A stretch of DNA of 64,000 nt from Hydrogenovibrio sp. SC-1. Its GTDB lineage: Bacteria; Pseudomonadota; Gammaproteobacteria; Thiomicrospirales; Thiomicrospiraceae. The notes beneath the pieces are model-generated. The model ran no database searches. It had not been told where the DNA came from and saw only the letters and a list, made by a program, of their open reading frames with translations. A program made the translations under genes and the position numbers. The stretch spans positions 1 through 64,000 of the forward strand of contig NZ_PKGB01000007.1 in the NCBI RefSeq assembly GCF_002848135.1, in the 5' to 3' direction. Positions 1 through 64,000 of the stretch are shown piece after piece. Each line of letters begins with the position of its first letter. The first letter of the stretch is position 1.

Positions 1-1028
1 TCGAAGCCCTTTTACGTTGGAATGATCCGCAAAATGGACTTGTTTACCCAGAAAGCTTTCTCTCTTTAGTTGAGCATGATTCAAGTATTATGATAGATCT
101 TGGACACTGGGTGTTAGAAACCGCGCTTTCTCAACTTGAAACTTGGCTTTTAGCGGGCTTAGATATTTCGTTGAGTATTAATGTCAGTTCACATGAGCTT
201 CAACATGAAAACTTCGTTGAAGTTTTGCAGAAGCTGTTGACCAAACATCACCATATTAAGCCAAATTTGATTGAAATTGAAATATTAGAAACTTTAGCAT
301 TTGAGAACTTTGAACTGACATCAGATATTTTAAATCAGTGTTCAAGCATGGGAATTAGTATTGCGATAGACGATTTTGGTACTGGATACGCTTCTCTAAA
401 CTATCTGAAGAAACTTCCTAAAAACACACTGAAAATTGATAAAAGCTTTGTCATTGACTTGCTGACTTCAAGCCAGAACATGTCTATTGTAGAAGCGTCC
501 ATTGGACTAGCCAATGCATTCAATAGTCATGTAGTTGCGGAGGGCGTAGAGTCGGAAAAGATTGGAGAAGTGTTATTGCAATTAGGGTGTGAAATAGCAC
601 AAGGATATGCCATTTCAGAAGCAATGCCTGCACAGGAAGTTGAAGATTGGATTCAATCATGGAAGGGGTTTTCTTCATGGGAAAAGGTAAAGCCTTTGAA
701 CCCGCAAAATCGCGCTATTTTACACACCGAAGTTGAGCATAAAAATTGGATTAACGCCATAGAGGCATTTATACAAAACAGAACCTCTGAGCTACCCAAT
801 CTTAATTCATCTCAATGTTATTTAGGCAATTGGCTTATTAATGAGTCCTCTAAAGCACAACGCGAGCATCCAGAATTTAATGAGCTAAAAGAAATTCATG
901 ATGAATTACATCATTACGCCGAAAAACTGTTACGTTCAAATAAAAAAGATAAACAGGCTGGTGTTGACAAAATAGTAAGATTACATAAAAAAATTCTGGT
1001 TAAACTCAATGCCATAATGGAAGGATAG
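1..1028 (+). CDS. EAL-domain c-di-GMP phosphodiesterase with C-terminal CZB domain (5' partial)
   Basis: The reading frame is open from the first base and the gene starts outside the window; the ATG at 90 is internal. The visible part opens with the EAL signature itself (E-A-L-L-R-W at 3-20) and continues through the catalytic D-D-F-G-T-G-Y at 369-389 and the V-A-E-G-V-E loop near 535, so the phosphodiesterase core looks complete and active. From about 735 to the end comes a chemoreceptor zinc-binding (CZB) domain, with H-x3-W, C-Y-L-G-N-W and two further His-rich helices (HPEF, HDELHH), the usual three-His/one-Cys zinc site. CZB domains sense zinc or oxidants such as HOCl in related diguanylate cyclases and chemoreceptors, so the inferred role is zinc- or redox-tuned c-di-GMP hydrolysis. 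Upstream domains (perhaps PAS or GGDEF) cannot be seen. Confidence 0.9.
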   Translation, partial: EALLRWNDPQNGLVYPESFLSLVEHDSSIMIDLGHWVLETALSQLETWLLAGLDISLSINVSSHELQHENFVEVLQKLLTKHHHIKPNLIEIEILETLAFENFELTSDILNQCSSMGISIAIDDFGTGYASLNYLKKLPKNTLKIDKSFVIDLLTSSQNMSIVEASIGLANAFNSHVVAEGVESEKIGEVLLQLGCEIAQGYAISEAMPAQEVEDWIQSWKGFSSWEKVKPLNPQNRAILHTEVEHKNWINAIEAFIQNRTSELPNLNSSQCYLGNWLINESSKAQREHPEFNELKEIHDELHHYAEKLLRSNKKDKQAGVDKIVRLHKKILVKLNAIMEG

Positions 1029-1195
1029 GTTTCCGGTTATATGGCCACAAAGAAATCACAATTATAGCCAAGCAAGCTACAGGAACTCATTTGAGTGTAG
1101 TTATTTTTCTGATTGTAAATTTTTGAGATCACGAATAGTGATTTGTACTTTAAATACAGAACGACTCTCTAGTTGAGATTAATGGCTGGAACCAA

Positions 1196-2473
1196 ATGGA
1201 TAAGAAAAAGCTGGAACATGCTAAACGTATAGAGCGATTGATCACTCGGCGGTATTTGACAGCTGTGCTGATTATTGCTTTGTTATCAACTGGTGCTTTT
1301 GTTGCGCTTAAATCGGCTTTAAACGATTCTGACAGTACCGCGCTTGTGGTCAATATTTCAGGAAAGCAAAGGATGCTCAGCCAGCATATCGCTTTGGATG
1401 TTCATCGTATTCATAGAGAAAGATTTCGCAATGACTATTCAGAAAATCTCTATTATATCAACAGCATAAGGTCTCGTGTTGCTGAGATGGTTGCAGCGAA
1501 TAAACGATTGTCATCAGGAAGTCTTGCTGAAAACCAGGTTATGCCTTTGTCTGAAATCGTTCGTGATATGTATTTTGGTGAAATGAATCTTTCTCAGCGG
1601 GTGAACGATTATACCCATCTCGCACTGAAAATCATTGCAGCAGAAACATTTGATCAATCTGAGAAGGTGATTGAGCAGATTGATCAAGTCTCGGAAGGTT
1701 TGTTGGTTGATTTGAATAAGGTGGTTTTTCAATACCAAAAAGAAGGAGAGGATCGTTTAGAGCTGATTTCAGACATGGAAACCTTTTTGTTGCTATTCAC
1801 TTTGTTTACGTTGATGCTTGAAGTCTTGTTTATTTTCAGGCCAATGGCTAAATCCGTGTTGAATGCTGAGAAAAAAGTGAGTGAAGTACTAAATAGTTTG
1901 AAAGACCAGGTTGAATTGAGAACCATTAAGTTGGAACAGGCAAACCAAAAATTATTAGAAGCGGCATCTCATGACCCTTTAACGGGTGTGAAAAATCGCC
2001 TAACAATGGAAGAGGATGTTGGAGATACTATTCAAGCCTTTAAATCCCATCAGCAAGATTTTGGGTTGGTGATGCTAGATATTGATTGGTTCAAAAGTGT
2101 CAATGATCAATATGGACATGATTTTGGTGATGCAGTACTGGTTGAGTTTGCATATATCCTTGAGCAACACGTTAGAAGCTCTGACCAAGTTTATCGAGCA
2201 GGCGGCGAGGAGTTCGTTTTATTAATGAATCGTATTTCGTTGAAAGAGCTCATGAAACGAATGAAATCACTTGGCGACTATATTCAGTCACATTCCTTTA
2301 AGAGCAAGGGGAAAGTCATCAATGTCTCGGCAAGTATGGGGGTTTTTCACAGTAGCTTGCTCAGTGGTTTTGACTTTCAACTTGCTTTGAAACTCGCTGA
2401 TAGTGCTTTGTATGAAGCAAAGTCTTTAGGTCGTAAGCAAGTGGTGTTGGCGCATTCTGATAAGTCTTCTTAG
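1196..2473 (+). CDS. Membrane diguanylate cyclase with PilJ-type sensor
   Basis: This 425-residue protein has two membrane segments (about residues 20-42 and 195-215) bracketing a periplasmic helical region. That region carries the S-G-K-Q-R-M-L-S-Q signature of PilJ/NarX-type N-terminal sensors. A short coiled coil (about 225-260) leads into a GGDEF domain with an intact active site G336-G-E-E-F340. An R-S-S-D motif (327-330) five residues upstream matches the product-inhibition I-site. It should make c-di-GMP from GTP at the inner membrane in response to a periplasmic signal. Lying just downstream of an EAL gene, it forms a possible synthesis/degradation pair, but 167 bp separate them, so separate transcription is likely. 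Start chosen at the ATG that precedes the first membrane helix. Confidence 0.88.
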   Translation: MDKKKLEHAKRIERLITRRYLTAVLIIALLSTGAFVALKSALNDSDSTALVVNISGKQRMLSQHIALDVHRIHRERFRNDYSENLYYINSIRSRVAEMVAANKRLSSGSLAENQVMPLSEIVRDMYFGEMNLSQRVNDYTHLALKIIAAETFDQSEKVIEQIDQVSEGLLVDLNKVVFQYQKEGEDRLELISDMETFLLLFTLFTLMLEVLFIFRPMAKSVLNAEKKVSEVLNSLKDQVELRTIKLEQANQKLLEAASHDPLTGVKNRLTMEEDVGDTIQAFKSHQQDFGLVMLDIDWFKSVNDQYGHDFGDAVLVEFAYILEQHVRSSDQVYRAGGEEFVLLMNRISLKELMKRMKSLGDYIQSHSFKSKGKVINVSASMGVFHSSLLSGFDFQLALKLADSALYEAKSLGRKQVVLAHSDKSS

Positions 2474-2495
2474 AAACCTGTAATGACCTGTCCAT

Positions 2496-2852
2496 TTAAG
2501 CAGATAAGCTTGATGGCGATTCTCTTTTATCATTTTTGACATCTTTTTGTTGATTGATTGGCAGCCTTCTATCAGAAAGTATCGTTAACTTATTTTGTTC
2601 AACAAAATCTAATAAAAATTGATAGAGAAGCGGATCATCTCTCTCAAGCGATTTGCTAACGACTAAGCTGGGAATGCCATCAATGGGTGTCGGAAAGACT
2701 AGCTTTGAATAAATGTAGCGTTTATTTTGTCGCTGAGATGCGCCAGAACCCGCTAACCGTTCTGCCCAGTCAGCAGGTATAAATTGCTTTCCTGAATTTC
2801 GATCCTTACCTATAAACAGGATTTTTTCATCAAACTTATACGTTTCTGGCAT
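2496..2852 (-). CDS. DUF3579 family protein
   Basis: A 118-residue cytoplasmic protein resembling DUF3579, a small family of beta- and gammaproteobacteria. The recognisable features are the core I-P-A-D-W-A-E-R-L (compare R-P-S-D-W-A-E-R-L in the family as I remember it), a middle V-V-x-K-S-L-E strand and an L-L-D-F-V-E-x-N helix. Function is unknown. The C-terminal 25 residues are polar and probably disordered. The start is supported by GGGAGAC eight bases before the ATG. The gene is convergent with the diguanylate cyclase, whose stop lies 22 bp away, so it is transcribed alone. Confidence 0.75.
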   Translation of the reverse strand: MPETYKFDEKILFIGKDRNSGKQFIPADWAERLAGSGASQRQNKRYIYSKLVFPTPIDGIPSLVVSKSLERDDPLLYQFLLDFVEQNKLTILSDRRLPINQQKDVKNDKRESPSSLSA

Positions 2853-2954
2853 GAGCCGTCTCCCAGGTCAATATATCAAGTGGTTTTATAAAGTAAACGT
2901 AAGCATGATATTGTCATAATCTTAAATAAAACTGAATGCAGAGGAAGGACTGTC

Positions 2955-3026
2955 ATGTGTATAGATAACGAACGCTTTGATTCAAAATGGGAATTTTTTA
3001 TTGCCGCCAACCACAATCGGCTATAA
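2955..3026 (+). CDS. Possible 23-residue small protein or leader peptide
   Basis: A short ORF reads MCIDNERFDSKWEFFI followed by AANHNRL. Its ATG is preceded at 7-13 bases by AGGAAGG, a strong ribosome-binding site. It ends 30 bp before the lipoprotein gene. The stop codon overlaps a TATAAT-like hexamer at 3022-3027 that could instead be the -10 box of the lipoprotein promoter, so translation is not certain. There are no homologues I recognise. Confidence 0.25.
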   Translation: MCIDNERFDSKWEFFIAANHNRL

Positions 3027-3056
3027 TCAGTCGTTAAATTTTATGAAGGAAAAAAC

Positions 3057-3512
3057 ATGTTTAAACGTCATATTAACTATCTATTCTTACTACTGGTAAC
3101 ATTCTTTTTGTTTTCATGTAGTTCGAACCCAATCCAATCTTCTGCAGGCATAGATCGTGAGTTTCAGGTTGAAGGTTCGCAAGATGAGCTAATGAGAAAA
3201 ACCTTGGCTTGGGCAGCGAAGAAGCAACAAAATACTAAGTCAGTCATTAGGGTTAATTATCATCAAAACGGTAAGATCATTGGTACTGGGCTTATTTCGA
3301 TGAAGAATTCGATGGAGTTGGTTGATGCCTACCAGTTTACGATGCAAATTGATGTGCGTGATAATCAGGCGAGAATGGTGCTCAATAATATCGATCAAAT
3401 CCAAGGCGTTGTTGCGGTGTCAATTGAAGAATCACTTAAAAATATTAAAAAGCATTTATCAAAACTTGCTGACGACTATGAAATGGCGCTTCAGCAAGGT
3501 TCTAAAAAGTAG
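3057..3512 (+). CDS. Small lipoprotein of unknown function
   Basis: A 151-residue protein with a hydrophobic signal sequence ending in a lipobox (L-F-S-C at about residues 18-21). After cleavage it should be lipid-anchored, probably to the outer membrane because Ser follows the Cys. The mature part is a compact alpha/beta region with no motif that I can assign. A good ribosome-binding site (GAAGGA) precedes the ATG. It is followed by a 310-bp gap and then a porin gene, so an operon is doubtful. Confidence 0.75.
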   Translation: MFKRHINYLFLLLVTFFLFSCSSNPIQSSAGIDREFQVEGSQDELMRKTLAWAAKKQQNTKSVIRVNYHQNGKIIGTGLISMKNSMELVDAYQFTMQIDVRDNQARMVLNNIDQIQGVVAVSIEESLKNIKKHLSKLADDYEMALQQGSKK

Positions 3513-3822
3513 TCGTTAACACGTCAGCAAAACCAGTCTTGTTTTTAGGCGCTGGGCTTGATAGAGTAATAACTAAATAAGCCCGCACTATCTTGTCAGT
3601 GTCTCCTGCGCATAGCAGGTACCTTCTTATTTATTTAGCTTGGTGTTCAGGGGTGGCAGCAAAATGTTGTTGCGCCAGCCAAGTTTATTTTCAGTTTTTC
3701 AACGATGCCCAAGCGATATTGATTTGGGTCATACTTCAAATTTTATGCCTGAAACCGTCAGGGTTTCATAATAATCGGCCCATCTAAAGGGGCTTCCCGA
3801 TTAATAATATAGGAGATGAAAC
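3513..3822. other. 310-bp intergenic region upstream of the porin
   Basis: No convincing gene: the one ORF here (3593-3787) has no ribosome-binding site and an odd composition. A perfect hairpin TGAAACC-GTCAG-GGTTTCA sits at 3750-3768, about 55 bp before the porin start. It lacks a T-tract and may be a 5'-UTR element. AGGAGAT at 3811-3817 is the porin ribosome-binding site. Confidence 0.4.
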
Positions 3823-4893
3823 ATGACTCGATATGTGAAATCAAACCTTTTATTAATAAGTGCTTTTTCGATGTTTACGCTGAGTGTAAACGCATCACCT
3901 GACATCTCGGGGGGCGTTTGGCTTAACTATGCCAATAATACTACTCAGGGCGCAAAAGAAATTAATAACGGTAGCATCGAAAGTGAAGCGCTGGTGCTCT
4001 ATGCGGATGGGAAATTTGATCAGCAACTGTCTGGAAGCTATTCGTTTGAATGGCGAATGGGGCCCGGCAGTTTTACCGATAAGGTAAATAACTCAACGAA
4101 TGACAATACGACGCTGCATAAAGGTTGGATACAATTTAGTCTACCCGATCAAAAATCATTAATAGTCGGTAAATCGCAGGTGCCATTTGGCTGGAAAACC
4201 AGTAACTTCTGGCCGGGTGATATGTATCAAGCGGGCTATGGCGATCAGATGGACGTTGGCTTTAATTTGGCCGCCAGTCAGCCAAAATATGACTATCAAT
4301 TAGCCTATTACCACCAAGATGACTGGGGAAGAACCAGTACCGATTCAACCGATGATAATGGTCACTGGGGGAGTTCAAGTACCTATCGAAAGGTGCAAAC
4401 ATTTGTTGGTAATCTGGATTATAAGTTATCGTCGGATCAAACCATGAGCCTGGGGCTTCAGCGAGGAAAGCTACAAGACTTCACCAATGGTACCTTAAGT
4501 GGAAGTCATTTTGCCACGGTGGTTGGTTATCAAGGTCAGTACGATAATAGCTTTGCAAAAGCTGAAATCATTTTGGCCAATAGAACCTTGCCAAAAAACT
4601 ATGCTGCTCAAGCATCAACAGAAAGAGACATTAACACCACGCGTTATGCCTTTGAGTTAGGGCGTCAACAAGGAAATTGGACTTACTATATTGATATCAC
4701 GGCTGCTACGACCCAGACCAAAGGTAATAGTACGGGTATGATTACCGCTTATGCGCCGGGTCTAAAATATGACTATGGTCCAGGCTGGATTTATGCGGAA
4801 TACTTGTCCCAAGATGGTTACTTTGGTCGAGATGGGGATATTGCCAAAACCGACTTTTCTGCGCTCTATTTAACCATTGATGCGTACTTCTAG
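3823..4893 (+). CDS. Outer-membrane porin-like beta-barrel protein
   Basis: A 356-residue protein with a cleavable signal peptide (cut probably after V-N-A, about residue 24). It is followed by alternating amphipathic strands rich in Tyr, Trp, Gly and Asn, and ends in Phe (D-A-Y-F), the classic outer-membrane barrel terminus recognised by the Bam machinery. The motif G-K-S-Q-V-P-F-G-W-K near residue 120 resembles the inward-folded region of phosphate-selective OprO/OprP-type porins (compare G-x-x-x-x-P-F-G). The substrate cannot be told. It has a strong ribosome-binding site (AGGAGATGAAAC). It stands alone between the lipoprotein and tas. Confidence 0.75.
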   Translation: MTRYVKSNLLLISAFSMFTLSVNASPDISGGVWLNYANNTTQGAKEINNGSIESEALVLYADGKFDQQLSGSYSFEWRMGPGSFTDKVNNSTNDNTTLHKGWIQFSLPDQKSLIVGKSQVPFGWKTSNFWPGDMYQAGYGDQMDVGFNLAASQPKYDYQLAYYHQDDWGRTSTDSTDDNGHWGSSSTYRKVQTFVGNLDYKLSSDQTMSLGLQRGKLQDFTNGTLSGSHFATVVGYQGQYDNSFAKAEIILANRTLPKNYAAQASTERDINTTRYAFELGRQQGNWTYYIDITAATTQTKGNSTGMITAYAPGLKYDYGPGWIYAEYLSQDGYFGRDGDIAKTDFSALYLTIDAYF

Positions 4894-4959
4894 GGAATCA
4901 ATATCTTACAGGGATTTTAGTTCGTTAAAACATTGGTTTTATTATTGGGAAACATGGAA

Positions 4960-6003
4960 ATGGAATATGCTTATTTAGGTCATACGGATATTAAAGTCAG
5001 TCGTATTTGCCTCGGGACCATGACTTGGGGGGAGCAAAATACTGAGGCGGAAGCTTTTGCTCAAATGGATTATGCACTCGATCAAGGTGTGAATTTTTGG
5101 GATACGGCCGAACTCTATTCCATCCCGCCTAAGCCGGAAACCTATGGCGCTACCGAGCAGATTATTGGGCGTTGGTTTGCAAGCAGAGGCAAGCGATCTC
5201 AGGTGGTTTTGGCATCCAAAATTGCCGGGCCTGGTCAATTTGTCAGTCATATTCGGGGGGGCAAAACGCGTTTCAATTCGAATCAATTGCAAGCTGCGCT
5301 GGAAGGTTCTTTAAAACGATTGCAAACCGATTATGTTGATCTCTATCAACTCCATTGGCCAGAAAGAAGTACGAATTATTTTGGACAGTTAGGATTTGAG
5401 CACCAACCCGACCCAGATGATTTGACGCCTGTGGAAGAAACGTTGATGGCTTTATCTCAGTTGGTCGAGCAAGGTAAAATCCGGTCTATAGGGCTGTCCA
5501 ATGAAACGTCGTGGGGTGCCATGAAGTTTATCCAGGTAGCAGCAAAGCTGGGCTTAGAAAAAATCGTCACGGTGCAAAACCCCTATAGTCTGCTCAATCG
5601 CAGTTTTGAGGTTGGTTTGTCCGAAGTCAGTCATCGAGAAGGGGTCGGGTTGCTCGCCTATTCTCCGCTTGGGTTTGGTGTGCTGAGTGGTAAATACTTG
5701 AAAGGTCAACAACCAGTTGGCGCGAGGTTAACGTTGTTTAAAAACTATGACCGCTATAGCTCGCCTAATGCCATTAAAGCCACTGAACTTTATGCTGCCT
5801 TGGCAAAGGGCCATGGTTTGACGCCAGCTCAGTTGGCTTTGGCCTTTATCAACAGCCGCCCTTTTGTGACTGCCAATATCATTGGCGCGACGACGATGGC
5901 GCAGTTAATCGAAAATATTGACTCTATTCACGTGACTTTGTCAGATGAATTGCTTCAAGAAATTGAACGAATTCATCAATCCTACACCATTCCATCCCCA
6001 TAG
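4960..6003 (+). CDS. tas: NADP(H)-dependent aldo/keto reductase, Tas family
   Basis: A 347-residue TIM-barrel aldo/keto reductase. It matches Escherichia coli Tas along its length: L-G-T-M-T-W-G-E-Q near the N-terminus, catalytic W-D-T-A-E-L-Y-S-I-P-P with P-E-T, the lysine region A-S-K-I-A-G-P, then Q-N-P-Y-S-L-L-N-R-S-F-E-V-G-L and a C-terminal cofactor-binding G-A-T-T-M. The physiological substrate is unsettled; E. coli tas complements tyrosine auxotrophy in starvation-induced mutants. The frame can start further upstream at a TTG. The ATG at 4960 gives an N-terminus aligned with Tas and lies 9 bases after GGGA, so it is preferred to the ATG at 4954. Confidence 0.9.
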   Translation: MEYAYLGHTDIKVSRICLGTMTWGEQNTEAEAFAQMDYALDQGVNFWDTAELYSIPPKPETYGATEQIIGRWFASRGKRSQVVLASKIAGPGQFVSHIRGGKTRFNSNQLQAALEGSLKRLQTDYVDLYQLHWPERSTNYFGQLGFEHQPDPDDLTPVEETLMALSQLVEQGKIRSIGLSNETSWGAMKFIQVAAKLGLEKIVTVQNPYSLLNRSFEVGLSEVSHREGVGLLAYSPLGFGVLSGKYLKGQQPVGARLTLFKNYDRYSSPNAIKATELYAALAKGHGLTPAQLALAFINSRPFVTANIIGATTMAQLIENIDSIHVTLSDELLQEIERIHQSYTIPSP

Positions 6004-6121
6004 AGTGCAGGCCTTTTTCATCATAGTTTAGTTAGTGTTGACCAAAATAGAAATGCTGGAAAAATAAAGGGCTATAATAATTCAGCACTAGGTTAATAAA
6101 TTGATTACCAAGGAGTTGTTT

Positions 6122-7036
6122 ATGAAACGGTTTTCTATGTTTGCGATGATTTTAGGGAGTGCCTTGAGCTGGCAAGCTTGGGCGGCGACAGTGGCTGATT
6201 CAATTGAAATTATGGATCCTTATGTGCGCATGGTTCCGCCCAACGCACCCGTAACGGCCGCCTTTATGCAAATCAAAAATAATGACAGTCAAGACCATAC
6301 GTTGCTGTCAGCCAAAGCCTATATCAATAAGACCACTGAGTTGCATACCCATATTCACGATAAGGGTGTGATGCGGATGCGTCGGATTGAAAAAATTGAA
6401 TTGCCAGCGGGTGAAGCGACGGCACTTCAGCCAGGTGGGTTGCATGTGATGTTGATTGGTTTGAATGCTCCCGTTCAGGAAGGTCAGAAAATCAAGCTTG
6501 ATTTGACCTTTGATGACGGTTCAACCAAAACGGTTGAGGCAGTTGGACGCCCCATAGTGCCAATGGGTAAAGGCATGAGAATGGGTGCTGGTAAAATGAA
6601 TGGCATGGCCAATTGCCCCCAGATGGGTGGTATGAGAATGATGCAGGGCAAACAATTAAGCAATGGCCGCAATCAACATCCTATGCTAAGGGTCTTACAT
6701 GCAAACCCAGCAACCCCTAACTTAACGGGGATAGCCTTAAAAAATGCAGCAGAACTGGGGTTAAGCCGAGATCAAATTGGTCAGCTAAAAGCGTGGCGCA
6801 ATCAGAACGGCGATAAAATGCAAAGTTTGTTTGAAAAGCTAACCACTTTGGAAAAATCGCTTATTCAGGAAGCCCTAGCAGGCACGTCTAAAACTGAATA
6901 TATGACTAAGTTCGAGGAAAGCCTAACCATTCGTACACAAATTGCTGCTACCAAACTGGATTGCCGCGATAATATGAAAAAGGTGCTTACCGCGGAACAG
7001 TTTGAAAAGCTGGTGTCTATTTACCCCATGATGTAG
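6122..7036 (+). CDS. Periplasmic PCuAC copper chaperone fused to a Spy/CpxP-like helical domain
   Basis: A 304-residue secreted protein (signal peptide ending W-A-A near residue 21). Residues ~25-145 form a PCuAC domain: the Cu(I) ligand set is seen as a histidine plus methionine pattern (T-H-I-H...V-M-R-M-R, then G-G-L-H-V-M-L-I-G). PCuAC proteins deliver copper to the CuA site of cytochrome oxidase. A Met/Gly-rich linker (about 150-180, with M-G-K-G-M-R-M-G and Q-M-G-G-M-R-M-M) is itself a plausible copper sink. The C-terminal ~110 residues are helical and end with L-T-A-E-Q-F-E-K-L, like the LTxxQ repeats of Spy/CpxP/CnrX periplasmic proteins. The start is the ATG after AAGGAG. Confidence 0.82.
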   Translation: MKRFSMFAMILGSALSWQAWAATVADSIEIMDPYVRMVPPNAPVTAAFMQIKNNDSQDHTLLSAKAYINKTTELHTHIHDKGVMRMRRIEKIELPAGEATALQPGGLHVMLIGLNAPVQEGQKIKLDLTFDDGSTKTVEAVGRPIVPMGKGMRMGAGKMNGMANCPQMGGMRMMQGKQLSNGRNQHPMLRVLHANPATPNLTGIALKNAAELGLSRDQIGQLKAWRNQNGDKMQSLFEKLTTLEKSLIQEALAGTSKTEYMTKFEESLTIRTQIAATKLDCRDNMKKVLTAEQFEKLVSIYPMM

Positions 7037-7080
7037 TTAGGGCTTTCAACAACCTTAAAGAAATTTACCTGTGGCAAGCT

Positions 7081-7623
7081 TTAGTCAGCACCTTGTTTGT
7101 CACAGGCATTGACCCAAATCCAACGATCAGGTGAAATGCCAATCCGGTTGGCTTCCTCTAAAAAGGGCTGGCAATTTTGTTGACGAGGATTTGGGCTTCT
7201 CGCCAATAACCAAGCGTAGTCTAGGTTGGGGCCAATCACCAAGGCCATAGAATAATCGGGTTTCAGTTTGGCAATATTATAGCCGCCATAAAAGGGGCCA
7301 AAAAACGAAACCTTTAAGCGTCCAATATCGGCACTTTCAACAAAGTAGGCTTTACCTTCTGCTTGTTTCCACTTCTCCGATTTGGCATCAAATCCACGAT
7401 TAATGACTTTGACGCCACCATCTTCTCGCATACTGTAATGAGCGGTGACTTTTGTCAGTCCGCGTTCAAAGCTGTGATCCAGTCGCGCTAACTCATGCCA
7501 AGTTCCCAGGTATTTGGGGAGTTCAAAATCACTGGCCGGCGTGACCTTTTCAGGTACGTTCGTACAGCCAGCCAGTGTCCAAATCATCATGAATCCGAGC
7601 CAAATTTTACTTAAAATCTGCAT
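7081..7623 (-). CDS. blc: Outer-membrane lipocalin
   Basis: A 180-residue bacterial lipocalin with a lipobox (L-A-G-C near residue 20). The lipocalin signature Y-L-G-T-W-H-E-L-A-R lies after it, with further strands typical of Blc (V-K-V-I-N-R-G, A-Y-F, L-K-V-S-F-F-G-P-F-Y-G-G-Y, W-L-L-A-R-S-P). The family binds fatty acids or lysophospholipids at the outer membrane, often under stress. The ATG at 7623 is preferred over the upstream frame extension because it begins a proper lipoprotein signal sequence and follows GGGGAG. Monocistronic, convergent with the PCuAC gene. Confidence 0.88.
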   Translation of the reverse strand: MQILSKIWLGFMMIWTLAGCTNVPEKVTPASDFELPKYLGTWHELARLDHSFERGLTKVTAHYSMREDGGVKVINRGFDAKSEKWKQAEGKAYFVESADIGRLKVSFFGPFYGGYNIAKLKPDYSMALVIGPNLDYAWLLARSPNPRQQNCQPFLEEANRIGISPDRWIWVNACDKQGAD

Positions 7624-7778
7624 AAGCTCCCCATTGACGCTTTTGAAGAAAATCATTCATAAAATGAGTGCATTTCTGTTGTAATGACCTCTTATTATAA
7701 GCGTAAAAATTCACTTTAAGAGTCAGTGCAAGATAATTTATCGGGCAGGTGAATTGTTTAATTCAGTGTTAAAATGAC

Positions 7779-7786
7779 CAGGCCTG
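7779..7786 (-). repeat. Candidate DNA-uptake-type repeat CAGGCCTGG, intergenic copy (reference entry for all copies)
   Basis: The palindromic 8-mer CAGGCCTG occurs 16 times: 7779, 11197, 13328, 17678, 18651, 23184, 35583, 38463, 38811, 40875, 41655, 49827, 50630, 60701, 61294 and 62332 (first base). Every copy reads CAGGCCTGG on at least one strand, and most continue with three arbitrary bases and a run of T (consensus CAGGCCTGGYNRTTTT). This copy reads CAGGCCTGGTCATTTT on the minus strand. Degenerate relatives with GGGCCTGG lie at about 39665-39672 and 54855-54863. Thirteen copies are inside genes and three between genes. Confidence 0.85.
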
Positions 7787-7852
7787 GGTAAATTATGACT
7801 TCGTGTTGAGGTTTGCAAGGCCCTAAGCGAATGAAAATAAAAGGAAGCAATC

Positions 7853-9241
7853 GTGGTGCTTAAACGAGTTTTTATTGCGTGGATATTAGCGGTTGGTTTA
7901 GTGGGTTGTGGCGGCGGTGGTTCTGATACGACATCGGCGCTGGACTCTGAGACGCCCACATTGAGTGCCAGTACCAATCTGGTAGACAGTGAGGCGCAAG
8001 CCACCGCGGCATCAAATTTTAACCCCGCAACCGATTCGGCTCTAAGTTATCTAAACTACTTACGCGCTTATGTACAGTTGCCTGCCTATGTTGAGAATGC
8101 CACCTTGCTTAAATCGGCCAATGCGCACCTTGACTATATGTTGCATCATAATGCGTTAGGCCATATCGAAGACCCACAAAATGCGCTATATTTCACCGGA
8201 AAAACGCCACAAAATCGTACCATCTCAGCAGGCTATAATTGGCCTGGTGTATCGGAAAATATCAGTTATAACCAGTCTAATTTTACTGGGTTGATTGATG
8301 AGCTGATGACGGCTGTTTATCATCGAATGAGTTTATTGGATTTTCAAAAAGATGAAATTGGCATCGCATATAAAGAGTCTGCTGTGCCCAATAAGGACGA
8401 TGATCCGGTTTGGAGTGCCTTAGTGACCAATGCCGGTGTGTCTGCGCTGGAGACATTATGTCAAGCGGGTGGCGATGGTCGGATAGGCTATCTGTGTGAT
8501 AACAATGCCAGAATTTCAGCGGATCGTTATCAATCAGAGCTGGATGCCTTGGCACAAAAAGCAGCGGATATGGTGGTGTGGCCAGCGCCCAATAGCCAAG
8601 TGCTGCCGACATTTTATGAAGAGACGCCAGATCCTTTGCCGGATTGTAAGGTGTCTGGCAACCCGGTCAGTGTGCAAGTCAATCCGTCAAAATTAGCAGA
8701 CTATACATTGTTGCCCGATACGTTTCGGTTGATTGAAAAGGTGACTGGCACAGAAATAGTTTTGAATCGGGTGTTATCGAATGTAACGGATCAGCCCGAT
8801 GCGGAAGCCGCTCATTGGAAAACGACCGAGAAAGAATGGTTTGCGGCTTTTCCGCAACAGCGACTCAAGTGGCAAACCCTTTATGAAGCCAGTTTTGATT
8901 ATTTGTATGGTGGTCAAACGATGACTAAAACTTGGCAATTTTTGACCCCAAGCTTGGATGGTGAAATGGTCACGCTCTATCATAATGCACAATATGATTA
9001 TCATCTCGGGCAAACGCTTTATATCTATGTGCCGCCAGAAAATTGCACGGTGAATGCCAATAAATGGACTTCAAATTATGAATATGATACCCAACAAACG
9101 CCAGAGCTAACAGTTGAAGTGGTTGACCCTCAGACCTTGAAGTTGGTGGCGAGGAAAGTCAGTCAATTGAGCTTAACTTTTACACAAACCGATCTAAGTG
9201 GACAAGAATATATGAAGACTTTGAAGCTTAATATTCGTTAA
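7853..9241 (+). CDS. CAP/SCP-PR1-domain lipoprotein
   Basis: A 462-residue protein with a lipobox V-G-C-G near residue 19, followed by a Gly/Ser/Thr linker. A CAP (SCP/Tpx-1/PR-1) domain spans about residues 60-200: A-N-A-H-L-D-Y-M, then L-G-H-I, G-V-S-E-N-I and the helix A-V-Y-H-R-M-S-L-L-D, giving the usual two His and Glu cavity. The ~260 C-terminal residues carry V-F/T-F-Y-E-E-x-P-D-P-L-P-x-C and beta-rich segments shared with the paralogue at 40605-41984. GTG start, preceded by AAAGGAAG. The function of bacterial CAP proteins is poorly known. The 3' end overlaps the convergent GGDEF-EAL gene by 4 bp. Confidence 0.8.
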   Translation: MVLKRVFIAWILAVGLVGCGGGGSDTTSALDSETPTLSASTNLVDSEAQATAASNFNPATDSALSYLNYLRAYVQLPAYVENATLLKSANAHLDYMLHHNALGHIEDPQNALYFTGKTPQNRTISAGYNWPGVSENISYNQSNFTGLIDELMTAVYHRMSLLDFQKDEIGIAYKESAVPNKDDDPVWSALVTNAGVSALETLCQAGGDGRIGYLCDNNARISADRYQSELDALAQKAADMVVWPAPNSQVLPTFYEETPDPLPDCKVSGNPVSVQVNPSKLADYTLLPDTFRLIEKVTGTEIVLNRVLSNVTDQPDAEAAHWKTTEKEWFAAFPQQRLKWQTLYEASFDYLYGGQTMTKTWQFLTPSLDGEMVTLYHNAQYDYHLGQTLYIYVPPENCTVNANKWTSNYEYDTQQTPELTVEVVDPQTLKLVARKVSQLSLTFTQTDLSGQEYMKTLKLNIR

Positions 9242-12075
9242 CCGGCTGGTGGCCATTTTTTCGTTTCGGCCTGCCTCAGTTTCTGGCTAAGCTCGTCTTC
9301 GGCTAATGGCCGGTCAAAATAATATCCTTGAATAATCAGCTGGCTAAAGCGGCTTAAAACATCCAGTTCGGCCAAGGTCTCGACGCCTTCTGCAACCACT
9401 TTCATATCCAATGCTTGGGCCATCTCAATCGTATGTTTAACGATCAGTTGATCGGTTGGATCGGTTAACAGCTTGCGGATAAAACGCTGATCAATTTTCA
9501 GTTCGGAAAATTGCATTTGATCAATGTAACTGAGATTGGAATAACCCGTGCCATAATCATCCATTGCAAAATGGAAACCCGCGCTACGAATTGCTTCAAA
9601 GGTTTCAAGCACACGATAATCCTGATGAATCATCACCGATTCGGTCACTTCAAACAGAATTTGAGCTGGATTGATGTGGTAAGTGGTTGCTAACGCAACT
9701 AACTGCTGAGGCAGTTTGGGATTGCGAAGTTGTATTGCCGATAAGTTGATAGAGAGGGTTTCTGACGTTAATAAGCGGTCATCAATCCATTTTGTAAATT
9801 GTTGAAAAGCCTGCTCAACCACCCAAAGCCCTACGGCATCAATTAACCCGGTTTCTTCTAAAATCGGAATAAAGACCGCTGGAGAAACGACCGGTTGATT
9901 CGCGGGGTACCACCTTAATAACACTTCCAATCCTGTCAGTCGTTGGTCGGTTAAACAAATTTGAGGCTGATACACTAGGCTAAATTCATGGTTTGCTATG
10001 GCCGTTTTTAAAGATTGCTGTAGTTGAAGTTTTTCAACGGCATCTTGTCGCATGGTTTCGCTAAAGAATTGAAAGGCCCCTTTTTGATGATTTTTAAGGT
10101 CATACATGGCCGTATCAGCGGCTTGGATGAGGCTGTCGGCCGTGCTGCCATCGCGCGGATAGAGGCTTAAGCCAATGCTCGCGGCCACCTGAAGTGTATA
10201 GTTGTCAATTTCAAAGGGCGAAGCAAAAATTTGTTGTACCTGTTCGGCGGCTGCGCTGAGTTCTGATTCATTGCTGAGAGAGGGCATAAAAATCACAAAT
10301 TCATCCCCACCAAATCGTGCAACCAAACTGGGTGCGGAAAAGGCTTGGTCAAGCCGTTTGGCAATCACCGCCAATAACTTATCGCCAATGACATGTCCTA
10401 ATGAATCATTGATCGATTTAAAGAAGTTTAAGTCTAAGAATAGTATGCCCAATAAAGAATCTGAAGTGGTTTGCTGAAGCTCTTCCAAACGATTTTCAAT
10501 GGTTCTATTGAGTAAGGCGCGGTTTGCGAGTCCGGTCAATACATCATGATTCGCTAAGAAAACCAGTTTTTGTTCCGATTCCTTACGATCACTGATATCT
10601 GAAAAAATGCCGATATAATGTGATGGATGACCATCCTGATCATAAATGACGCTGATATTAAGCCATTCTGGATAGATTCTACCGTCTTTTCTTCGATTCC
10701 AGATTTCACCTTGCCAACGACCATGCTGATTTAAACTTCGAGACAGTTTTTCATAATAGGCGCGATTATGCTGACCAGACTTTAATAATGAGGGCTTTTC
10801 CCCTTGAGCATCCTGCAAGGTGTAGCCCGTAATTTTGGTAAAAGCCTGATTAACCCGTAATATTTTTCGGCGGTCATCCGTGATCATCACGCCTAGTCGG
10901 CTATCGGTGAAAACAGTGCTGAGTAGCTTTAAGTCGTTAACCATCTGATGAAGCGCATGCGAAAGGATGCCCACTTCATCTTCGGAATTATAGAGGGGGA
11001 AGCTTTGGTTAACTGTTTGGGGAGATGATGAAGCCGTCAAGTGGGGTTGAGAGGTGCTTTGCAAGCTAATATCATTGGCTGATTGCGTTAAGGCTTCTAG
11101 CCGTTGAGTTGCACTGGATACCAGTCGCCAAATGAGCAAAGCCAACAAGAACATCACGCCGGCAAGCACCATGAGTGAGTTCTGTGCAAAAACGACCAGG
11201 CCTGCTTGAATATGGTCAAACGTCTCGCGCGCAATGACAACCCATTGCAACATCTCATTTGACGGTGAACCGATGTTTTCAGCGGCTGTTAAATAGGTGT
11301 TTTGATCTGGCCAAGTTTCAGTCGCTTGTCCTTGTCCGGCATCGACAGCATCTTGCAGTGCCTGTAGATGGTTTAGTTGTATTGACGTTGACGGAATTTG
11401 AGGGGTGCCCATTAATAGGTTACCATCTTGTTTGGAAACCAGCAGCTCAACGTCTTTCAATAAGGGTGAATTGAGCAGTTTCGAACGCATTTCAAAAGCC
11501 CAGTCCCAGCCTAAATGTCCGCAAATCACACCCATAAGCTGTCCATGGTCATCGTGAACGGGGACCGATACATCAACCAGCCTTAATGGCAAGTCATCCC
11601 ACTTGGGTTTTGGCATGATCTTAGCCAATAAGAAGGCATCATGGACACTGCCTAAATGAATGCCTTGTGAACCTTTCACAAACCAGGATCGTTGGCGAAC
11701 ATTTTTGCCAACCAATAAGTTATCGGTACCGACCAGAATGTTGCCTTGCGCATCAGTCATACCAATCCAAGCATAATACGGATAGCTAGATCGCAGTTGT
11801 TCAAATAAGGCTCGCTTTTCAGCAAGCGGTGTTTGTGGCGAACGGATGGATTGCATGGCACTGAGCAATTGTATTTCATGAACTCGGTTGTTCATGTCTT
11901 TATCCAGTTGATAGGCCATGCTTTTTGCGAGTTGAGATAATAAATCTAGCCGTGTTTGCTGCATTTTTTGAATGGAGACTTGCGCAAAATAACCTGCTAG
12001 CACGAGCGTTGTCATAAGAACGGCTAACGATAAAAAGAGCGTTAGCTTGCCTCGCATGGATTGATAAAATGACAT
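9238..12075 (-). CDS. Membrane sensor protein with dCache, PAS, GGDEF and EAL domains
   Basis: A 945-residue protein. Membrane helices at about 12-32 and 295-317 flank a large periplasmic sensor of the dCache type (L-L-S-A-M-Q, Y-Y-A-W-I-G-M-T-D-A-Q-G, D-V-S-V-P-V). A HAMP-like linker follows. A PAS domain (about 385-500) with a PAC tail (Y-I-G-I-F-S-D-I-S-D-R-K) precedes a GGDEF domain whose active site G-G-D-E-F is at 589-593. The C-terminal EAL domain has E-V-L-L-R-W in place of EAL, an intact D-D-Y-G-T-G-Y and V-A-E-G-V-E-T. EVL variants can be active, so both synthesis and hydrolysis of c-di-GMP are possible. A copy of the CAGGCCTGG repeat lies in the second membrane helix (I-Q-A-G-L-V-V-F). 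Confidence 0.9.
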   Translation of the reverse strand: MSFYQSMRGKLTLFLSLAVLMTTLVLAGYFAQVSIQKMQQTRLDLLSQLAKSMAYQLDKDMNNRVHEIQLLSAMQSIRSPQTPLAEKRALFEQLRSSYPYYAWIGMTDAQGNILVGTDNLLVGKNVRQRSWFVKGSQGIHLGSVHDAFLLAKIMPKPKWDDLPLRLVDVSVPVHDDHGQLMGVICGHLGWDWAFEMRSKLLNSPLLKDVELLVSKQDGNLLMGTPQIPSTSIQLNHLQALQDAVDAGQGQATETWPDQNTYLTAAENIGSPSNEMLQWVVIARETFDHIQAGLVVFAQNSLMVLAGVMFLLALLIWRLVSSATQRLEALTQSANDISLQSTSQPHLTASSSPQTVNQSFPLYNSEDEVGILSHALHQMVNDLKLLSTVFTDSRLGVMITDDRRKILRVNQAFTKITGYTLQDAQGEKPSLLKSGQHNRAYYEKLSRSLNQHGRWQGEIWNRRKDGRIYPEWLNISVIYDQDGHPSHYIGIFSDISDRKESEQKLVFLANHDVLTGLANRALLNRTIENRLEELQQTTSDSLLGILFLDLNFFKSINDSLGHVIGDKLLAVIAKRLDQAFSAPSLVARFGGDEFVIFMPSLSNESELSAAAEQVQQIFASPFEIDNYTLQVAASIGLSLYPRDGSTADSLIQAADTAMYDLKNHQKGAFQFFSETMRQDAVEKLQLQQSLKTAIANHEFSLVYQPQICLTDQRLTGLEVLLRWYPANQPVVSPAVFIPILEETGLIDAVGLWVVEQAFQQFTKWIDDRLLTSETLSINLSAIQLRNPKLPQQLVALATTYHINPAQILFEVTESVMIHQDYRVLETFEAIRSAGFHFAMDDYGTGYSNLSYIDQMQFSELKIDQRFIRKLLTDPTDQLIVKHTIEMAQALDMKVVAEGVETLAELDVLSRFSQLIIQGYYFDRPLAEDELSQKLRQAETKKWPPAG

Positions 12076-12114
12076 TTTGGTATCCGTTACTTAAAGTGGG
12101 GTCATGGAGTTGGG

Positions 12115-12161
12115 CTAGTGTCGAGTATTCAACCGACAATCAATTGAATACACGACACTAG
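12115..12161 (-). repeat. Long near-perfect inverted repeat after the MFP stop codon
   Basis: Arms CTAGTGTCG-a-GTATTCAA (12115-12132) and TTGAATAC-a-CGACACTAG (12144-12161) pair over 17 bp with one A/A mismatch around an 11-base loop. The TAG stop of the membrane-fusion gene lies inside the arm. No T-tract follows on either strand, so it is not a canonical rho-independent terminator. It may attenuate or stabilise the efflux transcript, or be a mobile palindromic unit. Confidence 0.7.
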
Positions 12162-13360
12162 TTGCGGCTGGTGACCGCTGTACCATCTTCAATCAAATCA
12201 CTTGGGTAGTTTATCACAACGTCGTTTTCTGCTAGCCCTGATACTATTTGGGTTGCCAGTCCGGTACGTTTGCCAACCGTGACCGGTTTACGCTTGGCAA
12301 GTCCGTCTTCAACTGTAAAGACCGCCCAGCCGTCTTGATGACGAAAAATCGCACTGGATGGAACCTGTAAGACCGATTCTTGATGCCATAGTACTAATTC
12401 GGCTTCAACGCGATAACCATCGCCCAAGCGTTGCCACGTTTCTTCAGGGGAGGTAAAGTCGCAAATGATTAATACGCGTTGTTCTTCAACACCCAAGGCT
12501 GATACCTTGGTGAAGCCAATGGGTTCAATCCGTTTTACGATGGCTGAAAGGGTTTTGTCACCGCCCCAGCGATGAATATAAACGGTCATGCCTGGGCGAA
12601 TCTTGACCGCATCGGCCGACAGCACATCAATTTCAATTTCCAATGCTGACGGGTCGCCAACTTCCAGTAAGGCTTCACCCGTTTGCACAGGGCCTTCACA
12701 CTGGCGACTGACTTTTAGCACCTTGCCATCAATCGGTGAGGTGACTTTGACCCGCTCTGTTGGCGACTGTTGGTCAGTGGCCGCTGAATATTCCAGGGTG
12801 GTTAAGGCCGCTTCTAATTCGTAGCGAGCGACTTCAACGTTAAAGTCGGCAGAACGTTTGGCCGCAGCAGTGGTTAAGGCTTCAGTTTTGGCCTGTTGAA
12901 AGGCTTCCTCTGACACCAGATTCTTTTTGAGTAAGGGTTGGTAACGTTTGAGTTTGTCTTGTGCTAATTGTTTCGCCGCTTCAGCAGCACTGGCTTGCTC
13001 TTGCGCAGCCAATACGGCTGATTTGGCCGCTGCAACTTGTGCTTTCGCTTGTGCGCGGCTACGCGCATCCAACACTTGCGAGGCGAGAGGCGTGATCCCC
13101 ATTAACACTTGACCTTGCATCACCTCATCGCCGACTTTTAGGTGCAAACGACAGGTCATGCCATTGACTGGGGCAGAAATAACATAGCGATCAATCACCC
13201 GTGTTTGACCTTCCGCTTCAATCGAAACTGTCAGCGGCGCCTGCTTTGCATGTGTCGTTTCAACCAATATAGGCTGTGGCCAGAATCCCCAAACCAATAA
13301 CCCCAAGCCAAGCAGGATAAAAACGGCCAGGCCTGGGTGATTTCGTATTAGTTGGTACAT
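12158..13360 (-). CDS. Membrane-fusion (HlyD/MacA-type) subunit of an ABC export system
   Basis: A 400-residue periplasmic adaptor with an N-terminal membrane anchor (N-H-P-G-L-A-V-F-I-L-L-G). Split biotinyl-lipoyl-like halves follow (V-N-G-M-T-C-R-L-H-L-K-V-G-D-E-V and S-P-I-D-G-K-V-L-K-V), separated by a long Ala/Gln/Lys-rich coiled-coil hairpin (about 95-190), then a beta-barrel domain. Such proteins bridge an inner-membrane exporter to an outer-membrane channel; no TolC-like gene is in the operon. The ATG at 13360 lies two bases after the permease stop, so translation is coupled. The frame extends upstream into the permease gene, but that is not a plausible start. Confidence 0.85.
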   Translation of the reverse strand: MYQLIRNHPGLAVFILLGLGLLVWGFWPQPILVETTHAKQAPLTVSIEAEGQTRVIDRYVISAPVNGMTCRLHLKVGDEVMQGQVLMGITPLASQVLDARSRAQAKAQVAAAKSAVLAAQEQASAAEAAKQLAQDKLKRYQPLLKKNLVSEEAFQQAKTEALTTAAAKRSADFNVEVARYELEAALTTLEYSAATDQQSPTERVKVTSPIDGKVLKVSRQCEGPVQTGEALLEVGDPSALEIEIDVLSADAVKIRPGMTVYIHRWGGDKTLSAIVKRIEPIGFTKVSALGVEEQRVLIICDFTSPEETWQRLGDGYRVEAELVLWHQESVLQVPSSAIFRHQDGWAVFTVEDGLAKRKPVTVGKRTGLATQIVSGLAENDVVINYPSDLIEDGTAVTSRN

Positions 13361-13362
13361 GA

Positions 13363-15726
13363 TTACTCCTTCGCTTTTAATACAGCAACCATATCCAAAT
13401 GGGCTAGGTTGCGCCAAATCAGACTCCCTGAAATCAGAGAGGAAACGATGACTACCAGTGCAGAAAAGGCATAAACATCAATGCCCAAAACCAGTGGTAT
13501 ACGGTATAAATCCGAATCAAAATTAAAGGCCAAATAGGCGCATAACCCATAGCCAATTAAAAAGCCTAGCGGAATGGCAATGAAGGTTAGTAAGGCCATT
13601 TCTCCCAGTAAAATAAAGGCCACTTCACTGCGCCGAAAGCCGAGAACTCTTAGGCTTGCTAATTCGCGATGTCGCTCTGAAAGGGCGATCCGCATACTAT
13701 TATAGACCACCCCAAAAGCAATGCTGCCGCCTAACAGGGTGCTGATGAAGGTAAAGAACAAAATGGTTTCTTCCATGGTTTCGTTAAAACCGTCAATGGC
13801 GGCACTTTGCTCCACCACCCCAACCACCTTTGGCATGTTTTTGAGTTTGGCATATAAAGATTGTTGCGCGTCCTCGTCAACGGTCAGTAGAGCACCAGAA
13901 ATGACATTGCCTTCCTTGAGTAGGTGGTTCAAGGTATCTCGATGCATATAGGCGTTGAGTCCAACGTATTCTTTAACAATGCCTGCAACAGGGACTTGTA
14001 ATACTGGGCGTTTGCCGTCCAATACCTCAATGGTCATTAGATCATTGAGCTTTAGGTGTAATTTCTGTGCTAGATAGTCGGTAATCACCACCCCGTCTTT
14101 GGGAATATGGATCGGCGATAGATTGGCATCCAATAATTGTCTTAACTCGCTATCGGGCTCAATGCCTTGAACCCCAGTACGATAGCTGCGATGTTCATGT
14201 CTTAAGCGGGCATTGACCATACGAATGCCTTCTGTGTGTTGAACCCCCTCCAAACTTTTCAGTGAATAGAGTGCATCTTCTGCACTCGGCTCCACAAAAA
14301 AGACCATCATATCTTCCCGCTGACTAAGCTTGTATTGCACATCAATCATGTGGTTGATGGCGCCTTCCTGAAAACCGCCAACCATCATAATACCAAATGC
14401 CATGCTAATGCCTAAACTGGTCAGTAGTGATTTGAGGGGGCGGCGTTCCAGGTGACGCAAAATCATGCGCGTGGGCTGTGAGAAGAGGGTTTGTAGTCCC
14501 CAGCGCTCGACCACGGTTGGGCGGTAAATCGCCACTTGATCTGGGCGCATCCCCTCAGCGGGGGGCAGTTTAATCGCTTTGCGCACGGCATAAAGGGTGC
14601 CGACTAACGCAACACCAATGCTGACAACCCCCGCACTAACCAATACCCAAGGTTTGAGTTCATAGACCAAATAGGGGAAACTGTAAAACTGGCTATAGAG
14701 TTCACTCATACTGGTGCCCATCCAGATGCCAAGAAAAGTGCCAATGAAAATTCCCATGACCACAATCATTAAAATCAATTTGCTGTAATGCACACCAACC
14801 GCTAGGTTGCTATAGCCAAACGCTTTTAAAATAGCTATTTGTTCCCGCTGTAAGCTGATCAGCCGACTCACGACCACATTGAGTAGAAAAGCGGCTACGG
14901 CAAAAAAGATAATGGGAAACATTGTTGCCATATTTTGCAATTGTTTCAGTTCTTCATCCAGAAAACGATGTGATAGTTGGTCGTGTCGGTCAATCGCTCC
15001 CGTACCGCCATAGGGCTTGAGTAGATTGTCCAGCTGCTCAATAATGGCTTTTGGCTCAATGTTTCGATTGAGCTTCAAAGTGACATTATTAAAGGCGCCT
15101 TCCATATCATAGGCGCTGGCCAGCGGTTTACGGGCCACCCACATCACACCGTAGCGTTGATAATCCGGAAACATCGCCCCAGGCGCAATTTGGTAGATAT
15201 ATTCTGGCGACATGCCCTTGCCGACGATGGTTAAGGCTTGGCGACGACCATTGATAATCGCCCAGATTTTATCTCCCAGTTCGAGTTGGTGTGCTTTGGC
15301 AAACTCCACACTAATGACGATTTCATTATCGCGGCTGGGATCGACCAATCGGCCTTGGGTTAGAAACAACCGATTCATCTGCCTTTCCTGATGCCTCGGC
15401 AATGAAATCATGTGACCACTGACGGGGTCTTTAAAGCCCGGAACGTCCAAGTTAACATAGGTCACCACGCGCGTTTCGACTTTGGCGACACCAGGAATGG
15501 CTTCAATACGCTGTGCCAACGACATAGGGGCTCGGGTCAGGTTAGCAAACACATCAGAAAATTGATGAACCCGATAATAGCTATCTCGGGTTTCTTTAAG
15601 CGAGTCATAGGTACTGAGTGACATAATAAAAATGGCAACGCCACTGACAATCACCATGGCAATCGCCAGCGCCTGCATGCGCATATCCCACAGTTCCCGC
15701 CATAATTTGATGTCAATGGCTCTCAT
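13363..15726 (-). CDS. FtsX/MacB-type ABC transporter permease
   Basis: A 787-residue permease with an N-terminal helix, a large periplasmic domain (about 45-265), three helices, then a second copy of the same arrangement. There are about eight membrane segments and two FtsX domains (helices near 275-385 and 665-785). This two-module layout is usual for lipid, lipoprotein or peptide extrusion systems with a separate MFP. The substrate is not predictable. It lies 6 bp after its ATPase gene and 2 bp before the MFP gene, and the order ATPase-permease-MFP is the common one for the family. Confidence 0.86.
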   Translation of the reverse strand: MRAIDIKLWRELWDMRMQALAIAMVIVSGVAIFIMSLSTYDSLKETRDSYYRVHQFSDVFANLTRAPMSLAQRIEAIPGVAKVETRVVTYVNLDVPGFKDPVSGHMISLPRHQERQMNRLFLTQGRLVDPSRDNEIVISVEFAKAHQLELGDKIWAIINGRRQALTIVGKGMSPEYIYQIAPGAMFPDYQRYGVMWVARKPLASAYDMEGAFNNVTLKLNRNIEPKAIIEQLDNLLKPYGGTGAIDRHDQLSHRFLDEELKQLQNMATMFPIIFFAVAAFLLNVVVSRLISLQREQIAILKAFGYSNLAVGVHYSKLILMIVVMGIFIGTFLGIWMGTSMSELYSQFYSFPYLVYELKPWVLVSAGVVSIGVALVGTLYAVRKAIKLPPAEGMRPDQVAIYRPTVVERWGLQTLFSQPTRMILRHLERRPLKSLLTSLGISMAFGIMMVGGFQEGAINHMIDVQYKLSQREDMMVFFVEPSAEDALYSLKSLEGVQHTEGIRMVNARLRHEHRSYRTGVQGIEPDSELRQLLDANLSPIHIPKDGVVITDYLAQKLHLKLNDLMTIEVLDGKRPVLQVPVAGIVKEYVGLNAYMHRDTLNHLLKEGNVISGALLTVDEDAQQSLYAKLKNMPKVVGVVEQSAAIDGFNETMEETILFFTFISTLLGGSIAFGVVYNSMRIALSERHRELASLRVLGFRRSEVAFILLGEMALLTFIAIPLGFLIGYGLCAYLAFNFDSDLYRIPLVLGIDVYAFSALVVIVSSLISGSLIWRNLAHLDMVAVLKAKE

Positions 15727-15732
15727 GATTGG

Positions 15733-16467
15733 CTACCAGCTCAGGTCTTGCGCTTGGATGCGCGAATCGTTTTGTTGAATATCGACAATTTGACCGTCGA
15801 TCAATTTAATAACTCTATCTGCCATACTGGCAATACCGGCATTATGGGTAATGATGCTGGTGGTGGTGCCCAGCTCTTGGTTAATTTTCGCCAAGGCTTC
15901 TAAAACCTTGATCCCCGTTTTGGAGTCGAGTGCCCCTGTGGGTTCATCACAAAGTAATACATCTGGGTTTTTGGCAATGGCGCGCGCAATGGCCACGCGC
16001 TGTTGTTCCCCACCGGATAATTGTGCTGGAAAATGGTTGAGTCGGTTTTCCAGCCCCACTAACTCGAGTGCTTCAGAGGGAGTCATCGGCGCTTTGGCGA
16101 TTTCGGTGACAACGGCGACATTTTCTGCGGCGGTTAGGCTGGGAATCAGATTATAAAATTGAAAGACAAAGCCGACATGAAAGCGACGATAGTCAGTTAA
16201 CTCCGTTTCGGTTGCTAGGCTTAAATCAAGTGACAGTTCTTTACCTTGATAAAGCACCTGGCCTTGAGTGGGGGTATCAAGGCCACCTAGAATATTGAGT
16301 AATGTCGACTTTCCACTGCCTGAGGCACCTAATAGAACGGAGAGTTCGCCTTGAAAGAGTTCCAGTGAAACGCCTCGTAACGCGTGGACGGCAACTTCCC
16401 CCATCTGATAGGTTTTGGTAATCTGATTGACTTGAAAAACAGGGGAGGGGTTAGCAGCAGTTGGCAT
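15733..16467 (-). CDS. ABC transporter ATP-binding protein (LolD/MacB type)
   Basis: A 244-residue ATPase with Walker [11 protein letters not shown]-loop ([10 protein letters not shown]), signature [12 protein letters not shown], Walker [13 protein letters not shown] and the H-loop in I-I-T-H-N. It powers the FtsX-type permease encoded directly downstream. The ATG at 16467 is chosen; a GTG at 16485 in the same frame is possible. Either start overlaps the 3' end of the bfd-like gene, so the two are translationally coupled. Confidence 0.88.
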
Positions 16468-16705
16468 CGGCAGAGTCTCTTTCACAAAGGTGTTTTAGCA
16501 AGCTTTCAACCTGACGGCGACAGCAGCCGTTTCCATCAGAGGCATAGGTTTGTTGTTGAACTTGTTCAAGGGTATTTGCACCCGCAACAATGGTTTTGAT
16601 AATATCCAGTTTAATGACCTGGTTGCAGACGCATAGTGGTTGGTCTAAATCCTTTTTTAGCAGTTCCGGTAAACTTGTCAGTGCCGTTGTTAAAGGTTCA
16701 CTCAT
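16451..16705 (-). CDS. Bfd-like [2Fe-2S]-binding protein
   Basis: An 84-residue protein with a C-V-C-N motif followed by a helix and [10 protein letters not shown], the four-cysteine layout of bacterioferritin-associated ferredoxin domains (here C-x-C and an adjacent C-C rather than C-x2-C). It is likely to hold a [2Fe-2S] cluster and transfer electrons or act as a redox sensor. It heads the ABC exporter operon and overlaps the ATPase gene, an unusual partnership. A GTG at 16714, better spaced from GGAAGAA, is an alternative start adding three residues. Confidence 0.72.
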
Positions 16706-16828
16706 GTCTTTCACTGGTTTGTTCTTCCATGCCGAATTTTCGATAACTACTTGCTATTGTAACGTGTTATAAGGTAAAACATCATCCTTTACTGTTGCCT
16801 GCTAGCTTTAAGAGTTATAGAACACAAG

Positions 16829-17713
16829 ATGAATCTAAAACAGCTTACCGAAAGATTGCAAAGCGATCAGCTGAATACTTTGAACGTATTGCCCAGTCCG
16901 TTTTCTGACAGCAGTCATCATATTGTATTGCAAAAGTTCGGTGATCGCATTGAAGTGGTCAAAGGGCTGAGAGATCAGGCTCAACAAAGCCCTTTTTGGC
17001 AAGGAATCGACCGCTTATTTGGTGTCAGCTTAAGCCAGCAAATTGCCCTTTTTGAAACCAGTTATCCTTGGTTGGCGCAGCATACGTCTATCCGGTTACC
17101 GCGTTGGTTAGAGACGTTTTTTAATGACCAAGGTCAGGCCGATGCCGTTCGATCCAGTTTTTTAGCTGGGCAAGGGGTTCAAACTGAACAAGTTGATCAG
17201 GCGATAGTCGAACAGCTTGCAAAGCATCTCTATAGTTGGCACCAACTTTCCAACGCCAGATTTGGTTGCATACAACAGCCACAAGGCGAACGCCAGAGCT
17301 GGCCTGCGCACTTGCATGACTATTTGCAAACCTTACCGGAGGCATCAAACTGGGATCGGCAACTCAAACAGCAAAGTCTGCAACAATTGAGCGAACAGCC
17401 AGAAGCGTTTATGCCGGAACAGTTTGGTGTGATTATGCCGGATTTACGCTGGGATCAGTTTTTGGTGGCCGATGGGCAGTTAGCTCTAACTGATTTGGAT
17501 GCAGTGGTTTTTGGCCCTGTCGCGTTAGAGTGGGTGTTATTAGAAGGCTTATTGACGGAACAACAAGCGCGTTGGTTTCTTCAAGCTTACCCAGGTCGTC
17601 CTCCCATCCTTGCGCCTGTGCGTCAAGTCTATCGAGCCGTCCTCTCCCAGTTACAGGTATTTGGCGAACAAAACGCCCAGGCCTGGCTGGATTTACCCAC
17701 TTGGTTTGATTAA
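16829..17713 (+). CDS. Possible APH-fold small-molecule kinase with degenerate catalytic loop
   Basis: A 294-residue soluble protein that I do not recognise with certainty. The C-terminal half holds P-D-L-R-W-D-Q-F-L (about residue 204) followed by L-T-D-L-D-A-V-V-F-G-P. This has the spacing of the catalytic loop (H-G-D-L-H-x-x-N) and the metal-binding D-x-D/DFG segment of aminoglycoside phosphotransferase-type kinases, but with the His and Asn replaced. It is tail-to-tail, with no gap, with a thiamine-transporter gene, so a thiamine- or vitamin-kinase role is conceivable. That is inference from position only. The motif A-Q-A-W-L near the end is encoded by a CAGGCCTGG repeat. Confidence 0.5.
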   Translation: MNLKQLTERLQSDQLNTLNVLPSPFSDSSHHIVLQKFGDRIEVVKGLRDQAQQSPFWQGIDRLFGVSLSQQIALFETSYPWLAQHTSIRLPRWLETFFNDQGQADAVRSSFLAGQGVQTEQVDQAIVEQLAKHLYSWHQLSNARFGCIQQPQGERQSWPAHLHDYLQTLPEASNWDRQLKQQSLQQLSEQPEAFMPEQFGVIMPDLRWDQFLVADGQLALTDLDAVVFGPVALEWVLLEGLLTEQQARWFLQAYPGRPPILAPVRQVYRAVLSQLQVFGEQNAQAWLDLPTWFD

Positions 17714-18331
17714 TCAAGCGGTTTGATGGGTGTGAAGTTCCTTTCTCCAAGTGAGATAACCGATGATGGCCAGCACAAAGTAGAGCATAAACATCACAAT
17801 GGTTAGATAGAAGCCACTCAGCCAGTAAAGGTACATGGCGGCAGAGTTAATCACCAGCCAAAATAGCCAGTTTTCGAGGAGTTTGCGTGCCATCAAGTAG
17901 GTGTTCAGTACCGAAAAGATCATGACTCCAGCATCCAAATAGGGCGACGCTGAATAGTCACCACTTTGCAAATAGCTCCCAATTCCCCAAGTGAGCAAAC
18001 ACCCGAGCAATAAAAAGGATAGGTGAAACCCAAAGTTCTGGGTGTGAACGGCGATGGCTTTATCGGATTGCGGGGGTTGATGCCAAAGCCAGAAACCGTA
18101 AACCGCCATCGCCAGATAGTAAGCGTTGAGTAGCGATTGCAAAGGCAGTTGGGCTTGCCAAAATAAAATGGTATAGATTAGCGTGCTAACAAAGGCACTG
18201 GGCCACGCCCAAATGGATTGGCGAATGGCTAAAATCACATAGGCAATGCCAAGCAGGGTTGCAATGGCTTCCCAACCAGAAAGTGCCTTAAGTACGGTTA
18301 GAATTTCATCGATTAGATTAGCTGTTTCCAC
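17714..18331 (-). CDS. pnuT: PnuC-family vitamin transporter, probably thiamine (PnuT)
   Basis: A 205-residue integral membrane protein with six to seven predicted helices and the PnuC-family pattern of Trp and Asn residues (L-N-A-Y-Y-L-A-M-A-V-Y-G-F-W-L-W, then N-T-Y-L-M-A-R-K and W-L-V-I-N). PnuC proteins take up nicotinamide riboside. The thiamine-specific branch (PnuT) typically sits under TPP riboswitch control next to a TonB receptor, as here. It starts at a GTG that overlaps the upstream YkoF-like gene by 14 bp, so coupling is likely. The thiamine assignment rests on context. Confidence 0.78.
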   Translation of the reverse strand: METANLIDEILTVLKALSGWEAIATLLGIAYVILAIRQSIWAWPSAFVSTLIYTILFWQAQLPLQSLLNAYYLAMAVYGFWLWHQPPQSDKAIAVHTQNFGFHLSFLLLGCLLTWGIGSYLQSGDYSASPYLDAGVMIFSVLNTYLMARKLLENWLFWLVINSAAMYLYWLSGFYLTIVMFMLYFVLAIIGYLTWRKELHTHQTA

Positions 18332-18593
18332 AGTTATCTATATCCGCTTTGGATCGGTCGGTGCCGAGCAGTTTAATCACAAAAATGGTTTTAGGGTTTT
18401 GTTTGAGCACCCATTCAACATCCTCGGTTAGTGCATTCATTAGCGTGCGATAGTCCCCAAAGATTTGTGTGCTAAGGGCATTTCTTTCAATATGAATATT
18501 GGGGCGTTTTTCTAGGTCGGCAATAAAGGCCAAGATAGCAGGACAATAGTGATCTTGAAGCGGGTACATACTGATGTCGATAGAAGCTTTCAT
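18318..18593 (-). CDS. YkoF-like/thiamine-binding domain protein
   Basis: A 91-residue protein with the ferredoxin-like pattern of the YkoF/MTH1187 family: D-I-S-M-Y-P-L at the N-terminus, a middle helix (A-I-L-A-F-I-A-D-L-E) and T-Q-I-F-G-D-Y. In Bacillus YkoF this fold binds thiamine or its pyrimidine part. It lies between the TonB receptor and pnuT genes and overlaps the latter, so it may be a binding or chaperone component of thiamine uptake. No signal peptide is seen, so it should be cytoplasmic. Confidence 0.68.
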   Translation of the reverse strand: MKASIDISMYPLQDHYCPAILAFIADLEKRPNIHIERNALSTQIFGDYRTLMNALTEDVEWVLKQNPKTIFVIKLLGTDRSKADIDNCGNS

Positions 18594-18636
18594 GTTGTAT
18601 TTCTCACAGATTGTTGGTTAAGTTTGAACCCAAAAT

Positions 18637-18671
18637 AGGATAAAAACGACCAGGCCTGTCGTTTTTATCCT
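18637..18671 (-). terminator. Hairpin built around a CAGGCCTGG repeat, probable terminator or attenuator
   Basis: Perfect 13-base arms AGGATAAAAACGA (18637-18649) and TCGTTTTTATCCT (18659-18671) flank C-CAGGCCTG, itself a palindrome, so the RNA can fold into an almost loop-free stem. It lies 8 bp after the TonB-receptor stop and 44 bp before the ykoF-like start. The T5 run is inside the descending arm rather than after it, so termination may be partial. Confidence 0.6.
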
Positions 18672-18678
18672 GCTATGC

Positions 18679-20769
18679 CTAAAAGTTCATACTGGCGGTC
18701 AGACCAATCTGACGCGGATTCCCTAGGCGAATATATTGTTCGGTGATGCTCCAGGTGGGTTCATTAGCAAAGTAAAAACCACGGGTTGCGTAACGCTCAT
18801 CCGTCAAGTTCTTGGCCCAAAGTGCCACTTCCCATTCTTTGGTTTGATAACCAATACGTGCATTCACCAATTGATAAGGTTGAGATTTTTGTGAATGCGG
18901 GGTATCAAAATAGAATGCATCCACCGCCGTCGCTTCTAAGCGCGCAAAGTAGCCAGTAGGATGGCGATAGTGGGTGCCGATCGTTGCTTGATAATTGGGC
19001 GCATGTGCCTGTTCGCGGTTACTGATGCTAAAGGCGCCTGATGCGGAAGTGCCTTTAACGGTGGTGTTGAGCAAGCCTAGCGTGGAGAAAAGTTGCCATT
19101 TTGGCGTCATCTGCCATTTCAAGTCCGCTTCTAAACCACTATTGGTCGCCGAATCGAAATTTTCGGTGTAGTACACATAGTTGGTGCCAACATAGGTATA
19201 ACCTTCGAATTGCGGTTGTTTGCGGTTCATGTGGAACAAGGCAATATGGGTCGATAGCTTGTTATCAAAAGCTTTGGCTTGATAGCCAATTTCGGTATTG
19301 ATCACGGTTTCGCTATCGAAGTTTCGCAAGGCTTCTTCAGCAATCGCCAGTCCGGTGTTTACCCCGCCCGCTTTATAACCTTGAGATAAGGTGATATAAG
19401 CCGAACGCTGTGGACTAAAGTGCTGAGTCAGGCTAACATTGGCGCCGACCATGCTGTCACTCGGACGGTAAGATTCGGCATTGTTATTATCGTATTGAGC
19501 TTGATGCTGTTCAATACGCAAGCCGGTTGATAAGGTGGTGTTTTCGGCGACTTGGGTGTCCAATTGTCCAAACCCAGCCGTTTTAATCACTTGATAATCA
19601 CTGCTTAAATCGGTTCCGTAATTATCCGTTGTGTGATTGGCTTCATCCATTTTGGCAATATAAGCGCCGACTAACCAGTCAGTGCTGTCGTTAAACAGCT
19701 TGGCTTTCGGTTCAGAAATCAAACGAACTTCTTGGCTTAAGGTTTGGCGATCTTTTAAGTTTTGATAGAAAAAGGTGTTATCCCCAGAGGCATGGTAACC
19801 ATTGTATGCCCAGTCGCCATCATAGCTGTAGGTCATATCGGATTGGCCGAGTGTAGTGATACTGACCAAGGTCATTTTGTCGCCAAACCATTGGTATTTA
19901 ATCGCACCAGCATTGCTTTTTTGAGTGTCTTTGCCGGGCTCGTCAGAATGGGTGGTAAAGGTGTTATCTAAAGACCAGGCATCATAACCATTATCCAGGT
20001 TAGCATGCAGCAACGTTACATCCAATTGGCTGGTTTCACTTGGGAAAAACCGTAATTTACCCCGAACATTCAGTTCGTCTTTGCCATTGGTATCGGTACG
20101 GTTTAAATAATCGTTTTTCATAAAGCCATCGCTAAGATGTTTTTGCACGGCAATACGATATTGACCACTGTTTTCGGCACTGGAAAAAGGACCACTGGTG
20201 ACGAGTCCGATTTCACGTAATTGATCTGAACCAACCGTGGTTTCAATACGGCTTTCACGATAAGGTGTGGGATCGTTTGATTGGATATGAATCAGACCGG
20301 CAATGGCACTGTTGCCATAGCGACTGCTTTGTGCGCCTCTGAGCACTTCCACTTGTTTGACATCAAATAGAGTGGCCGTCATGCCAATGCCACTGAAATC
20401 AATCCCATCAATCGACATACCAACGCTCGGGTTGGGGGCCCCCGTATAATCATCTAACTCGCCCATGCCTCGAATTTGAATGTGACGTGCACGTGAGCTT
20501 TGACCGGAAAAATTCACATTTGGCGTTTGCAGCAATATATTATCAAAGTGACTGGCACCTTCTTGTTGAAGGGTCTGAGCGTCAATAATCGTATGACTGG
20601 CGGCTAAGTTATCTGATTCAGTGCCACGAAGGTCAGCTTCAACTTTAACGGGCGCCATTATGAGAGGCTTGTCGGTATCCGCGGCTTGAAGCGTGGTTAA
20701 GGAACTTAAGCCAGTGAACAGTAAGGTCAGCGGTAAAATTGCTGGAAGTTGGGTATTACGAAAAATCAT
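18679..20769 (-). CDS. TonB-dependent outer-membrane receptor, probably for thiamine
   Basis: A 696-residue receptor with a signal peptide (cut near L-Q-A-A-D, about 31). The plug domain (about 50-165) has the usual V-E-V-L-R-G-A-Q-S-S-R-Y-G-N-S-A-I-A-G-L segment, and a 22-strand barrel ends with S-M-N-F. It should import a scarce solute using the proton-motive force through TonB/ExbBD. The TPP riboswitch in its leader and the ykoF/pnuT genes downstream indicate thiamine or a thiamine derivative. AAGGATAG precedes the ATG. Confidence 0.88.
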   Translation of the reverse strand: MIFRNTQLPAILPLTLLFTGLSSLTTLQAADTDKPLIMAPVKVEADLRGTESDNLAASHTIIDAQTLQQEGASHFDNILLQTPNVNFSGQSSRARHIQIRGMGELDDYTGAPNPSVGMSIDGIDFSGIGMTATLFDVKQVEVLRGAQSSRYGNSAIAGLIHIQSNDPTPYRESRIETTVGSDQLREIGLVTSGPFSSAENSGQYRIAVQKHLSDGFMKNDYLNRTDTNGKDELNVRGKLRFFPSETSQLDVTLLHANLDNGYDAWSLDNTFTTHSDEPGKDTQKSNAGAIKYQWFGDKMTLVSITTLGQSDMTYSYDGDWAYNGYHASGDNTFFYQNLKDRQTLSQEVRLISEPKAKLFNDSTDWLVGAYIAKMDEANHTTDNYGTDLSSDYQVIKTAGFGQLDTQVAENTTLSTGLRIEQHQAQYDNNNAESYRPSDSMVGANVSLTQHFSPQRSAYITLSQGYKAGGVNTGLAIAEEALRNFDSETVINTEIGYQAKAFDNKLSTHIALFHMNRKQPQFEGYTYVGTNYVYYTENFDSATNSGLEADLKWQMTPKWQLFSTLGLLNTTVKGTSASGAFSISNREQAHAPNYQATIGTHYRHPTGYFARLEATAVDAFYFDTPHSQKSQPYQLVNARIGYQTKEWEVALWAKNLTDERYATRGFYFANEPTWSITEQYIRLGNPRQIGLTASMNF

Positions 20770-20786
20770 TATCTATCCTTGATTAT

Positions 20787-20832
20787 GAAACCGTAATCCA
20801 AGTCAATGCGTGGATTAAAAAACAACGGTTTC
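20787..20832 (-). promoter_or_regulatory. Leader hairpin between riboswitch and receptor gene (possible expression platform)
   Basis: GAAACCG (20787-20793) pairs with CGGTTTC (20826-20832), and the adjoining TAATCCA (20794-20800) pairs with TGGATTA (20811-20817), leaving a 10-base loop and an 8-base bulge. It ends about 17 bases before the start codon and has no following T-run. Translational rather than transcriptional control by the upstream TPP aptamer is the simpler reading. Confidence 0.45.
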
Positions 20833-20898
20833 TTACAGAAAAAAATCAAAAAAGGACAGGAAAGCAAAAGACATAACTTTATAACAAGTTAGTAGAGA

Positions 20899-20986
20899 TG
20901 CAGCCTGTTCCTACGCCAGTATTATCTGGATCAGGTTTAAGGGTTCCCCAAATTGGATCTCAGGCCGGTTGGCCACCCCTCGGCAA
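20899..20986 (-). ncRNA. TPP riboswitch (THI box)
   Basis: On the minus strand the conserved thiamine-pyrophosphate aptamer blocks appear in order: GAGGGGTGGCC, then GGCCTGAGA, then ACCCTTAAACCTGATCCAG, then ATAATACTGGCGTAGGAA. These are the P2/J3-2 CTGAGA and the pyrophosphate-sensor ACCTGATC...GCGTAGG segments. It lies about 130 bp upstream of the TonB receptor and should repress it when TPP is abundant. Confidence 0.95.
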
Positions 20987-21102
20987 ATAAAAGCGCTTGC
21001 ACCCAGTTTGGGTTCAAGTCAATTATTAAAGCGTTGCATTATATACGAAACCCGTTTAAATGCCAGTTAGATTTATAATCTTGAACGAATAGAAAAGGGC
21101 TT

Positions 21103-21723
21103 TTAGAGATCGGACTCCATTGCTGTGATGATCTCTGAAAGCGCCTGCTGTTGAGCTGCTTGTGCTTTTTCAGCCGCCCCCCCTTGACCAGGCGCCACAA
21201 ATGTTGATATCTGTTCAATGCCAATAAAGTTCATTGCAACTTTTAAGTAAGGCGTTACAAAGTCCATCTCATTGAGGGGGGCGCGCGTGTAATTGCCACC
21301 AGTGGCCACCACAATAATGGCCTCTTTATTTGGCAGTAATCCTTTTGGCCCTTGGTCGGTATAGACAAACGTTTCGCCAACGCGCAACACCAAGTCGAGA
21401 TAGGCTTTCAGGCTGGAAGGAATGGAAAAATTGTACATAGGGGTACTGATGAGCAGGGTATCCGCACGTTTCAGCTGTTCAATTAATTGATCTGAGAGTG
21501 CCAGAGCGTGTTGTTGGTCGGCGCTACGCTTGTCACTGGGGGTGTACATGGCATTGATCACGGTTTCCGTGATATGGGGGATTTGTGCTGAATTGGTATC
21601 TAGGCGTTCGATAATGCCGTTAGGGTGCTTTTTTAGCCAGCTGTTTTCAGCTTGATCTGCCAAGTTTTTAGAAACAGAGGTTTGTTGACGTGCACTGCTG
21701 TCAATCCGTAATAGAGTTGCCAT
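21103..21723 (-). CDS. azoR: FMN-dependent NADH:quinone reductase/azoreductase
   Basis: A 206-residue flavodoxin-fold enzyme of the AzoR family: L-L-R-I-D-S-S-A-R at the N-terminus, P-M-Y-N-F-S-I-P-S-S-L-K-A-Y-L-D for FMN binding, V-V-A-T-G-G-N-Y and the C-terminal N-F-I-G-I. It reduces quinones and azo compounds with NADH, protecting against thiol and quinone stress. Strong ribosome-binding site (AAAGGAAC). Separated from the upstream adk by a terminator, so it has its own promoter. Confidence 0.9.
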   Translation of the reverse strand: MATLLRIDSSARQQTSVSKNLADQAENSWLKKHPNGIIERLDTNSAQIPHITETVINAMYTPSDKRSADQQHALALSDQLIEQLKRADTLLISTPMYNFSIPSSLKAYLDLVLRVGETFVYTDQGPKGLLPNKEAIIVVATGGNYTRAPLNEMDFVTPYLKVAMNFIGIEQISTFVAPGQGGAAEKAQAAQQQALSEIITAMESDL

Positions 21724-21831
21724 GAGCGTTCCTTTAAATGTCTAGAGAAACTTCATTATAGGTAGAATAGACTCAGCTAAAAACAACGATTGCGGGGAAT
21801 GAGTGTTGCGGATAGAGGAACAATTAAAATA

Positions 21832-21857
21832 AAAAAGGGCGCCTTGACGCCCTTTTT
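21832..21857 (-). terminator. Rho-independent terminator of adk
   Basis: Arms AAAAAGGGCG (21832-21841) and CGCCCTTTTT (21848-21857) flank the loop CCTTGA. On the minus strand the stem ends in a T6 run. It lies 17 bp after the adk stop; the symmetry would also allow termination on the plus strand. Confidence 0.9.
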
Positions 21858-21873
21858 AGGTCTTTGCTCAGTC

Positions 21874-22545
<672 letters not shown>

Positions 22546-22570
22546 TTAATTCGTAAAATTCGGTGGTATT

Positions 22571-23458
22571 TTAGCATGCGTTAAGCAAGCTTTGAATCAT
22601 TCGCTCAGCTTGGTGTAAATAGCTTTTACCATATAGGTTGAAATGGTTGAGGACATGATACAGTTGATAAAGCGTTTTACGTTGCTCGTAGCCTGGGTTC
22701 AACGGGAAAACCTGTTGGTAGCCTTGATAAAATTCGGTGCCATAGCCCCCAAACAGTTCCGTCATGGCCAGGTCAGTTTCTCGGTCGCCGTAATAGCTGG
22801 CTGGATCAAAAAAAACAGGATTACCTGTTTGGGTAAAACCACTATTTCCCGCCCAAAGGTCACCATGTAGCAAGGACGCTTCGGGTTGGTAAGCTTGAAA
22901 AAAATGGGGTAACTGTTTGATGAGTTCAACGCCATCGGCCAATAGCGGTTTGGGTGCTTGGTTTTTGGCGGCCAGCTTAAGTTGGGGCAGCAGGCGTTGC
23001 TGACCATAAAATTCTACCCAGTTATCGTGCCAAGTATTGGGCTGAGGAGTCCGACCAATATAGTTATCTTCAAACCAACCAAATTGACGATCCGGGTTAA
23101 TTTGATGATGCAATAACGCTAAATCTTTACCGCGCTGAGCGTCGTCTCCTTTATGAGATAACGCAATATAGCTCAAAAGTAACCAGGCCTGCGGGGGGCT
23201 CCCAGATAAAGTGCCTTGGGCTATAACCTTCGGAACATGAATGCTATTGGTTTGTAAGATCGTTTTTAAGCTGGTCGCTTCGGTTTGTAATAAGGGAGCG
23301 CAATTGAGTTGGTTGAGTTTTAAAAAGTAATCGCCATCCGAGGTATGCAATCGGTATGCAGCGTGTATATCCCCGCCACTGAGTTCGCTTGCATTGACAA
23401 TATGAAAAGGTTTTTGAAGTGTTTGACTGATTGTTTCGCTAAGTCGTGTCCAATCCAT
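22571..23458 (-). CDS. Fructosamine kinase family protein
   Basis: A 295-residue APH-fold kinase of the fructosamine-3-kinase/ketosamine family. It has the N-lobe lysine (Y-F-L-K-L-N), catalytic H-G-D-L-W-A-G-N and metal-binding F-F-D-P-A-S-Y-Y-G-D-R-E-T-D-L-A-M, which is diagnostic of the family. It probably phosphorylates glycated amines to start deglycation of proteins or metabolites. It lies between adk and the PBP1A gene on the same strand; AGGTAAAGG precedes the ATG. A CAGGCCTGG copy encodes P-Q-A-W-L-L. Confidence 0.9.
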   Translation of the reverse strand: MDWTRLSETISQTLQKPFHIVNASELSGGDIHAAYRLHTSDGDYFLKLNQLNCAPLLQTEATSLKTILQTNSIHVPKVIAQGTLSGSPPQAWLLLSYIALSHKGDDAQRGKDLALLHHQINPDRQFGWFEDNYIGRTPQPNTWHDNWVEFYGQQRLLPQLKLAAKNQAPKPLLADGVELIKQLPHFFQAYQPEASLLHGDLWAGNSGFTQTGNPVFFDPASYYGDRETDLAMTELFGGYGTEFYQGYQQVFPLNPGYEQRKTLYQLYHVLNHFNLYGKSYLHQAERMIQSLLNAC

Positions 23459-23491
23459 TGCCTTTACCTCATTACGGAAAGTTACATTTTT

Positions 23492-25897
23492 CTATTCAAA
23501 TAGTTCTTGAGTCATCTCTTCAATACGTTTTTCAGAAAGGTCGGGAATCACTGGCGCATAAGCTTCACGGAAGACTTCAAAAAAGGCATTCGGTTCGTCG
23601 GCTAATACGGCTTGGCCTGTCGCAGGATCAATCGGGATATTAACCAGCCCTTCGGGAATGGCAAATGGCGCATTAGGATAAGGTTGAAGGGCTTCACGCA
23701 TATAGTCAATCCAAATCGGCAAGGCTGCGCGCCCTCCCACTTCGGAGCGACCTAAGCTTTTGGGTTGATCAAAGCCTACCCAAACGGTGGTGGCAATATC
23801 TGGGCTAAATCCTGAAAACCAAGCGTCTTTTTGATCATTGGTGGTGCCCGTTTTACCGGCAATGTCATTGCGGTTCAGTACCTTAGCTTTGCGCCCAGAC
23901 CCAAAATTGATAACATCTTGCATGAGCGTGGTCATGATATAAGCATTCTGTGGGGTAATGATACTCGGCGCATTATTTGGAATGCCCTCAAAACATTGAT
24001 TTTCACAAGCAGTGAGTGGCTGTGCTTTATAGAGAATATTGCCATCAAAATCGGTGATGGTATCAATTAAATAGGGATCAATTCCGTAGCCACCATTGGC
24101 AAATGCGGCATACCCCTTGACTACTTGCCAAGGCGTAAGCTGAACCGACCCCAAAGCCAAAGAGAGGTCACGGTGGGCATTTAAGCGTTCTTCGGGGAAG
24201 CCAAAACGGGCAAAATAGTCCAGTGCGTAGCCAACGCCAATTTGTTGTAATAACCGAATGGAAACCAGGTTTCGAGAATGGGCTAGAGCATTGCGCAACC
24301 GAGTCGGGCCATAAAAGCGTCCAGAATAGTTTTCAGGGCGCCAAGATTCTTCTAAAGCGGCATCGTGAAACACCACAGGCGCATCGTTAATAATGCTGGC
24401 GGCGGTAAATCCTTTTTCTAACGCACTGGAATATAAAAAGGGTTTAATATTAGAGCCGACTTGGCGATGGGCTTGGGTGACGCGGTTAAACTTGCTCTTG
24501 AAATAATCAAAGCCACCCACGAGTGCAAAAATGCGGCCATCTTTGGGATTGATTGAAATCAGGCCAGCTTCGGTGAGTGGGTTCTGTGCCAGTTGCCAGT
24601 GATTATTTAAATATTGTAAATAAATAACATCGCCCGCTTTAAATATGCTGTTAAGGTCGGATGGCGTGTCGCCCGTTTTATTAGTGTCAATGTAGGGAGC
24701 CGCCCATTGAATGTCTTCAAGCTGCAAGGTAATGATTTGCTCGTTTTGCATCATGACTTCGGCTGTTTCGGTCGCCACGGTTTTGATCACGCCAACTTCG
24801 AGTGAGCCAAATTTTTCAGTGTTATCTAGCTCATCTAGCAACTGTTCTGGATCGGTCAGTAAGGTTGGTGGCAGATGACGGATAACCCCGCGATAACCGT
24901 GACGACGTTCATAGTCTTGTAAACCGTCTCGGATGGCTGAATTGGCGACGGCTTGAAGCTGACTATCAATTGTCGTCATAACAGTTAAGCCATTTTTTAG
25001 GGCTTCTTTGCCAAATCGGTCAAGCGCAAATCGGCGTGCCATTTCAGCAACATAGCCGGCTTCAATGTCGATGTTTGCACTGGAGAGTTTTGCATGAACT
25101 GGAACCGCCTGGGCGGCTTGCATTTCGGTCAAAGAAATATAGCCATTGTCATACATGCGTCTTAATACATAATTACGACGAATTTGAGCTCTTTTGGGGT
25201 TGTAGATTGGGTTATAGCGTGACGGTGCCTTTGGTAAACCGGCAATCATCGCGAACTCGTCCAATGAAAGGTTCGCTAGATCTTTGTTGTAATAAGTTCT
25301 CGCTGCGGCGGCAACCCCATAGGAGCGGTAGCCCAAAAAGATTTTGTTGAGATACAGTGCTAGGATTTGTTGCTTACTGATCTGATGTTCAATCTTGTAA
25401 GACAACACGATTTCATTGAACTTCCTTAAGTAAGTTTTCTTTTTACTGAGGAAAAAGTTGCGCGCAACTTGCATGGTAATGGTCGAACCGCCAGATTTTT
25501 TACTACCTGTCGTAATGAGTTCATAGACTGCACGCGCGATCCCCTTGTAATCCACTCCGCCATGATTAAAGAAGTTTTCATCTTCTGCTGAGATAATCGC
25601 TTGGGTCATCGTTAGTGGGATTTCGGGATAGGTGAGTGGGATGCGTTTTTTTGTACCGATTTCACTAATCAGTTTCCCATCTTGGGTTACGATTTTTAAT
25701 GGGACTTGGTAAGTGACATCTTCAAGTTCAGACGCATCCGGTAAGGTAGGATAAATTTTAATATAATAGGCCGTGCCTGCTGCAAGGGGGGTTAACACCA
25801 TCCCAAACCAAAAAAATAACCAAAATAAGCGTCTAAAAAAACGGCGTTTCGGCTTTTTTGGGGGGGGCGTTGGTTGCTCTGGCGTGTCAGCGTTCAT
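23492..25897 (-). CDS. mrcA: Penicillin-binding protein 1A (bifunctional transglycosylase/transpeptidase)
   Basis: An 801-residue class A PBP with one N-terminal membrane helix (about 25-46). The GT51 glycosyltransferase domain has E-D-E-N-F-F-N-H-G-G-V and G-G-S-T-I-T-M-Q-V-A-R-N. An OB-like insert follows, then the transpeptidase domain with the S-x-x-K nucleophile (G-S-N-I-K-P-F), S-R-N and K-T-G-T-T. It polymerises and cross-links peptidoglycan on the outer face of the inner membrane. Monocistronic or followed by the fructosamine kinase gene 33 bp downstream. Confidence 0.94.
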   Translation of the reverse strand: MNADTPEQPTPPPKKPKRRFFRRLFWLFFWFGMVLTPLAAGTAYYIKIYPTLPDASELEDVTYQVPLKIVTQDGKLISEIGTKKRIPLTYPEIPLTMTQAIISAEDENFFNHGGVDYKGIARAVYELITTGSKKSGGSTITMQVARNFFLSKKKTYLRKFNEIVLSYKIEHQISKQQILALYLNKIFLGYRSYGVAAAARTYYNKDLANLSLDEFAMIAGLPKAPSRYNPIYNPKRAQIRRNYVLRRMYDNGYISLTEMQAAQAVPVHAKLSSANIDIEAGYVAEMARRFALDRFGKEALKNGLTVMTTIDSQLQAVANSAIRDGLQDYERRHGYRGVIRHLPPTLLTDPEQLLDELDNTEKFGSLEVGVIKTVATETAEVMMQNEQIITLQLEDIQWAAPYIDTNKTGDTPSDLNSIFKAGDVIYLQYLNNHWQLAQNPLTEAGLISINPKDGRIFALVGGFDYFKSKFNRVTQAHRQVGSNIKPFLYSSALEKGFTAASIINDAPVVFHDAALEESWRPENYSGRFYGPTRLRNALAHSRNLVSIRLLQQIGVGYALDYFARFGFPEERLNAHRDLSLALGSVQLTPWQVVKGYAAFANGGYGIDPYLIDTITDFDGNILYKAQPLTACENQCFEGIPNNAPSIITPQNAYIMTTLMQDVINFGSGRKAKVLNRNDIAGKTGTTNDQKDAWFSGFSPDIATTVWVGFDQPKSLGRSEVGGRAALPIWIDYMREALQPYPNAPFAIPEGLVNIPIDPATGQAVLADEPNAFFEVFREAYAPVIPDLSEKRIEEMTQELFE

Positions 25898-26031
25898 TTA
25901 GGGCTTTGGACTCACAATTTGGTCACTAGAGTTAGAAAAAATATATATCGAACGTATTATACAAAAGTTTTGACTGGTGTTGAGGAGAGTGACAAGGTAG
26001 GTTTAGATATTATCTCCATTCTGCAGGTGAA

Positions 26032-26058
26032 AAAAAACCCAGTAAAACTGGGTTTTTT
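26032..26058 (-). terminator. Rho-independent terminator of the small membrane protein gene
   Basis: AAAAAACCCAGT and ACTGGGTTTTTT flank the triloop AAA. It sits 17 bp after the stop of the minus-strand 69-residue gene and reads as a strong terminator on both strands. Confidence 0.88.
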
Positions 26059-26074
26059 GATCCACAGCGCAATT

Positions 26075-26284
26075 TTACTTTGAATAGCGCTTGGTTTTGA
26101 TGTCACTATACATAAGGTATAGATTTCCGCCAACAATAAATGTTGCTGCGAAAATGACGCCGAACATGCCAATTGCGACTTGTAAAGATTGAGGTAAAAC
26201 GTCTGCCCAAATACCCAATAAAACAAGTAATGGGATGACAACTGCGATTGCTAGAACGCCAATCATTTGTATTAAATTGCTCAT
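26075..26284 (-). CDS. Small two-helix membrane protein of unknown function
   Basis: A 69-residue protein with two hydrophobic helices (about residues 6-25 and 35-57) and a basic C-terminus (K-T-K-R-Y-S-K). I recognise no family. Its reality is supported by a good ribosome-binding site (GAGGAAAT) and a dedicated terminator directly downstream. Confidence 0.7.
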   Translation of the reverse strand: MSNLIQMIGVLAIAVVIPLLVLLGIWADVLPQSLQVAIGMFGVIFAATFIVGGNLYLMYSDIKTKRYSK

Positions 26285-26491
26285 TTATATTTCCTCTGAT
26301 AAGTTGTTATTCCTGACAACATTCCGAACTATACTGACGTTTAAGGAAAAATTCAAATAAAAATATTGATTGATGTCAAGAAATAAAGCTTATGACCCGC
26401 TGTAGGGGGAAAGCCATGTCCGAGTCATGCATTAATGTATAATTTATTTCGTTTTTAAATATGGTTATAGTAACAATTTTAGGAGATGTGC

Positions 26492-27208
26492 ATGCGGCCA
26501 AGTGGGAGAGCATTAGATCAGTTACGGCAAATTCAATTTACCAAGCATTTTACCAAGCATGCGGAAGGATCGGTATTGGTTGAGTTTGGCGATACCAAGG
26601 TTATTTGTAATGCAACTGTCGAAGAAAAAGTGCCCCCATTTCTACGTGGAAAATCACAAGGTTGGATTACGGCAGAATACGGGATGTTACCGCGTTCTAC
26701 CGATAACCGCATGCGCCGAGAAGCCAGTGCTGGAAAACAAGGGGCGCGCACGGTTGAAATTCAACGTTTGATTGGTCGATCCCTGCGAGCTGCTGTGGAT
26801 TTGACGGCGCTGGGTGAAAGAACCGTTTTGGTAGACTGTGATGTGATTCAAGCGGATGGTGGCACCCGTACGGCATCCATTACCGGTGGGTTTGTTGCGA
26901 TATCACTGGCCATTCAAAAGCTATTGGAAAAGGGGTTATTGAATACAACTCCTATTTTGCATGGCGTCGGATCTGTTTCGGTCGGTATCTATCAAGGTCA
27001 CCCGGTTTTGGATTTGGATTATGCAGAAGATTCTAACGCTGAGACGGATATGAATTTGGTAATGACAGAAAAGGGTGAATTTATTGAGGTACAAGGCACA
27101 GCCGAAGCGGCACCATTTTCAATGATGGAAATGAATGCCATGTTAGCCTTGGGGCAAAAAGGCATTGCTGAGTTAATTTCTATACAAAAAGCCTGTTTGG
27201 AGGCATAA
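26492..27208 (+). CDS. rph: Ribonuclease PH
   Basis: A 238-residue phosphorolytic 3'-5' exoribonuclease that trims tRNA 3' ends. Family blocks: M-R-P-S-G-R at the start, [30 protein letters not shown][20 protein letters not shown] and [16 protein letters not shown] at 26492 is six bases after AGGAG and gives the canonical N-terminus; another ATG two codons upstream is less likely. It is followed directly by rdgB. Confidence 0.97.
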
Positions 27209-27811
27209 ATGCAAACTGTGGTATTGGCAACCGGAAATGCTGGCAAGTTGGCCGAAATGCAAACGCTATTGTCCCCGTTAGGAATGGCGATAGTGCCGCA
27301 AAAGCAGTTTTTTACTGAAGAAGCGGTAGAGGATGGGTTGACGTTTATTGAAAATGCTTTGATAAAGGCCCGGTTTGCCAGTGAAAAAACCGGGTTTCCG
27401 GCGATTGCCGATGACTCTGGGTTAGAGGTGGATGCTTTAGGCGGACAACCTGGAATTTATTCAGCACGTTACTCGGAAGGCTATCAAGGCTTACCAGCGT
27501 CAGATCAACGTAATAATGAAAAATTGTTAGCCGAATTGGCGCAATCGAATAGTCAGAATCGTCAAGCCTGCTATTATTGTGCAATGGTTTTTGTTCGTCA
27601 TCCTTTAGACCCTACCCCTGTTATTGGATTGGGGAAATGGTGTGGTTCGGTTATGAGCGAACCTAAGGGCACGGGTGGATTTGGTTATGACCCCATTATT
27701 TGGATGGCTGACCAAGGTTGCTCGGTAGCTGAATTATCAAAATCATTAAAAAATTCTCTTAGTCACCGTGCTCAAGCGATTGAGCAACTGGTGATACAAT
27801 TGAAACAGTGA
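27209..27811 (+). CDS. rdgB: dITP/XTP pyrophosphatase
   Basis: A 200-residue Ham1/RdgB family enzyme that hydrolyses non-canonical purine triphosphates to keep them out of DNA and RNA. Motifs: V-V-L-A-T-G-N-A-G-K-L-A-E at the N-terminus, D-D-S-G-L-E-V-D-A-L-G-G-Q-P-G-I-Y-S-A-R-Y, G-x-G-G-F-G-Y-D-P-I-I and S-H-R-A-Q-A near the C-terminus. Its ATG follows the rph stop with no spacer, so the two are cotranscribed. Confidence 0.96.
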   Translation: MQTVVLATGNAGKLAEMQTLLSPLGMAIVPQKQFFTEEAVEDGLTFIENALIKARFASEKTGFPAIADDSGLEVDALGGQPGIYSARYSEGYQGLPASDQRNNEKLLAELAQSNSQNRQACYYCAMVFVRHPLDPTPVIGLGKWCGSVMSEPKGTGGFGYDPIIWMADQGCSVAELSKSLKNSLSHRAQAIEQLVIQLKQ

Positions 27812-27822
27812 GTTGAAGATTC

Positions 27823-29598
27823 ATGAAGAAAATCCCTTTTCACGAACTGGTTCAGCAGGAACGCTTTAACACCAAAGTCATAACCTATAATGAACTGACA
27901 AAGTCCCCCGAAGCGGCTTATCAAAAAATTGAGGTGACGAGAACCGATGTCCAACGGTTACTCACCCCTTACCTGAAGCAAAAGGTGTCAGAACAACTTA
28001 AGGCCGTTTTACCCCTGGCCTTATATTTGGTTTTATTTCAAACCTTGATATTACGCCAGCATATTATGGATGCCTCTTTGGTTGTGGGCGGTTTACTGGC
28101 AGTCATTTTAGGGTTGATGCTGTTTATGGAAGGTCTTCGGTTAGGGTTGATGCCATTTGGTGAAACCATTGGTAATAAGCTACCCAAAAAATCTACCTTG
28201 CCGGTGGTGTTATTGATTGTCTTCTTATTAGGGATTGGTGTGACATTTGCCGAACCCGCAATCGGTGCTTTAAAGACAGCAGGCTCTAATGTCGATCCCA
28301 TGATAGCGCCTTATTTATATACGTTATTAACTGATTGGTCCGATATTTTGGTGCTCGTCGTTGGGGGAGGGGTTGGGTTGGCTGCAGTGCTTGGCACCTT
28401 GCGGTTTATCTTTGATTGGAGCCTGAAGCCGTTGATTTTGTTATCAGTGATCCCGACATTGCTGATTACGCTTTATTCGATGCAAATTCCCGAACTCAGT
28501 CGTATTGTGGGTTTGGCATGGGATAGTGGCGCTGTGACCACCGGTCCAGTGACTGTGCCTTTGGTTTTGGCATTGGGGATCGGGATCGCGGCGGCGGCGG
28601 GGAGTGGTAACCAGTCATTGTCCGGATTTGGGATTGTCACTTTGGCCTCATTGTTCCCAATTATTGGTGTGCAACTCTTAGGAATTTATATTTATGAAAC
28701 GGTTCCACTAGATCAGATACTGCAAGGCGTACAAATGGCTCAAGCTTCATCGCCGGCTTGGTATGAAAAAACCCCGTTTGTGGAAGTGATTAACGGTATT
28801 CGAGCCATCGTCCCATTAGTGTTGTTTTTAGGGCTTGTGTTGTTTTTGTTGTTAAAAGATCGAATTCCCGATGTGAAAGTAGTTTTATTGGGCATTGGTT
28901 TTTCGGTAATAGGGATGGTGATATTTAATTTGGGGTTAACCTATGGCCTAGCAGCTTTGGGAACACAGGCCGGTTCCTTAATTCCGGCTGCCTTTACCGG
29001 CATTGATGCCATTTCCGATTCCCCCTTATATTGGTTTAGTTTAGGGATTGCCATTACCATTATCTTCGCGTTTATTTTAGGGTTTGGTGCGACGATTGCC
29101 GAACCTGCATTGAATGCATTGGGGTTGACGGTTGAACGGCTCACCAATGGGGCCTTTAAAAAACAAACGCTAATGATGGCCGTCGCTTTGGGCGTCGGTG
29201 GTGGTATCGCGTTAGGGGTGGTGAAAATCATTTTTGACTGGTCTTTAGCTTGGATGCTATTGCCGTTATATTTATTCGCGTTGTTGCTGACCCTGCTGTC
29301 CACTGAAGAATTTGTAAATGTGGCTTGGGATAGTGCTGGCGTGACCACCGGTCCTGTTACGGTGCCATTGGTTTTAGCAATGGGCTTGGGGTTGGGCCAA
29401 GCGGTTGGAGCAATAGAAGGATTTGGCATTTTGGCGATGGCGTCAATTGGTCCGATTTTATGTGTGCTGATTGTTGGTCTATGGACGCGATATCGCAGTT
29501 ACCGCTTGGAAAAAGAGGCTATTGAAAGTTCCGTGACATTGGATAACGGTTTGCTGAAAAATGTGACGAGTCAGGCTAAATCAAAGGGGGACAAATGA
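27823..29598 (+). CDS. DUF1538 family membrane protein with duplicated core
   Basis: A 591-residue polytopic protein with roughly 12-14 membrane helices. It is an internal duplication: A-W-D-S-G-A-V-T-T-G-P-V-T-V-P near residue 232 and A-W-D-S-A-G-V-T-T-G-P-V-T-V-P near 500, with A-E-P-A-I-G-A-L and A-E-P-A-L-N-A-L preceding them. Each half is a DUF1538 unit. The ~65-residue N-terminus is cytoplasmic and charged. No function is established to my knowledge; the repeated, polar-lined transmembrane motif suggests a transporter or channel. It overlaps the downstream PII-like gene by 4 bp (ATGA), which implies regulation by that PII-like protein. Confidence 0.82.
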   Translation: MKKIPFHELVQQERFNTKVITYNELTKSPEAAYQKIEVTRTDVQRLLTPYLKQKVSEQLKAVLPLALYLVLFQTLILRQHIMDASLVVGGLLAVILGLMLFMEGLRLGLMPFGETIGNKLPKKSTLPVVLLIVFLLGIGVTFAEPAIGALKTAGSNVDPMIAPYLYTLLTDWSDILVLVVGGGVGLAAVLGTLRFIFDWSLKPLILLSVIPTLLITLYSMQIPELSRIVGLAWDSGAVTTGPVTVPLVLALGIGIAAAAGSGNQSLSGFGIVTLASLFPIIGVQLLGIYIYETVPLDQILQGVQMAQASSPAWYEKTPFVEVINGIRAIVPLVLFLGLVLFLLLKDRIPDVKVVLLGIGFSVIGMVIFNLGLTYGLAALGTQAGSLIPAAFTGIDAISDSPLYWFSLGIAITIIFAFILGFGATIAEPALNALGLTVERLTNGAFKKQTLMMAVALGVGGGIALGVVKIIFDWSLAWMLLPLYLFALLLTLLSTEEFVNVAWDSAGVTTGPVTVPLVLAMGLGLGQAVGAIEGFGILAMASIGPILCVLIVGLWTRYRSYRLEKEAIESSVTLDNGLLKNVTSQAKSKGDK

Positions 29599-30008
29599 GT
29601 TTTCAAAAAGAAATGACCATTTTGACGGAAGTGTCATTGATTACCTGTATGGTGCCAAGAGGGCAGGGTAATGTGGTGGTTGAAGCAGCCAGAGGGGCTG
29701 GTGCACAGGGCGCGTCTATCCATTATGGGCGTGGTGCAGGGGTTCGTGAACGCTTAGGGCTATTAAGTATTACCGTGGATGCTGAAAAAGAAGTGGTTCA
29801 GATTATGGTTTCAAAGCAGCAGGAGGAAGAGGTTTTTACAGAAATGTTTATTGCCGGGAAACTGGATACCCCAGGCATGGGCATTATTTATGTGACGCCT
29901 TTAGAAAAGGCCGCGACTTATATTCCTCCACATGTGCTTGAAAAGATTGAACAAAGGCGCGCTAAGTCCCATCAAAAGCTTAATGTAGCAGAAGTGTTGT
30001 CAGAATAG
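29595..30008 (+). CDS. PII-like signalling protein, partner of DUF1538
   Basis: A 137-residue protein with the ferredoxin-like PII fold: L-I-T-C-M-V-P-R-G-Q-G-N-V-V-V-E-A-A-R, then a T-loop region G-A-S-I-H-Y-G-R-G-A-G-V-R-E-R-L-G. GlnB residues such as the uridylylated Tyr51 context are absent, so this is a PII-like rather than a nitrogen-PII protein. PII-like proteins usually bind adenine nucleotides and gate a membrane transporter encoded next to them. Coupled translationally to the DUF1538 gene. Confidence 0.8.
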   Translation: MSFQKEMTILTEVSLITCMVPRGQGNVVVEAARGAGAQGASIHYGRGAGVRERLGLLSITVDAEKEVVQIMVSKQQEEEVFTEMFIAGKLDTPGMGIIYVTPLEKAATYIPPHVLEKIEQRRAKSHQKLNVAEVLSE

Positions 30009-30017
30009 GGGAAGGAT

Positions 30018-30443
30018 GTGTTAAATCAAGACCACTGTCGCCCAGCGAAACTCATCGTCTGTATTTTAGGGAGAGGTGCAGCCCAGTCCATTGTTGAGCA
30101 GCTGTTTGATGAGAATATATTGCTGACAGAAACCTTAGTGATTCGAAATCAAAATGCGTTGGTAGCGGAAGAAGCCTGGCAAGAAATGGATATGTTGAAG
30201 GTCATTGTTGAGCCACAATTTGCCGATCACGTTTTTGAGTTGATTTACAATTTATCAGCTATCGAATTAGAAGAAGGACACTATATGTATCAGCATAATG
30301 TGCCTTGGGTAACGCATTTTGAACTGCCGAAATTGCCGAAAGAAGGTGTTCCCATCAAAGCAATAGAAAGTGGTAAAGTTGAAGTCGAAGGGATGACCTT
30401 AGAGCAATTGCAAACATTGCGCATTCGCTCTAAGAAAGGCTAA
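30018..30443 (+). CDS. Second PII-like protein, divergent
   Basis: A 141-residue protein beginning at GTG after GGGAAGG. The pattern K-L-I-V-C-I-L-G-R-G-A-A-Q-S-I-V-E-Q-L-F followed by K-V-I-V-E-P-Q-F-A-D-H-V-F-E-L-I-Y matches the beta-alpha-beta repeats of PII-like proteins, but the T-loop is short. It lies 9 bp after the other PII-like gene in the same operon. It may form hetero-oligomers with it or serve a separate sensing role; the family assignment is by pattern only. Confidence 0.65.
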   Translation: MLNQDHCRPAKLIVCILGRGAAQSIVEQLFDENILLTETLVIRNQNALVAEEAWQEMDMLKVIVEPQFADHVFELIYNLSAIELEEGHYMYQHNVPWVTHFELPKLPKEGVPIKAIESGKVEVEGMTLEQLQTLRIRSKKG

Positions 30444-30447
30444 ATGA

Positions 30448-31149
30448 TTAATTAAATTGCTCAGGCGTCAGTCCAGCCGCAATAAAGTCTTTTTTGGCGG
30501 CTTCGAACATCGCCCAAGGTCCACATAAATAGATATGGACATTAGTTAAATCAAGGTGATCGGTTAAAACTCGACGGTGAACACCTCTTTCTGCAACACC
30601 CTGAATGCCCGATAATACGGGGATATAAGTGACATTCTCATGTTGGTCAGCTAGCTGTTTCATGTCAGCATCTCGATAGAGCTCTTCTTCCGTTTTTGCG
30701 CCCCAGTAAAATTCCACTTTAGGCGGGTTGGGTCTTTTCAATAATTCATCCAATAGCGCTCGCATTGGAGCATAGCCGGTTCCCCCTGCAATCAAAATGA
30801 CCGTTTTGTCTTTTAGTTTCTTAGGAGAGGCCAATTCGTATTGATTGGTGGCGACCGAAACCCATAAAACGGCACCAGTTTCTAAGGCAAATAAATTTTG
30901 CATCCATTCAGAATGATCAGTGTCACGTATATGCAGTTCGATCAATTCATCGTCTCGACAGGCAGACGCAATGGAGAAGGGCTTTAGTTCTTCTTTATCC
31001 ATGCCCATCATTACATATTGACCCCCTTGAAACGCAAAAGAAGAAAAAGGCTTGAGCAGCATCATTAAGGTGTTGTCAGTCAGTTTTTCACTTTGAACTA
31101 AAGTCATTTTTTGTAAAGCCGTGCTGGCCATTTCAAATTGTTTTGTCAT
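30448..31149 (-). CDS. fre: NAD(P)H-flavin reductase (Fre/LuxG-like)
   Basis: A 233-residue ferredoxin-NADP reductase-fold protein. The flavin site is L-K-P-F-S-I-A-S-A, the pyridine-nucleotide site is I-A-G-G-T-G-Y-A-P-M-R-A-L-L, and the C-terminal L-C-G-P-W-A-M-F-E-A-A closes the fold. It reduces free flavins with NAD(P)H and so supports ferric reduction, ribonucleotide reductase activation or oxygenases. No [2Fe-2S] domain is attached. It is convergent with the PII-like operon (4 bp gap). Confidence 0.82.
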   Translation of the reverse strand: MTKQFEMASTALQKMTLVQSEKLTDNTLMMLLKPFSSFAFQGGQYVMMGMDKEELKPFSIASACRDDELIELHIRDTDHSEWMQNLFALETGAVLWVSVATNQYELASPKKLKDKTVILIAGGTGYAPMRALLDELLKRPNPPKVEFYWGAKTEEELYRDADMKQLADQHENVTYIPVLSGIQGVAERGVHRRVLTDHLDLTNVHIYLCGPWAMFEAAKKDFIAAGLTPEQFN

Positions 31150-31171
31150 GGGTCAATTCTCTAAAGGTGTT

Positions 31172-31993
31172 TTATAAATTAAAATCAGACCAAACCGGCG
31201 CATGGTCAGAAGGTTTTTCCATCGCGCGAATGTCATAAGCAACGCCGCTGTCAGTGGTTTTGGCAATTAAAGGTGCGGTAGCTAATACGGTATCAATTCT
31301 TAAACCACGTTTCGGGTCATCATTAAATCCTTTTGAGCGATAGTCAAACCAGCTAAAGATACGGTCTTCGGTTGGATGAATAACGCGATAACTATCTTTT
31401 AGCCCCCATTCAAGAAGGGTTGACCACCACTCGCGCTCCTCAGGTAGGAAGCTGGTTTTTCCGTCTCTTAACCAGCGCTTACGGTTGGGTTCGCCAATAC
31501 CAATATCAATATCTTCCGGAGAGATATTAAAGTCGCCAATGACCACCAGGTTTTGGTCTGGGCTACAAGAATCATTTAGGTAGGCCATTAAGTCTTGATA
31601 AAAGCGTTCTTTGGCTGGAAATTTAGTTGGATGACTGCGATTTTCTCCCTGAGGAAAATAGCCATTGACCACTCGAATGTCATTACCCGAGGCATCCTTG
31701 AAATCACCGATAATCATCCGTTTCTGAGCGTCATCGGTATCATGAGACCAACCATATTGGCAATCAACCAACTCAAGGTCGGCTTTGTACAGTAACGCGA
31801 CTCCGTAATGCGTTTTTTGCCCCATAAAGACCGCTTTATAGCCCATTTGTTCAATATCGCTGATCGGAAATTCATGATCCTGAACCTTGGTTTCTTGCAA
31901 ACCAATGATGTCAGGTTGATACTGATCGGTTAAAGCTTGGAGCTGATGAATGCGCATACGCACGCTGTTAACATTAAAAGACACAATTTTCAT
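31172..31993 (-). CDS. xthA: Exodeoxyribonuclease III
   Basis: A 273-residue AP endonuclease/3'-5' exonuclease for base-excision repair. Blocks: K-I-V-S-F-N-V-N-S-V-R-M-R, G-L-Q-E-T-K-V, V-V-N-G-Y-F-P-Q-G, catalytic G-D-F-N-I-S-P and the terminal S-D-H-A-P-V. The ATG at 31993 matches the family N-terminus; the frame can also open at a TTG twelve bases upstream. The flavin reductase gene follows 22 bp later on the same strand. Confidence 0.95.
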   Translation of the reverse strand: MKIVSFNVNSVRMRIHQLQALTDQYQPDIIGLQETKVQDHEFPISDIEQMGYKAVFMGQKTHYGVALLYKADLELVDCQYGWSHDTDDAQKRMIIGDFKDASGNDIRVVNGYFPQGENRSHPTKFPAKERFYQDLMAYLNDSCSPDQNLVVIGDFNISPEDIDIGIGEPNRKRWLRDGKTSFLPEEREWWSTLLEWGLKDSYRVIHPTEDRIFSWFDYRSKGFNDDPKRGLRIDTVLATAPLIAKTTDSGVAYDIRAMEKPSDHAPVWSDFNL

Positions 31994-32129
31994 AAGGAAA
32001 TTCAATAAGTTTAAGAAATAAAATTAGTCGGGAGTATAGCAGAAACTGTGCTGAGGGCAAGGTGTTGACCCGAATTGGTTCTATAGCGCTTTAGGGGTTA
32101 AGCGATAGCGTAGGGCTGTAAGACGTTAT

Positions 32130-32157
32130 CCAGGCAACTCAATTTTTAGTTGCCTGG
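32130..32157 (-). terminator. Hairpin after the chemoreceptor gene
   Basis: CCAGGCAACT (32130-32139) and AGTTGCCTGG (32148-32157) form a perfect 10-bp stem with an 8-base loop, 11 bp after the receptor stop. There is no T-run on either side, so it may act by RNA stability rather than intrinsic termination. Confidence 0.5.
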
Positions 32158-32168
32158 TGTTGTTAGGG

Positions 32169-35087
32169 TTAAGTTAGTTTTTTGGTTAAGTTAAAGCGTG
32201 ATACGGCTTGTTCCATGCGTTGACTGTTTTCTTTTAACGTTTCAGTATTAGCCGAAGTTTCTTCAACCAAGGCCGCATTTTGCTGAGTCGTGCTGTCTAT
32301 ACTGCTAATCGCAATATTGACCTGTCCAATCCCTTTCGATTGGTCGTTTGCGGCTTCCGCTATGCCGGCAACCAGTTGGGTCACGGACTCAATGCCATGA
32401 TTGATTTCATCCAGTGCCGCACCGGAGGCTTCAACCAGTTCCGAACCTGAGCTGATTTGTTCGGTGGTGTGTCCGATCAAGCGTTTAATGTCGTTCGCCG
32501 CATCGGCTGATTTTTGAGCTAAGCTACGAACTTCACCTGCAACAACGGCAAATCCTCGCCCATGATCTCCCGCGCGAGCCGCTTCAACTGCCGCATTCAG
32601 TGCTAAGAGGTTAGTTTGGAAAGCAATCGAATCGATCAAGCCAACAATGTCATTGATTTTTTCACTGGCCTCACGGATACCAAACATGGCATCAATGGTT
32701 TGCTGCATGACTTTTGATCCGTTTTCCGCCTTGGTTTTTAGAGCCGAAGCCAACTCACTGGCTTCTCCTGCATTTTCAGCGGATTGCTGTACTGAGCTGG
32801 TCATTTGTTCCATGCTGGCTGCGGTTTCCTCCAAAGAAGCCGCTTGTTGTTGGGTACGGTCATTTAGGCTTTGAGTGCCGGAATCTACTTCATTTGAGGC
32901 TTGGGCTACTTGTTGTGTGGCCTGCTGAATCTCTTGAATGGTGACAGCTAACGCCTGAACCGCCCCATTAACCGCTTGGCGTAAGGTTTCTAGGTCACCG
33001 CCAAGGGTGGTTGTTGATTGTGCGGTTAAATCGCCTTGAGCCAAGGCATTGGTGACTTGGTTTATTTCGGTAATCGCACCCTGTAGTTCATCCAGTGAAC
33101 GATTCATATTATCGGCAAGATTTTTAAAGCTACCTTTCAGATTCAGATTAATGCGCTCATTAAAGTGACCTTGTGATAGCTTGGTCATCACTTCTTCCAT
33201 GGATTGCATAGCGGTATCCATCGTCGATAAGGTGCCATTGACCGAATTTCGCAGATTTTCAGGAACCCGGTCATCCATGCGCACGCTAAAGTCACCATTG
33301 GCTAAGCCGCCCATGACTTCATGTAGCGCTTGCATGGTTTTTTCCACACTGTCTGCGGCATGGTTGACGCCGCGTTTCAAAGTGTCCATATCACCTACTA
33401 GCGGATCAGACACTCGGTGGTCAAAATGACCGCGGGCAATTTGATCCATTACTTCGCTGACTGCAAAAATCGATCTTTCCATATTACCAATCATATTATC
33501 AAAGGCATTGGCCACCGCGGAGAGTTCATCACCGGTATCTTGGATGCGAACTCGGTCGGCTAAGCGGCCAGATTCAATGATCTCGCTGACCACGCGGTTA
33601 ATTTGACGTAGGGTTCCAATCACCGTTCTGAAAACTTGATAGCCGATAATAAGAGATAGCATGACCGCTAACACCACTAAGCTAAAGGTCCACCAAAAAA
33701 CATTTTGCTGCTCAGCCGCTTTTTGCGCCGTTAATTCAGAAATATTCAAATTTAAAATCTGCACAAACGCATTCAATAACGAGATTTTGGCAGTTTGCGC
33801 TTGGTACCAGTCGGTCGCGGATTGATTAAAATTACCGCTATAATTCTGCTTTAATGCAATATCTCGATAGGCTTGGGTTTTTTTAAATTCAGCAGAGTGT
33901 GTTAAATCATTTAAGGAGTTTGCGAGCGTCTTGGGGGCATAGTCTTGGAAGGTTTTAGCATAACGATCTTGATTACCCATTAATTTTATAAATTTTTCAT
34001 AAAACCCTGGCGCAAACTGATTGGCGGCAAAGGTATTTGAGAGCACGGCTCTTTCAATGCCTGCCATCTCCTTATACTGCTCCATCGTTTGCATGGCATA
34101 GAGCATTTTGGCTTCATCTTTATCTTTGACGTTACGGCTTAGGAGGCTGATGATTTCAATGGAATGGCTATTGAGTTTGCTGTAATTGCCGATCGCTTTT
34201 GCTGGATTGATTTGTAACTGGTCAATTTGTGGTCGAGTTTTTTCGACAAGCGCAATTTGCGTCTGTAATGCTTCAATTACGTTCCTTATTTGGTCGGTAA
34301 CCAATTCAGGAGATTCTGCCAGCGTTTTTTGTAAGGCTTGGTTTTTCTGATCAAAAAGTTGTCTCTGTTTTGCCAATTCATCCTTAAAACTTTTTCCTTT
34401 GCTACCCAAATAACCAGCGGATGCCCCACGTTCTTTTTGCGATTCGTGAGTGAGTTCACTAATTAAAGTGACCAGTGGCATTTGTTGATTGGTCAACTCA
34501 TACTCTGCTTTGTGTTCATAAGCCGTGTAAAGAGACATACCGCCTTGAATAACACCCAACAGTAGAATGGGTAAAAAGGCCATTAAAAATTTATTGGCGA
34601 CACTGACCTTGAAGTGGGTGAAGAGTGAAAAACGTTCACGTAAAGGCATTTTGGCGGGGACAAGATGACCCCCCTTTAATTTCTTTTTACCAGCAGCTAT
34701 GTCTTGATAGGCTTGTTCACCTGCTTGGATTTGTTCGGGGGTTGCTGCACGACGAACCGAGATATAGCCGGTAATTTGACCATTTTCAAAGATCGGTGAG
34801 GCATTGGCTACTACCCAATAGTGATCACCACTTTTAGCCAGATTTTTAACGGCAGCCTGCCAAGGGTGGCCTTTCGACAGGGTTGACCACATGTCACTAA
34901 AAATTTGTGATGGGGAATCAGGATGACGAACAATGCTATGGGGCTGTCCCAGCATTTCTTCTGGGGTTCGACCGGAAATGGTACAAAAGTCTGGGCTGGC
35001 AGAAACGATAACGCCGTTTAGATCTGTGCTAGTACTAAGAATAAAACTCTCTGGAATATCTATCTGCTTGCCTGTGACATTCGACAT
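32169..35087 (-). CDS. Methyl-accepting chemotaxis protein with PAS and NIT sensor domains
   Basis: A 972-residue receptor. A PAS domain opens the protein (about 15-120, Aer-like: G-R-T-P-E-E-M-L-G, I-V-R-H-P-D, Y-I-S-V-R-R). It is followed by a membrane helix (about 165-190) and an NIT-type sensor region recognised by S-Q-K-E-R-G-A-S-A-G-Y-L-G-S. A second helix (about 465-487) leads to a run of HAMP-like repeats (about 490-720). The signalling tip N-A-A-V-E-A-A-R-A-G-D-H-G-R-G-F-A-V-V-A-G-E-V-R completes it. NIT domains are predicted to sense nitrate/nitrite and PAS domains often sense redox state. The gene is near the nitric-oxide locus. GGAGACC precedes the ATG. Confidence 0.9.
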   Translation of the reverse strand: MSNVTGKQIDIPESFILSTSTDLNGVIVSASPDFCTISGRTPEEMLGQPHSIVRHPDSPSQIFSDMWSTLSKGHPWQAAVKNLAKSGDHYWVVANASPIFENGQITGYISVRRAATPEQIQAGEQAYQDIAAGKKKLKGGHLVPAKMPLRERFSLFTHFKVSVANKFLMAFLPILLLGVIQGGMSLYTAYEHKAEYELTNQQMPLVTLISELTHESQKERGASAGYLGSKGKSFKDELAKQRQLFDQKNQALQKTLAESPELVTDQIRNVIEALQTQIALVEKTRPQIDQLQINPAKAIGNYSKLNSHSIEIISLLSRNVKDKDEAKMLYAMQTMEQYKEMAGIERAVLSNTFAANQFAPGFYEKFIKLMGNQDRYAKTFQDYAPKTLANSLNDLTHSAEFKKTQAYRDIALKQNYSGNFNQSATDWYQAQTAKISLLNAFVQILNLNISELTAQKAAEQQNVFWWTFSLVVLAVMLSLIIGYQVFRTVIGTLRQINRVVSEIIESGRLADRVRIQDTGDELSAVANAFDNMIGNMERSIFAVSEVMDQIARGHFDHRVSDPLVGDMDTLKRGVNHAADSVEKTMQALHEVMGGLANGDFSVRMDDRVPENLRNSVNGTLSTMDTAMQSMEEVMTKLSQGHFNERINLNLKGSFKNLADNMNRSLDELQGAITEINQVTNALAQGDLTAQSTTTLGGDLETLRQAVNGAVQALAVTIQEIQQATQQVAQASNEVDSGTQSLNDRTQQQAASLEETAASMEQMTSSVQQSAENAGEASELASALKTKAENGSKVMQQTIDAMFGIREASEKINDIVGLIDSIAFQTNLLALNAAVEAARAGDHGRGFAVVAGEVRSLAQKSADAANDIKRLIGHTTEQISSGSELVEASGAALDEINHGIESVTQLVAGIAEAANDQSKGIGQVNIAISSIDSTTQQNAALVEETSANTETLKENSQRMEQAVSRFNLTKKLT

Positions 35088-35197
35088 AATGGTCTCCTGA
35101 ATAGCTATATTGAATCACCTATCGATGATTATAACGACGTTTAGATATAAACCAAGACTTTGTCACTTTCCTTGCTTAATTCACTGAAGTCATCGAG

Positions 35198-35641
35198 TTA
35201 TTTTTTGATTTGTGCCACCTTAAATTGGTAACGGGCATGGCAAGCGATACAGTGGGTTTGCAATGTTGCCAGTTGCTGAAGAATAAGGGTGGTATCGCCC
35301 ATGCCGGAAGCTTCATCGGCAATGTTTTCAAATCCTAAATGCGTTTTGGAGCCTAGCTGGCCAAAGCCCTTGGGTAACTTTGCTTTTAATGCATCAGGTG
35401 TATTTTTCATAAGCTTAACGCCAACAGGGCGTGCTGCCGCTTCAATCGCATCAACCTCTTCTGATAAGGCGGCGGCAAGAATTTGTTGACTGGCACCTAA
35501 AAAGTTGCGCATTTCCGTTAACAATGCGGTTTTTTCAGCATCGGTGACCCAGATAATCTCGCGATCATCAGTGGATTCTGACCAGGCCTGGGTCGAAATA
35601 AAGCATAAAACAAGCATAAAATAGGGTGCTAAGGTTTTCAT
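35198..35641 (-). CDS. Monohaem c-type cytochrome (c556/c'-like), periplasmic
   Basis: A 147-residue protein with a cleavable signal peptide (cut after T-Q-A-W-S, about residue 21) and a single haem-attachment motif C-I-A-C-H close to the C-terminus. That position is typical of the four-helix cytochrome c' / c556 family. Cytochromes c' bind NO, which suits its place 29 bp downstream of nnrS under a likely NsrR operator. Excellent ribosome-binding site GGAGG. A CAGGCCTGG copy lies in the signal peptide (T-Q-A-W-S). Confidence 0.82.
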   Translation of the reverse strand: MKTLAPYFMLVLCFISTQAWSESTDDREIIWVTDAEKTALLTEMRNFLGASQQILAAALSEEVDAIEAAARPVGVKLMKNTPDALKAKLPKGFGQLGSKTHLGFENIADEASGMGDTTLILQQLATLQTHCIACHARYQFKVAQIKK

Positions 35642-35669
35642 AAATACCTCCTGAGAGCAAATCGTGCGT

Positions 35670-36860
35670 TTAAAATAAATTGTGTGGATTTCTCAAACTG
35701 GGTTGGCTGAGGACGCGCCAATAGAGCGATAATAACAACCCAAATCCCAGTATCCAACTCCATTGACTCAGTTGTAGCCAAAGGCTCAAAAACTCGGGAC
35801 TGATTACGGGGAGTAATACCCGAAACATCGCGGCGATAGCCAAACTAATGAAGACCCACTTTAAGCCCTTGGGAGGCTCAAATACATTGCGGTTGGTATG
35901 GCCTAAACTGATGCGCGCGACCATCGCTGAGCACAGTAATCCGATGCCGCCAGCGGTCATGGCATGTAGCGCATAGGTCGGGTGGATGATATTGAGTCCC
36001 GCAAGACCATAAAGCGCAATCCCGAGTGTCATAAAACCATACGCTAGATGCAAAGGCCATAATAGCGGTGCTTTCCAAATGTTTGGGTGATACCAGTGGT
36101 TGCCTCGCAGCGCAAAAACCATTGCGGTTGGCAAGGCGATAGCTGTCATGAGCCAGTGGTTAGGGGCAATGACGGCGCAGATAAGGACGCCAATCAATCC
36201 AATCAACGCTAAACGATTGAGCCATCGCGTTTCCGATAGGGGCGACAACTGTAGGGTTCTTTCGGTAAAAAAGGGCAGAGTGCGACCGATCATGGTGAGG
36301 TTAATGGCGATAACTAGAAATAATCCCATAATCACGGTATTGGACAAGGTCAGTTGCCAGCCCCAAATTGGAGATGTTTGCCACCCCAATGCTTGAGCGT
36401 AAAACAGCATATTGACCAGCAGTAGTAGCGTAAACTTGCTCAACAAGCCTGTCTGTGCCCATAATGACTTTTGCCATACCGGCCAGGCAAATAACGCCAC
36501 CAATAACAAATTAAACCCCAAATCAAACAATGCGATCCACGCGATTGGCAATGAAAATAATAACCCTAAACGCGCCAAACACCAGAACAGAAAGGCCATC
36601 GCCAACGGCCAGCCAGAAGCGCTATTCATGCCGCTCCAATTCATAACTGCTGTCAGTAAAAACCCTGTGACCGTCGCCAGAGCATAGCCAAATACCATTT
36701 CATGACCATGCCAGTGAATCGCTTCAATATTTGAAAATGCGCCACTAAAGCTAGGAGATTGAAACCACCAAGTCAGCATGGCGATAACCGCAAAGGTGAC
36801 AGCACCTAAGAAAAAAGGGCGGAAGGCGCGTTCAAAAAAATAGCCAGTCTTGATCGTCAT
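35670..36860 (-). CDS. nnrS: NnrS family haem/copper membrane protein
   Basis: A 396-residue protein with about 12 membrane helices and the conserved NnrS features: R-P-F-F-L-G near the N-terminus, I-H-W-H-G-H-E-M-V-F-G-Y-A, and H-A-M-T-A-G-G-I-G near residue 310. NnrS proteins relieve nitrosative stress in cells that meet NO and are commonly under NsrR or NNR. It is divergent from nsrR with a shared 148-bp region holding an NsrR-like box. Confidence 0.92.
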   Translation of the reverse strand: MTIKTGYFFERAFRPFFLGAVTFAVIAMLTWWFQSPSFSGAFSNIEAIHWHGHEMVFGYALATVTGFLLTAVMNWSGMNSASGWPLAMAFLFWCLARLGLLFSLPIAWIALFDLGFNLLLVALFAWPVWQKSLWAQTGLLSKFTLLLLVNMLFYAQALGWQTSPIWGWQLTLSNTVIMGLFLVIAINLTMIGRTLPFFTERTLQLSPLSETRWLNRLALIGLIGVLICAVIAPNHWLMTAIALPTAMVFALRGNHWYHPNIWKAPLLWPLHLAYGFMTLGIALYGLAGLNIIHPTYALHAMTAGGIGLLCSAMVARISLGHTNRNVFEPPKGLKWVFISLAIAAMFRVLLPVISPEFLSLWLQLSQWSWILGFGLLLSLYWRVLSQPSLRNPHNLF

Positions 36861-36888
36861 TTAGGTCTCGATTAAAAGATAATAATAA

Positions 36889-36911
36889 AAGATTCATTTA
36901 ATATGAATGTT
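36889..36911. promoter_or_regulatory. NsrR-like operator between nnrS and nsrR
   Basis: The sequence from 36889 reads AAGATTCATTTAATATGAAT followed by GTT. It agrees at 19 of 23 positions with the E. coli NsrR box as I remember it (AAGATGCATTT and its mirror half AAATGCATCTT). The core ATTCAT-TTAAT-ATGAAT is a perfect dyad. A second half-like element, GCATCTTATTTGAATCTT, follows at 36919-36936. Confidence 0.65.
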
Positions 36912-37008
36912 TAAAGGTGCATCTTATTTGAATCTTTTGTGGCTTGTCAACTATAATTGCTTAAAGAACAGACCTTGCCTGAATCGAATCACACTATGAG
37001 CGACCATT

Positions 37009-37443
37009 ATGCAATTGACCAAACAAACTGACTATGCCTTTCGTGTGCTCATGGCCTTGGCCGCAACGCCCAGCCCGCAATTACTACAGATTCAAAAGAT
37101 TGTTGACCGCTTTCAAATTTCAAAAAGTCATGTCACCAAGATTGTGCAAAAACTGGTTCATCATGGCTATGTTGAAGCGGTGCGTGGCCAAAAAGGCGGG
37201 GTAAGATTGGCAAAGCCGCTTCACCAAATTCAGTTGCGTGAAATTGTTGAATTAATGGAAAACAATCTTGAAGCGGTCAATTGTAATGAGCCCATTTGTT
37301 TTATTCGCAGTCATTGCCAATTAAAAAAACACTTGCAACAGGCCACTCAACAATACCTGCAATATTTAGAAGGGGTGACTTTGGCAGACATTATGTCACC
37401 AACCCTCAGTCAAGAATTTGGTAAGATAACGACCTTAAATTAA
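37009..37443 (+). CDS. nsrR: NsrR, Rrf2-family nitric-oxide-sensing repressor
   Basis: A 144-residue winged-helix protein starting M-Q-L-T-K-Q-T-D-Y-A, with the recognition helix in Q-I-S-K-S-H-V-T-K-I-V-Q-K-L. Its three cluster cysteines are C92, C97 and C103 (C-x4-C-x5-C), as in E. coli NsrR. A [Fe-S] cluster is destroyed or nitrosylated by NO, lifting repression of detoxification genes. Divergent nnrS and the cytochrome c gene are the obvious targets. Confidence 0.88.
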   Translation: MQLTKQTDYAFRVLMALAATPSPQLLQIQKIVDRFQISKSHVTKIVQKLVHHGYVEAVRGQKGGVRLAKPLHQIQLREIVELMENNLEAVNCNEPICFIRSHCQLKKHLQQATQQYLQYLEGVTLADIMSPTLSQEFGKITTLN

Positions 37444-37485
37444 TTGTGCCAGTTTGTGAGGCATCCTAATATTGAGAAGTCTGTT

Positions 37486-38343
37486 ATGAGTCGTGTATTT
37501 CGCCTGATTATTTCTTGCCCTGATCAAGTGGGGATTGTGGCCAAAGTTGCCGGATTCATCGCCTCTGAAGGCGGTTCCATTGTTGAAGCCAATCATCATA
37601 CCGATGCCATTAATCAATGGTTTTTTATGCGCCATGAAATCTTGGCTTCCTCGCTAAAAAGTGATTTGGAAGGGTTTAAACAGAAGTTTGCCCCGATTGC
37701 CGAACAATTCGATATGGATTGGCAAGTCACCGACTCGGGTCAAAAGAAAAAAATCGCGCTGTTTGCCTCCAAAGAATCCCACTGCTTAGCCGACTTACTG
37801 TATCGCTGGCATGAAGAAGATCTGCCAGGCGAAGTGGCTTGTGTGATTGCCAATCACGATGATTTACGACGCATGGTCGAATGGTATGACATTCCGTTTC
37901 ATCACATTCCGGTTACGCCTGATACCAAGCTGGACGCCTTTGCTGAAGCCCAAGCTCAAGTTGAACAGTATGGCATTGATGTGATTGTTTTAGCGCGCTA
38001 TATGCAAATTCTACCACCCAAAATGTGTGTCGATTATGCGGGCAAGGTGATTAATATCCATCACAGTTTTTTACCGTCTTTTGTCGGTGCTAAACCGTAC
38101 CATCAAGCCTATGAACGCGGGGTCAAATTGATTGGTGCCACCTGTCATTATGTAACCGAAGCCCTAGATGCCGGCCCGATTATTGAGCAAGACGTGATTC
38201 GCGTTAGCCATTCACATACGATTGAAGATATGCGCCGTTTGGGTAGAGATGTTGAAAAAACCGTGCTATCGCGTGGCCTTCGTTATCATCTAGAAGATCG
38301 AGTGTTGATTCATGGCAATAAAACCGTGGTATTTGGTAACTAG
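37486..38343 (+). CDS. purU: Formyltetrahydrofolate deformylase
   Basis: A 285-residue enzyme releasing formate from 10-formyl-THF. An N-terminal ACT domain (R-L-I-I-S-C-P-D-Q-V-G-I-V-A-K-V) precedes a formyltransferase-like catalytic domain with V-L-A-R-Y-M-Q-I-L-P, I-N-I-H-H-S-F-L-P-S-F-V-G-A-K-P-Y and the catalytic Asp in L-D-A-G-P-I-I-E-Q-D. The ATG at 37486 gives the canonical start; the frame extends upstream to a TTG without support. The 3' end overlaps convergent tmcA by 4 bp. Confidence 0.95.
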   Translation: MSRVFRLIISCPDQVGIVAKVAGFIASEGGSIVEANHHTDAINQWFFMRHEILASSLKSDLEGFKQKFAPIAEQFDMDWQVTDSGQKKKIALFASKESHCLADLLYRWHEEDLPGEVACVIANHDDLRRMVEWYDIPFHHIPVTPDTKLDAFAEAQAQVEQYGIDVIVLARYMQILPPKMCVDYAGKVINIHHSFLPSFVGAKPYHQAYERGVKLIGATCHYVTEALDAGPIIEQDVIRVSHSHTIEDMRRLGRDVEKTVLSRGLRYHLEDRVLIHGNKTVVFGN

Positions 38344-40520
38344 TCAGCGGCTGTTTGCATTTCCAATAACGCGGCTTTGAATTGCGATTCCAATGCCTTA
38401 CGAGGCATTGGCAGATTTGACCAAGGGTGGTTTTGTAACACCTTTTGACACCAAAAATCGCCCAGGCCTGGGTGTTTTAAACAACTTGGATTTGATAACG
38501 TCCATTCCCGCAACCGCCATGAAATCGCCTCAAAAGGTTGCCCTGCCAAGTAATTCTCTGGAAAGGACTCTGTTTGCGGCAAAAACGGTTGCAATAGCAT
38601 TAGTAGTTCATAAACCAGTTCAAAATCGAGTTGCTGGAATCCATCCGTTAATTGCCAAACAAACTGGCGTGCAAACCCGCATTGTTGTGTGAGGGCGTTT
38701 GCGGATGTAGACAAAGGCGCAATCATCGCCACGCTGTGAAAGCCGCTGGCTTTGTCTTTTTGACCCCCTAAATGTACCGGCACAAACCCCGCCTTCCCCC
38801 AAAATTTAACCAGGCCTGGGCTGGCTCCAAAGCTGGTGGTAAAAGCATCCAACTTCGTTTCGTTTTGCAAAGCGGACATAAAATGCGTTAACAGTTGGCT
38901 CCCCATTCCTTGGTTTTGCCATTCAGCGTCAATGGCAAGCCTCTGGATACGTAAGGTTTTTAAGCTGAGCCATTGGGCTTGGTGACTGTTCTTCGCCATC
39001 AGTTGTGGAAACAAATGACCTTGTTGTCGTTGCTGAGCGCTAGATACCGGTAAATTCCCTTCATGGAGGGCGCGCAATACGCCAATGAGATCATTATCCG
39101 TTTTGGCAACCCAAAGCTGTTGGTTGGGCACTTCAAGCAATTGCATCAAGTCATTAGGGCGGGTTTGATAATGTGCTTGGCTCAGTAGTTGGAATAGGCT
39201 GTAAAGATAAGCATGCCCATCTGGTTTATCTAAAATCGCCATGGGGGTGATTGGATAAAACTGAGGGGCGGCAGAGGCCATATTGGGCGTTTTGAGGTCA
39301 GTTGAAGGTTGTGCAGAACCATTTTGAAAGCCCAGTAATTGGTTTAGGGTGTCTTCTAAAGGGTCTTGTGCGTTCCAGCGAATCGGTTGTGTCAGAGTGA
39401 TGGATTTCCAATCAGGGAAATGTTGCTGCAGGTATTCACTGAGTTTTAAAGTGAACCCGCGTCCAGAGCCTTCATAGCCTTGTTGGGTGGTTGAAAGTAG
39501 GACACGAGAATGTTTGTGTAGTAAGGCCTGTATCATCGGTAAAGGTAAATGCGCAGCTTCATCAACCATCAATACATCGGTTGCTAAAGGGGTTTGGGAA
39601 GCTAATAGCGCATCGGGTGCTTGAAACTGCACCGTTAACCGCTGGCCGTTTAAACTAAAAACAGCCAGGCCCGTCGTGCCCTTTAGGTATGGGCGTTTTT
39701 CTACGAATGTCAGTCCTTTTGTTGACCATGAATTATTGGGGATTTTCAAGCTTGCTTCCATGGCAACAATAGCGTTTTCCAATTGTGGGCGTCTTGCCGC
39801 GGTCAGGGTGATATGCTGTTTCCCTTCTGTCAGCAATGTTAAGCACGCCAACCCTAAGGTATAAGACTTACCTCGACCACGATCTGCTGTTAATACCAAT
39901 GGCCGTTTTCGATGACCAAATGCCAGGTGATGAATGGCTTTAATTGCTTGTTGTTGGTCGTTAGTCGGTAGGGGTGTTTTCGACGGTGTCGTTGTGTCAA
40001 CCCAATGGCTTAAATCCGGCAGATCGGTTTCTGGAAATAGCCAAAGCGCACGGTTTTGCAAGTTATCCCATAAGTAGCTTTGGAAGCCTTTTAAGGACTC
40101 ATCAAGTGATAAGGGCGCATTTAAATAGGGGCGTACAGCCGGATTCGGTTGAGATAAAAATGCCGCTTTCGGCGGTAAACAAATATAACAACAGCCCCCC
40201 GCGCGAATCATGCCGATGATGATGGCTAGAGCATCGGCATCAAACCCCAGTTCAGCATCAAAAATCGCAAAGTCAGTTTCTTGTCCAAGTTGATGTTTGA
40301 GAGACTTGACCCCGATGGAACTTGCTTGCGGCAGCTTGGATAGCCAAGAATCCGTATTGGGTTCACCGACAATCAATCCCTGTTGGCCAGTGGGAATTAA
40401 ATCTTGCAGTTGTTGCCAGCGCCAGGACGCATCTCCACACACCACTACACACGCTCGATGATAATGGCGTTGAAGTTGTTGGTGCAGTTGGGCAGACCAG
40501 TTTTGGGTATTGAGCGTCAA
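38340..40520 (-). CDS. tmcA: tRNA(Met) cytidine acetyltransferase
   Basis: A 726-residue RNA acetylase making N4-acetylcytidine at the wobble base of elongator tRNA(Met). The N-terminal DUF1726-like domain is followed by an RNA helicase module (Walker A T-A-D-R-G-R-G-K-S-Y, Walker B V-D-E-A-A-H-L-P) and a GNAT domain (I-Q-R-L-A-I-D-A-E-W-Q-N-Q-G-M-G-S-Q-L). The only upstream start in frame is a TTG at 40520 with no clear ribosome-binding site, so the true start is somewhat uncertain. It holds two CAGGCCTGG copies and one GGGCCTGG variant. Confidence 0.92.
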   Translation of the reverse strand: MTLNTQNWSAQLHQQLQRHYHRACVVVCGDASWRWQQLQDLIPTGQQGLIVGEPNTDSWLSKLPQASSIGVKSLKHQLGQETDFAIFDAELGFDADALAIIIGMIRAGGCCYICLPPKAAFLSQPNPAVRPYLNAPLSLDESLKGFQSYLWDNLQNRALWLFPETDLPDLSHWVDTTTPSKTPLPTNDQQQAIKAIHHLAFGHRKRPLVLTADRGRGKSYTLGLACLTLLTEGKQHITLTAARRPQLENAIVAMEASLKIPNNSWSTKGLTFVEKRPYLKGTTGLAVFSLNGQRLTVQFQAPDALLASQTPLATDVLMVDEAAHLPLPMIQALLHKHSRVLLSTTQQGYEGSGRGFTLKLSEYLQQHFPDWKSITLTQPIRWNAQDPLEDTLNQLLGFQNGSAQPSTDLKTPNMASAAPQFYPITPMAILDKPDGHAYLYSLFQLLSQAHYQTRPNDLMQLLEVPNQQLWVAKTDNDLIGVLRALHEGNLPVSSAQQRQQGHLFPQLMAKNSHQAQWLSLKTLRIQRLAIDAEWQNQGMGSQLLTHFMSALQNETKLDAFTTSFGASPGLVKFWGKAGFVPVHLGGQKDKASGFHSVAMIAPLSTSANALTQQCGFARQFVWQLTDGFQQLDFELVYELLMLLQPFLPQTESFPENYLAGQPFEAISWRLREWTLSNPSCLKHPGLGDFWCQKVLQNHPWSNLPMPRKALESQFKAALLEMQTAAD

Positions 40521-40604
40521 GGGTGTCGGCTTGTTTTGTCTGAATAAGAATGAATAACAATGTATTAGAAATTTAGCACAAAGGTCGAGTTCTGTCTAAT
40601 GGAT

Positions 40605-41984
40605 CTAACGCTGGTTGACCTGAAAGTGAACCCAGGTGTCGGTTGGTTGGTAATAAACCGAAAACCGCTCGCCGTGATTGGCTGAAACCAATTGCACTTG
40701 CAACGTCTCGCCATCCACAAAGTGGGTTTTAAGCTGCAACCCCCTTGGCGTTCGGGTTTTAATACTGGCTTGTGGTTCGCCCTGACAGCCTGCTGGCGCA
40801 AAATACAAAGTGCGGGTTTGACCTGGCGAAATTGAAACAGACACGGATTTGGGTGAGGTGGACGGAATAATCACCAGGCCTGGTTGTTTTGGGGTGTGAA
40901 ACTGCCAGTGCAAATGATGGCGCTGACCACCTTCTTGCCAATCCATTTCTGCTTGATAGGTTTGATTCCAATGTAGCCGATGTTTGGGAAACAAAGCAAT
41001 CCATTCTGGTTTCGAATTTTGAAGGTGCGGATAGCGATCATTCGGATCCGTTAGATTGGTCAAAATGGCCTCCGCTGTCACGGCGCGTTTTCCGGAATCA
41101 CTAAGCTGATAAAGCTTAAAACTGTTGTTAATAAACTGAATACGCCCTTTATAAATGGGATTGATTTGCACATGCACCGGATAACCGGAAACATTGCAAT
41201 TGGGGAGCGGGTCGGGCTCTTCTTCATAAAAGACCGGGGCAACCTCCGCATGGTTTGCTGGCCAATGAATTAATTTAGGTGCGGCCATGGCCGGCACATT
41301 AAGCGCCATTTGATAGGCTTTTTGGCTGACTCTGATTCCCGACTGACAAAGATCTTGATAATAATAACGACCGAGTTTTGCCGCTTGGGGCGATTGGCAC
41401 AGTTGATTCAAGTCGGCATTGCCCGTTTGCGCAACCAAAGCCGTTTTGACTTTGCCATGTTGATCATCCGCTATACCCAGACCGATTTGGGTGTGGGTAA
41501 AGTTTAACAGCGTTAAGCGATGATAAATGGCCGACATTAAGTCGCCAATTAACAAATCGGCAGATGGTTTGTTGTAGGCAATGACCTCTCGAACAGGACT
41601 GTGGTAGCCGCTGGAAAACGCCCGTTGTTTGGGTGTTTCGCCGCTAAAATTGGCCAGGCCTGGTTGTTGTTGGTGGCTTTGTTGGTCATTTTGCACGCTA
41701 TACAAGGCATGTTGGCGAGCCGTATTCGATAAGATTGGGTTCGGTGCAAATGGCGGTAAATTTAGCGATTGGCGCAATTGGTTGATCAACTGTATAGCGT
41801 GTTGCTCTTGGCGCTGGATTTCAGTTTCAGACCAAACGGTTGGAGAGGTCTCGGTATTTTGAGTTGGCGCACTCTTAACCGAGCTGAGATTACTTGGCGG
41901 GGTTAAAAGTTGCTCTAATCCACTGCTGTAAAACCAGATCAAAATCGCCGAGAACAAGGCTGCGACTAATATTTTTAGCGTCAT
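40605..41984 (-). CDS. Membrane-anchored CAP/SCP-PR1-domain protein (paralogue)
   Basis: A 459-residue protein with an uncleaved or weakly cleaved N-terminal helix. A CAP domain (about 70-210) contains T-A-R-Q-H-A-L-Y, A-Y-N-K and the helix S-A-I-Y-H-R-L-T-L-L-N. A C-terminal region carries V-F-Y-E-E-E-P-D-P-L-P-N-C-N-V-S-G-Y-P-V-H-V-Q-I-N-P, closely matching the lipoprotein at 7853-9241. The shared segment after the CAP domain appears specific to this pair. Two CAGGCCTGG copies are inside. Start ATG at 41984 (an adjacent TTG is in frame). Confidence 0.75.
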   Translation of the reverse strand: MTLKILVAALFSAILIWFYSSGLEQLLTPPSNLSSVKSAPTQNTETSPTVWSETEIQRQEQHAIQLINQLRQSLNLPPFAPNPILSNTARQHALYSVQNDQQSHQQQPGLANFSGETPKQRAFSSGYHSPVREVIAYNKPSADLLIGDLMSAIYHRLTLLNFTHTQIGLGIADDQHGKVKTALVAQTGNADLNQLCQSPQAAKLGRYYYQDLCQSGIRVSQKAYQMALNVPAMAAPKLIHWPANHAEVAPVFYEEEPDPLPNCNVSGYPVHVQINPIYKGRIQFINNSFKLYQLSDSGKRAVTAEAILTNLTDPNDRYPHLQNSKPEWIALFPKHRLHWNQTYQAEMDWQEGGQRHHLHWQFHTPKQPGLVIIPSTSPKSVSVSISPGQTRTLYFAPAGCQGEPQASIKTRTPRGLQLKTHFVDGETLQVQLVSANHGERFSVYYQPTDTWVHFQVNQR

Positions 41985-42115
41985 CAAAAAAAGATCACTC
42001 TATCATTCATTTCGATTCAATTCTCATTACACTGAGGATACGATATTGCCATAAATACGGCAAGCTTTGTCGGCAGTGAAATCGGATTCGGTTTGAAAAG
42101 TCGGGTTGGGGTGGT

Positions 42116-42784
42116 ATGATTTTAGCCAATGTAACTGATTGGTTATTTAACCGAGCCAATAAAAAAGAGGACAAACCTTTGTTGATCCCCAAAAATAAGA
42201 CGGCCTTAAAAATTTTAGAGACGGCAACCGAATTGTTCGCAGAACAGGGGTTTGATGGTGCCAAAATGGATGATTTGTGTGCCCGAAGTGGTGCCAATAA
42301 AGCCAGTATTTATTATCACTTTAAAGACAAAGCCAATCTATATGAAGTGGTATTAACACGCTTATTTCAAACGATTGTGGATCAAGTCATCGTAGCGGTG
42401 GATGCAGAGAAAGACCTGGTTGCTAAACTGGATGCATTGATCGAAACCTTTGCCAAAGCCACCTATCAAAACAAACAAATGCCTGCTGCGCTGATGCGTG
42501 AAATTGCATCAGGTGGCACCCACATGCCCGTTCCTGCGAGAGCACAAATGCAGCGACTGCTACACTGTTTGAAGCAAATCCTGGATGCCGGAGAACAGGC
42601 TGCGTTATTTCATTCGGCTAATCCGCTCACCATTCATTTTATGATTATTGGCAGTATCTGCTTTTTCAATACCAGCGAACCGATGCGCCGCAGCATCGAT
42701 TCTGACATTCAAGTTGACCCGAGTTTAGACCAAGCCATTGTCGAAATTTCGACGCTTGTACGAAACGCCTTGTTAAAAGCCTAA
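42116..42784 (+). CDS. TetR-family transcriptional regulator
   Basis: A 222-residue regulator with the TetR helix-turn-helix (A-T-E-L-F-A-E-Q-G-F-D-G-A-K-M-D-D-L-C-A, then S-G-A-N-K-A-S-I-Y-Y-H-F-K-D-K) starting near residue 30 and a helical ligand-binding domain. It is followed by a long palindrome directly upstream of an RND exporter gene, so it very probably represses that operon and responds to an exported or toxic compound. GGGGTGGT precedes the ATG. Confidence 0.88.
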   Translation: MILANVTDWLFNRANKKEDKPLLIPKNKTALKILETATELFAEQGFDGAKMDDLCARSGANKASIYYHFKDKANLYEVVLTRLFQTIVDQVIVAVDAEKDLVAKLDALIETFAKATYQNKQMPAALMREIASGGTHMPVPARAQMQRLLHCLKQILDAGEQAALFHSANPLTIHFMIIGSICFFNTSEPMRRSIDSDIQVDPSLDQAIVEISTLVRNALLKA

Positions 42785-42859
42785 TATATTGTCGTAAAAC
42801 GCGGTTCTTTGCGCTGCGCTTTTTGCAGTTTAAAAAAATCGTAAAAATCGTTATTGCTT

Positions 42860-42896
42860 AAATATAACTAAATAGTTAAACTATTTGGTTATATTT
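42860..42896. promoter_or_regulatory. Long palindromic operator for the adjacent TetR regulator
   Basis: Arms AAATATAACTAAATAGT (42860-42876) and ACTATTTGGTTATATTT (42880-42896) pair at 16 of 17 positions around TAA. The palindrome ends one base before the TGGAG ribosome-binding site of the RND gene, so a bound dimer pair would block transcription or sit over the start region. Confidence 0.8.
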
Positions 42897-42911
42897 TGGA
42901 GAAAACTAAAA

Positions 42912-45428
42912 ATGATTAAACGCGTGAATCTTTACACTGAAAAACAATTGGGTCGTTTTGGGGTTTTATTGGCGAAATACCCAAAGCTGTTTGTGGTGCT
43001 TTCTTTATTAATGGTGGCGATTTCTGCATCGCACCTACCGCAAATGAAAGTGGATACCTCAACAGAAGGTTTCTTGCATGCATCTGATCCTGCTCGCATT
43101 GCTTATGATGCGTTTCGTAATCAATTTGGTCGGGATGAGAAGATTGTGGTAGCCATTGAAACCGATGACATTTTTCAGCTTGATCATCTGACCCAGCTGC
43201 GTGATTTGCATCATGCGTTGGAAACACAAGTTCCGCATTTGTTTGAAATCACCTCTCTTATTAATGCGCGCCAAACCCAAGGGCAGGGTGATCGATTGGT
43301 GGTGGACGATTTAATGGCAGAGTGGCCACAAACGCAACATGAGGCTAATGTCATTAAACAACAGGCATTAGCTAATCCGTTGTATCAAAACTTATTAGTG
43401 AACCCATCCGGAAATTTCACGGTGCTGGTTCTGGAATCGAATACCTATACCTCAAAGGGTGATGAAAGCAATACTCAAAAAGTCAGTGACACCGAGCCGA
43501 TGTCAACCGAGAATTTGGATTTAGAAGATGCCTTTGCAGGCTTTGATGAAGCGGTTCCTAACGTGAACGGTGCGCCAACCAGCACACAAAACAAACCTGA
43601 CTTTATCAGCGATAAAGAAAACAGTGAAATGGTGCTTGCGGTGGCAGACATCGTTAAGCAATACGAAACAGACGATTTTAAAATCTATGTAGCGGGTTCG
43701 CCGTCGGTTACTGCTTTTTTGAAAAGTTCAATTATGGGCGATATGCAAAAATTTATTGTAATGATTTTGAGTGCTATCGCCTTAATCCTTGCCTTGTTAT
43801 TTAGACGGGTCTCCGGTGTGGTCTTACCGCTATTTAGTGTGTTTTTAGCGGTGCTGGGTACGCTAGGCTTAATGGCTTGGAGTGGTACGCCGATTAAAGT
43901 CATGACTCAGGTAATGCCCTCGTTTTTATTGGCCGTCGGTATCGGTGCCGCCATCCATATTTTAGCGATATTTTATAAACACTTTGATGTCTACGGTAAT
44001 AAAAAAGCCGCCATTGTCCATACGCTGGAACATTCCGGTTTAGCAGTTATTATGACTTCATTAACCACCGCCGCAGGGATGGCTTCGTTTGCGCCATCTT
44101 CGGTTGCACCAGCATCCGACTTAGGGATTTTCTCAGCATTGGGGGTGATGATTGCGCTGGTCTTTACCTTGGTGTTATTGCCGGCATTGATTTTGGCCTT
44201 GCCGATTCGGCGTAAAGTAGTGGCTGAACACAAGGAGCATCACGACCGATTGGATCAATTTTTAAAATGGGTGGCCAATTTTTCACAAGATCATGCCAAG
44301 TCGATTGTGGTAGTGTCACTGTTGATTATGCTGACCAGTATTGGTTTGGCTTCCAAGGTCAGCTATTCACATAATCCACTGATTTGGTTCCCAGAAAATC
44401 ACCCAACGCGTGTGGCAACAGAGACGATTGATGATCGAATGCAAGGTTCTATCTCGCTGGAATTGTTACTGGATACCCATCAACAAAATGGTCTATACAA
44501 TTTAGCCGTTTTAAAAGCGATTGAAGCCTCTGTGAACGATTTACAAACCCTTCAAACCGATCATGCTTCCGTTGGAAAAGCCTTGAGTTTAGTGGACGTG
44601 CTAAAAGAAATTCACCAGGCCCTAAATGAAAATCGACCAGAATATTATCGCTTGGCGGAAAACGAAAAACTGATTCCGCAAGAAATCCTGTTGTTTGAAA
44701 ACTCTGGGTCGGATGATTTGCAGGATTTCGTTGATTCCCAATTTTCATTAGCCAGAATAACGGTGAAAACGCCTTGGGTGGATGCCTTTGCTTATGATGC
44801 TTTGTTGCAACAAGTGTCTGAAACGCTAAAACAGCATTTGCCCGCAGACATTACTGTGACCGCAACGGGCATGATTCCACTCTTAGCAAAAACGTCTTCT
44901 GCGGCGGTGACCAGTTCGGGAGAAAGCTATGTGATTGCATTTGTGGTAATTGCCGCCATGCTGATGTTATTGCTATCGAGCGTGAAACTGGGGTTATTGG
45001 CAATGATTCCCAACTTGCTGCCCGTGTTATTTATTCTAGCGGTGATGGTGGTATTTGGCCTGCCTCTGGATTTATTTACCATGTTGATTGGTGCCATCGT
45101 TATCGGGATTGCCGTGGATGATATCGTGCATTTTATGCACAACTTCCGGCGTTATCATTTGCAGGGCTACTCCAATCGTCAGAGCGTCGAAATGACCTTA
45201 ACCTCTAGCGGGCGCGCAATGATGATTACCACCCTGGTATTGTTTATCGGCTTTATGTTGTATTTGTTTGCCAGTATGTCGAATCTGTTTTTATTCGGTC
45301 TGTTAACAGCCATTGCCTTTGCCGTTGCCTTGATTGCCGTTTTCCTATTGGCTCCGGCATTGATGGCACTAACCTGCCCTGAAACCCCCACTTCACAAAC
45401 GCTAGAGAGTAATGGAGAGAAAGCCTAA
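42912..45428 (+). CDS. RND/MMPL-family exporter
   Basis: An 838-residue transporter with two repeats, each of one helix, a large periplasmic loop and five more helices. The helix-4-type motif G-I-A-V-D-D-I-V-H-F-M carries the proton-relay aspartates, and S-S-x-T/S-x-x-x-M-I-T-T/M-T-S-L-T-T-A-x-G-M-A-S-F is typical of MMPL/hopanoid-type (COG1033) exporters. The first periplasmic loop contains an acidic insert with L204-E-D-A-F-A-G-F-D212, similar to motifs in the partner outer-membrane protein. It overlaps the LolA-like gene by one base. The substrate is unknown, perhaps a lipid. ATG at 42912 follows GGAG. Confidence 0.87.
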   Translation: MIKRVNLYTEKQLGRFGVLLAKYPKLFVVLSLLMVAISASHLPQMKVDTSTEGFLHASDPARIAYDAFRNQFGRDEKIVVAIETDDIFQLDHLTQLRDLHHALETQVPHLFEITSLINARQTQGQGDRLVVDDLMAEWPQTQHEANVIKQQALANPLYQNLLVNPSGNFTVLVLESNTYTSKGDESNTQKVSDTEPMSTENLDLEDAFAGFDEAVPNVNGAPTSTQNKPDFISDKENSEMVLAVADIVKQYETDDFKIYVAGSPSVTAFLKSSIMGDMQKFIVMILSAIALILALLFRRVSGVVLPLFSVFLAVLGTLGLMAWSGTPIKVMTQVMPSFLLAVGIGAAIHILAIFYKHFDVYGNKKAAIVHTLEHSGLAVIMTSLTTAAGMASFAPSSVAPASDLGIFSALGVMIALVFTLVLLPALILALPIRRKVVAEHKEHHDRLDQFLKWVANFSQDHAKSIVVVSLLIMLTSIGLASKVSYSHNPLIWFPENHPTRVATETIDDRMQGSISLELLLDTHQQNGLYNLAVLKAIEASVNDLQTLQTDHASVGKALSLVDVLKEIHQALNENRPEYYRLAENEKLIPQEILLFENSGSDDLQDFVDSQFSLARITVKTPWVDAFAYDALLQQVSETLKQHLPADITVTATGMIPLLAKTSSAAVTSSGESYVIAFVVIAAMLMLLLSSVKLGLLAMIPNLLPVLFILAVMVVFGLPLDLFTMLIGAIVIGIAVDDIVHFMHNFRRYHLQGYSNRQSVEMTLTSSGRAMMITTLVLFIGFMLYLFASMSNLFLFGLLTAIAFAVALIAVFLLAPALMALTCPETPTSQTLESNGEKA

Positions 45429-46219
45429 TGAAAACCCTAATGAAAACGAGTTTAGTCATGCTATTGGCTATTTATGGTAGCCTGGCATTTGCATTAACCG
45501 CTGATCAAATTGCACACAAGGTCGATCAACGTGATGATGGTGACAAAGGCACGGCTGAAATGGAAATGATCCTGATTGACCAACAAGGCCAAAAACGTAC
45601 TCGGCAGATGCAAAAATTTGAAATGGATGTGGGTGAAGATACCCATAGTGCCATTTTCTTTACTGCACCCGCCGATGTTCGCAACAGTGCATTTTTAACC
45701 TACGATTATGCCGACTCAGAAAAAGACGATGACCAATGGCTGTATTTGCCGGAATTACGCAAAACCAAACGCATTGTCAGCAGCGATAAAAGCAACTCCT
45801 TTATGGGATCAGATTTTACCTATGCGGATATGACCCAAAGAGATATTGCCGATTACCAATATCGAATCGCCAAAGAGTCAGAGGTTCGCGGGCAACCCGT
45901 GTGGATTATGGAAGCTGTTCCCAAACATCAAAGAACCATTGACGAAACTGGCTATCAAAAGTCCTATATGTTTGTGCGCAAAGATAACTTTGTAGTGGTC
46001 AGAGCCATTCATTTTCAAACCGATGGCAAAATTAAATATATGGACATCAAAAAACTGGAGCAGATTGATGGGATTTGGGTTGGCACCGAGATTAGTATGG
46101 CCACCACCAAAAATAAAGTGACCTTACATCAAACTCTTTTACGCTTTCAAAATGTGCTATTTAATCAAGCGTTTGGTGATGAAATGTTCACCGTGCGTCG
46201 TATTGAAAAAGGCTTATAA
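45428..46219 (+). CDS. LolA-like outer-membrane lipoprotein-sorting family protein
   Basis: A 263-residue periplasmic protein (signal peptide cut near A-F-A, about 19) of the COG2834-type family found with RND exporters: D-x-D-K-G-T-A-E-M-E-M near the start, F-T-A-P-A-D-V-R-N-S-A-F-L-T-Y-D, W-L-Y-L-P-E-L-R-K-T-K-R-I and S-F-M-G-S-D-F-T-Y-A-D-M. The half-barrel fold suggests it carries a hydrophobic molecule between the RND pump and the outer membrane. Confidence 0.85.
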   Translation: MKTLMKTSLVMLLAIYGSLAFALTADQIAHKVDQRDDGDKGTAEMEMILIDQQGQKRTRQMQKFEMDVGEDTHSAIFFTAPADVRNSAFLTYDYADSEKDDDQWLYLPELRKTKRIVSSDKSNSFMGSDFTYADMTQRDIADYQYRIAKESEVRGQPVWIMEAVPKHQRTIDETGYQKSYMFVRKDNFVVVRAIHFQTDGKIKYMDIKKLEQIDGIWVGTEISMATTKNKVTLHQTLLRFQNVLFNQAFGDEMFTVRRIEKGL

Positions 46220-46222
46220 CCC

Positions 46223-47674
46223 ATGAAGTTTGCGTTAAAGGGCGCTAGCGTGCTATTGATTGGTCAGCTACTAATCGCTCCAATCTATGCTCAGGCTGCT
46301 CAAACGGCCGATAACGACCTCGAAAATGCGCTGGGCGGATTTGACAACAGTCATGTCGAACCAGAGATGAATGAACTCGATCAAGCATTAGGCGGATTTG
46401 ATGCGTTAGCGACACAAAGAGCATCCACTCAAGGTTTAAAGGATGCACCCGCCGCATCAAATGATTGGCTCGTGACTGGAGAGCTATTGTTTTCAACTCA
46501 ACTGGCTTATGCGCATAAAGCCCCTAACGCCAATGAAATGGATTTTAGTGGCCTCAACCAAGCGCGACTTCAAGGTAAGCTAGCCGTAGAAAAAGACTGG
46601 GACACTTGGCAGGCTAAAATGACGCTGCAAGGCTTTTATGATCCAATTTATACCCTTAAAGGCAGAGATGATTATTCTAAAGATCAACTCGATAGGTATG
46701 AGTCTGAAATCGAATTGTTTGATACCTATCTGCAAGGTCAACTTTCTGACCAGATAGACCTTAAAGTCGGTCGCCAAATTGAAGTTTGGGGGACGTCTGA
46801 CAATATTCGTATTACCGACGTCATCAATCCATTAGATAATCGCCAACCCGGCCTAACCGATATTGAAAACCTGCGATTGCCGGTGACCATGACCAAACTC
46901 AGTTATTTTTGGGGGGATTGGGATTTTTCGCTATTAGCCATGCATGAGCAGCGCCCTCCCAAAGAAGCCGCTATTCAGGGGGAGTTTTTTCCAATACAAA
47001 ACCTGCAACTGCCCACGGCGCAATCCTATCCGGGTATCTCAACGGAATCCAGTTGGCAAACCACATTCGGTGCAGCAGTGGAAGGGCGGTTCAGTGGCTG
47101 GGATTTATCACTCTACGCCGCCGAAGTGCAAGACAGTCGTTGGCACTTTACCGATAACAAACAACAGCGCGAATACGGCAATATTCAAATGACCGGATTC
47201 GCAACCAATGTAGTGGTGCAAGACTGGTTGCTCAAAACCGAAATGGCGCTGATTCAAAACTTGCAATACAACACCGTGAGTCAACGAAAAAACCGAATTG
47301 ATGCCCTAATCGGGTTTGAATATTTAAGCATTCCCGATTGGAGTTTTTCACTGGAAATTGCCGACCGTTGGATTCAAGACTATGACTCCGCCATGCAGAC
47401 GTTTCCCGATATGGTCAAACAGCATAACTGGCAAACGGCGTTTCGTGCGTCGCGCGATTTTAATCATGACCTAGCCAAACTCACCTACTTAATAACGCTG
47501 TTTGGCAATGAAGGACAAGAAGGTGGGTTCCACCGAATTTGGCTAGACTATGACCTAACCGATGCCCATAAAATCAGCGTCGGCGCCATTGACTATTTAG
47601 GCGGAGATCATTTGATGTGGGATTTAATCAAAAACAATGACCGCCTATTCGCCGAAATCAGCTTTCAAATGTAA
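46223..47674 (+). CDS. DUF1302-like outer-membrane barrel protein of the RND operon
   Basis: A 483-residue protein with signal peptide (cut near A-Q-A-A-Q, about 26), an acidic N-terminal segment carrying two copies of an L-x-x-A-L-G-G-F-D motif (residues 33-41 and 52-60), then strands of an outer-membrane barrel ending S-F-Q-M. G-R-Q-I-E-V-W-G near residue 185 is typical of DUF1302-type barrels paired with MMPL/LolA genes. It starts 3 bp after the LolA-like stop. It probably completes a trans-envelope export route. Confidence 0.8.
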   Translation: MKFALKGASVLLIGQLLIAPIYAQAAQTADNDLENALGGFDNSHVEPEMNELDQALGGFDALATQRASTQGLKDAPAASNDWLVTGELLFSTQLAYAHKAPNANEMDFSGLNQARLQGKLAVEKDWDTWQAKMTLQGFYDPIYTLKGRDDYSKDQLDRYESEIELFDTYLQGQLSDQIDLKVGRQIEVWGTSDNIRITDVINPLDNRQPGLTDIENLRLPVTMTKLSYFWGDWDFSLLAMHEQRPPKEAAIQGEFFPIQNLQLPTAQSYPGISTESSWQTTFGAAVEGRFSGWDLSLYAAEVQDSRWHFTDNKQQREYGNIQMTGFATNVVVQDWLLKTEMALIQNLQYNTVSQRKNRIDALIGFEYLSIPDWSFSLEIADRWIQDYDSAMQTFPDMVKQHNWQTAFRASRDFNHDLAKLTYLITLFGNEGQEGGFHRIWLDYDLTDAHKISVGAIDYLGGDHLMWDLIKNNDRLFAEISFQM

Positions 47675-47830
47675 GAACAGGTAGTACGCTACACTTTAAA
47701 ACGGCATTAACATCACAACTAGTGCTTTTTGCATGATCGCCATTTAACTCTTCATATTGGATGAGGCTTTAACTAGCATAAATCTAACAGTAGCGTTAAC
47801 ATTAACCCTTATTTTAAATCTGGATTATTC

Positions 47831-50572
47831 ATGGCTCTTTCCATCCGCGATATGCGCACCAACGCACATAGGTTTGTTCAAACCTATTCCGAAGCTCAAA
47901 AAGAAAACGCTGAATCGCAAAGTTTTCTCAACGATTTTTTTGCAATCTTTGGTATACCGCGCCGCCGTGTTGCCAGTTTTGAACGTCCAGTTAAAGTGGA
48001 TGAAAAAGGCACCAAACGCATCGACTTATTTTGGCCAGGCGTATTACTGGTTGAAATGAAATCCCAAGGCCAAAACCTAGAAAGCGCCTACCAACAAGGC
48101 ATGGGTTATTTTAGAGGTCTAAAAGATGAAGAACTGCCACGTTATGTCATGGTTTGTGACCTCAACACCTTCAAACTTTACGATTTGGATCAAAAACACG
48201 ACTACACCATTCAACTAGCCGACCTAGTCGATAACCTCGACTTATTCAGTTTTATGCTCGGCAAAGAAAAGCAAGACATCACCGAGTACGAACTTAACGA
48301 ACGTGCCGCTCTATTACTCGGACAATTGCATGACTCACTCGAAAAAAGCGGCTATGTCGGCCATGACTTACAAGTCTTTATGGTGCGCATCCTGTTCTGT
48401 ATGTTTGCCGAAGACACGGGTGTGTTTAATCCTCGCCAGTTTATTCACTATCTACTGCGTTTTACCGCAGACACTGGCAACGACACCGAAATGCATCTGC
48501 AAAAAATCTTTCAGGTCTTGGACAAGCCCGATGATCAGCGCAATAAAAACCTGCCAGATGAACAAGCCGCTTTCCCTTATGTAAACGGTCACCTATTTCG
48601 CGAACGTATCGACATGCCCAGTTTTGATGCCGAAATGCGCACCCAGCTGATTGAGTGCTGTTATTTCAATTGGAAAGACATCAGTCCGGCAGTATTCGGC
48701 AGTTTGTTTCAATCGATTATGGATAAGCAAGCCCGTCGAAACCTTGGCGCGCACTACACCAGCGAATAAAATATTTTCAAGGTGATTGAACCGCTTTTCC
48801 TTACCGATTTAAAAAACGAACTCGATGATATTCTCAAGCTCAAACAACAGAAAAAACGCAATGATCGTCTGATTGAATTTTCTAATAAATTACGTTCACT
48901 CAATTTTCTCGATCCAGCTTGCGGGTGCGGCAATTTCTTGATTATTACTTATCGCGAACTGCGCCGCTTAGAACTCAAAGTGTTACACGCACAACACGGC
49001 GGTTCCATGGCCTTAGGGCTAGAAATCCAACCCAGCATACCTCTGAATAACTTTTATGGCATTGAAATAGACGAATGGCCGACACGCATTGCCGAAGTGG
49101 CGATGTGGTTGACCCAACACCAAATGAATGTCGAATTCGCCAAAACCTTTGGCGAAGAACCCGATTTACTCCCACTCAAAGAACACGCCAATATTCATCA
49201 TGCGAATGCGTTGGAACTGGATTGGTCGCAGGTGGTTGAACCACAAAACCTCAATTACATTATTGGCAATCCGCCGTTTGTGGGTAAAAACTTCCGCAAC
49301 AAGACTCAAGAAGCCAGCCAGCAACAGGTGTTTTTACCAGAGGTTAAAAGCTGGAAGTCACTCGATTTTGTCGCTGGTTGGTTTTACAAGGCCGCTAAAT
49401 TTACAAATAACACAACAATTCAAACTGCCTTTGTTTCGACCAATTCCATTTGCATGGGCGAACAAACGGGCGTGTTATGGCAACCCATGTTAGACATGGG
49501 TATTAAAATCAATTTTGCGCACCGCACTTTTGCTTGGGATAACGATGCCAAAGGCAAAGCGTCGGTACATTGCATTATTGTTGGTTTTGCCCATTTTGAC
49601 CGTTCTGAAAAATGGCTTTATGACTATCCTGACATAAAGGGGGCGCCAAATCGCTTAACCGTAGAGAACGTTAATCCTTATTTGGTGGATGCGCCTAATG
49701 CAGTTGTGCTCGGACGAAGCAAGCCATTAGTCGATGTAAGCCCGATGGTGTATGGCAACAAACCTGTAGATGGCGGATTTTTGTTTTTAACTCCTGACGA
49801 AAAAAATGACTTATTGGCTAAACAACCAGGCCTGCTGCAATGGATAAAACCGATTCTGGGTTCACAAGAGTTTTTAAATAATGGCGAACGTTATTGTTTA
49901 TGGTTTGCCAATGCCAGCACCAAAGAACTACGTGATTTAATGCAAATCCCTGAAGTTAAGCAACGTATTGATGGTGTTAAGAAAATGCGTTTAGCCAGTA
50001 CCAAAGCAAAAACCCAACAGTCAGCTGAAATACCTTGGTTATTTGATGAAGTTCGCCAGCCAACTGATGGAACCTATATTCTTCTGCCAAGAGTTTCATC
50101 TGAACGTCGTTCTTATGTGCCAATGGGTTTTTTTGATCAAGACACCATCTGCAGTGATGCAAACCAAATGATTCCCAATGCCACACTTTATGAATTTGGA
50201 ATTTTAACTAGCCAGATACATATGGACTGGATGCGCACTGTCGCAGGACGCTTAAAAAGCGATTATCGTTATTCAGCTAAACTGGTGTACAACAATTTCC
50301 CTTGGCCGCAAACTAACGACCAACAAAAAGAGCAAATCGAAAAGCTGGCACAAGCGATACTGGATGCGCGCCAAGCAGAATTTGACAAAGACTCCAATAC
50401 CAGTCGTGCCGACTTATACGATCCTGATTTGATGCCGTCTGCTTTACGAAAAGCTCATAAAGCGCTGGATAAAGCTGTCGATAAACTCTACAACCCCAAA
50501 GGCTTCAAAACCCCACTGGATCGGGTAAAACATCTATTCGAGCTTTACCAACAACTGGTCAAGCAGGCGTAA
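47831..50572 (+). pseudogene. MmeI-like single-chain restriction-modification enzyme interrupted by one in-frame stop
   Basis: Two ORFs in the same frame (47831-48769 and 48782-50572) together encode about 913 residues of a Type IIL/IIG enzyme. The N-terminal nuclease has D-L-F-W-P-G-V-L-L-V-E-M-K (a D...E-x-K site), followed by a helical spacer. The adenine methyltransferase has F-L-D-P-A-C-G-C-G-N-F-L and I-I-G-N-P-P-F-V-G, and a target-recognition domain follows with P-R-V-S-S-E-R-R-S-Y-V-P-M-G-F. The break is a TAA at 48767-48769 inside the conserved G-A-H-Y-T-S-E-[K]-N-I motif. One base change from AAA (Lys) explains it, and the frame is otherwise intact. The downstream half could reinitiate at GTG 48782, but would lack the nuclease. 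Confidence 0.85.
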
Positions 50573-50888
50573 AGACATAACTCAAAATGAGAAGTGATTG
50601 ATTTCAGAGTAAGATCAAGTTAATTTGACCAGGCCTGGTTGGTTTTCATGTCAAAAGCGGTTCTTCTGTCAAGACGAATCGTCTATTAAAGTCACCTATT
50701 AAGTGTTCCATATACGAATGGAATGCTGAATGTATCGCATTTTTAATTATTAGAGAACCATAAACGTCAGTAATTTTTTAATTGTTAGGAATATCGCAGG
50801 TTCAATTAAACTAATAAAGCGAAAATTAATTATATAAGTTGTTGTTATTTATTAAAATGATGTTTCCATATTTTTGAGGTAATCCAGG
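50573..50888. other. 316-bp AT-rich intergenic region
   Basis: No gene seen. It holds one CAGGCCTGG repeat (50630-50637, with T-rich flanks on both sides) shortly after the restriction gene, then AT-rich sequence leading to the DUF4386 gene, whose ribosome-binding site is GAGGTAA. Confidence 0.5.
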
Positions 50889-51518
50889 ATGAATACCACG
50901 TTAAATGCTAGAACACTTTCATTAATTGGCGGTGTCAGTTACTTTATTATTTTCTTCGCAGCCATCTTTGCGAATTTCTTTGTGATCGAATCTCTGTTGA
51001 ATGACCCAGTGAATACGGTTGTTGAAAATGGAACTTTTGCTCGCGCGGGCATTTTGGCGTTTATGATTACGGTCGTCTTCGATGTGGTTGTGGCTTGGGT
51101 GCTTTATGAGTTATTTAAATCGCATCCTTTGTCTGGGTTGAGTGCGTTATTTAGAATGATGCATGCGGCCATTATGGGGGCGGCGATTTTTGCATTGCCA
51201 ATGGCGTTAGCGGCGACTGAGAGTGCAGAAATTCTCAGGCAGGTTGATATTTTTAATACGATTTGGCTGATCGGGTTGTTCTTTTTTGGCGTTCATCTGA
51301 TTCTGTTGGGCAATATTATTGGCAGACCTAAAATCATTGCAATATTTCTCGTGATTGCGGGGGTGATGTATATGGTGGATACGGCTGCGCATTTTATGAT
51401 GCCGAACTATGATGATTATGCTTCTATATTCTTGGCGTTGGTTGCGATTCCGAGTATTTTCGGCGAAATGTCTTTTGCGGTCTGGCTGTTGATAAAAGGC
51501 GGTAAGGAGTCTTCTTAA
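50889..51518 (+). CDS. DUF4386 family membrane protein
   Basis: A 209-residue protein with about six membrane helices. The pattern (L-I-G-G-V-S-Y-F-I-I-F at the start, F-F-G-V-H-L-I-L-L-G near the middle, G-V-M-Y-M-V-D-T-A-A) fits the DUF4386 family of unknown function. It lies alone, 205 bp before the hydrogenase operon; an inverted repeat follows its stop. No evidence ties it to hydrogen metabolism. Confidence 0.8.
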   Translation: MNTTLNARTLSLIGGVSYFIIFFAAIFANFFVIESLLNDPVNTVVENGTFARAGILAFMITVVFDVVVAWVLYELFKSHPLSGLSALFRMMHAAIMGAAIFALPMALAATESAEILRQVDIFNTIWLIGLFFFGVHLILLGNIIGRPKIIAIFLVIAGVMYMVDTAAHFMMPNYDDYASIFLALVAIPSIFGEMSFAVWLLIKGGKESS

Positions 51519-51531
51519 ATCGTTAAATCTT

Positions 51532-51571
51532 TGGCACTTTAATTGCGCTTAATGTGGGCGATAAAGTGCCA
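51532..51571 (+). promoter_or_regulatory. Inverted repeat containing a sigma-54-like promoter upstream of hypB
   Basis: TGGCAC-TTTAA-TTGC (51532-51546) has the GG/GC spacing of a -24/-12 sigma-54 promoter. The same bases form the left arm of a perfect 10-bp inverted repeat (TGGCACTTTA, 51532-51541; TAAAGTGCCA, 51562-51571). The repeat could instead be a weak terminator for the DUF4386 gene or an operator; no T-tract follows. Confidence 0.45.
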
Positions 51572-51595
51572 GTTCCCATTGTCAAAATATGTCAC

Positions 51596-51623
51596 TTGAT
51601 TCACTTCATCAAAATGCTACACT
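51596..51623 (+). promoter_or_regulatory. Alternative sigma-70-like promoter of the hydrogenase operon
   Basis: TTGATT (51596-51601) and TACACT (51618-51623) are separated by 16 bases. A small hairpin ATGCGC-TTTTCTA-GCGCAT at 51633-51651 would lie near the 5' end of such a transcript. Recognised by eye only. Confidence 0.35.
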
Positions 51624-51723
51624 AAACGAGTTATGCGCTTTTCTAGCGCATTAATCGGCACTTCAATGTATAGTCGTAGACACACAAATCAAATAGAGTT
51701 TTAAACACATAAAGGAATGTTGC

Positions 51724-52476
51724 ATGTGTGAAGATTGTGGTTGTTCTTTAACCGATCGCGAGGCGCTGTCGCCACAAACCCCGTTTCATCCTGTTCATGA
51801 TAATCCGCAATTGAATGATGCCAATACGGTGGCGGTGATTCAGAATATCTTACATAAGAATGACCATGAAGCCGATCATAACCGCGCCCATTTTGAGAAG
51901 GAAGGGGTGTTGGCCATTAATTTAATGAGTAGCCCAGGCAGTGGTAAAACCAGTTTGCTTGAAAGCTTAGCGACGTTTTCTGAAAGGCCTTTTGAGTTTG
52001 GGGTGATTGAAGGCGATTTGGAAACGGCGCGAGATGCGGATCGTTTGAAGGCGAAGGGCATAGAGGCGTTTCAAATTCAAACGGGCACAGCCTGTCATCT
52101 GGATGCGTTTATGGTGCATAAGGGCTTGCACCACATGCCGTTAGCGAACTTGGATGTATGCTTTGTTGAGAATGTCGGCAATTTGGTGTGTCCGGCCAGT
52201 TATGATGTGGGAACCCATTTGAATGTGGTCTTGCTGTCGGTACCGGAAGGCGATGACAAGATTGAGAAGTATCCGGTGATGTTTCATAAGGCGGATTTGG
52301 TGATTTTGACAAAGGTGGATTTATTGCCACACTTTGATTTTGATGTGGCCGCGGCCAAGGCAATGGCCAGACGTTTGAAGCCGAATGTGGATATTTTGGA
52401 ATGGTCTCATCGAGATGAAGAGGCAACGAAACGCTTGGTAGATTGGATTGAGTTTAAACGAAAAATGCGCGGATAA
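51724..52476 (+). CDS. hypB: Hydrogenase nickel-incorporation GTPase HypB
   Basis: A 250-residue SIMIBI GTPase inserting nickel into the hydrogenase large subunit. It has an N-terminal metal-binding C-E-D-C-G-C, P-loop S-S-P-G-S-G-K-T-S-L-L-E, E-G-D-L-E-T-A-R-D-A, C-H-L-D-A metal-site residues and a guanine-specificity region L-T-K-V-D-L-L. The His stretch of some HypBs is absent, so there is little nickel storage. It is the first gene of the operon, with AAAGGA before the ATG. Confidence 0.95.
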   Translation: MCEDCGCSLTDREALSPQTPFHPVHDNPQLNDANTVAVIQNILHKNDHEADHNRAHFEKEGVLAINLMSSPGSGKTSLLESLATFSERPFEFGVIEGDLETARDADRLKAKGIEAFQIQTGTACHLDAFMVHKGLHHMPLANLDVCFVENVGNLVCPASYDVGTHLNVVLLSVPEGDDKIEKYPVMFHKADLVILTKVDLLPHFDFDVAAAKAMARRLKPNVDILEWSHRDEEATKRLVDWIEFKRKMRG

Positions 52477-52510
52477 TCAGAGCGTGTCGATCCCTTGGGA
52501 GGGGTAACAA

Positions 52511-52756
52511 ATGTGTTTGTCGGTTCCATCAAAAGTCGTTGAAATTCATGCGGGCGACGCGGCGACTGTCGAGACGATGGGTGTGCAGCGCCAAGTTAGT
52601 TTGGCGTTGATGCCGGAAGCCGTTGAATTGGGCGATTATGTGTTGATTCATGTCGGTTTTGCGATGAATAAAATTGATGAAGCCGATGCGTTGGAAAGTT
52701 TGGCCTTGTATCAAGAGATGATCGCTTTAATGGATGCACCGCATGAGTCAAACTAA
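52511..52756 (+). CDS. hypC: Hydrogenase maturation chaperone HypC
   Basis: An 81-residue OB-fold chaperone starting M-C-L-S-V-P, whose Cys2 binds the Fe(CN)2CO unit together with HypD and delivers it to the large-subunit precursor. G-D-Y-V-L-I-H-V-G-F-A-M is the family core. GGGAGGGG precedes the ATG. The 3' end overlaps hypD. Confidence 0.95.
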   Translation: MCLSVPSKVVEIHAGDAATVETMGVQRQVSLALMPEAVELGDYVLIHVGFAMNKIDEADALESLALYQEMIALMDAPHESN

Positions 52757-53915
52757 GGGGCACACTTTAGCATTGCAGCAATTGTATCAAGGGTTTCGTG
52801 ATCCGCAGACCATGCATGCTTTGGCGCAACAAATTGCCGAAAAGGCGAAACAGTTGTCGTGCCCCTTGCGGGTGATGGAGGTGTGCGGCGGGCATACGCA
52901 TACCGTTATGAAATATGGGTTGAAGTCACTTTTACCAGAGCAGATTGAGTTTATTCATGGCCCGGGGTGTCCTGTGTGCATTATGCCTAAGGAGCGAATT
53001 GATCAGGCAATTGCGTTAGCGAAAATGGATAACACCATTTTGCTGACGTTGGGCGATATGATTCGGGTGCCAGGGTCTAAAACGTCTTTGGCAAAAGTGC
53101 GCGCAAAAGGGCATGATGTGCGAGCGCTTTACACGCCAATGGATGCCATTCAAATTGCCCAGCAGAACCCAGATAAACAGGTTATTTTCTTTGCGATTGG
53201 GTTTGAAACTACCACGCCGATGACCGCGGCAGTATTGCAACAGGCGCAGCAACTGAGGCTGACCAATTTATTTTTTCATATAAATCATGTTTTGGTACCG
53301 CCTGCGGTGTCGGCTTTGCTGGGTGATGACGATTGTCGGATTGGGGCACTGATTGGGCCTTCTCATGTGAGTGTGATTGCGGGTGCCAAAATTTATCAAC
53401 CGTTGGTGGATAGCTATGGGTTACCCATAGTGGTGAGTGGCTTTGAACCGGTGGATGTGATGCAAAGTTTATTAATGATTGTTGAGCAGGTTTTGGAGAA
53501 CAAGCCGCACTTGCAGATTCAATATAGCCGAGCGGTTAATTGGGAAGGCAATCTAAAAGCACAGCAATTGATTGAACAGTTTTTAGTACCAAGAGCGACG
53601 TTTCGCTGGCGAGGGCTGGGAGAGATTCCCAACAGTGCACTGCAATTGCGACCTGAGTTTGCACAGTGGGATACGGAACAGGTCTTTGCCGATCATTTGT
53701 CTAACGAGGCTTTGGACGATCATAAATTGTGTATTTGTGGTGATATTCTGCGCGGTATTGCCCAGCCGAAAGACTGCCGGGTTTTTGGTAAAGGCTGTGA
53801 CCCGCAACGACCATTGGGTAGTTGTATGGTGTCTAGTGAAGGGGCTTGCCATGCTTATTATCGCTATGCGAATGTACCGAAGATGCCTAGCCGCGCACAA
53901 GAGATATCAAGATGA
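52743..53915 (+). CDS. hypD: Hydrogenase maturation scaffold HypD
   Basis: A 390-residue [4Fe-4S] protein on which the Fe(CN)2CO group is assembled. Conserved blocks seen: M-E-V-C-G-G-H-T-H, G-P-G-C-P-V-C, G-F-E-T-T-T-P and the C-terminal cysteine set C-I-C-G-D-I-L-R-G and C-T-/C-x-P-L-G-S-C-M. The start at 52743 is preferred; an in-frame ATG nine bases upstream is possible. Overlaps both neighbours. Confidence 0.95.
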   Translation: MSQTKGHTLALQQLYQGFRDPQTMHALAQQIAEKAKQLSCPLRVMEVCGGHTHTVMKYGLKSLLPEQIEFIHGPGCPVCIMPKERIDQAIALAKMDNTILLTLGDMIRVPGSKTSLAKVRAKGHDVRALYTPMDAIQIAQQNPDKQVIFFAIGFETTTPMTAAVLQQAQQLRLTNLFFHINHVLVPPAVSALLGDDDCRIGALIGPSHVSVIAGAKIYQPLVDSYGLPIVVSGFEPVDVMQSLLMIVEQVLENKPHLQIQYSRAVNWEGNLKAQQLIEQFLVPRATFRWRGLGEIPNSALQLRPEFAQWDTEQVFADHLSNEALDDHKLCICGDILRGIAQPKDCRVFGKGCDPQRPLGSCMVSSEGACHAYYRYANVPKMPSRAQEISR

Positions 53916-54940
53916 ATAAAGGTCATATTAGTTTGAGCCATGGCGGTGGCGGTGTTGAGACGCAACAGCTGATACAACAATTGTTTTATGCGCACTTTGA
54001 TAATGAGTTATTAAGGCAAGCAGAAGATGCCGCCGTTTTTGAAGCCAATGGTGCCTTAGCGTTTACCACTGACAGCTTTACGGTGAGCCCGATTTTTTTT
54101 AAAGGCGGGGATATTGGCAAGTTGGCGGTGGCGGGCACGGTGAATGATTTGGCGATGATGGCGGCCAAGCCTTTATATTTAAGTTGTGCCTTTATGATTG
54201 AGGAAGGGTTGCCTTTTCAGTCTTTAGAACGGATTGTCAGCAGTATGGCGCTGGAACTCAAAAAGACGGGCGCAAAGGTAGTTTGTGGCGATACCAAAGT
54301 GGTGCCCAAAGGGGCGGTCGACCAACTGTTTATTAATACCTCAGGGATTGGGGAATTAATGTCTGATCAAATTAGACCGTCTGCGCAAGGGTTGCAACCT
54401 GGGGATGTGATATTGGTTTCAGGGGATATTGGTCGTCATGGTGCGGTCATTTTGGCAGAGCGAGAAACCTTACAGCTACAAGCCCCCATTGAAAGTGATT
54501 GCAATAGTGTTTGGCCGGCGGTCGCTGCTTTATTGGCGGCGGGTATTCCGCTTCATGCGCTGCGCGATGCAACACGCGGTGGTTTGGCCGCGGTGTTGAA
54601 TGAATGGGCGCAGGCATCAGCGGTATCGATTGACGTCCAAGAGGCGAAATTGCCGATTTCGGAATCGGTTCAAGGCATTTGTGAACTGCTGGGATTTGAA
54701 GCGTTTGATTTTGCCAATGAGGGGACATTTGTTTTAAGTGTCCCTGCCGAGGTGGCGGATGAGGCGTTGGCGATATTGCATCAATTTGCGTTCTGTAAAA
54801 ATGCAGCTATGATTGGTGAGGTGCTGGAATTCCAACCATACCCAAAGGGCACGACGGGCCTGGTCATTTTAACCAGTCCTTGGGGCGCTCAACGGGTATT
54901 AGAGCCGCCTCAAGGTGAACTTCTGCCTCGGATTTGTTAG
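53912..54940 (+). CDS. hypE: Carbamoyl dehydratase HypE
   Basis: A 342-residue ATP-dependent enzyme that dehydrates a carbamoyl group on its C-terminal cysteine to form the cyanide ligand. S-H-G-G-G-G at the N-terminus, D-S-F-T-V-S-P, G-T-V-N-D-L-A, D-A-T-R-G-G-L, and the essential P-R-I-C terminus are intact. Overlaps hypD by 4 bp. A GGGCCTGGTCATTTT variant of the repeat lies at about 54855. Confidence 0.96.
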   Translation: MNKGHISLSHGGGGVETQQLIQQLFYAHFDNELLRQAEDAAVFEANGALAFTTDSFTVSPIFFKGGDIGKLAVAGTVNDLAMMAAKPLYLSCAFMIEEGLPFQSLERIVSSMALELKKTGAKVVCGDTKVVPKGAVDQLFINTSGIGELMSDQIRPSAQGLQPGDVILVSGDIGRHGAVILAERETLQLQAPIESDCNSVWPAVAALLAAGIPLHALRDATRGGLAAVLNEWAQASAVSIDVQEAKLPISESVQGICELLGFEAFDFANEGTFVLSVPAEVADEALAILHQFAFCKNAAMIGEVLEFQPYPKGTTGLVILTSPWGAQRVLEPPQGELLPRIC

Positions 54941-54963
54941 GGTGGAAACTCAGGTGAATATGA

Positions 54964-55311
54964 ATGCATGAATATTCCATTGTGCAAGCGCTAATGGAAC
55001 AATGTGAAAGCTTAGCGGCGGAGCATCAGGCCACCACCATTCGGCGAGTGGAGGTCAAAATCGGCGTATTGAGTGGGGTAGAGCCGTATTTATTGCAAAC
55101 CGCCTTTGATACGTTTAAAGAAAGTAGCGTACTTTGTCAGCAAGCCCAATTGGTGTTACAGCACCAGTCATTAGTTGGGCAGTGTCAACAGTGCGGTGAA
55201 CGCTATGAAATGAGCGGGTTTGGCGAGTCATGTGCAACTTGTAAAGACAGTCTGCTAACGATTGTGGATGGCGATGCGCTCATGTTAATGAAATTGGAAA
55301 TGGATTCCTAA
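54964..55311 (+). CDS. hypA: Hydrogenase nickel chaperone HypA
   Basis: A 115-residue protein with the nickel-binding M-H-E start and a zinc site made of two C-x-x-C pairs (C-Q-Q-C and C-A-T-C). It passes nickel to the large subunit together with HypB. Confidence 0.94.
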   Translation: MHEYSIVQALMEQCESLAAEHQATTIRRVEVKIGVLSGVEPYLLQTAFDTFKESSVLCQQAQLVLQHQSLVGQCQQCGERYEMSGFGESCATCKDSLLTIVDGDALMLMKLEMDS

Positions 55312-55331
55312 CGGGGCAAAAGGGGGGAGTG

Positions 55332-57779
55332 ATGCGGGTTGTGATTATTGGCGGAGGAATTGCCGCAGATTATTTGGCAAATCAGATTTTGGCGCAAGAT
55401 GACAGTGTCGAGGTGTTGATTCTGTCTAAAGAACAATACGCACCTTACGACCGTATTCACTTATGTGATTTGGTTTCCGGGGAGTCTAATCTTCAGGACA
55501 TTACCTTAGAATTAAACCCGAATGTGACGGTGAAGTTGGATCATGCCGCCACGGGACTAGACCCTAAAAATAAGCAAGTCATTTGTGGGGAACGGCGTTA
55601 TGACTACGATTATGTCATTATCGCCAGCGGTTCTTTACCTCGCACCCTGTTTGATATTGATGGGTTGGATAATGCGGTCACCTTTCGCAGCGCGGATGAC
55701 AGTTTCAAAATCGCTCAGAACATGGAAAATCGCGAGCTGGTGATTGTCGGAGCTGGGCCGATTGGTTTGGAATTGCTGGATACGCTCATGGGCATGCCTC
55801 AACCGAAAAAGGTTTATCTGCTGGTTCGAGATACCAGTCTGTATTCACCCGACTTAGACCCTTCCAGCGTAATGTTGATGCAACAAACCTTTGAAGCCGA
55901 TCCGCGCATTGTCATTTCTTTTGAAGATGAAATTGTCGAACAAGATATCCAAGATGGACACATTGTCACCCTTCAGACGAAAAAGCACTGTATTGAAAAT
56001 CCGTTTTTGATTTTTGGGATTGGGATTCAGCCCAATATTGAATTTGCTAAAGCTACTTTAGGCTGTGATCGCGGGATATTGGTGGATCGAATGATGCGGA
56101 CTTCCGATCCGTTCATTTATGCAGTGGGTGAAGCCGCGCAAATTGATGAAAGCGGCTTCGTTGCAGGACATGCATTGGAGTGTCGTAATCAGGCGGATGT
56201 GGCGGTTGCGGATATTTTTAACAAAACACCCGAACCCTATCATCGGGAAGTAGCGATTGATGGTCTAAAAGTCGGGTCGTTTCATTTTACCGACGTGCGG
56301 GCGCCCGACTATGATATTGGCGATGAGAATAACGAAGTGGTGTTACTGCGCTCCAAAAAAGAAGGTCGCATTGATCAATATATTTTGAATAATGAAAAGC
56401 TGATGCGCTTTATTGGTGTGAATTCAAATGTGGATGCGCTTTATTTAAAACAACTGATTATTGAAAAAGAAGATGTCGATGCCGCCTATTTATATAACAA
56501 TCGCCATGAAAGTGGCCGAGGGCGTTTGGTGTGCAGTTGTACCGGTGCTTACGAAAATGATCTGATTGGTGTGATTGAAGACAATGCGGTGACCAACTTT
56601 GGTGAGTTGCAGGCTTTTAGCCAAGCGGGTCGGGTGTGTGGGCGCTGTAAAAAAGACGTGGCGAATTTAGTCGCTTGTGCCCATGTGGATGCGGCAGCCG
56701 TTCAGTGTAAACAACAACAGCGTGCCGCGGAGAAGGAAGCCGCACAGTTGGCAAAGGTTCAAAAACGGCTGGATAAATTTAAGCGATTGCACCCAGACCA
56801 AAATTTGGAAAATGCGGATTTAGATACCGCTTTAAAAGCGTTTGATAAGGTGCAGGATTTCAATGGCTGGGTTTCGATGATGGCCTTGAATCTCGATTTG
56901 CCCAGCAGCTTTGATGGCGCAGTAAAGCAAGGTGTGCAACAGCTTAATAAAATTCCAGTGATTTGGTTGGAATTGGCGGATTGCAGTGGGAATTCGGAAG
57001 CCTTTATAAAAACGGTGAACCCCAGCATTGATGAACTGATTCTGAAGTTTATTTCATTGGACTATCATGAGTTGTTAATGGCCGCATCCGGCCCGCATTC
57101 TGAAGATCGACTGGATGAATTGTTGGAACAAGATGCTGGCGAATTTATGCTGGTGGTTGAAGGTGCAGTGCCTTTGGGGATGGATGGTAAATATTTGCGG
57201 ATTGGTCCCAAAGGCGAAACGGGGGTTGATTTACTGAAGCGTGTGGCACAAAAAGCCAGTGCCATTTTTGCAGTGGGGTCTTGTGCGTTGGATGGCGGCG
57301 TCGTGGCGGCCGCACCGAATCCAACGGGTGCCGTCGGAGTTGGCGAAGCGCTCGGTCGTAGTGATGTGATTAACCTGCCTGGCTGTCCAGTGAATCCGAT
57401 AAATGTGGTGGGGACGTTACTGCATTATGTCATGTTTGGCGAAATGCCGGAGCTGGATGACAATAATAAACCGTTATGGGCTTATGCGCCGAGGGTGCAT
57501 GATAACTGCGAGCGACGAGGCCATTATGATGCTGGTGAATTTGTTTTGGAGTGGGGTGATGAAGGGGCTAAAAAAGGCTGGTGTTTGTTTGAAATGGGCT
57601 GTAAAGGGCCTTATGCCGACATCAATTGTTCCATGGTGAAATTCAATGAAGGCACGTCTTGGCCAGTGCAAGTCGGGCACGGCTGTATTGCTTGTGGTAA
57701 AGGTAAGGTTGCTTTTGATGAGTTGGCAAATAACCGTAAGGTGATTAACATTGACAAAATTATGGGGGCGGTAAAATGA
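55332..57779 (+). CDS. Fusion: NirB-like FAD/NAD(P) oxidoreductase + Bfd [2Fe-2S] domain + [NiFe]-hydrogenase small subunit
   Basis: An 815-residue protein. Residues ~1-320 are a pyridine-nucleotide-disulfide-type flavoprotein with an FAD site (V-V-I-I-G-G-G-I-A-A-D) and an NAD(P) site (V-I-V-G-A-G-P-I-G-L-E-L), resembling the N-terminal part of NirB. A Bfd domain follows (C401-S-C403 ... C436-G-R-C439), then a basic, coiled-coil-like linker (about 460-520). Residues ~540-815 are a hydrogenase small subunit: W-L-E-L-A-D-C551-S-G-N554, G-S-C-A-L-D-G-G, L-P-G-C-P-V-N-P and a C-terminal C-x-F-E-M-G-C-K-G-P / G-H-G-C-I-A-C cluster set. There is no Tat signal. N554 replaces the usual second Cys of the proximal-cluster motif. 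A GTG three bases upstream is an alternative start. Confidence 0.9.
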   Translation: MRVVIIGGGIAADYLANQILAQDDSVEVLILSKEQYAPYDRIHLCDLVSGESNLQDITLELNPNVTVKLDHAATGLDPKNKQVICGERRYDYDYVIIASGSLPRTLFDIDGLDNAVTFRSADDSFKIAQNMENRELVIVGAGPIGLELLDTLMGMPQPKKVYLLVRDTSLYSPDLDPSSVMLMQQTFEADPRIVISFEDEIVEQDIQDGHIVTLQTKKHCIENPFLIFGIGIQPNIEFAKATLGCDRGILVDRMMRTSDPFIYAVGEAAQIDESGFVAGHALECRNQADVAVADIFNKTPEPYHREVAIDGLKVGSFHFTDVRAPDYDIGDENNEVVLLRSKKEGRIDQYILNNEKLMRFIGVNSNVDALYLKQLIIEKEDVDAAYLYNNRHESGRGRLVCSCTGAYENDLIGVIEDNAVTNFGELQAFSQAGRVCGRCKKDVANLVACAHVDAAAVQCKQQQRAAEKEAAQLAKVQKRLDKFKRLHPDQNLENADLDTALKAFDKVQDFNGWVSMMALNLDLPSSFDGAVKQGVQQLNKIPVIWLELADCSGNSEAFIKTVNPSIDELILKFISLDYHELLMAASGPHSEDRLDELLEQDAGEFMLVVEGAVPLGMDGKYLRIGPKGETGVDLLKRVAQKASAIFAVGSCALDGGVVAAAPNPTGAVGVGEALGRSDVINLPGCPVNPINVVGTLLHYVMFGEMPELDDNNKPLWAYAPRVHDNCERRGHYDAGEFVLEWGDEGAKKGWCLFEMGCKGPYADINCSMVKFNEGTSWPVQVGHGCIACGKGKVAFDELANNRKVINIDKIMGAVK

Positions 57780-59479
57780 CTCAGCCAACAGCTAAAAGCC
57801 AAAAAATTGTAATTGATCCCGTGACCCGAATTGAGGGGCACTTGCGGGTTGAAGTCGAGGTGGACGAAAATAATCAAGTAACCGAAGCTTGGGCTTCAGG
57901 GCAATTATTTCGAGGCATAGAAACCATTTTAAAAGGGCGAGACCCTCGTGACACAGGCTTGATTGCACAGCGGATTTGTGGGGTGTGTACGAATTCACAT
58001 TATCGTGCATCGATCAGTTCGGTTGAAGATGCCTATCAAATTCAAATCCCAAAAAACGCTGAAATTGTGCGCAATCTCGTGTCATTGGCGTTGTTTGTGC
58101 AAGATCATATTGTTCATTACTATCATTTACATTCGCTCGACTATGTTGATGTGGTCAGCGCCTTAGACGCGGATTGCGAAAAAGCCAGTCAGCTTGCACA
58201 TCAGTGGCATGATCATCCTTATCATTGTAGTCAAGGGGACCTTAAAGCGGTTCAGAAAAAATTAGCGGATTTCGTAGCGGCAGGTCGGTTGGGCTTGTTT
58301 GCCAATGGTTATTGGGGGCATGCTCAATATAAGCTCACGCCGGAAGAAAATTTGATTCATATGAATCATTACCTAGAAGCCTTACGCGTTCAGCGTGAGG
58401 TGAGTCGGGCGATTGCCATTTTTGGAGGGAAAACGCCTCACCCGCAAAACTTGGTTGTGGGTGGCGTTACCAGTGTGATGGATATGCTTAACCCGCAACG
58501 GCTGAATGATTATTTATTTGTGATTAAAGACACTCAGGAATTTGTTAAACGGGCTTATCTGCCTGATATGAAAATGGTAACCGCCGCTTATCAAGATTCG
58601 ATGAAAGCTGGCGAAGGCCGAGGTCATGGCCATTTTATGAGTTCTGGCGGTTATGCGTTTGCTGATGGTGAACCCTTATTTGCCAGTGGCGTGATTTGGG
58701 GGCATGATTTTGACCAGGTTGAGCCGTTTAATGATGCTCATATTACCGAAGAAGCCTCGCGTTCTTGGTATCAAGATGCCGGGCCGACTTCGCCTTATGA
58801 CGAAACCACCGAACCGGACTATACGGATTTAAATGCGGATGGCACCTTAAAAACCGAAGGCAAATATAGCTGGATTAAAGCTCCACGTTATCAAGGGCAA
58901 CCGATGGAAGTGGGGCCAGCAGCGCGGATGATTATTGGATATCAGCAAAACGCACGTTATATCAAACCCTATATGCAGCAATTTATGGATGCAACCGGAA
59001 TACATTTGCTCGACTTCTCTAGTACCCTTGGTCGCAATGCGGCTCGGGCGGTTGAAGCTGAAGTTGTTTGTGATATGGTTTTTAAGTTTGTTAGTGAACT
59101 GGCTGAAAATATTAAATATTATGATGAAGAAACCTGGGCAAAATATGTATTTGAAGACTTGCCACAACAAACGCAAGGTCGTGCAATTTTAGAGGTTCCA
59201 CGTGGCACCTTGAGCCATTTTGTGTGTATTGATGAAGCAAAAGTGAAAAATTATCAGGCGGTGGTTCCGACGACTTGGAATGCGTCGCCAAAAGATCACC
59301 AGGGCTTACGCGGGCCTTATGAGGAGTCAATTGTGGGGTTAACCCTAGCCGACCCACAACAGCCTTTGGAGGTGTTGCGCGTCGTTCATTCATTTGACCC
59401 CTGCCTGGCCTGTGCGGTGCATGTAATGGATGCACGTGGTCAATCTTTGGCTGAATATCGTGTGCCAGCACTGAGCTAA
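57776..59479 (+). CDS. [NiFe]-hydrogenase large subunit
   Basis: A 567-residue catalytic subunit. The four nickel ligands are present in R66-I-C-G-V-C-T-N-S-H75 and D541-P-C-L-A-C-A-V-H549. The 18 residues after His549 form the tail removed by the maturation protease once nickel is loaded. F-G-G-K-T-P-H-P-Q-N-L-V-V-G-G-V-T and the DPCLACAVH motif resemble membrane-type (group 1) enzymes, whereas its small subunit has a group 2-like CSGN motif, so the subgroup cannot be settled by eye. Overlaps the small-subunit gene by 4 bp. Confidence 0.94.
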   Translation: MTQPTAKSQKIVIDPVTRIEGHLRVEVEVDENNQVTEAWASGQLFRGIETILKGRDPRDTGLIAQRICGVCTNSHYRASISSVEDAYQIQIPKNAEIVRNLVSLALFVQDHIVHYYHLHSLDYVDVVSALDADCEKASQLAHQWHDHPYHCSQGDLKAVQKKLADFVAAGRLGLFANGYWGHAQYKLTPEENLIHMNHYLEALRVQREVSRAIAIFGGKTPHPQNLVVGGVTSVMDMLNPQRLNDYLFVIKDTQEFVKRAYLPDMKMVTAAYQDSMKAGEGRGHGHFMSSGGYAFADGEPLFASGVIWGHDFDQVEPFNDAHITEEASRSWYQDAGPTSPYDETTEPDYTDLNADGTLKTEGKYSWIKAPRYQGQPMEVGPAARMIIGYQQNARYIKPYMQQFMDATGIHLLDFSSTLGRNAARAVEAEVVCDMVFKFVSELAENIKYYDEETWAKYVFEDLPQQTQGRAILEVPRGTLSHFVCIDEAKVKNYQAVVPTTWNASPKDHQGLRGPYEESIVGLTLADPQQPLEVLRVVHSFDPCLACAVHVMDARGQSLAEYRVPALS

Positions 59480-59482
59480 CGC

Positions 59483-60052
59483 ATGGAAAATGCCGCTAAG
59501 GTTGCCATTATTGGGGTTGGCAATATTCTATTCCGAGACGACGGTTTAGGCATTTATGCCAGCCAGTTTTTGGCTGAAAACTATGATTTTTCACCTGGGG
59601 TAGACGTGATTGATGGCGGTACGCTGGGAATGAACTTGTTAAGTTATTTCCAACGCTATGAACGGGTCATAGTGTTGGATGCGCTCAGTGTTAGTGACGA
59701 TTCTCCACCGGGTACGGTTTATTCGATGCCCGCCTCAGAGCTACAAGCAATGGGCGCTTGTCGACAAACGGCACATGAAGTAGAAGTGCTTCAAACTCTG
59801 GAAATGGGCGCTTTAGTGGGCGGTATGGCTGAGATTCAAATTATCGCAATGGTGCCTGAAGATATTGATTCGGTGGCGATTGGCTTGACTGAGGCGGTTG
59901 AAAATACCCTGTTGCATTTAATCGAGACAGGAAAAGAACAACTTCGTCAATGGCATATTGCCGTGACCTCCAAGCCGTCCAGCCATGGCTTAGCGGAGAT
60001 TCTTGAAAATTATCAAACCTTAAATCAGTTTAAAACCACCGCTTGCCTGTGA
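59483..60052 (+). CDS. Hydrogenase maturation endopeptidase (M52/HyaD family)
   Basis: A 189-residue protease that cleaves the large-subunit tail after nickel insertion. G-V-G-N-I-L-F-R-D-D-G-L-G with the metal-binding acidic residue, D-G-G-T-L-G and A-H-E-V are the family's nickel-sensing residues. It lies three bases after the large-subunit stop, where such proteases are normally found, and overlaps hypF by 4 bp. Confidence 0.93.
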   Translation: MENAAKVAIIGVGNILFRDDGLGIYASQFLAENYDFSPGVDVIDGGTLGMNLLSYFQRYERVIVLDALSVSDDSPPGTVYSMPASELQAMGACRQTAHEVEVLQTLEMGALVGGMAEIQIIAMVPEDIDSVAIGLTEAVENTLLHLIETGKEQLRQWHIAVTSKPSSHGLAEILENYQTLNQFKTTACL

Positions 60053-62364
60053 ATGACGTTAAACACCAATACACTATTCTGACCGGTAAGGTTCAAGGCG
60101 TGGGGTTCCGGCCTTGGGTCTTTCAACAGGCGCAACAGTTAGACTTGTTGGGATCAGTCTATAATGCTGGACAATCGGTGGTATTACACCTGCAAGGGTT
60201 GGAAAGTCAGCTGGACGAATTTCAACAACGATTACAGCACCAACTACCGCCGCAAGCTCAGATTGACCAGATATCGCAAAAGGCCTTACCGCTGGCAGAC
60301 TTTCAACAGTTTCAAATTTTACCCAGTCAATCCGATGAATCCGTACCGTCTTCGCTAGAAATTCCAGTCGATTTAGCACTCTGCGATGCCTGTTTGGCAG
60401 AGTTTCATGATCCAACGAATCGTCGTTATCAAGATCCTTTTATCAGTTGTTCGGACTGTGGGCCGCGCTATTCGATGTTGCGTGCCATGCCCTATGATCG
60501 CGCCAATACCGCTATGGTGGCGTTTCCATTGTGCGAATGCTGCCAACAGGAGTATCAAGATCCGACCAATCGCCGCTTTCATACCCAAGGCATTTGCTGT
60601 CCAGATTGTGGGCCAGAGCTGGCTTATTATAATGCGAAACAGTGCTTAATTTACAAAGGCCTAGAGGCGGTTCTGCAACTCAAAAATAGATTAGAACAAG
60701 CAGGCCTGGTGGCTTTTAAGGGGGTTGGTGGCTTTCATTTATTGGCGGATGCGACGCAAACGGTGGCTGTTGAAAAATTACGCCAATGCAAGCACCGTCT
60801 AGAAAAACCGTTTGCAATTTTGTGTCGTGATTTGGAAATGGCACAACAATTGGCCGATATGTCGGCGCACGAAAAATCTTTGTTGTGTTCGCCAGCCCAC
60901 CCTATTGTCCTAGTGAAACGTCGTCAAGATTCGGTGTTAGCACAGTCGCTCAGTGATAGCATTGCGCCAGGGTTGACATGTATTGGCCTCTTTTTAGCCT
61001 GTACGCCGCTACAACAGTTATTGTTCGAGTCTGTCTCAACCCCCTTGGTGGCGACCAGTGCCAATCTATCTGGCGAGCCGATCTTAACGCATGCCGATGC
61101 GGTGTTTCGGCAATTCGGCCAAACGTCACTGGTGGATGGGGTTTTAGACTTTAACCGTGACATTGAAAATCCCTGTGATGACAGTGTGGTGCAAAGTGTT
61201 GCGGGTAAAACGGTGACCTTGCGAATGGCTCGGGGGTTAGCGCCTTTTTCATTGTCCATTCCGGCGAAAAACGACCCTACCCACGGGGCACGACAGGCCT
61301 GGCCATTTTTGGCTGTTGGGGCACAACAAAAAAGCACCTTTGCGATGGGGCGCAATAACCAGGTTTTATTATCTGTCGAAGGGGGTGACCTGCATGCTCT
61401 AGCGGCGCAACAGCAATTCAACACCCAAATTCATCGGCTGAGTCAATGGACAGGCGTTGCACCTCAAACATGGGTTTGTGATCCGCATCCGAATTATGTC
61501 AGCTCTAAATGGGCACAACAACAGGCCGAATCTGAGCATTCTGTTAATAAAGTGCAACATCATTATGCGCATCTGTTGGCGGGCATGGCAGAACATGGTC
61601 TGACTGAGCCAGTGTTGGGTTTCAGCTGGGATGGCAGCGGCTATGGTTTGGATAAAACCCTTTGGGGTGGAGAAGTAATGCTCGCGTCCATCCAAGGATT
61701 TGAGCGGCTTTGTCATTTACAACCAATGGTGTTATTGGGGGGTGAAAAGGCTATTCGTCAACCGCGTCGCATCGCCTTGGCTTGGCTATTTGAACGATAT
61801 GCGCTTGAAACTGTGTTGGATATGAAGTTGCCAACGCTCAAAGCCTTTAGCGAATTGGAAATCCGCCAACTTTATCAGTTGTATCAACAAAAGATTAATT
61901 GTCCGATGACCAGTTCGATGGGGCGAGTTTGGGATGGCGTGGCCAGTTTGATTGGCTTGAAACAACAGTTAGGCTATGAAGGTCAGAATGGATTGCTTAT
62001 GGCAGAACAGTATGATTTTTCAATCAAAGAGGCGTATGATTTTAAGGTAAGCGATCAGAAAATTGACCTAAGCCAGATGGTTGAACACCTACTATTCGAT
62101 CAGCAAGCAGGGATCAGTCAGTCAAGGATGGTCAGCCAATTTATCAATATGCAGGTCAATTTAGTCGCTCATTTGGCCAAACAAAATCCAGATTTACCGG
62201 TAGTCGTCTCCGGTGGAGTTTTTCAAAATAAAGTGTTACTACAACAACTTATAAAGTATTTTGAGAATCAATCTCAAAAGTTCTATTTTCAACAAAATAC
62301 GCCACTGAATGACGGTGGCATCGCACTGGGTCAGGCCTGGTGGTTTTTGCATCAAACGCGCTAG
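60049..62364 (+). CDS. hypF: Carbamoyltransferase HypF
   Basis: A 771-residue enzyme that converts carbamoyl phosphate to the carbamoyl group passed to HypE. It has an acylphosphatase domain (G-K-V-Q-G-V-G-F-R-P-W-V), two zinc-finger motifs (C-D-A-C...C-S-D-C and C-E-C-C...C-P-D-C), a YrdC-like domain (G-V-G-G-F-H-L-L) and a Kae1-like domain (H-H-Y-A-H-L-L-A-G-M-A-E, S-W-D-G-S-G-Y-G). GTG at 60049 makes the common GTGA overlap with the protease stop; a TTG two codons earlier is possible. Three CAGGCCTGG copies lie inside, one at the very end. Confidence 0.94.
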   Translation: MNDVKHQYTILTGKVQGVGFRPWVFQQAQQLDLLGSVYNAGQSVVLHLQGLESQLDEFQQRLQHQLPPQAQIDQISQKALPLADFQQFQILPSQSDESVPSSLEIPVDLALCDACLAEFHDPTNRRYQDPFISCSDCGPRYSMLRAMPYDRANTAMVAFPLCECCQQEYQDPTNRRFHTQGICCPDCGPELAYYNAKQCLIYKGLEAVLQLKNRLEQAGLVAFKGVGGFHLLADATQTVAVEKLRQCKHRLEKPFAILCRDLEMAQQLADMSAHEKSLLCSPAHPIVLVKRRQDSVLAQSLSDSIAPGLTCIGLFLACTPLQQLLFESVSTPLVATSANLSGEPILTHADAVFRQFGQTSLVDGVLDFNRDIENPCDDSVVQSVAGKTVTLRMARGLAPFSLSIPAKNDPTHGARQAWPFLAVGAQQKSTFAMGRNNQVLLSVEGGDLHALAAQQQFNTQIHRLSQWTGVAPQTWVCDPHPNYVSSKWAQQQAESEHSVNKVQHHYAHLLAGMAEHGLTEPVLGFSWDGSGYGLDKTLWGGEVMLASIQGFERLCHLQPMVLLGGEKAIRQPRRIALAWLFERYALETVLDMKLPTLKAFSELEIRQLYQLYQQKINCPMTSSMGRVWDGVASLIGLKQQLGYEGQNGLLMAEQYDFSIKEAYDFKVSDQKIDLSQMVEHLLFDQQAGISQSRMVSQFINMQVNLVAHLAKQNPDLPVVVSGGVFQNKVLLQQLIKYFENQSQKFYFQQNTPLNDGGIALGQAWWFLHQTR

Positions 62365-62395
62365 AACACCTTAACCAATGGTAAAGGAGGTTGTT

Positions 62396-64000
62396 ATGTC
62401 CGTACCGCATCATCACCATTCACAACAAACGGTTTGTCATTCCAAGGAAAGCTGTCAACAATCAGTGACAACGTCATCCGAAATGAATGTGGTTTTTACC
62501 TGTCCGATGCATCCTGAAATTCGCCAGAATGAGCCGGGAACGTGTCCTATTTGCGGCATGGCGTTAGAAGCTAAAACTTACCGTGACGATACCGAAAACC
62601 CTGAGTTGACCGATTTTCGACATCGATTTTGGATCGGGTTGATCTTAACCTTGCCGATGTTTCTATTAGAAATGGGCAATCATTTTATTGATTTTCACCC
62701 CTTCATCAGTGCCGTTTTGTTCAATTGGATTCAACTGATCTTGGCAACGCCTGTAGTGTTATGGGCAGGGGAACCTTTTTTGGAACGTGGCTGGGCATCA
62801 TTGAAATCGGGCCATCTCAATATGTTTACACTGATTGCAATAGGGACGGGGGTTGCTTGGATTTACAGTGTGGTGGCAACTTTACTGCCGGGATTTTTTC
62901 CTGAAACGCTCTTGAAGGATGGCGTGGTCCCTGTATATTTTGAGGCGTCAGCGGTGATTATTGTGCTGGTGTTATTAGGCCAGATCTTAGAGTTAAAAGC
63001 TCGTGCGCAAACGAGCAGCGCTATTAGAGCACTGCTGGATCTGGCACCTAAAACCGCCCATCGACTTAATGGGCAAGATGAAGAAACGGTCGGTTTAGAT
63101 CAAATACAGCTAGGGGATTTACTACGAGTTCGCCCTGGAGATAAGGTGCCATTAGATGGGGTGGTGACAGAAGGTAGCAGTACGGTTGATGAATCCATGA
63201 TCACCGGTGAGTCGATGCCTGTTAAAAAATCGCAGGATATGAAAGTGATCGGTGGCACCCTGAATCAAAACGGCAGTTTTATTATGAAAGCCGAGCGCAT
63301 CGGTCGGGAGACGGTGCTATCGCAAATTGTGCATTCTGTTGAAGAAGCGCAACGTAGCCGAGCGCCCATTCAACAGCTGGCTGACAAGGTTGCTGGTTGG
63401 TTTGTGCCAACGGTGATTTTGGTTTCGGTTTTGACCTTTAAGGCTTGGCTGGTTTGGGGGCCTGATCCGGCATTGAGTTATGCTTTGATCGCTGCGGTGA
63501 GTGTGCTGATTATCGCTTGTCCTTGTGCACTTGGCTTGGCAACCCCTATGTCGATTATGGTAGGCGTCGGCAAAGGTGCGCAAGTTGGCGTATTGATTAA
63601 AAATGCCGAAGCTTTGGAGCGTTTGGAAAAGGTCGATACTTTGGTGATTGATAAAACGGGTACCTTAACCGAAGGCAAGCCGACGGTAACTCACATTGAG
63701 ACGGTGGGCGATTTTTCTGAAGAACAGTTATTGGCGCTCGCTGCATCACTTGAACAGGGGAGTGAACACCCGCTGGGCTATGCAATTGTCATGGCGGCCA
63801 AGCAAAAAGGACTGGATTTAAGCGCTGCAGAACATTTTGAGGCACCAACGGGGCTGGGTGTCATTGGACGTATTCATGGTCAAGAGGTTGTTTTAGGGAG
63901 TGCGCAACTAATGAAACAACAGTCGGTTGATGTATCATCCGTGTCTAAGAAAGCTCAGGGATTGAGAGCGGAAGGCGCCATCGTGATTTATATGGCGGTG
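62396..64000 (+). CDS. copA: Copper-translocating P1B-type ATPase (3' partial)
   Basis: The first 535 residues of a heavy-metal P-type ATPase that runs off the window. A His-rich start is followed by a heavy-metal-binding domain of the YHS-like type (C-P-M-H-P-E-I ... C-P-I-C-G-M) instead of the usual C-x-x-C ferredoxin-like domain. Four helices, the phosphatase loop (S-M-I-T-G-E-S-M-P), the C-P-C-A-L-G-L-A transport motif of Cu(I) pumps, the phosphorylation site D-K-T-G-T-L-T and the nucleotide-domain S-E-H-P-L-G follow. ATG at 62396 is preceded by AAAGGAGG, 31 bp after hypF, so readthrough from the hydrogenase operon is possible. Confidence 0.92.
   Translation, partial: MSVPHHHHSQQTVCHSKESCQQSVTTSSEMNVVFTCPMHPEIRQNEPGTCPICGMALEAKTYRDDTENPELTDFRHRFWIGLILTLPMFLLEMGNHFIDFHPFISAVLFNWIQLILATPVVLWAGEPFLERGWASLKSGHLNMFTLIAIGTGVAWIYSVVATLLPGFFPETLLKDGVVPVYFEASAVIIVLVLLGQILELKARAQTSSAIRALLDLAPKTAHRLNGQDEETVGLDQIQLGDLLRVRPGDKVPLDGVVTEGSSTVDESMITGESMPVKKSQDMKVIGGTLNQNGSFIMKAERIGRETVLSQIVHSVEEAQRSRAPIQQLADKVAGWFVPTVILVSVLTFKAWLVWGPDPALSYALIAAVSVLIIACPCALGLATPMSIMVGVGKGAQVGVLIKNAEALERLEKVDTLVIDKTGTLTEGKPTVTHIETVGDFSEEQLLALAASLEQGSEHPLGYAIVMAAKQKGLDLSAAEHFEAPTGLGVIGRIHGQEVVLGSAQLMKQQSVDVSSVSKKAQGLRAEGAIVIYMAV

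Follow-up and report, generated by a model that had tools for sequence, protein, structure and literature searches.

The region described here is part of a 64,000-nucleotide stretch of DNA from Hydrogenovibrio sp. SC-1, the whole of which we will refer to as the window. Three consecutive genes on the forward strand (Table 1) encode a membrane protein with two DUF1538 repeats and two PII-like proteins, which are designated here as PII1 and PII2. The stop codon of the membrane protein gene and the start of the PII1 gene share a 4-base ATGA overlap, and the latter gene is also provided with a strong Shine-Dalgarno sequence (AAAGGGGGAC). PII2 begins 9 bases after PII1 and has a Shine-Dalgarno sequence of its own, AGGGG, located 6 bases before its start codon. 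The genes rph and rdgB are present 11 bases upstream of this module on the same strand; recurrence of the upstream RNase PH gene is limited to close relatives, and rdgB recurs in Hydrogenovibrio halophilus. Both of them are housekeeping genes, which may have only a transcript in common with the module. Directly after PII2 there is a convergent gene for a NAD(P)H-flavin reductase/LuxG-like protein (30448-31149, minus strand), whose NCBIfam scores do not reach the cut-off of either named subfamily. Scans for promoters and terminators gave signals at background level only, and no cation-transport gene was present directly beside the module in the window. A cluster of minus-strand ORFs lying over PII1 was rejected as a gene and regarded as an antisense shadow.

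Table 1. Coordinates within the window of the three-gene module, its sequence features and the adjoining upstream genes.
Feature	Position	Strand	Basis
rph (RNase PH) and rdgB (XTP/dITP pyrophosphatase)	26486..27811	+	context, outside the module
Fused double-DUF1538 membrane protein (UmpA-UmpB-like "long form", 591 aa)	27823..29598	+	ORF, PF07556 twice, NCBIfam, AlphaFold
N-terminal extension of the long form, aa 1-65	27823..28017	+	conserved in long-form alignments
DUF1538 repeat 1	28018..28689	+	PF07556 genome scan, E 2.3e-55
Glu144, TxAEPA helix break, repeat 1	28252..28254	+	helix break 143-144 in model
AWDSGAVTTGPVTVP motif, aa 232-246, with Asp234, repeat 1	28516..28560	+	helix break 239-243
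DUF1538 repeat 2	28819..29481	+	PF07556 genome scan, E 2.7e-55
Glu427, counterpart of Glu144 in repeat 2	29101..29103	+	helix break 426-427 in model
AWDSAGVTTGPVTVP motif, aa 501-515, with Asp503, repeat 2	29323..29367	+	helix break 508-512
PII1, PII-like protein, 137 aa	29595..30008	+	ORF, profiles of aligned PII1 sequences
PII1 T-loop signature GRGAGVRERLG	29727..29759	+	pattern in long-form PII1
PII1 B-loop TPGMGI	29868..29885	+	GlnB has GDGK; glycines conserved
PII2, rapidly diverging second PII-like protein (141 aa; start codon GTG)	30018..30443	+	orthologue profiles, AlphaFold model
PII2 RNQ in place of (A/G)RG at the T-loop base	30144..30152	+	alignment
PII2 EEGHY in place of the PxGG B-loop	30270..30284	+	alignment

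The product of the first gene is matched twice by the Pfam DUF1538 profile (E = 1e-109 for the 591-aa ORF), with a score of 186 bits per repeat against the curated PF07556 cut-off of 22.6, which makes it a member of the DUF1538 family; apart from DUF1538, no Pfam family matched this protein above its cut-off. Against the NCBIfam models for UmpA (NF041627) and UmpB (NF041628) it scored 231 and 172 bits, respectively, the equivalog cut-offs for these models being 490 and 500 bits. Because these scores are far below both cut-offs, the protein is, as judged from its sequence, a relative of UmpA/UmpB and no equivalog, and its substrate may therefore differ from that of UmpAB. Among 102 DUF1538 repeats from all three forms of these proteins, which are described below, the AEP-motif position (Glu144/Glu427) is occupied by Glu in 97%, and the position of Asp234/Asp503 (AWDS..VTTGPVTVP) by Asp in 99%. 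In the AlphaFold model (pLDDT 83.7), which is almost entirely helical, all four of these acidic residues are found at or near helix breaks. The confidence of the model is low in the N-terminal extension, which is presumably cytoplasmic; this 65-aa segment would not fit into the shorter two-gene and 500-aa forms. Comparison of the model with solved folds by Foldseek and VIA-align gave no convincing match, and hence the mechanism of this protein is not readable from a relative. The best Foldseek match was to MATE (E = 6e-3, TM-score of 0.12), and the best VIA-align match, to cytochrome oxidase (Z 6.9 over 114 residues), is not meaningful for a helical protein.

PII1 by itself scores 20.5 bits against the Pfam P-II profile (E = 6e-4), which is below the curated cut-off of 25. 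However, the same profile matches 32 of 33 aligned PII1 sequences (best E = 1e-10), and the profile of this alignment matches solved PII structures at 4e-7; as judged by these profiles, PII1 plainly belongs to the PII superfamily. When the organism's own genome was searched with Pfam P-II, both PII1 and PII2 were missed, whereas orthologue profiles found both of them. The canonical features of GlnB/GlnK proteins, viz. a long T-loop with Tyr51, the B-loop GDGK and the C-loop RxR, are not found in PII1. In an alignment with the genome's own two canonical PIIs (GlnB/GlnK), its T-loop is five residues shorter and devoid of the tyrosine, the C-loop RIR is absent, and the B-loop reads GMGI instead of GDGK, so that the lysine is missing. 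As both the RIR and the B-loop lysine are lacking, nucleotide binding by PII1 is not assured; the B-loop glycines, G94 and G96, are conserved at 96-99%. The T-loop pattern GxGVRERLG is present in 43 of 44 long-form PII1 sequences, but in none of 27 PIIs from the other DUF1538 forms and none of 43 PII2 sequences. Since this signature and the N-terminal extension of the membrane protein are both particular to the long form, they suggest a dedicated contact.

Used as a single sequence, PII2 gave nothing above the cut-offs in Pfam. A profile based upon 57 PII2 orthologues, however, picks out PII1 when run against the same genome (E = 1.8e-19) and reaches PII proteins in the PDB at 2e-4, and Pfam P-II matches 29 of these 57 orthologues. 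The AlphaFold model of PII2 (pLDDT 85) displays the beta-alpha-beta-beta-alpha-beta order of PII proteins and matches the structures of PstA, CPII, SbtB, TTHA0516, and GlnK. Based upon the profile searches and this model, PII2 is a PII-like protein. Weak single-sequence matches to the OspG kinase, SBDS and HPt were dismissed as chance once the orthologue profile had indicated PII. Among solved structures, the closest to PII2 in sequence is PDB 9p1x, an entry of 12 chains named "P-II family nitrogen regulatory protein" (105 aa). These results bear out what a sequence-only reading of this region had claimed about its three genes, namely that the membrane protein is duplicated with paired motifs (the two PF07556 repeats containing AWDSGAVTTGPVTVP and AWDSAGVTTGPVTVP), that it is coupled to one PII-like gene (by the ATGA overlap, the PII1 orthologues being matched by P-II), and that the second, divergent protein is also PII-like.

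Most PII2 sequences, for instance those of Nitrospinota, have a T-loop base with ARG (more generally (A/G)RG) and a B-loop with PxGG; at the T-loop base, the R is found in 88% and the G in 94% of 77 PII2 sequences. In the PII2 of the window both of these motifs are replaced (Table 1). The loop glycines are thus kept by PII1 but not by PII2 of the window lineage, for which classical nucleotide binding appears unlikely. A PII2 with the sequences HARGE and QPGSM, intermediate between the PII2 consensus and the motif-less Hydrogenovibrio proteins, was observed at one other locus (L061, genome G425, 4035-4487). In a tree of the PII sequences, PII2 was resolved as a separate clade (support 0.87) that included neither PII1 nor the PIIs belonging to the other DUF1538 forms, and the PII1/PII2 pair is therefore old; the deep branches of this tree, with support of 0.29-0.77, are too weak to tell whether PII2 is a duplicate of PII1.

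DUF1538 was detected in 125 of the 369 gammaproteobacterial genomes drawn (about a third), mostly as two adjacent genes and sometimes as a fusion. Of the loci inspected, nearly all of those of 3.6 kb and every complete longer one have a PII-like gene adjoining DUF1538; it is usually located directly downstream, and upstream in one Thiomicrospira-like group. Three forms can be distinguished: the first consists of UmpA, UmpB and one PII, the second of a fused DUF1538 protein of about 500 aa and one PII, and the third, the long form to which the window belongs, of two PIIs and a fused protein that has the N-terminal extension and is about 580-600 aa in length. When named genomes were scanned with the long-form alignment, 80 long-form loci were recovered. 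The order DUF1538-PII1-PII2 on one strand was observed in all 76 of those with enough downstream DNA, with median gaps (75 measured cases) of -4 bases between DUF1538 and PII1 and 11 bases between PII1 and PII2, and because of this invariant gene order the module is not a chance arrangement. As indicated by their record titles, the long-form loci are spread over about ten groups at the level of phylum or class (among them Gammaproteobacteria, Nitrospinota, Bdellovibrionota, Campylobacterota, Zetaproteobacteria, Nitrospirota, Elusimicrobia, Myxococcota, Alpha- and Betaproteobacteria, and a Desulfobulbaceae), many of the records being MAGs for which single taxon assignments may be wrong. When 229 gammaproteobacterial genomes were searched with the PII2 profile, the strong matches always occurred as two per genome and adjacent. 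On these sequence grounds, PII2 is an anciently separate paralogue that accompanies PII1 in every complete long-form module. The remark, made from the sequence alone, that two sensors for one channel would be unusual thus holds for PII systems generally, but in the long-form subfamily two are the rule.

Beyond the three genes of the module, no gene was found to be conserved across the 80 long-form loci. The next commonest neighbour is a CPA1-type Na+/H+ antiporter (PF00999), which is present at 15 of the 80 loci versus an expectation of 0.71 (based upon a PF00999 density of 1.05 per Mb in 94 gammaproteobacterial genomes), an enrichment of about 20-fold; the nominal P of about 2e-15, which assumes that the loci are independent, is too small, since the antiporter loci are partly related (several are from Nitrospinota). 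PF00999 was also the top family among 104 scanned flanking proteins, with nine members, the next family having four. These CPA1-type neighbours often possess a cyclic-nucleotide-binding domain. Near the other DUF1538 forms, Kef-type antiporters were found at six loci and P-type cation ATPases at six. In one 1.9-Mb genome (G053), the sole PF00999 gene found is located in the DUF1538 locus. The neighbours of the long form point to cation transport. At several loci (L115, L138, L123 and others), a CPA1 Na+/H+ antiporter with a C-terminal cyclic-nucleotide-binding domain lies near DUF1538-PII-PII, thus placing two nucleotide-linked cation exchangers near each other.

The only characterised DUF1538 pair that we found is UmpAB. 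UmpA and UmpB of Halomonas zhaodongensis jointly carry out Na+(Li+, K+)/H+ antiport; this activity has been demonstrated solely with the two separate proteins of this one halophile, in Escherichia coli cells without their main antiporters and with the PII of Halomonas not included (PMC5484666). The window protein resembles UmpAB in its two DUF1538 repeats with their common motifs and acidic residues, and the UmpA/UmpB-type pairs that were checked in Gammaproteobacteria also have a PII-like gene adjacent to them. It differs from UmpAB in having its repeats fused and accompanied by two PIIs, whereas UmpA and UmpB are separate and such pairs have one, and also in its N-terminal extension and its scores under the equivalog cut-offs. 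The idea that there is one PII for each DUF1538 half was set aside, since UmpA/UmpB pairs, in which both of these halves are also present, have a single PII.

PII proteins are known for gating the uptake of ammonium (AmtB/GlnK) and bicarbonate (SbtA/SbtB). As in AmtB/GlnK, a PII family protein is encoded here with the membrane transporter that is presumed to be its target, but PII1 differs from GlnK in the T-loop and C-loop features noted above, and no ammonium transporter is involved. In SbtA/SbtB, a bicarbonate transporter of cyanobacteria is regulated by a PII-like protein; the module is similar to it in that a PII-like gene follows a transporter gene and the PII2 fold is comparable to SbtB, but no relation of DUF1538 to SbtA was detected by Pfam, Foldseek or VIA-align, there are two PIIs rather than one, and the substrate is probably a cation. 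CPII from Thiomonas intermedia and PstA/DarA, whose ligands are adenine nucleotides, are also divergent PII-like proteins and structural matches of PII2, but each of them is a single protein in its own context.

Based upon these observations, we consider the chances to be slightly better than even that the three genes make up a PII-gated monovalent cation/proton antiporter module, in which PII1 is a nucleotide sensor and PII2 a second regulatory subunit. The fused protein would then function as an antiporter of the UmpAB type for monovalent cations (Na+, Li+, K+) and protons, with both halves on one chain, and the sites for the ion and the proton would be formed by its paired helix breaks, which contain Glu144/Asp234 and Glu427/Asp503; the ion that is transported and its direction are inferred. 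PII1, which is co-translated with the antiporter, would presumably be trimeric, bind an adenine-type nucleotide at its inter-subunit cleft, and dock on the antiporter via its short T-loop. Antiport would thereby respond to the cellular energy status or to second messengers, as PII biology suggests. PII2 most likely works with PII1 on the same transporter, where it would provide a second input or be part of a PII1/PII2 complex, and the two might mix in one trimer, bind to different faces or act at different times; in the window lineage, where both PII loop motifs have been lost, it is probably a structural or target-binding subunit and not a classical nucleotide sensor. The earlier proposal of a PII-gated transporter with two different partners is well supported by the gene order across many phyla, the interaction and the gating themselves being predicted. 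Of the three substrate classes that it had offered, ion transport provides the best fit, in view of UmpAB antiport (PMC5484666) and the enrichment of cation antiporters; carbon transport of the SbtA/SbtB kind and nitrogen transport found no support from homology, their uptake genes being at most sporadic neighbours.

The part of this interpretation that is most readily questioned concerns PII2. PII1 could be the sole regulator of the transporter, with PII2 being co-transcribed but having some other target, such as an enzyme or gene expression. PII2 is indeed under much weaker constraint, with a mean column identity of 37% versus 61% for PII1, it lacks both motifs in the window lineage, and the other DUF1538 forms manage with one PII. 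However, its presence in 76 of 76 long-form modules across phyla, and the fact that the survey of 229 genomes revealed no strong match to the PII2 profile without an adjacent PII partner, make a separate role for PII2 doubtful. A different question is posed by the substrate. The module could transport another solute, such as a divalent or an organic cation, with the PIIs serving as energy-state gates and the UmpAB activity being a side activity or a subfamily trait. The low UmpA/UmpB scores of the window protein and the resemblance of the P-type ATPases adjoining the 500-aa form to Ca2+ ATPases are in accordance with this, but the conserved acidic residues and motifs are common to the UmpA/UmpB-type proteins and the CPA1 and Kef neighbours are monovalent-cation antiporters, and we regard another solute as unlikely.

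It is more improbable still that the module serves an autotroph for the uptake of inorganic carbon (bicarbonate), with the DUF1538 protein in the role of SbtA and the PIIs in that of SbtB or CPII. SbtB and CPII are among the fold matches of PII2, and the named relatives (Hydrogenovibrio, Thiomicrospira) are chemolithoautotrophs. However, DUF1538 has been assigned to cation/proton antiport (PMC5484666), long-form loci are also present in records of Bdellovibrionales and Myxococcota, which are not generally autotrophs, and carbon genes are seldom neighbours (two SulP permeases and two carbonic anhydrases among the 104 flanking genes), in contrast to the enriched cation antiporters. SbtA was also not among the structure matches listed for the DUF1538 model by Foldseek or VIA-align, which is weak evidence. 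Lastly, that PII2 is a decaying, functionless duplicate is hardly credible, for although it is on a long branch and has lost its motifs in the window lineage, its reading frame is open in each relative where it was found (identity is 94% for the closest relative and 56% for the second closest), it is intact across many phyla, and its model shows a confident PII fold.

Returning to the antiporter interpretation, the occurrence of the three-gene set in constant order in many distantly related bacteria suggests that paired nucleotide-sensing proteins control one ion exchanger. A more specific version, that a widespread cation/proton antiporter subfamily is under the control of an obligate pair of paralogous PIIs acting jointly (as a hetero-oligomer or as two stacked sensors), one of which has in Hydrogenovibrio turned into a "pseudo-PII" without the classical loop motifs, is put forward tentatively, its chances being somewhat below even. 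If it is correct, one membrane exchanger would integrate two signals through an obligate PII pair. A conserved link of PII proteins to a Na+/K+-proton antiporter family would bring ion and pH homeostasis within the reach of PII control, and the twin-PII version would provide a test case for why one transporter needs two PII inputs. Among 5.4 million open papers, we found neither a link between DUF1538/UmpAB and PII nor a description of a transporter with two obligate PII paralogues, and no PII link was found in papers on CO2 concentration in Thiomicrospira, cable bacteria or growth pH. PII-gated transporters and a DUF1538 antiporter are known. The transport assignment of this family goes part of the way towards refuting the sequence-only reading, which had named such an assignment as a ground for refutation, but the link of the family to PII and the twin-PII module are apparently new. 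Finally, at three Thiomicrospira-like loci (L058, L059, and L060), a 500-aa form with its PII upstream is found beside a long form with PII1 and PII2, giving three PII-like genes per locus, and in one of them (L060, Thiomicrospira microaerophila) a P-type cation ATPase is located between the two fusions.
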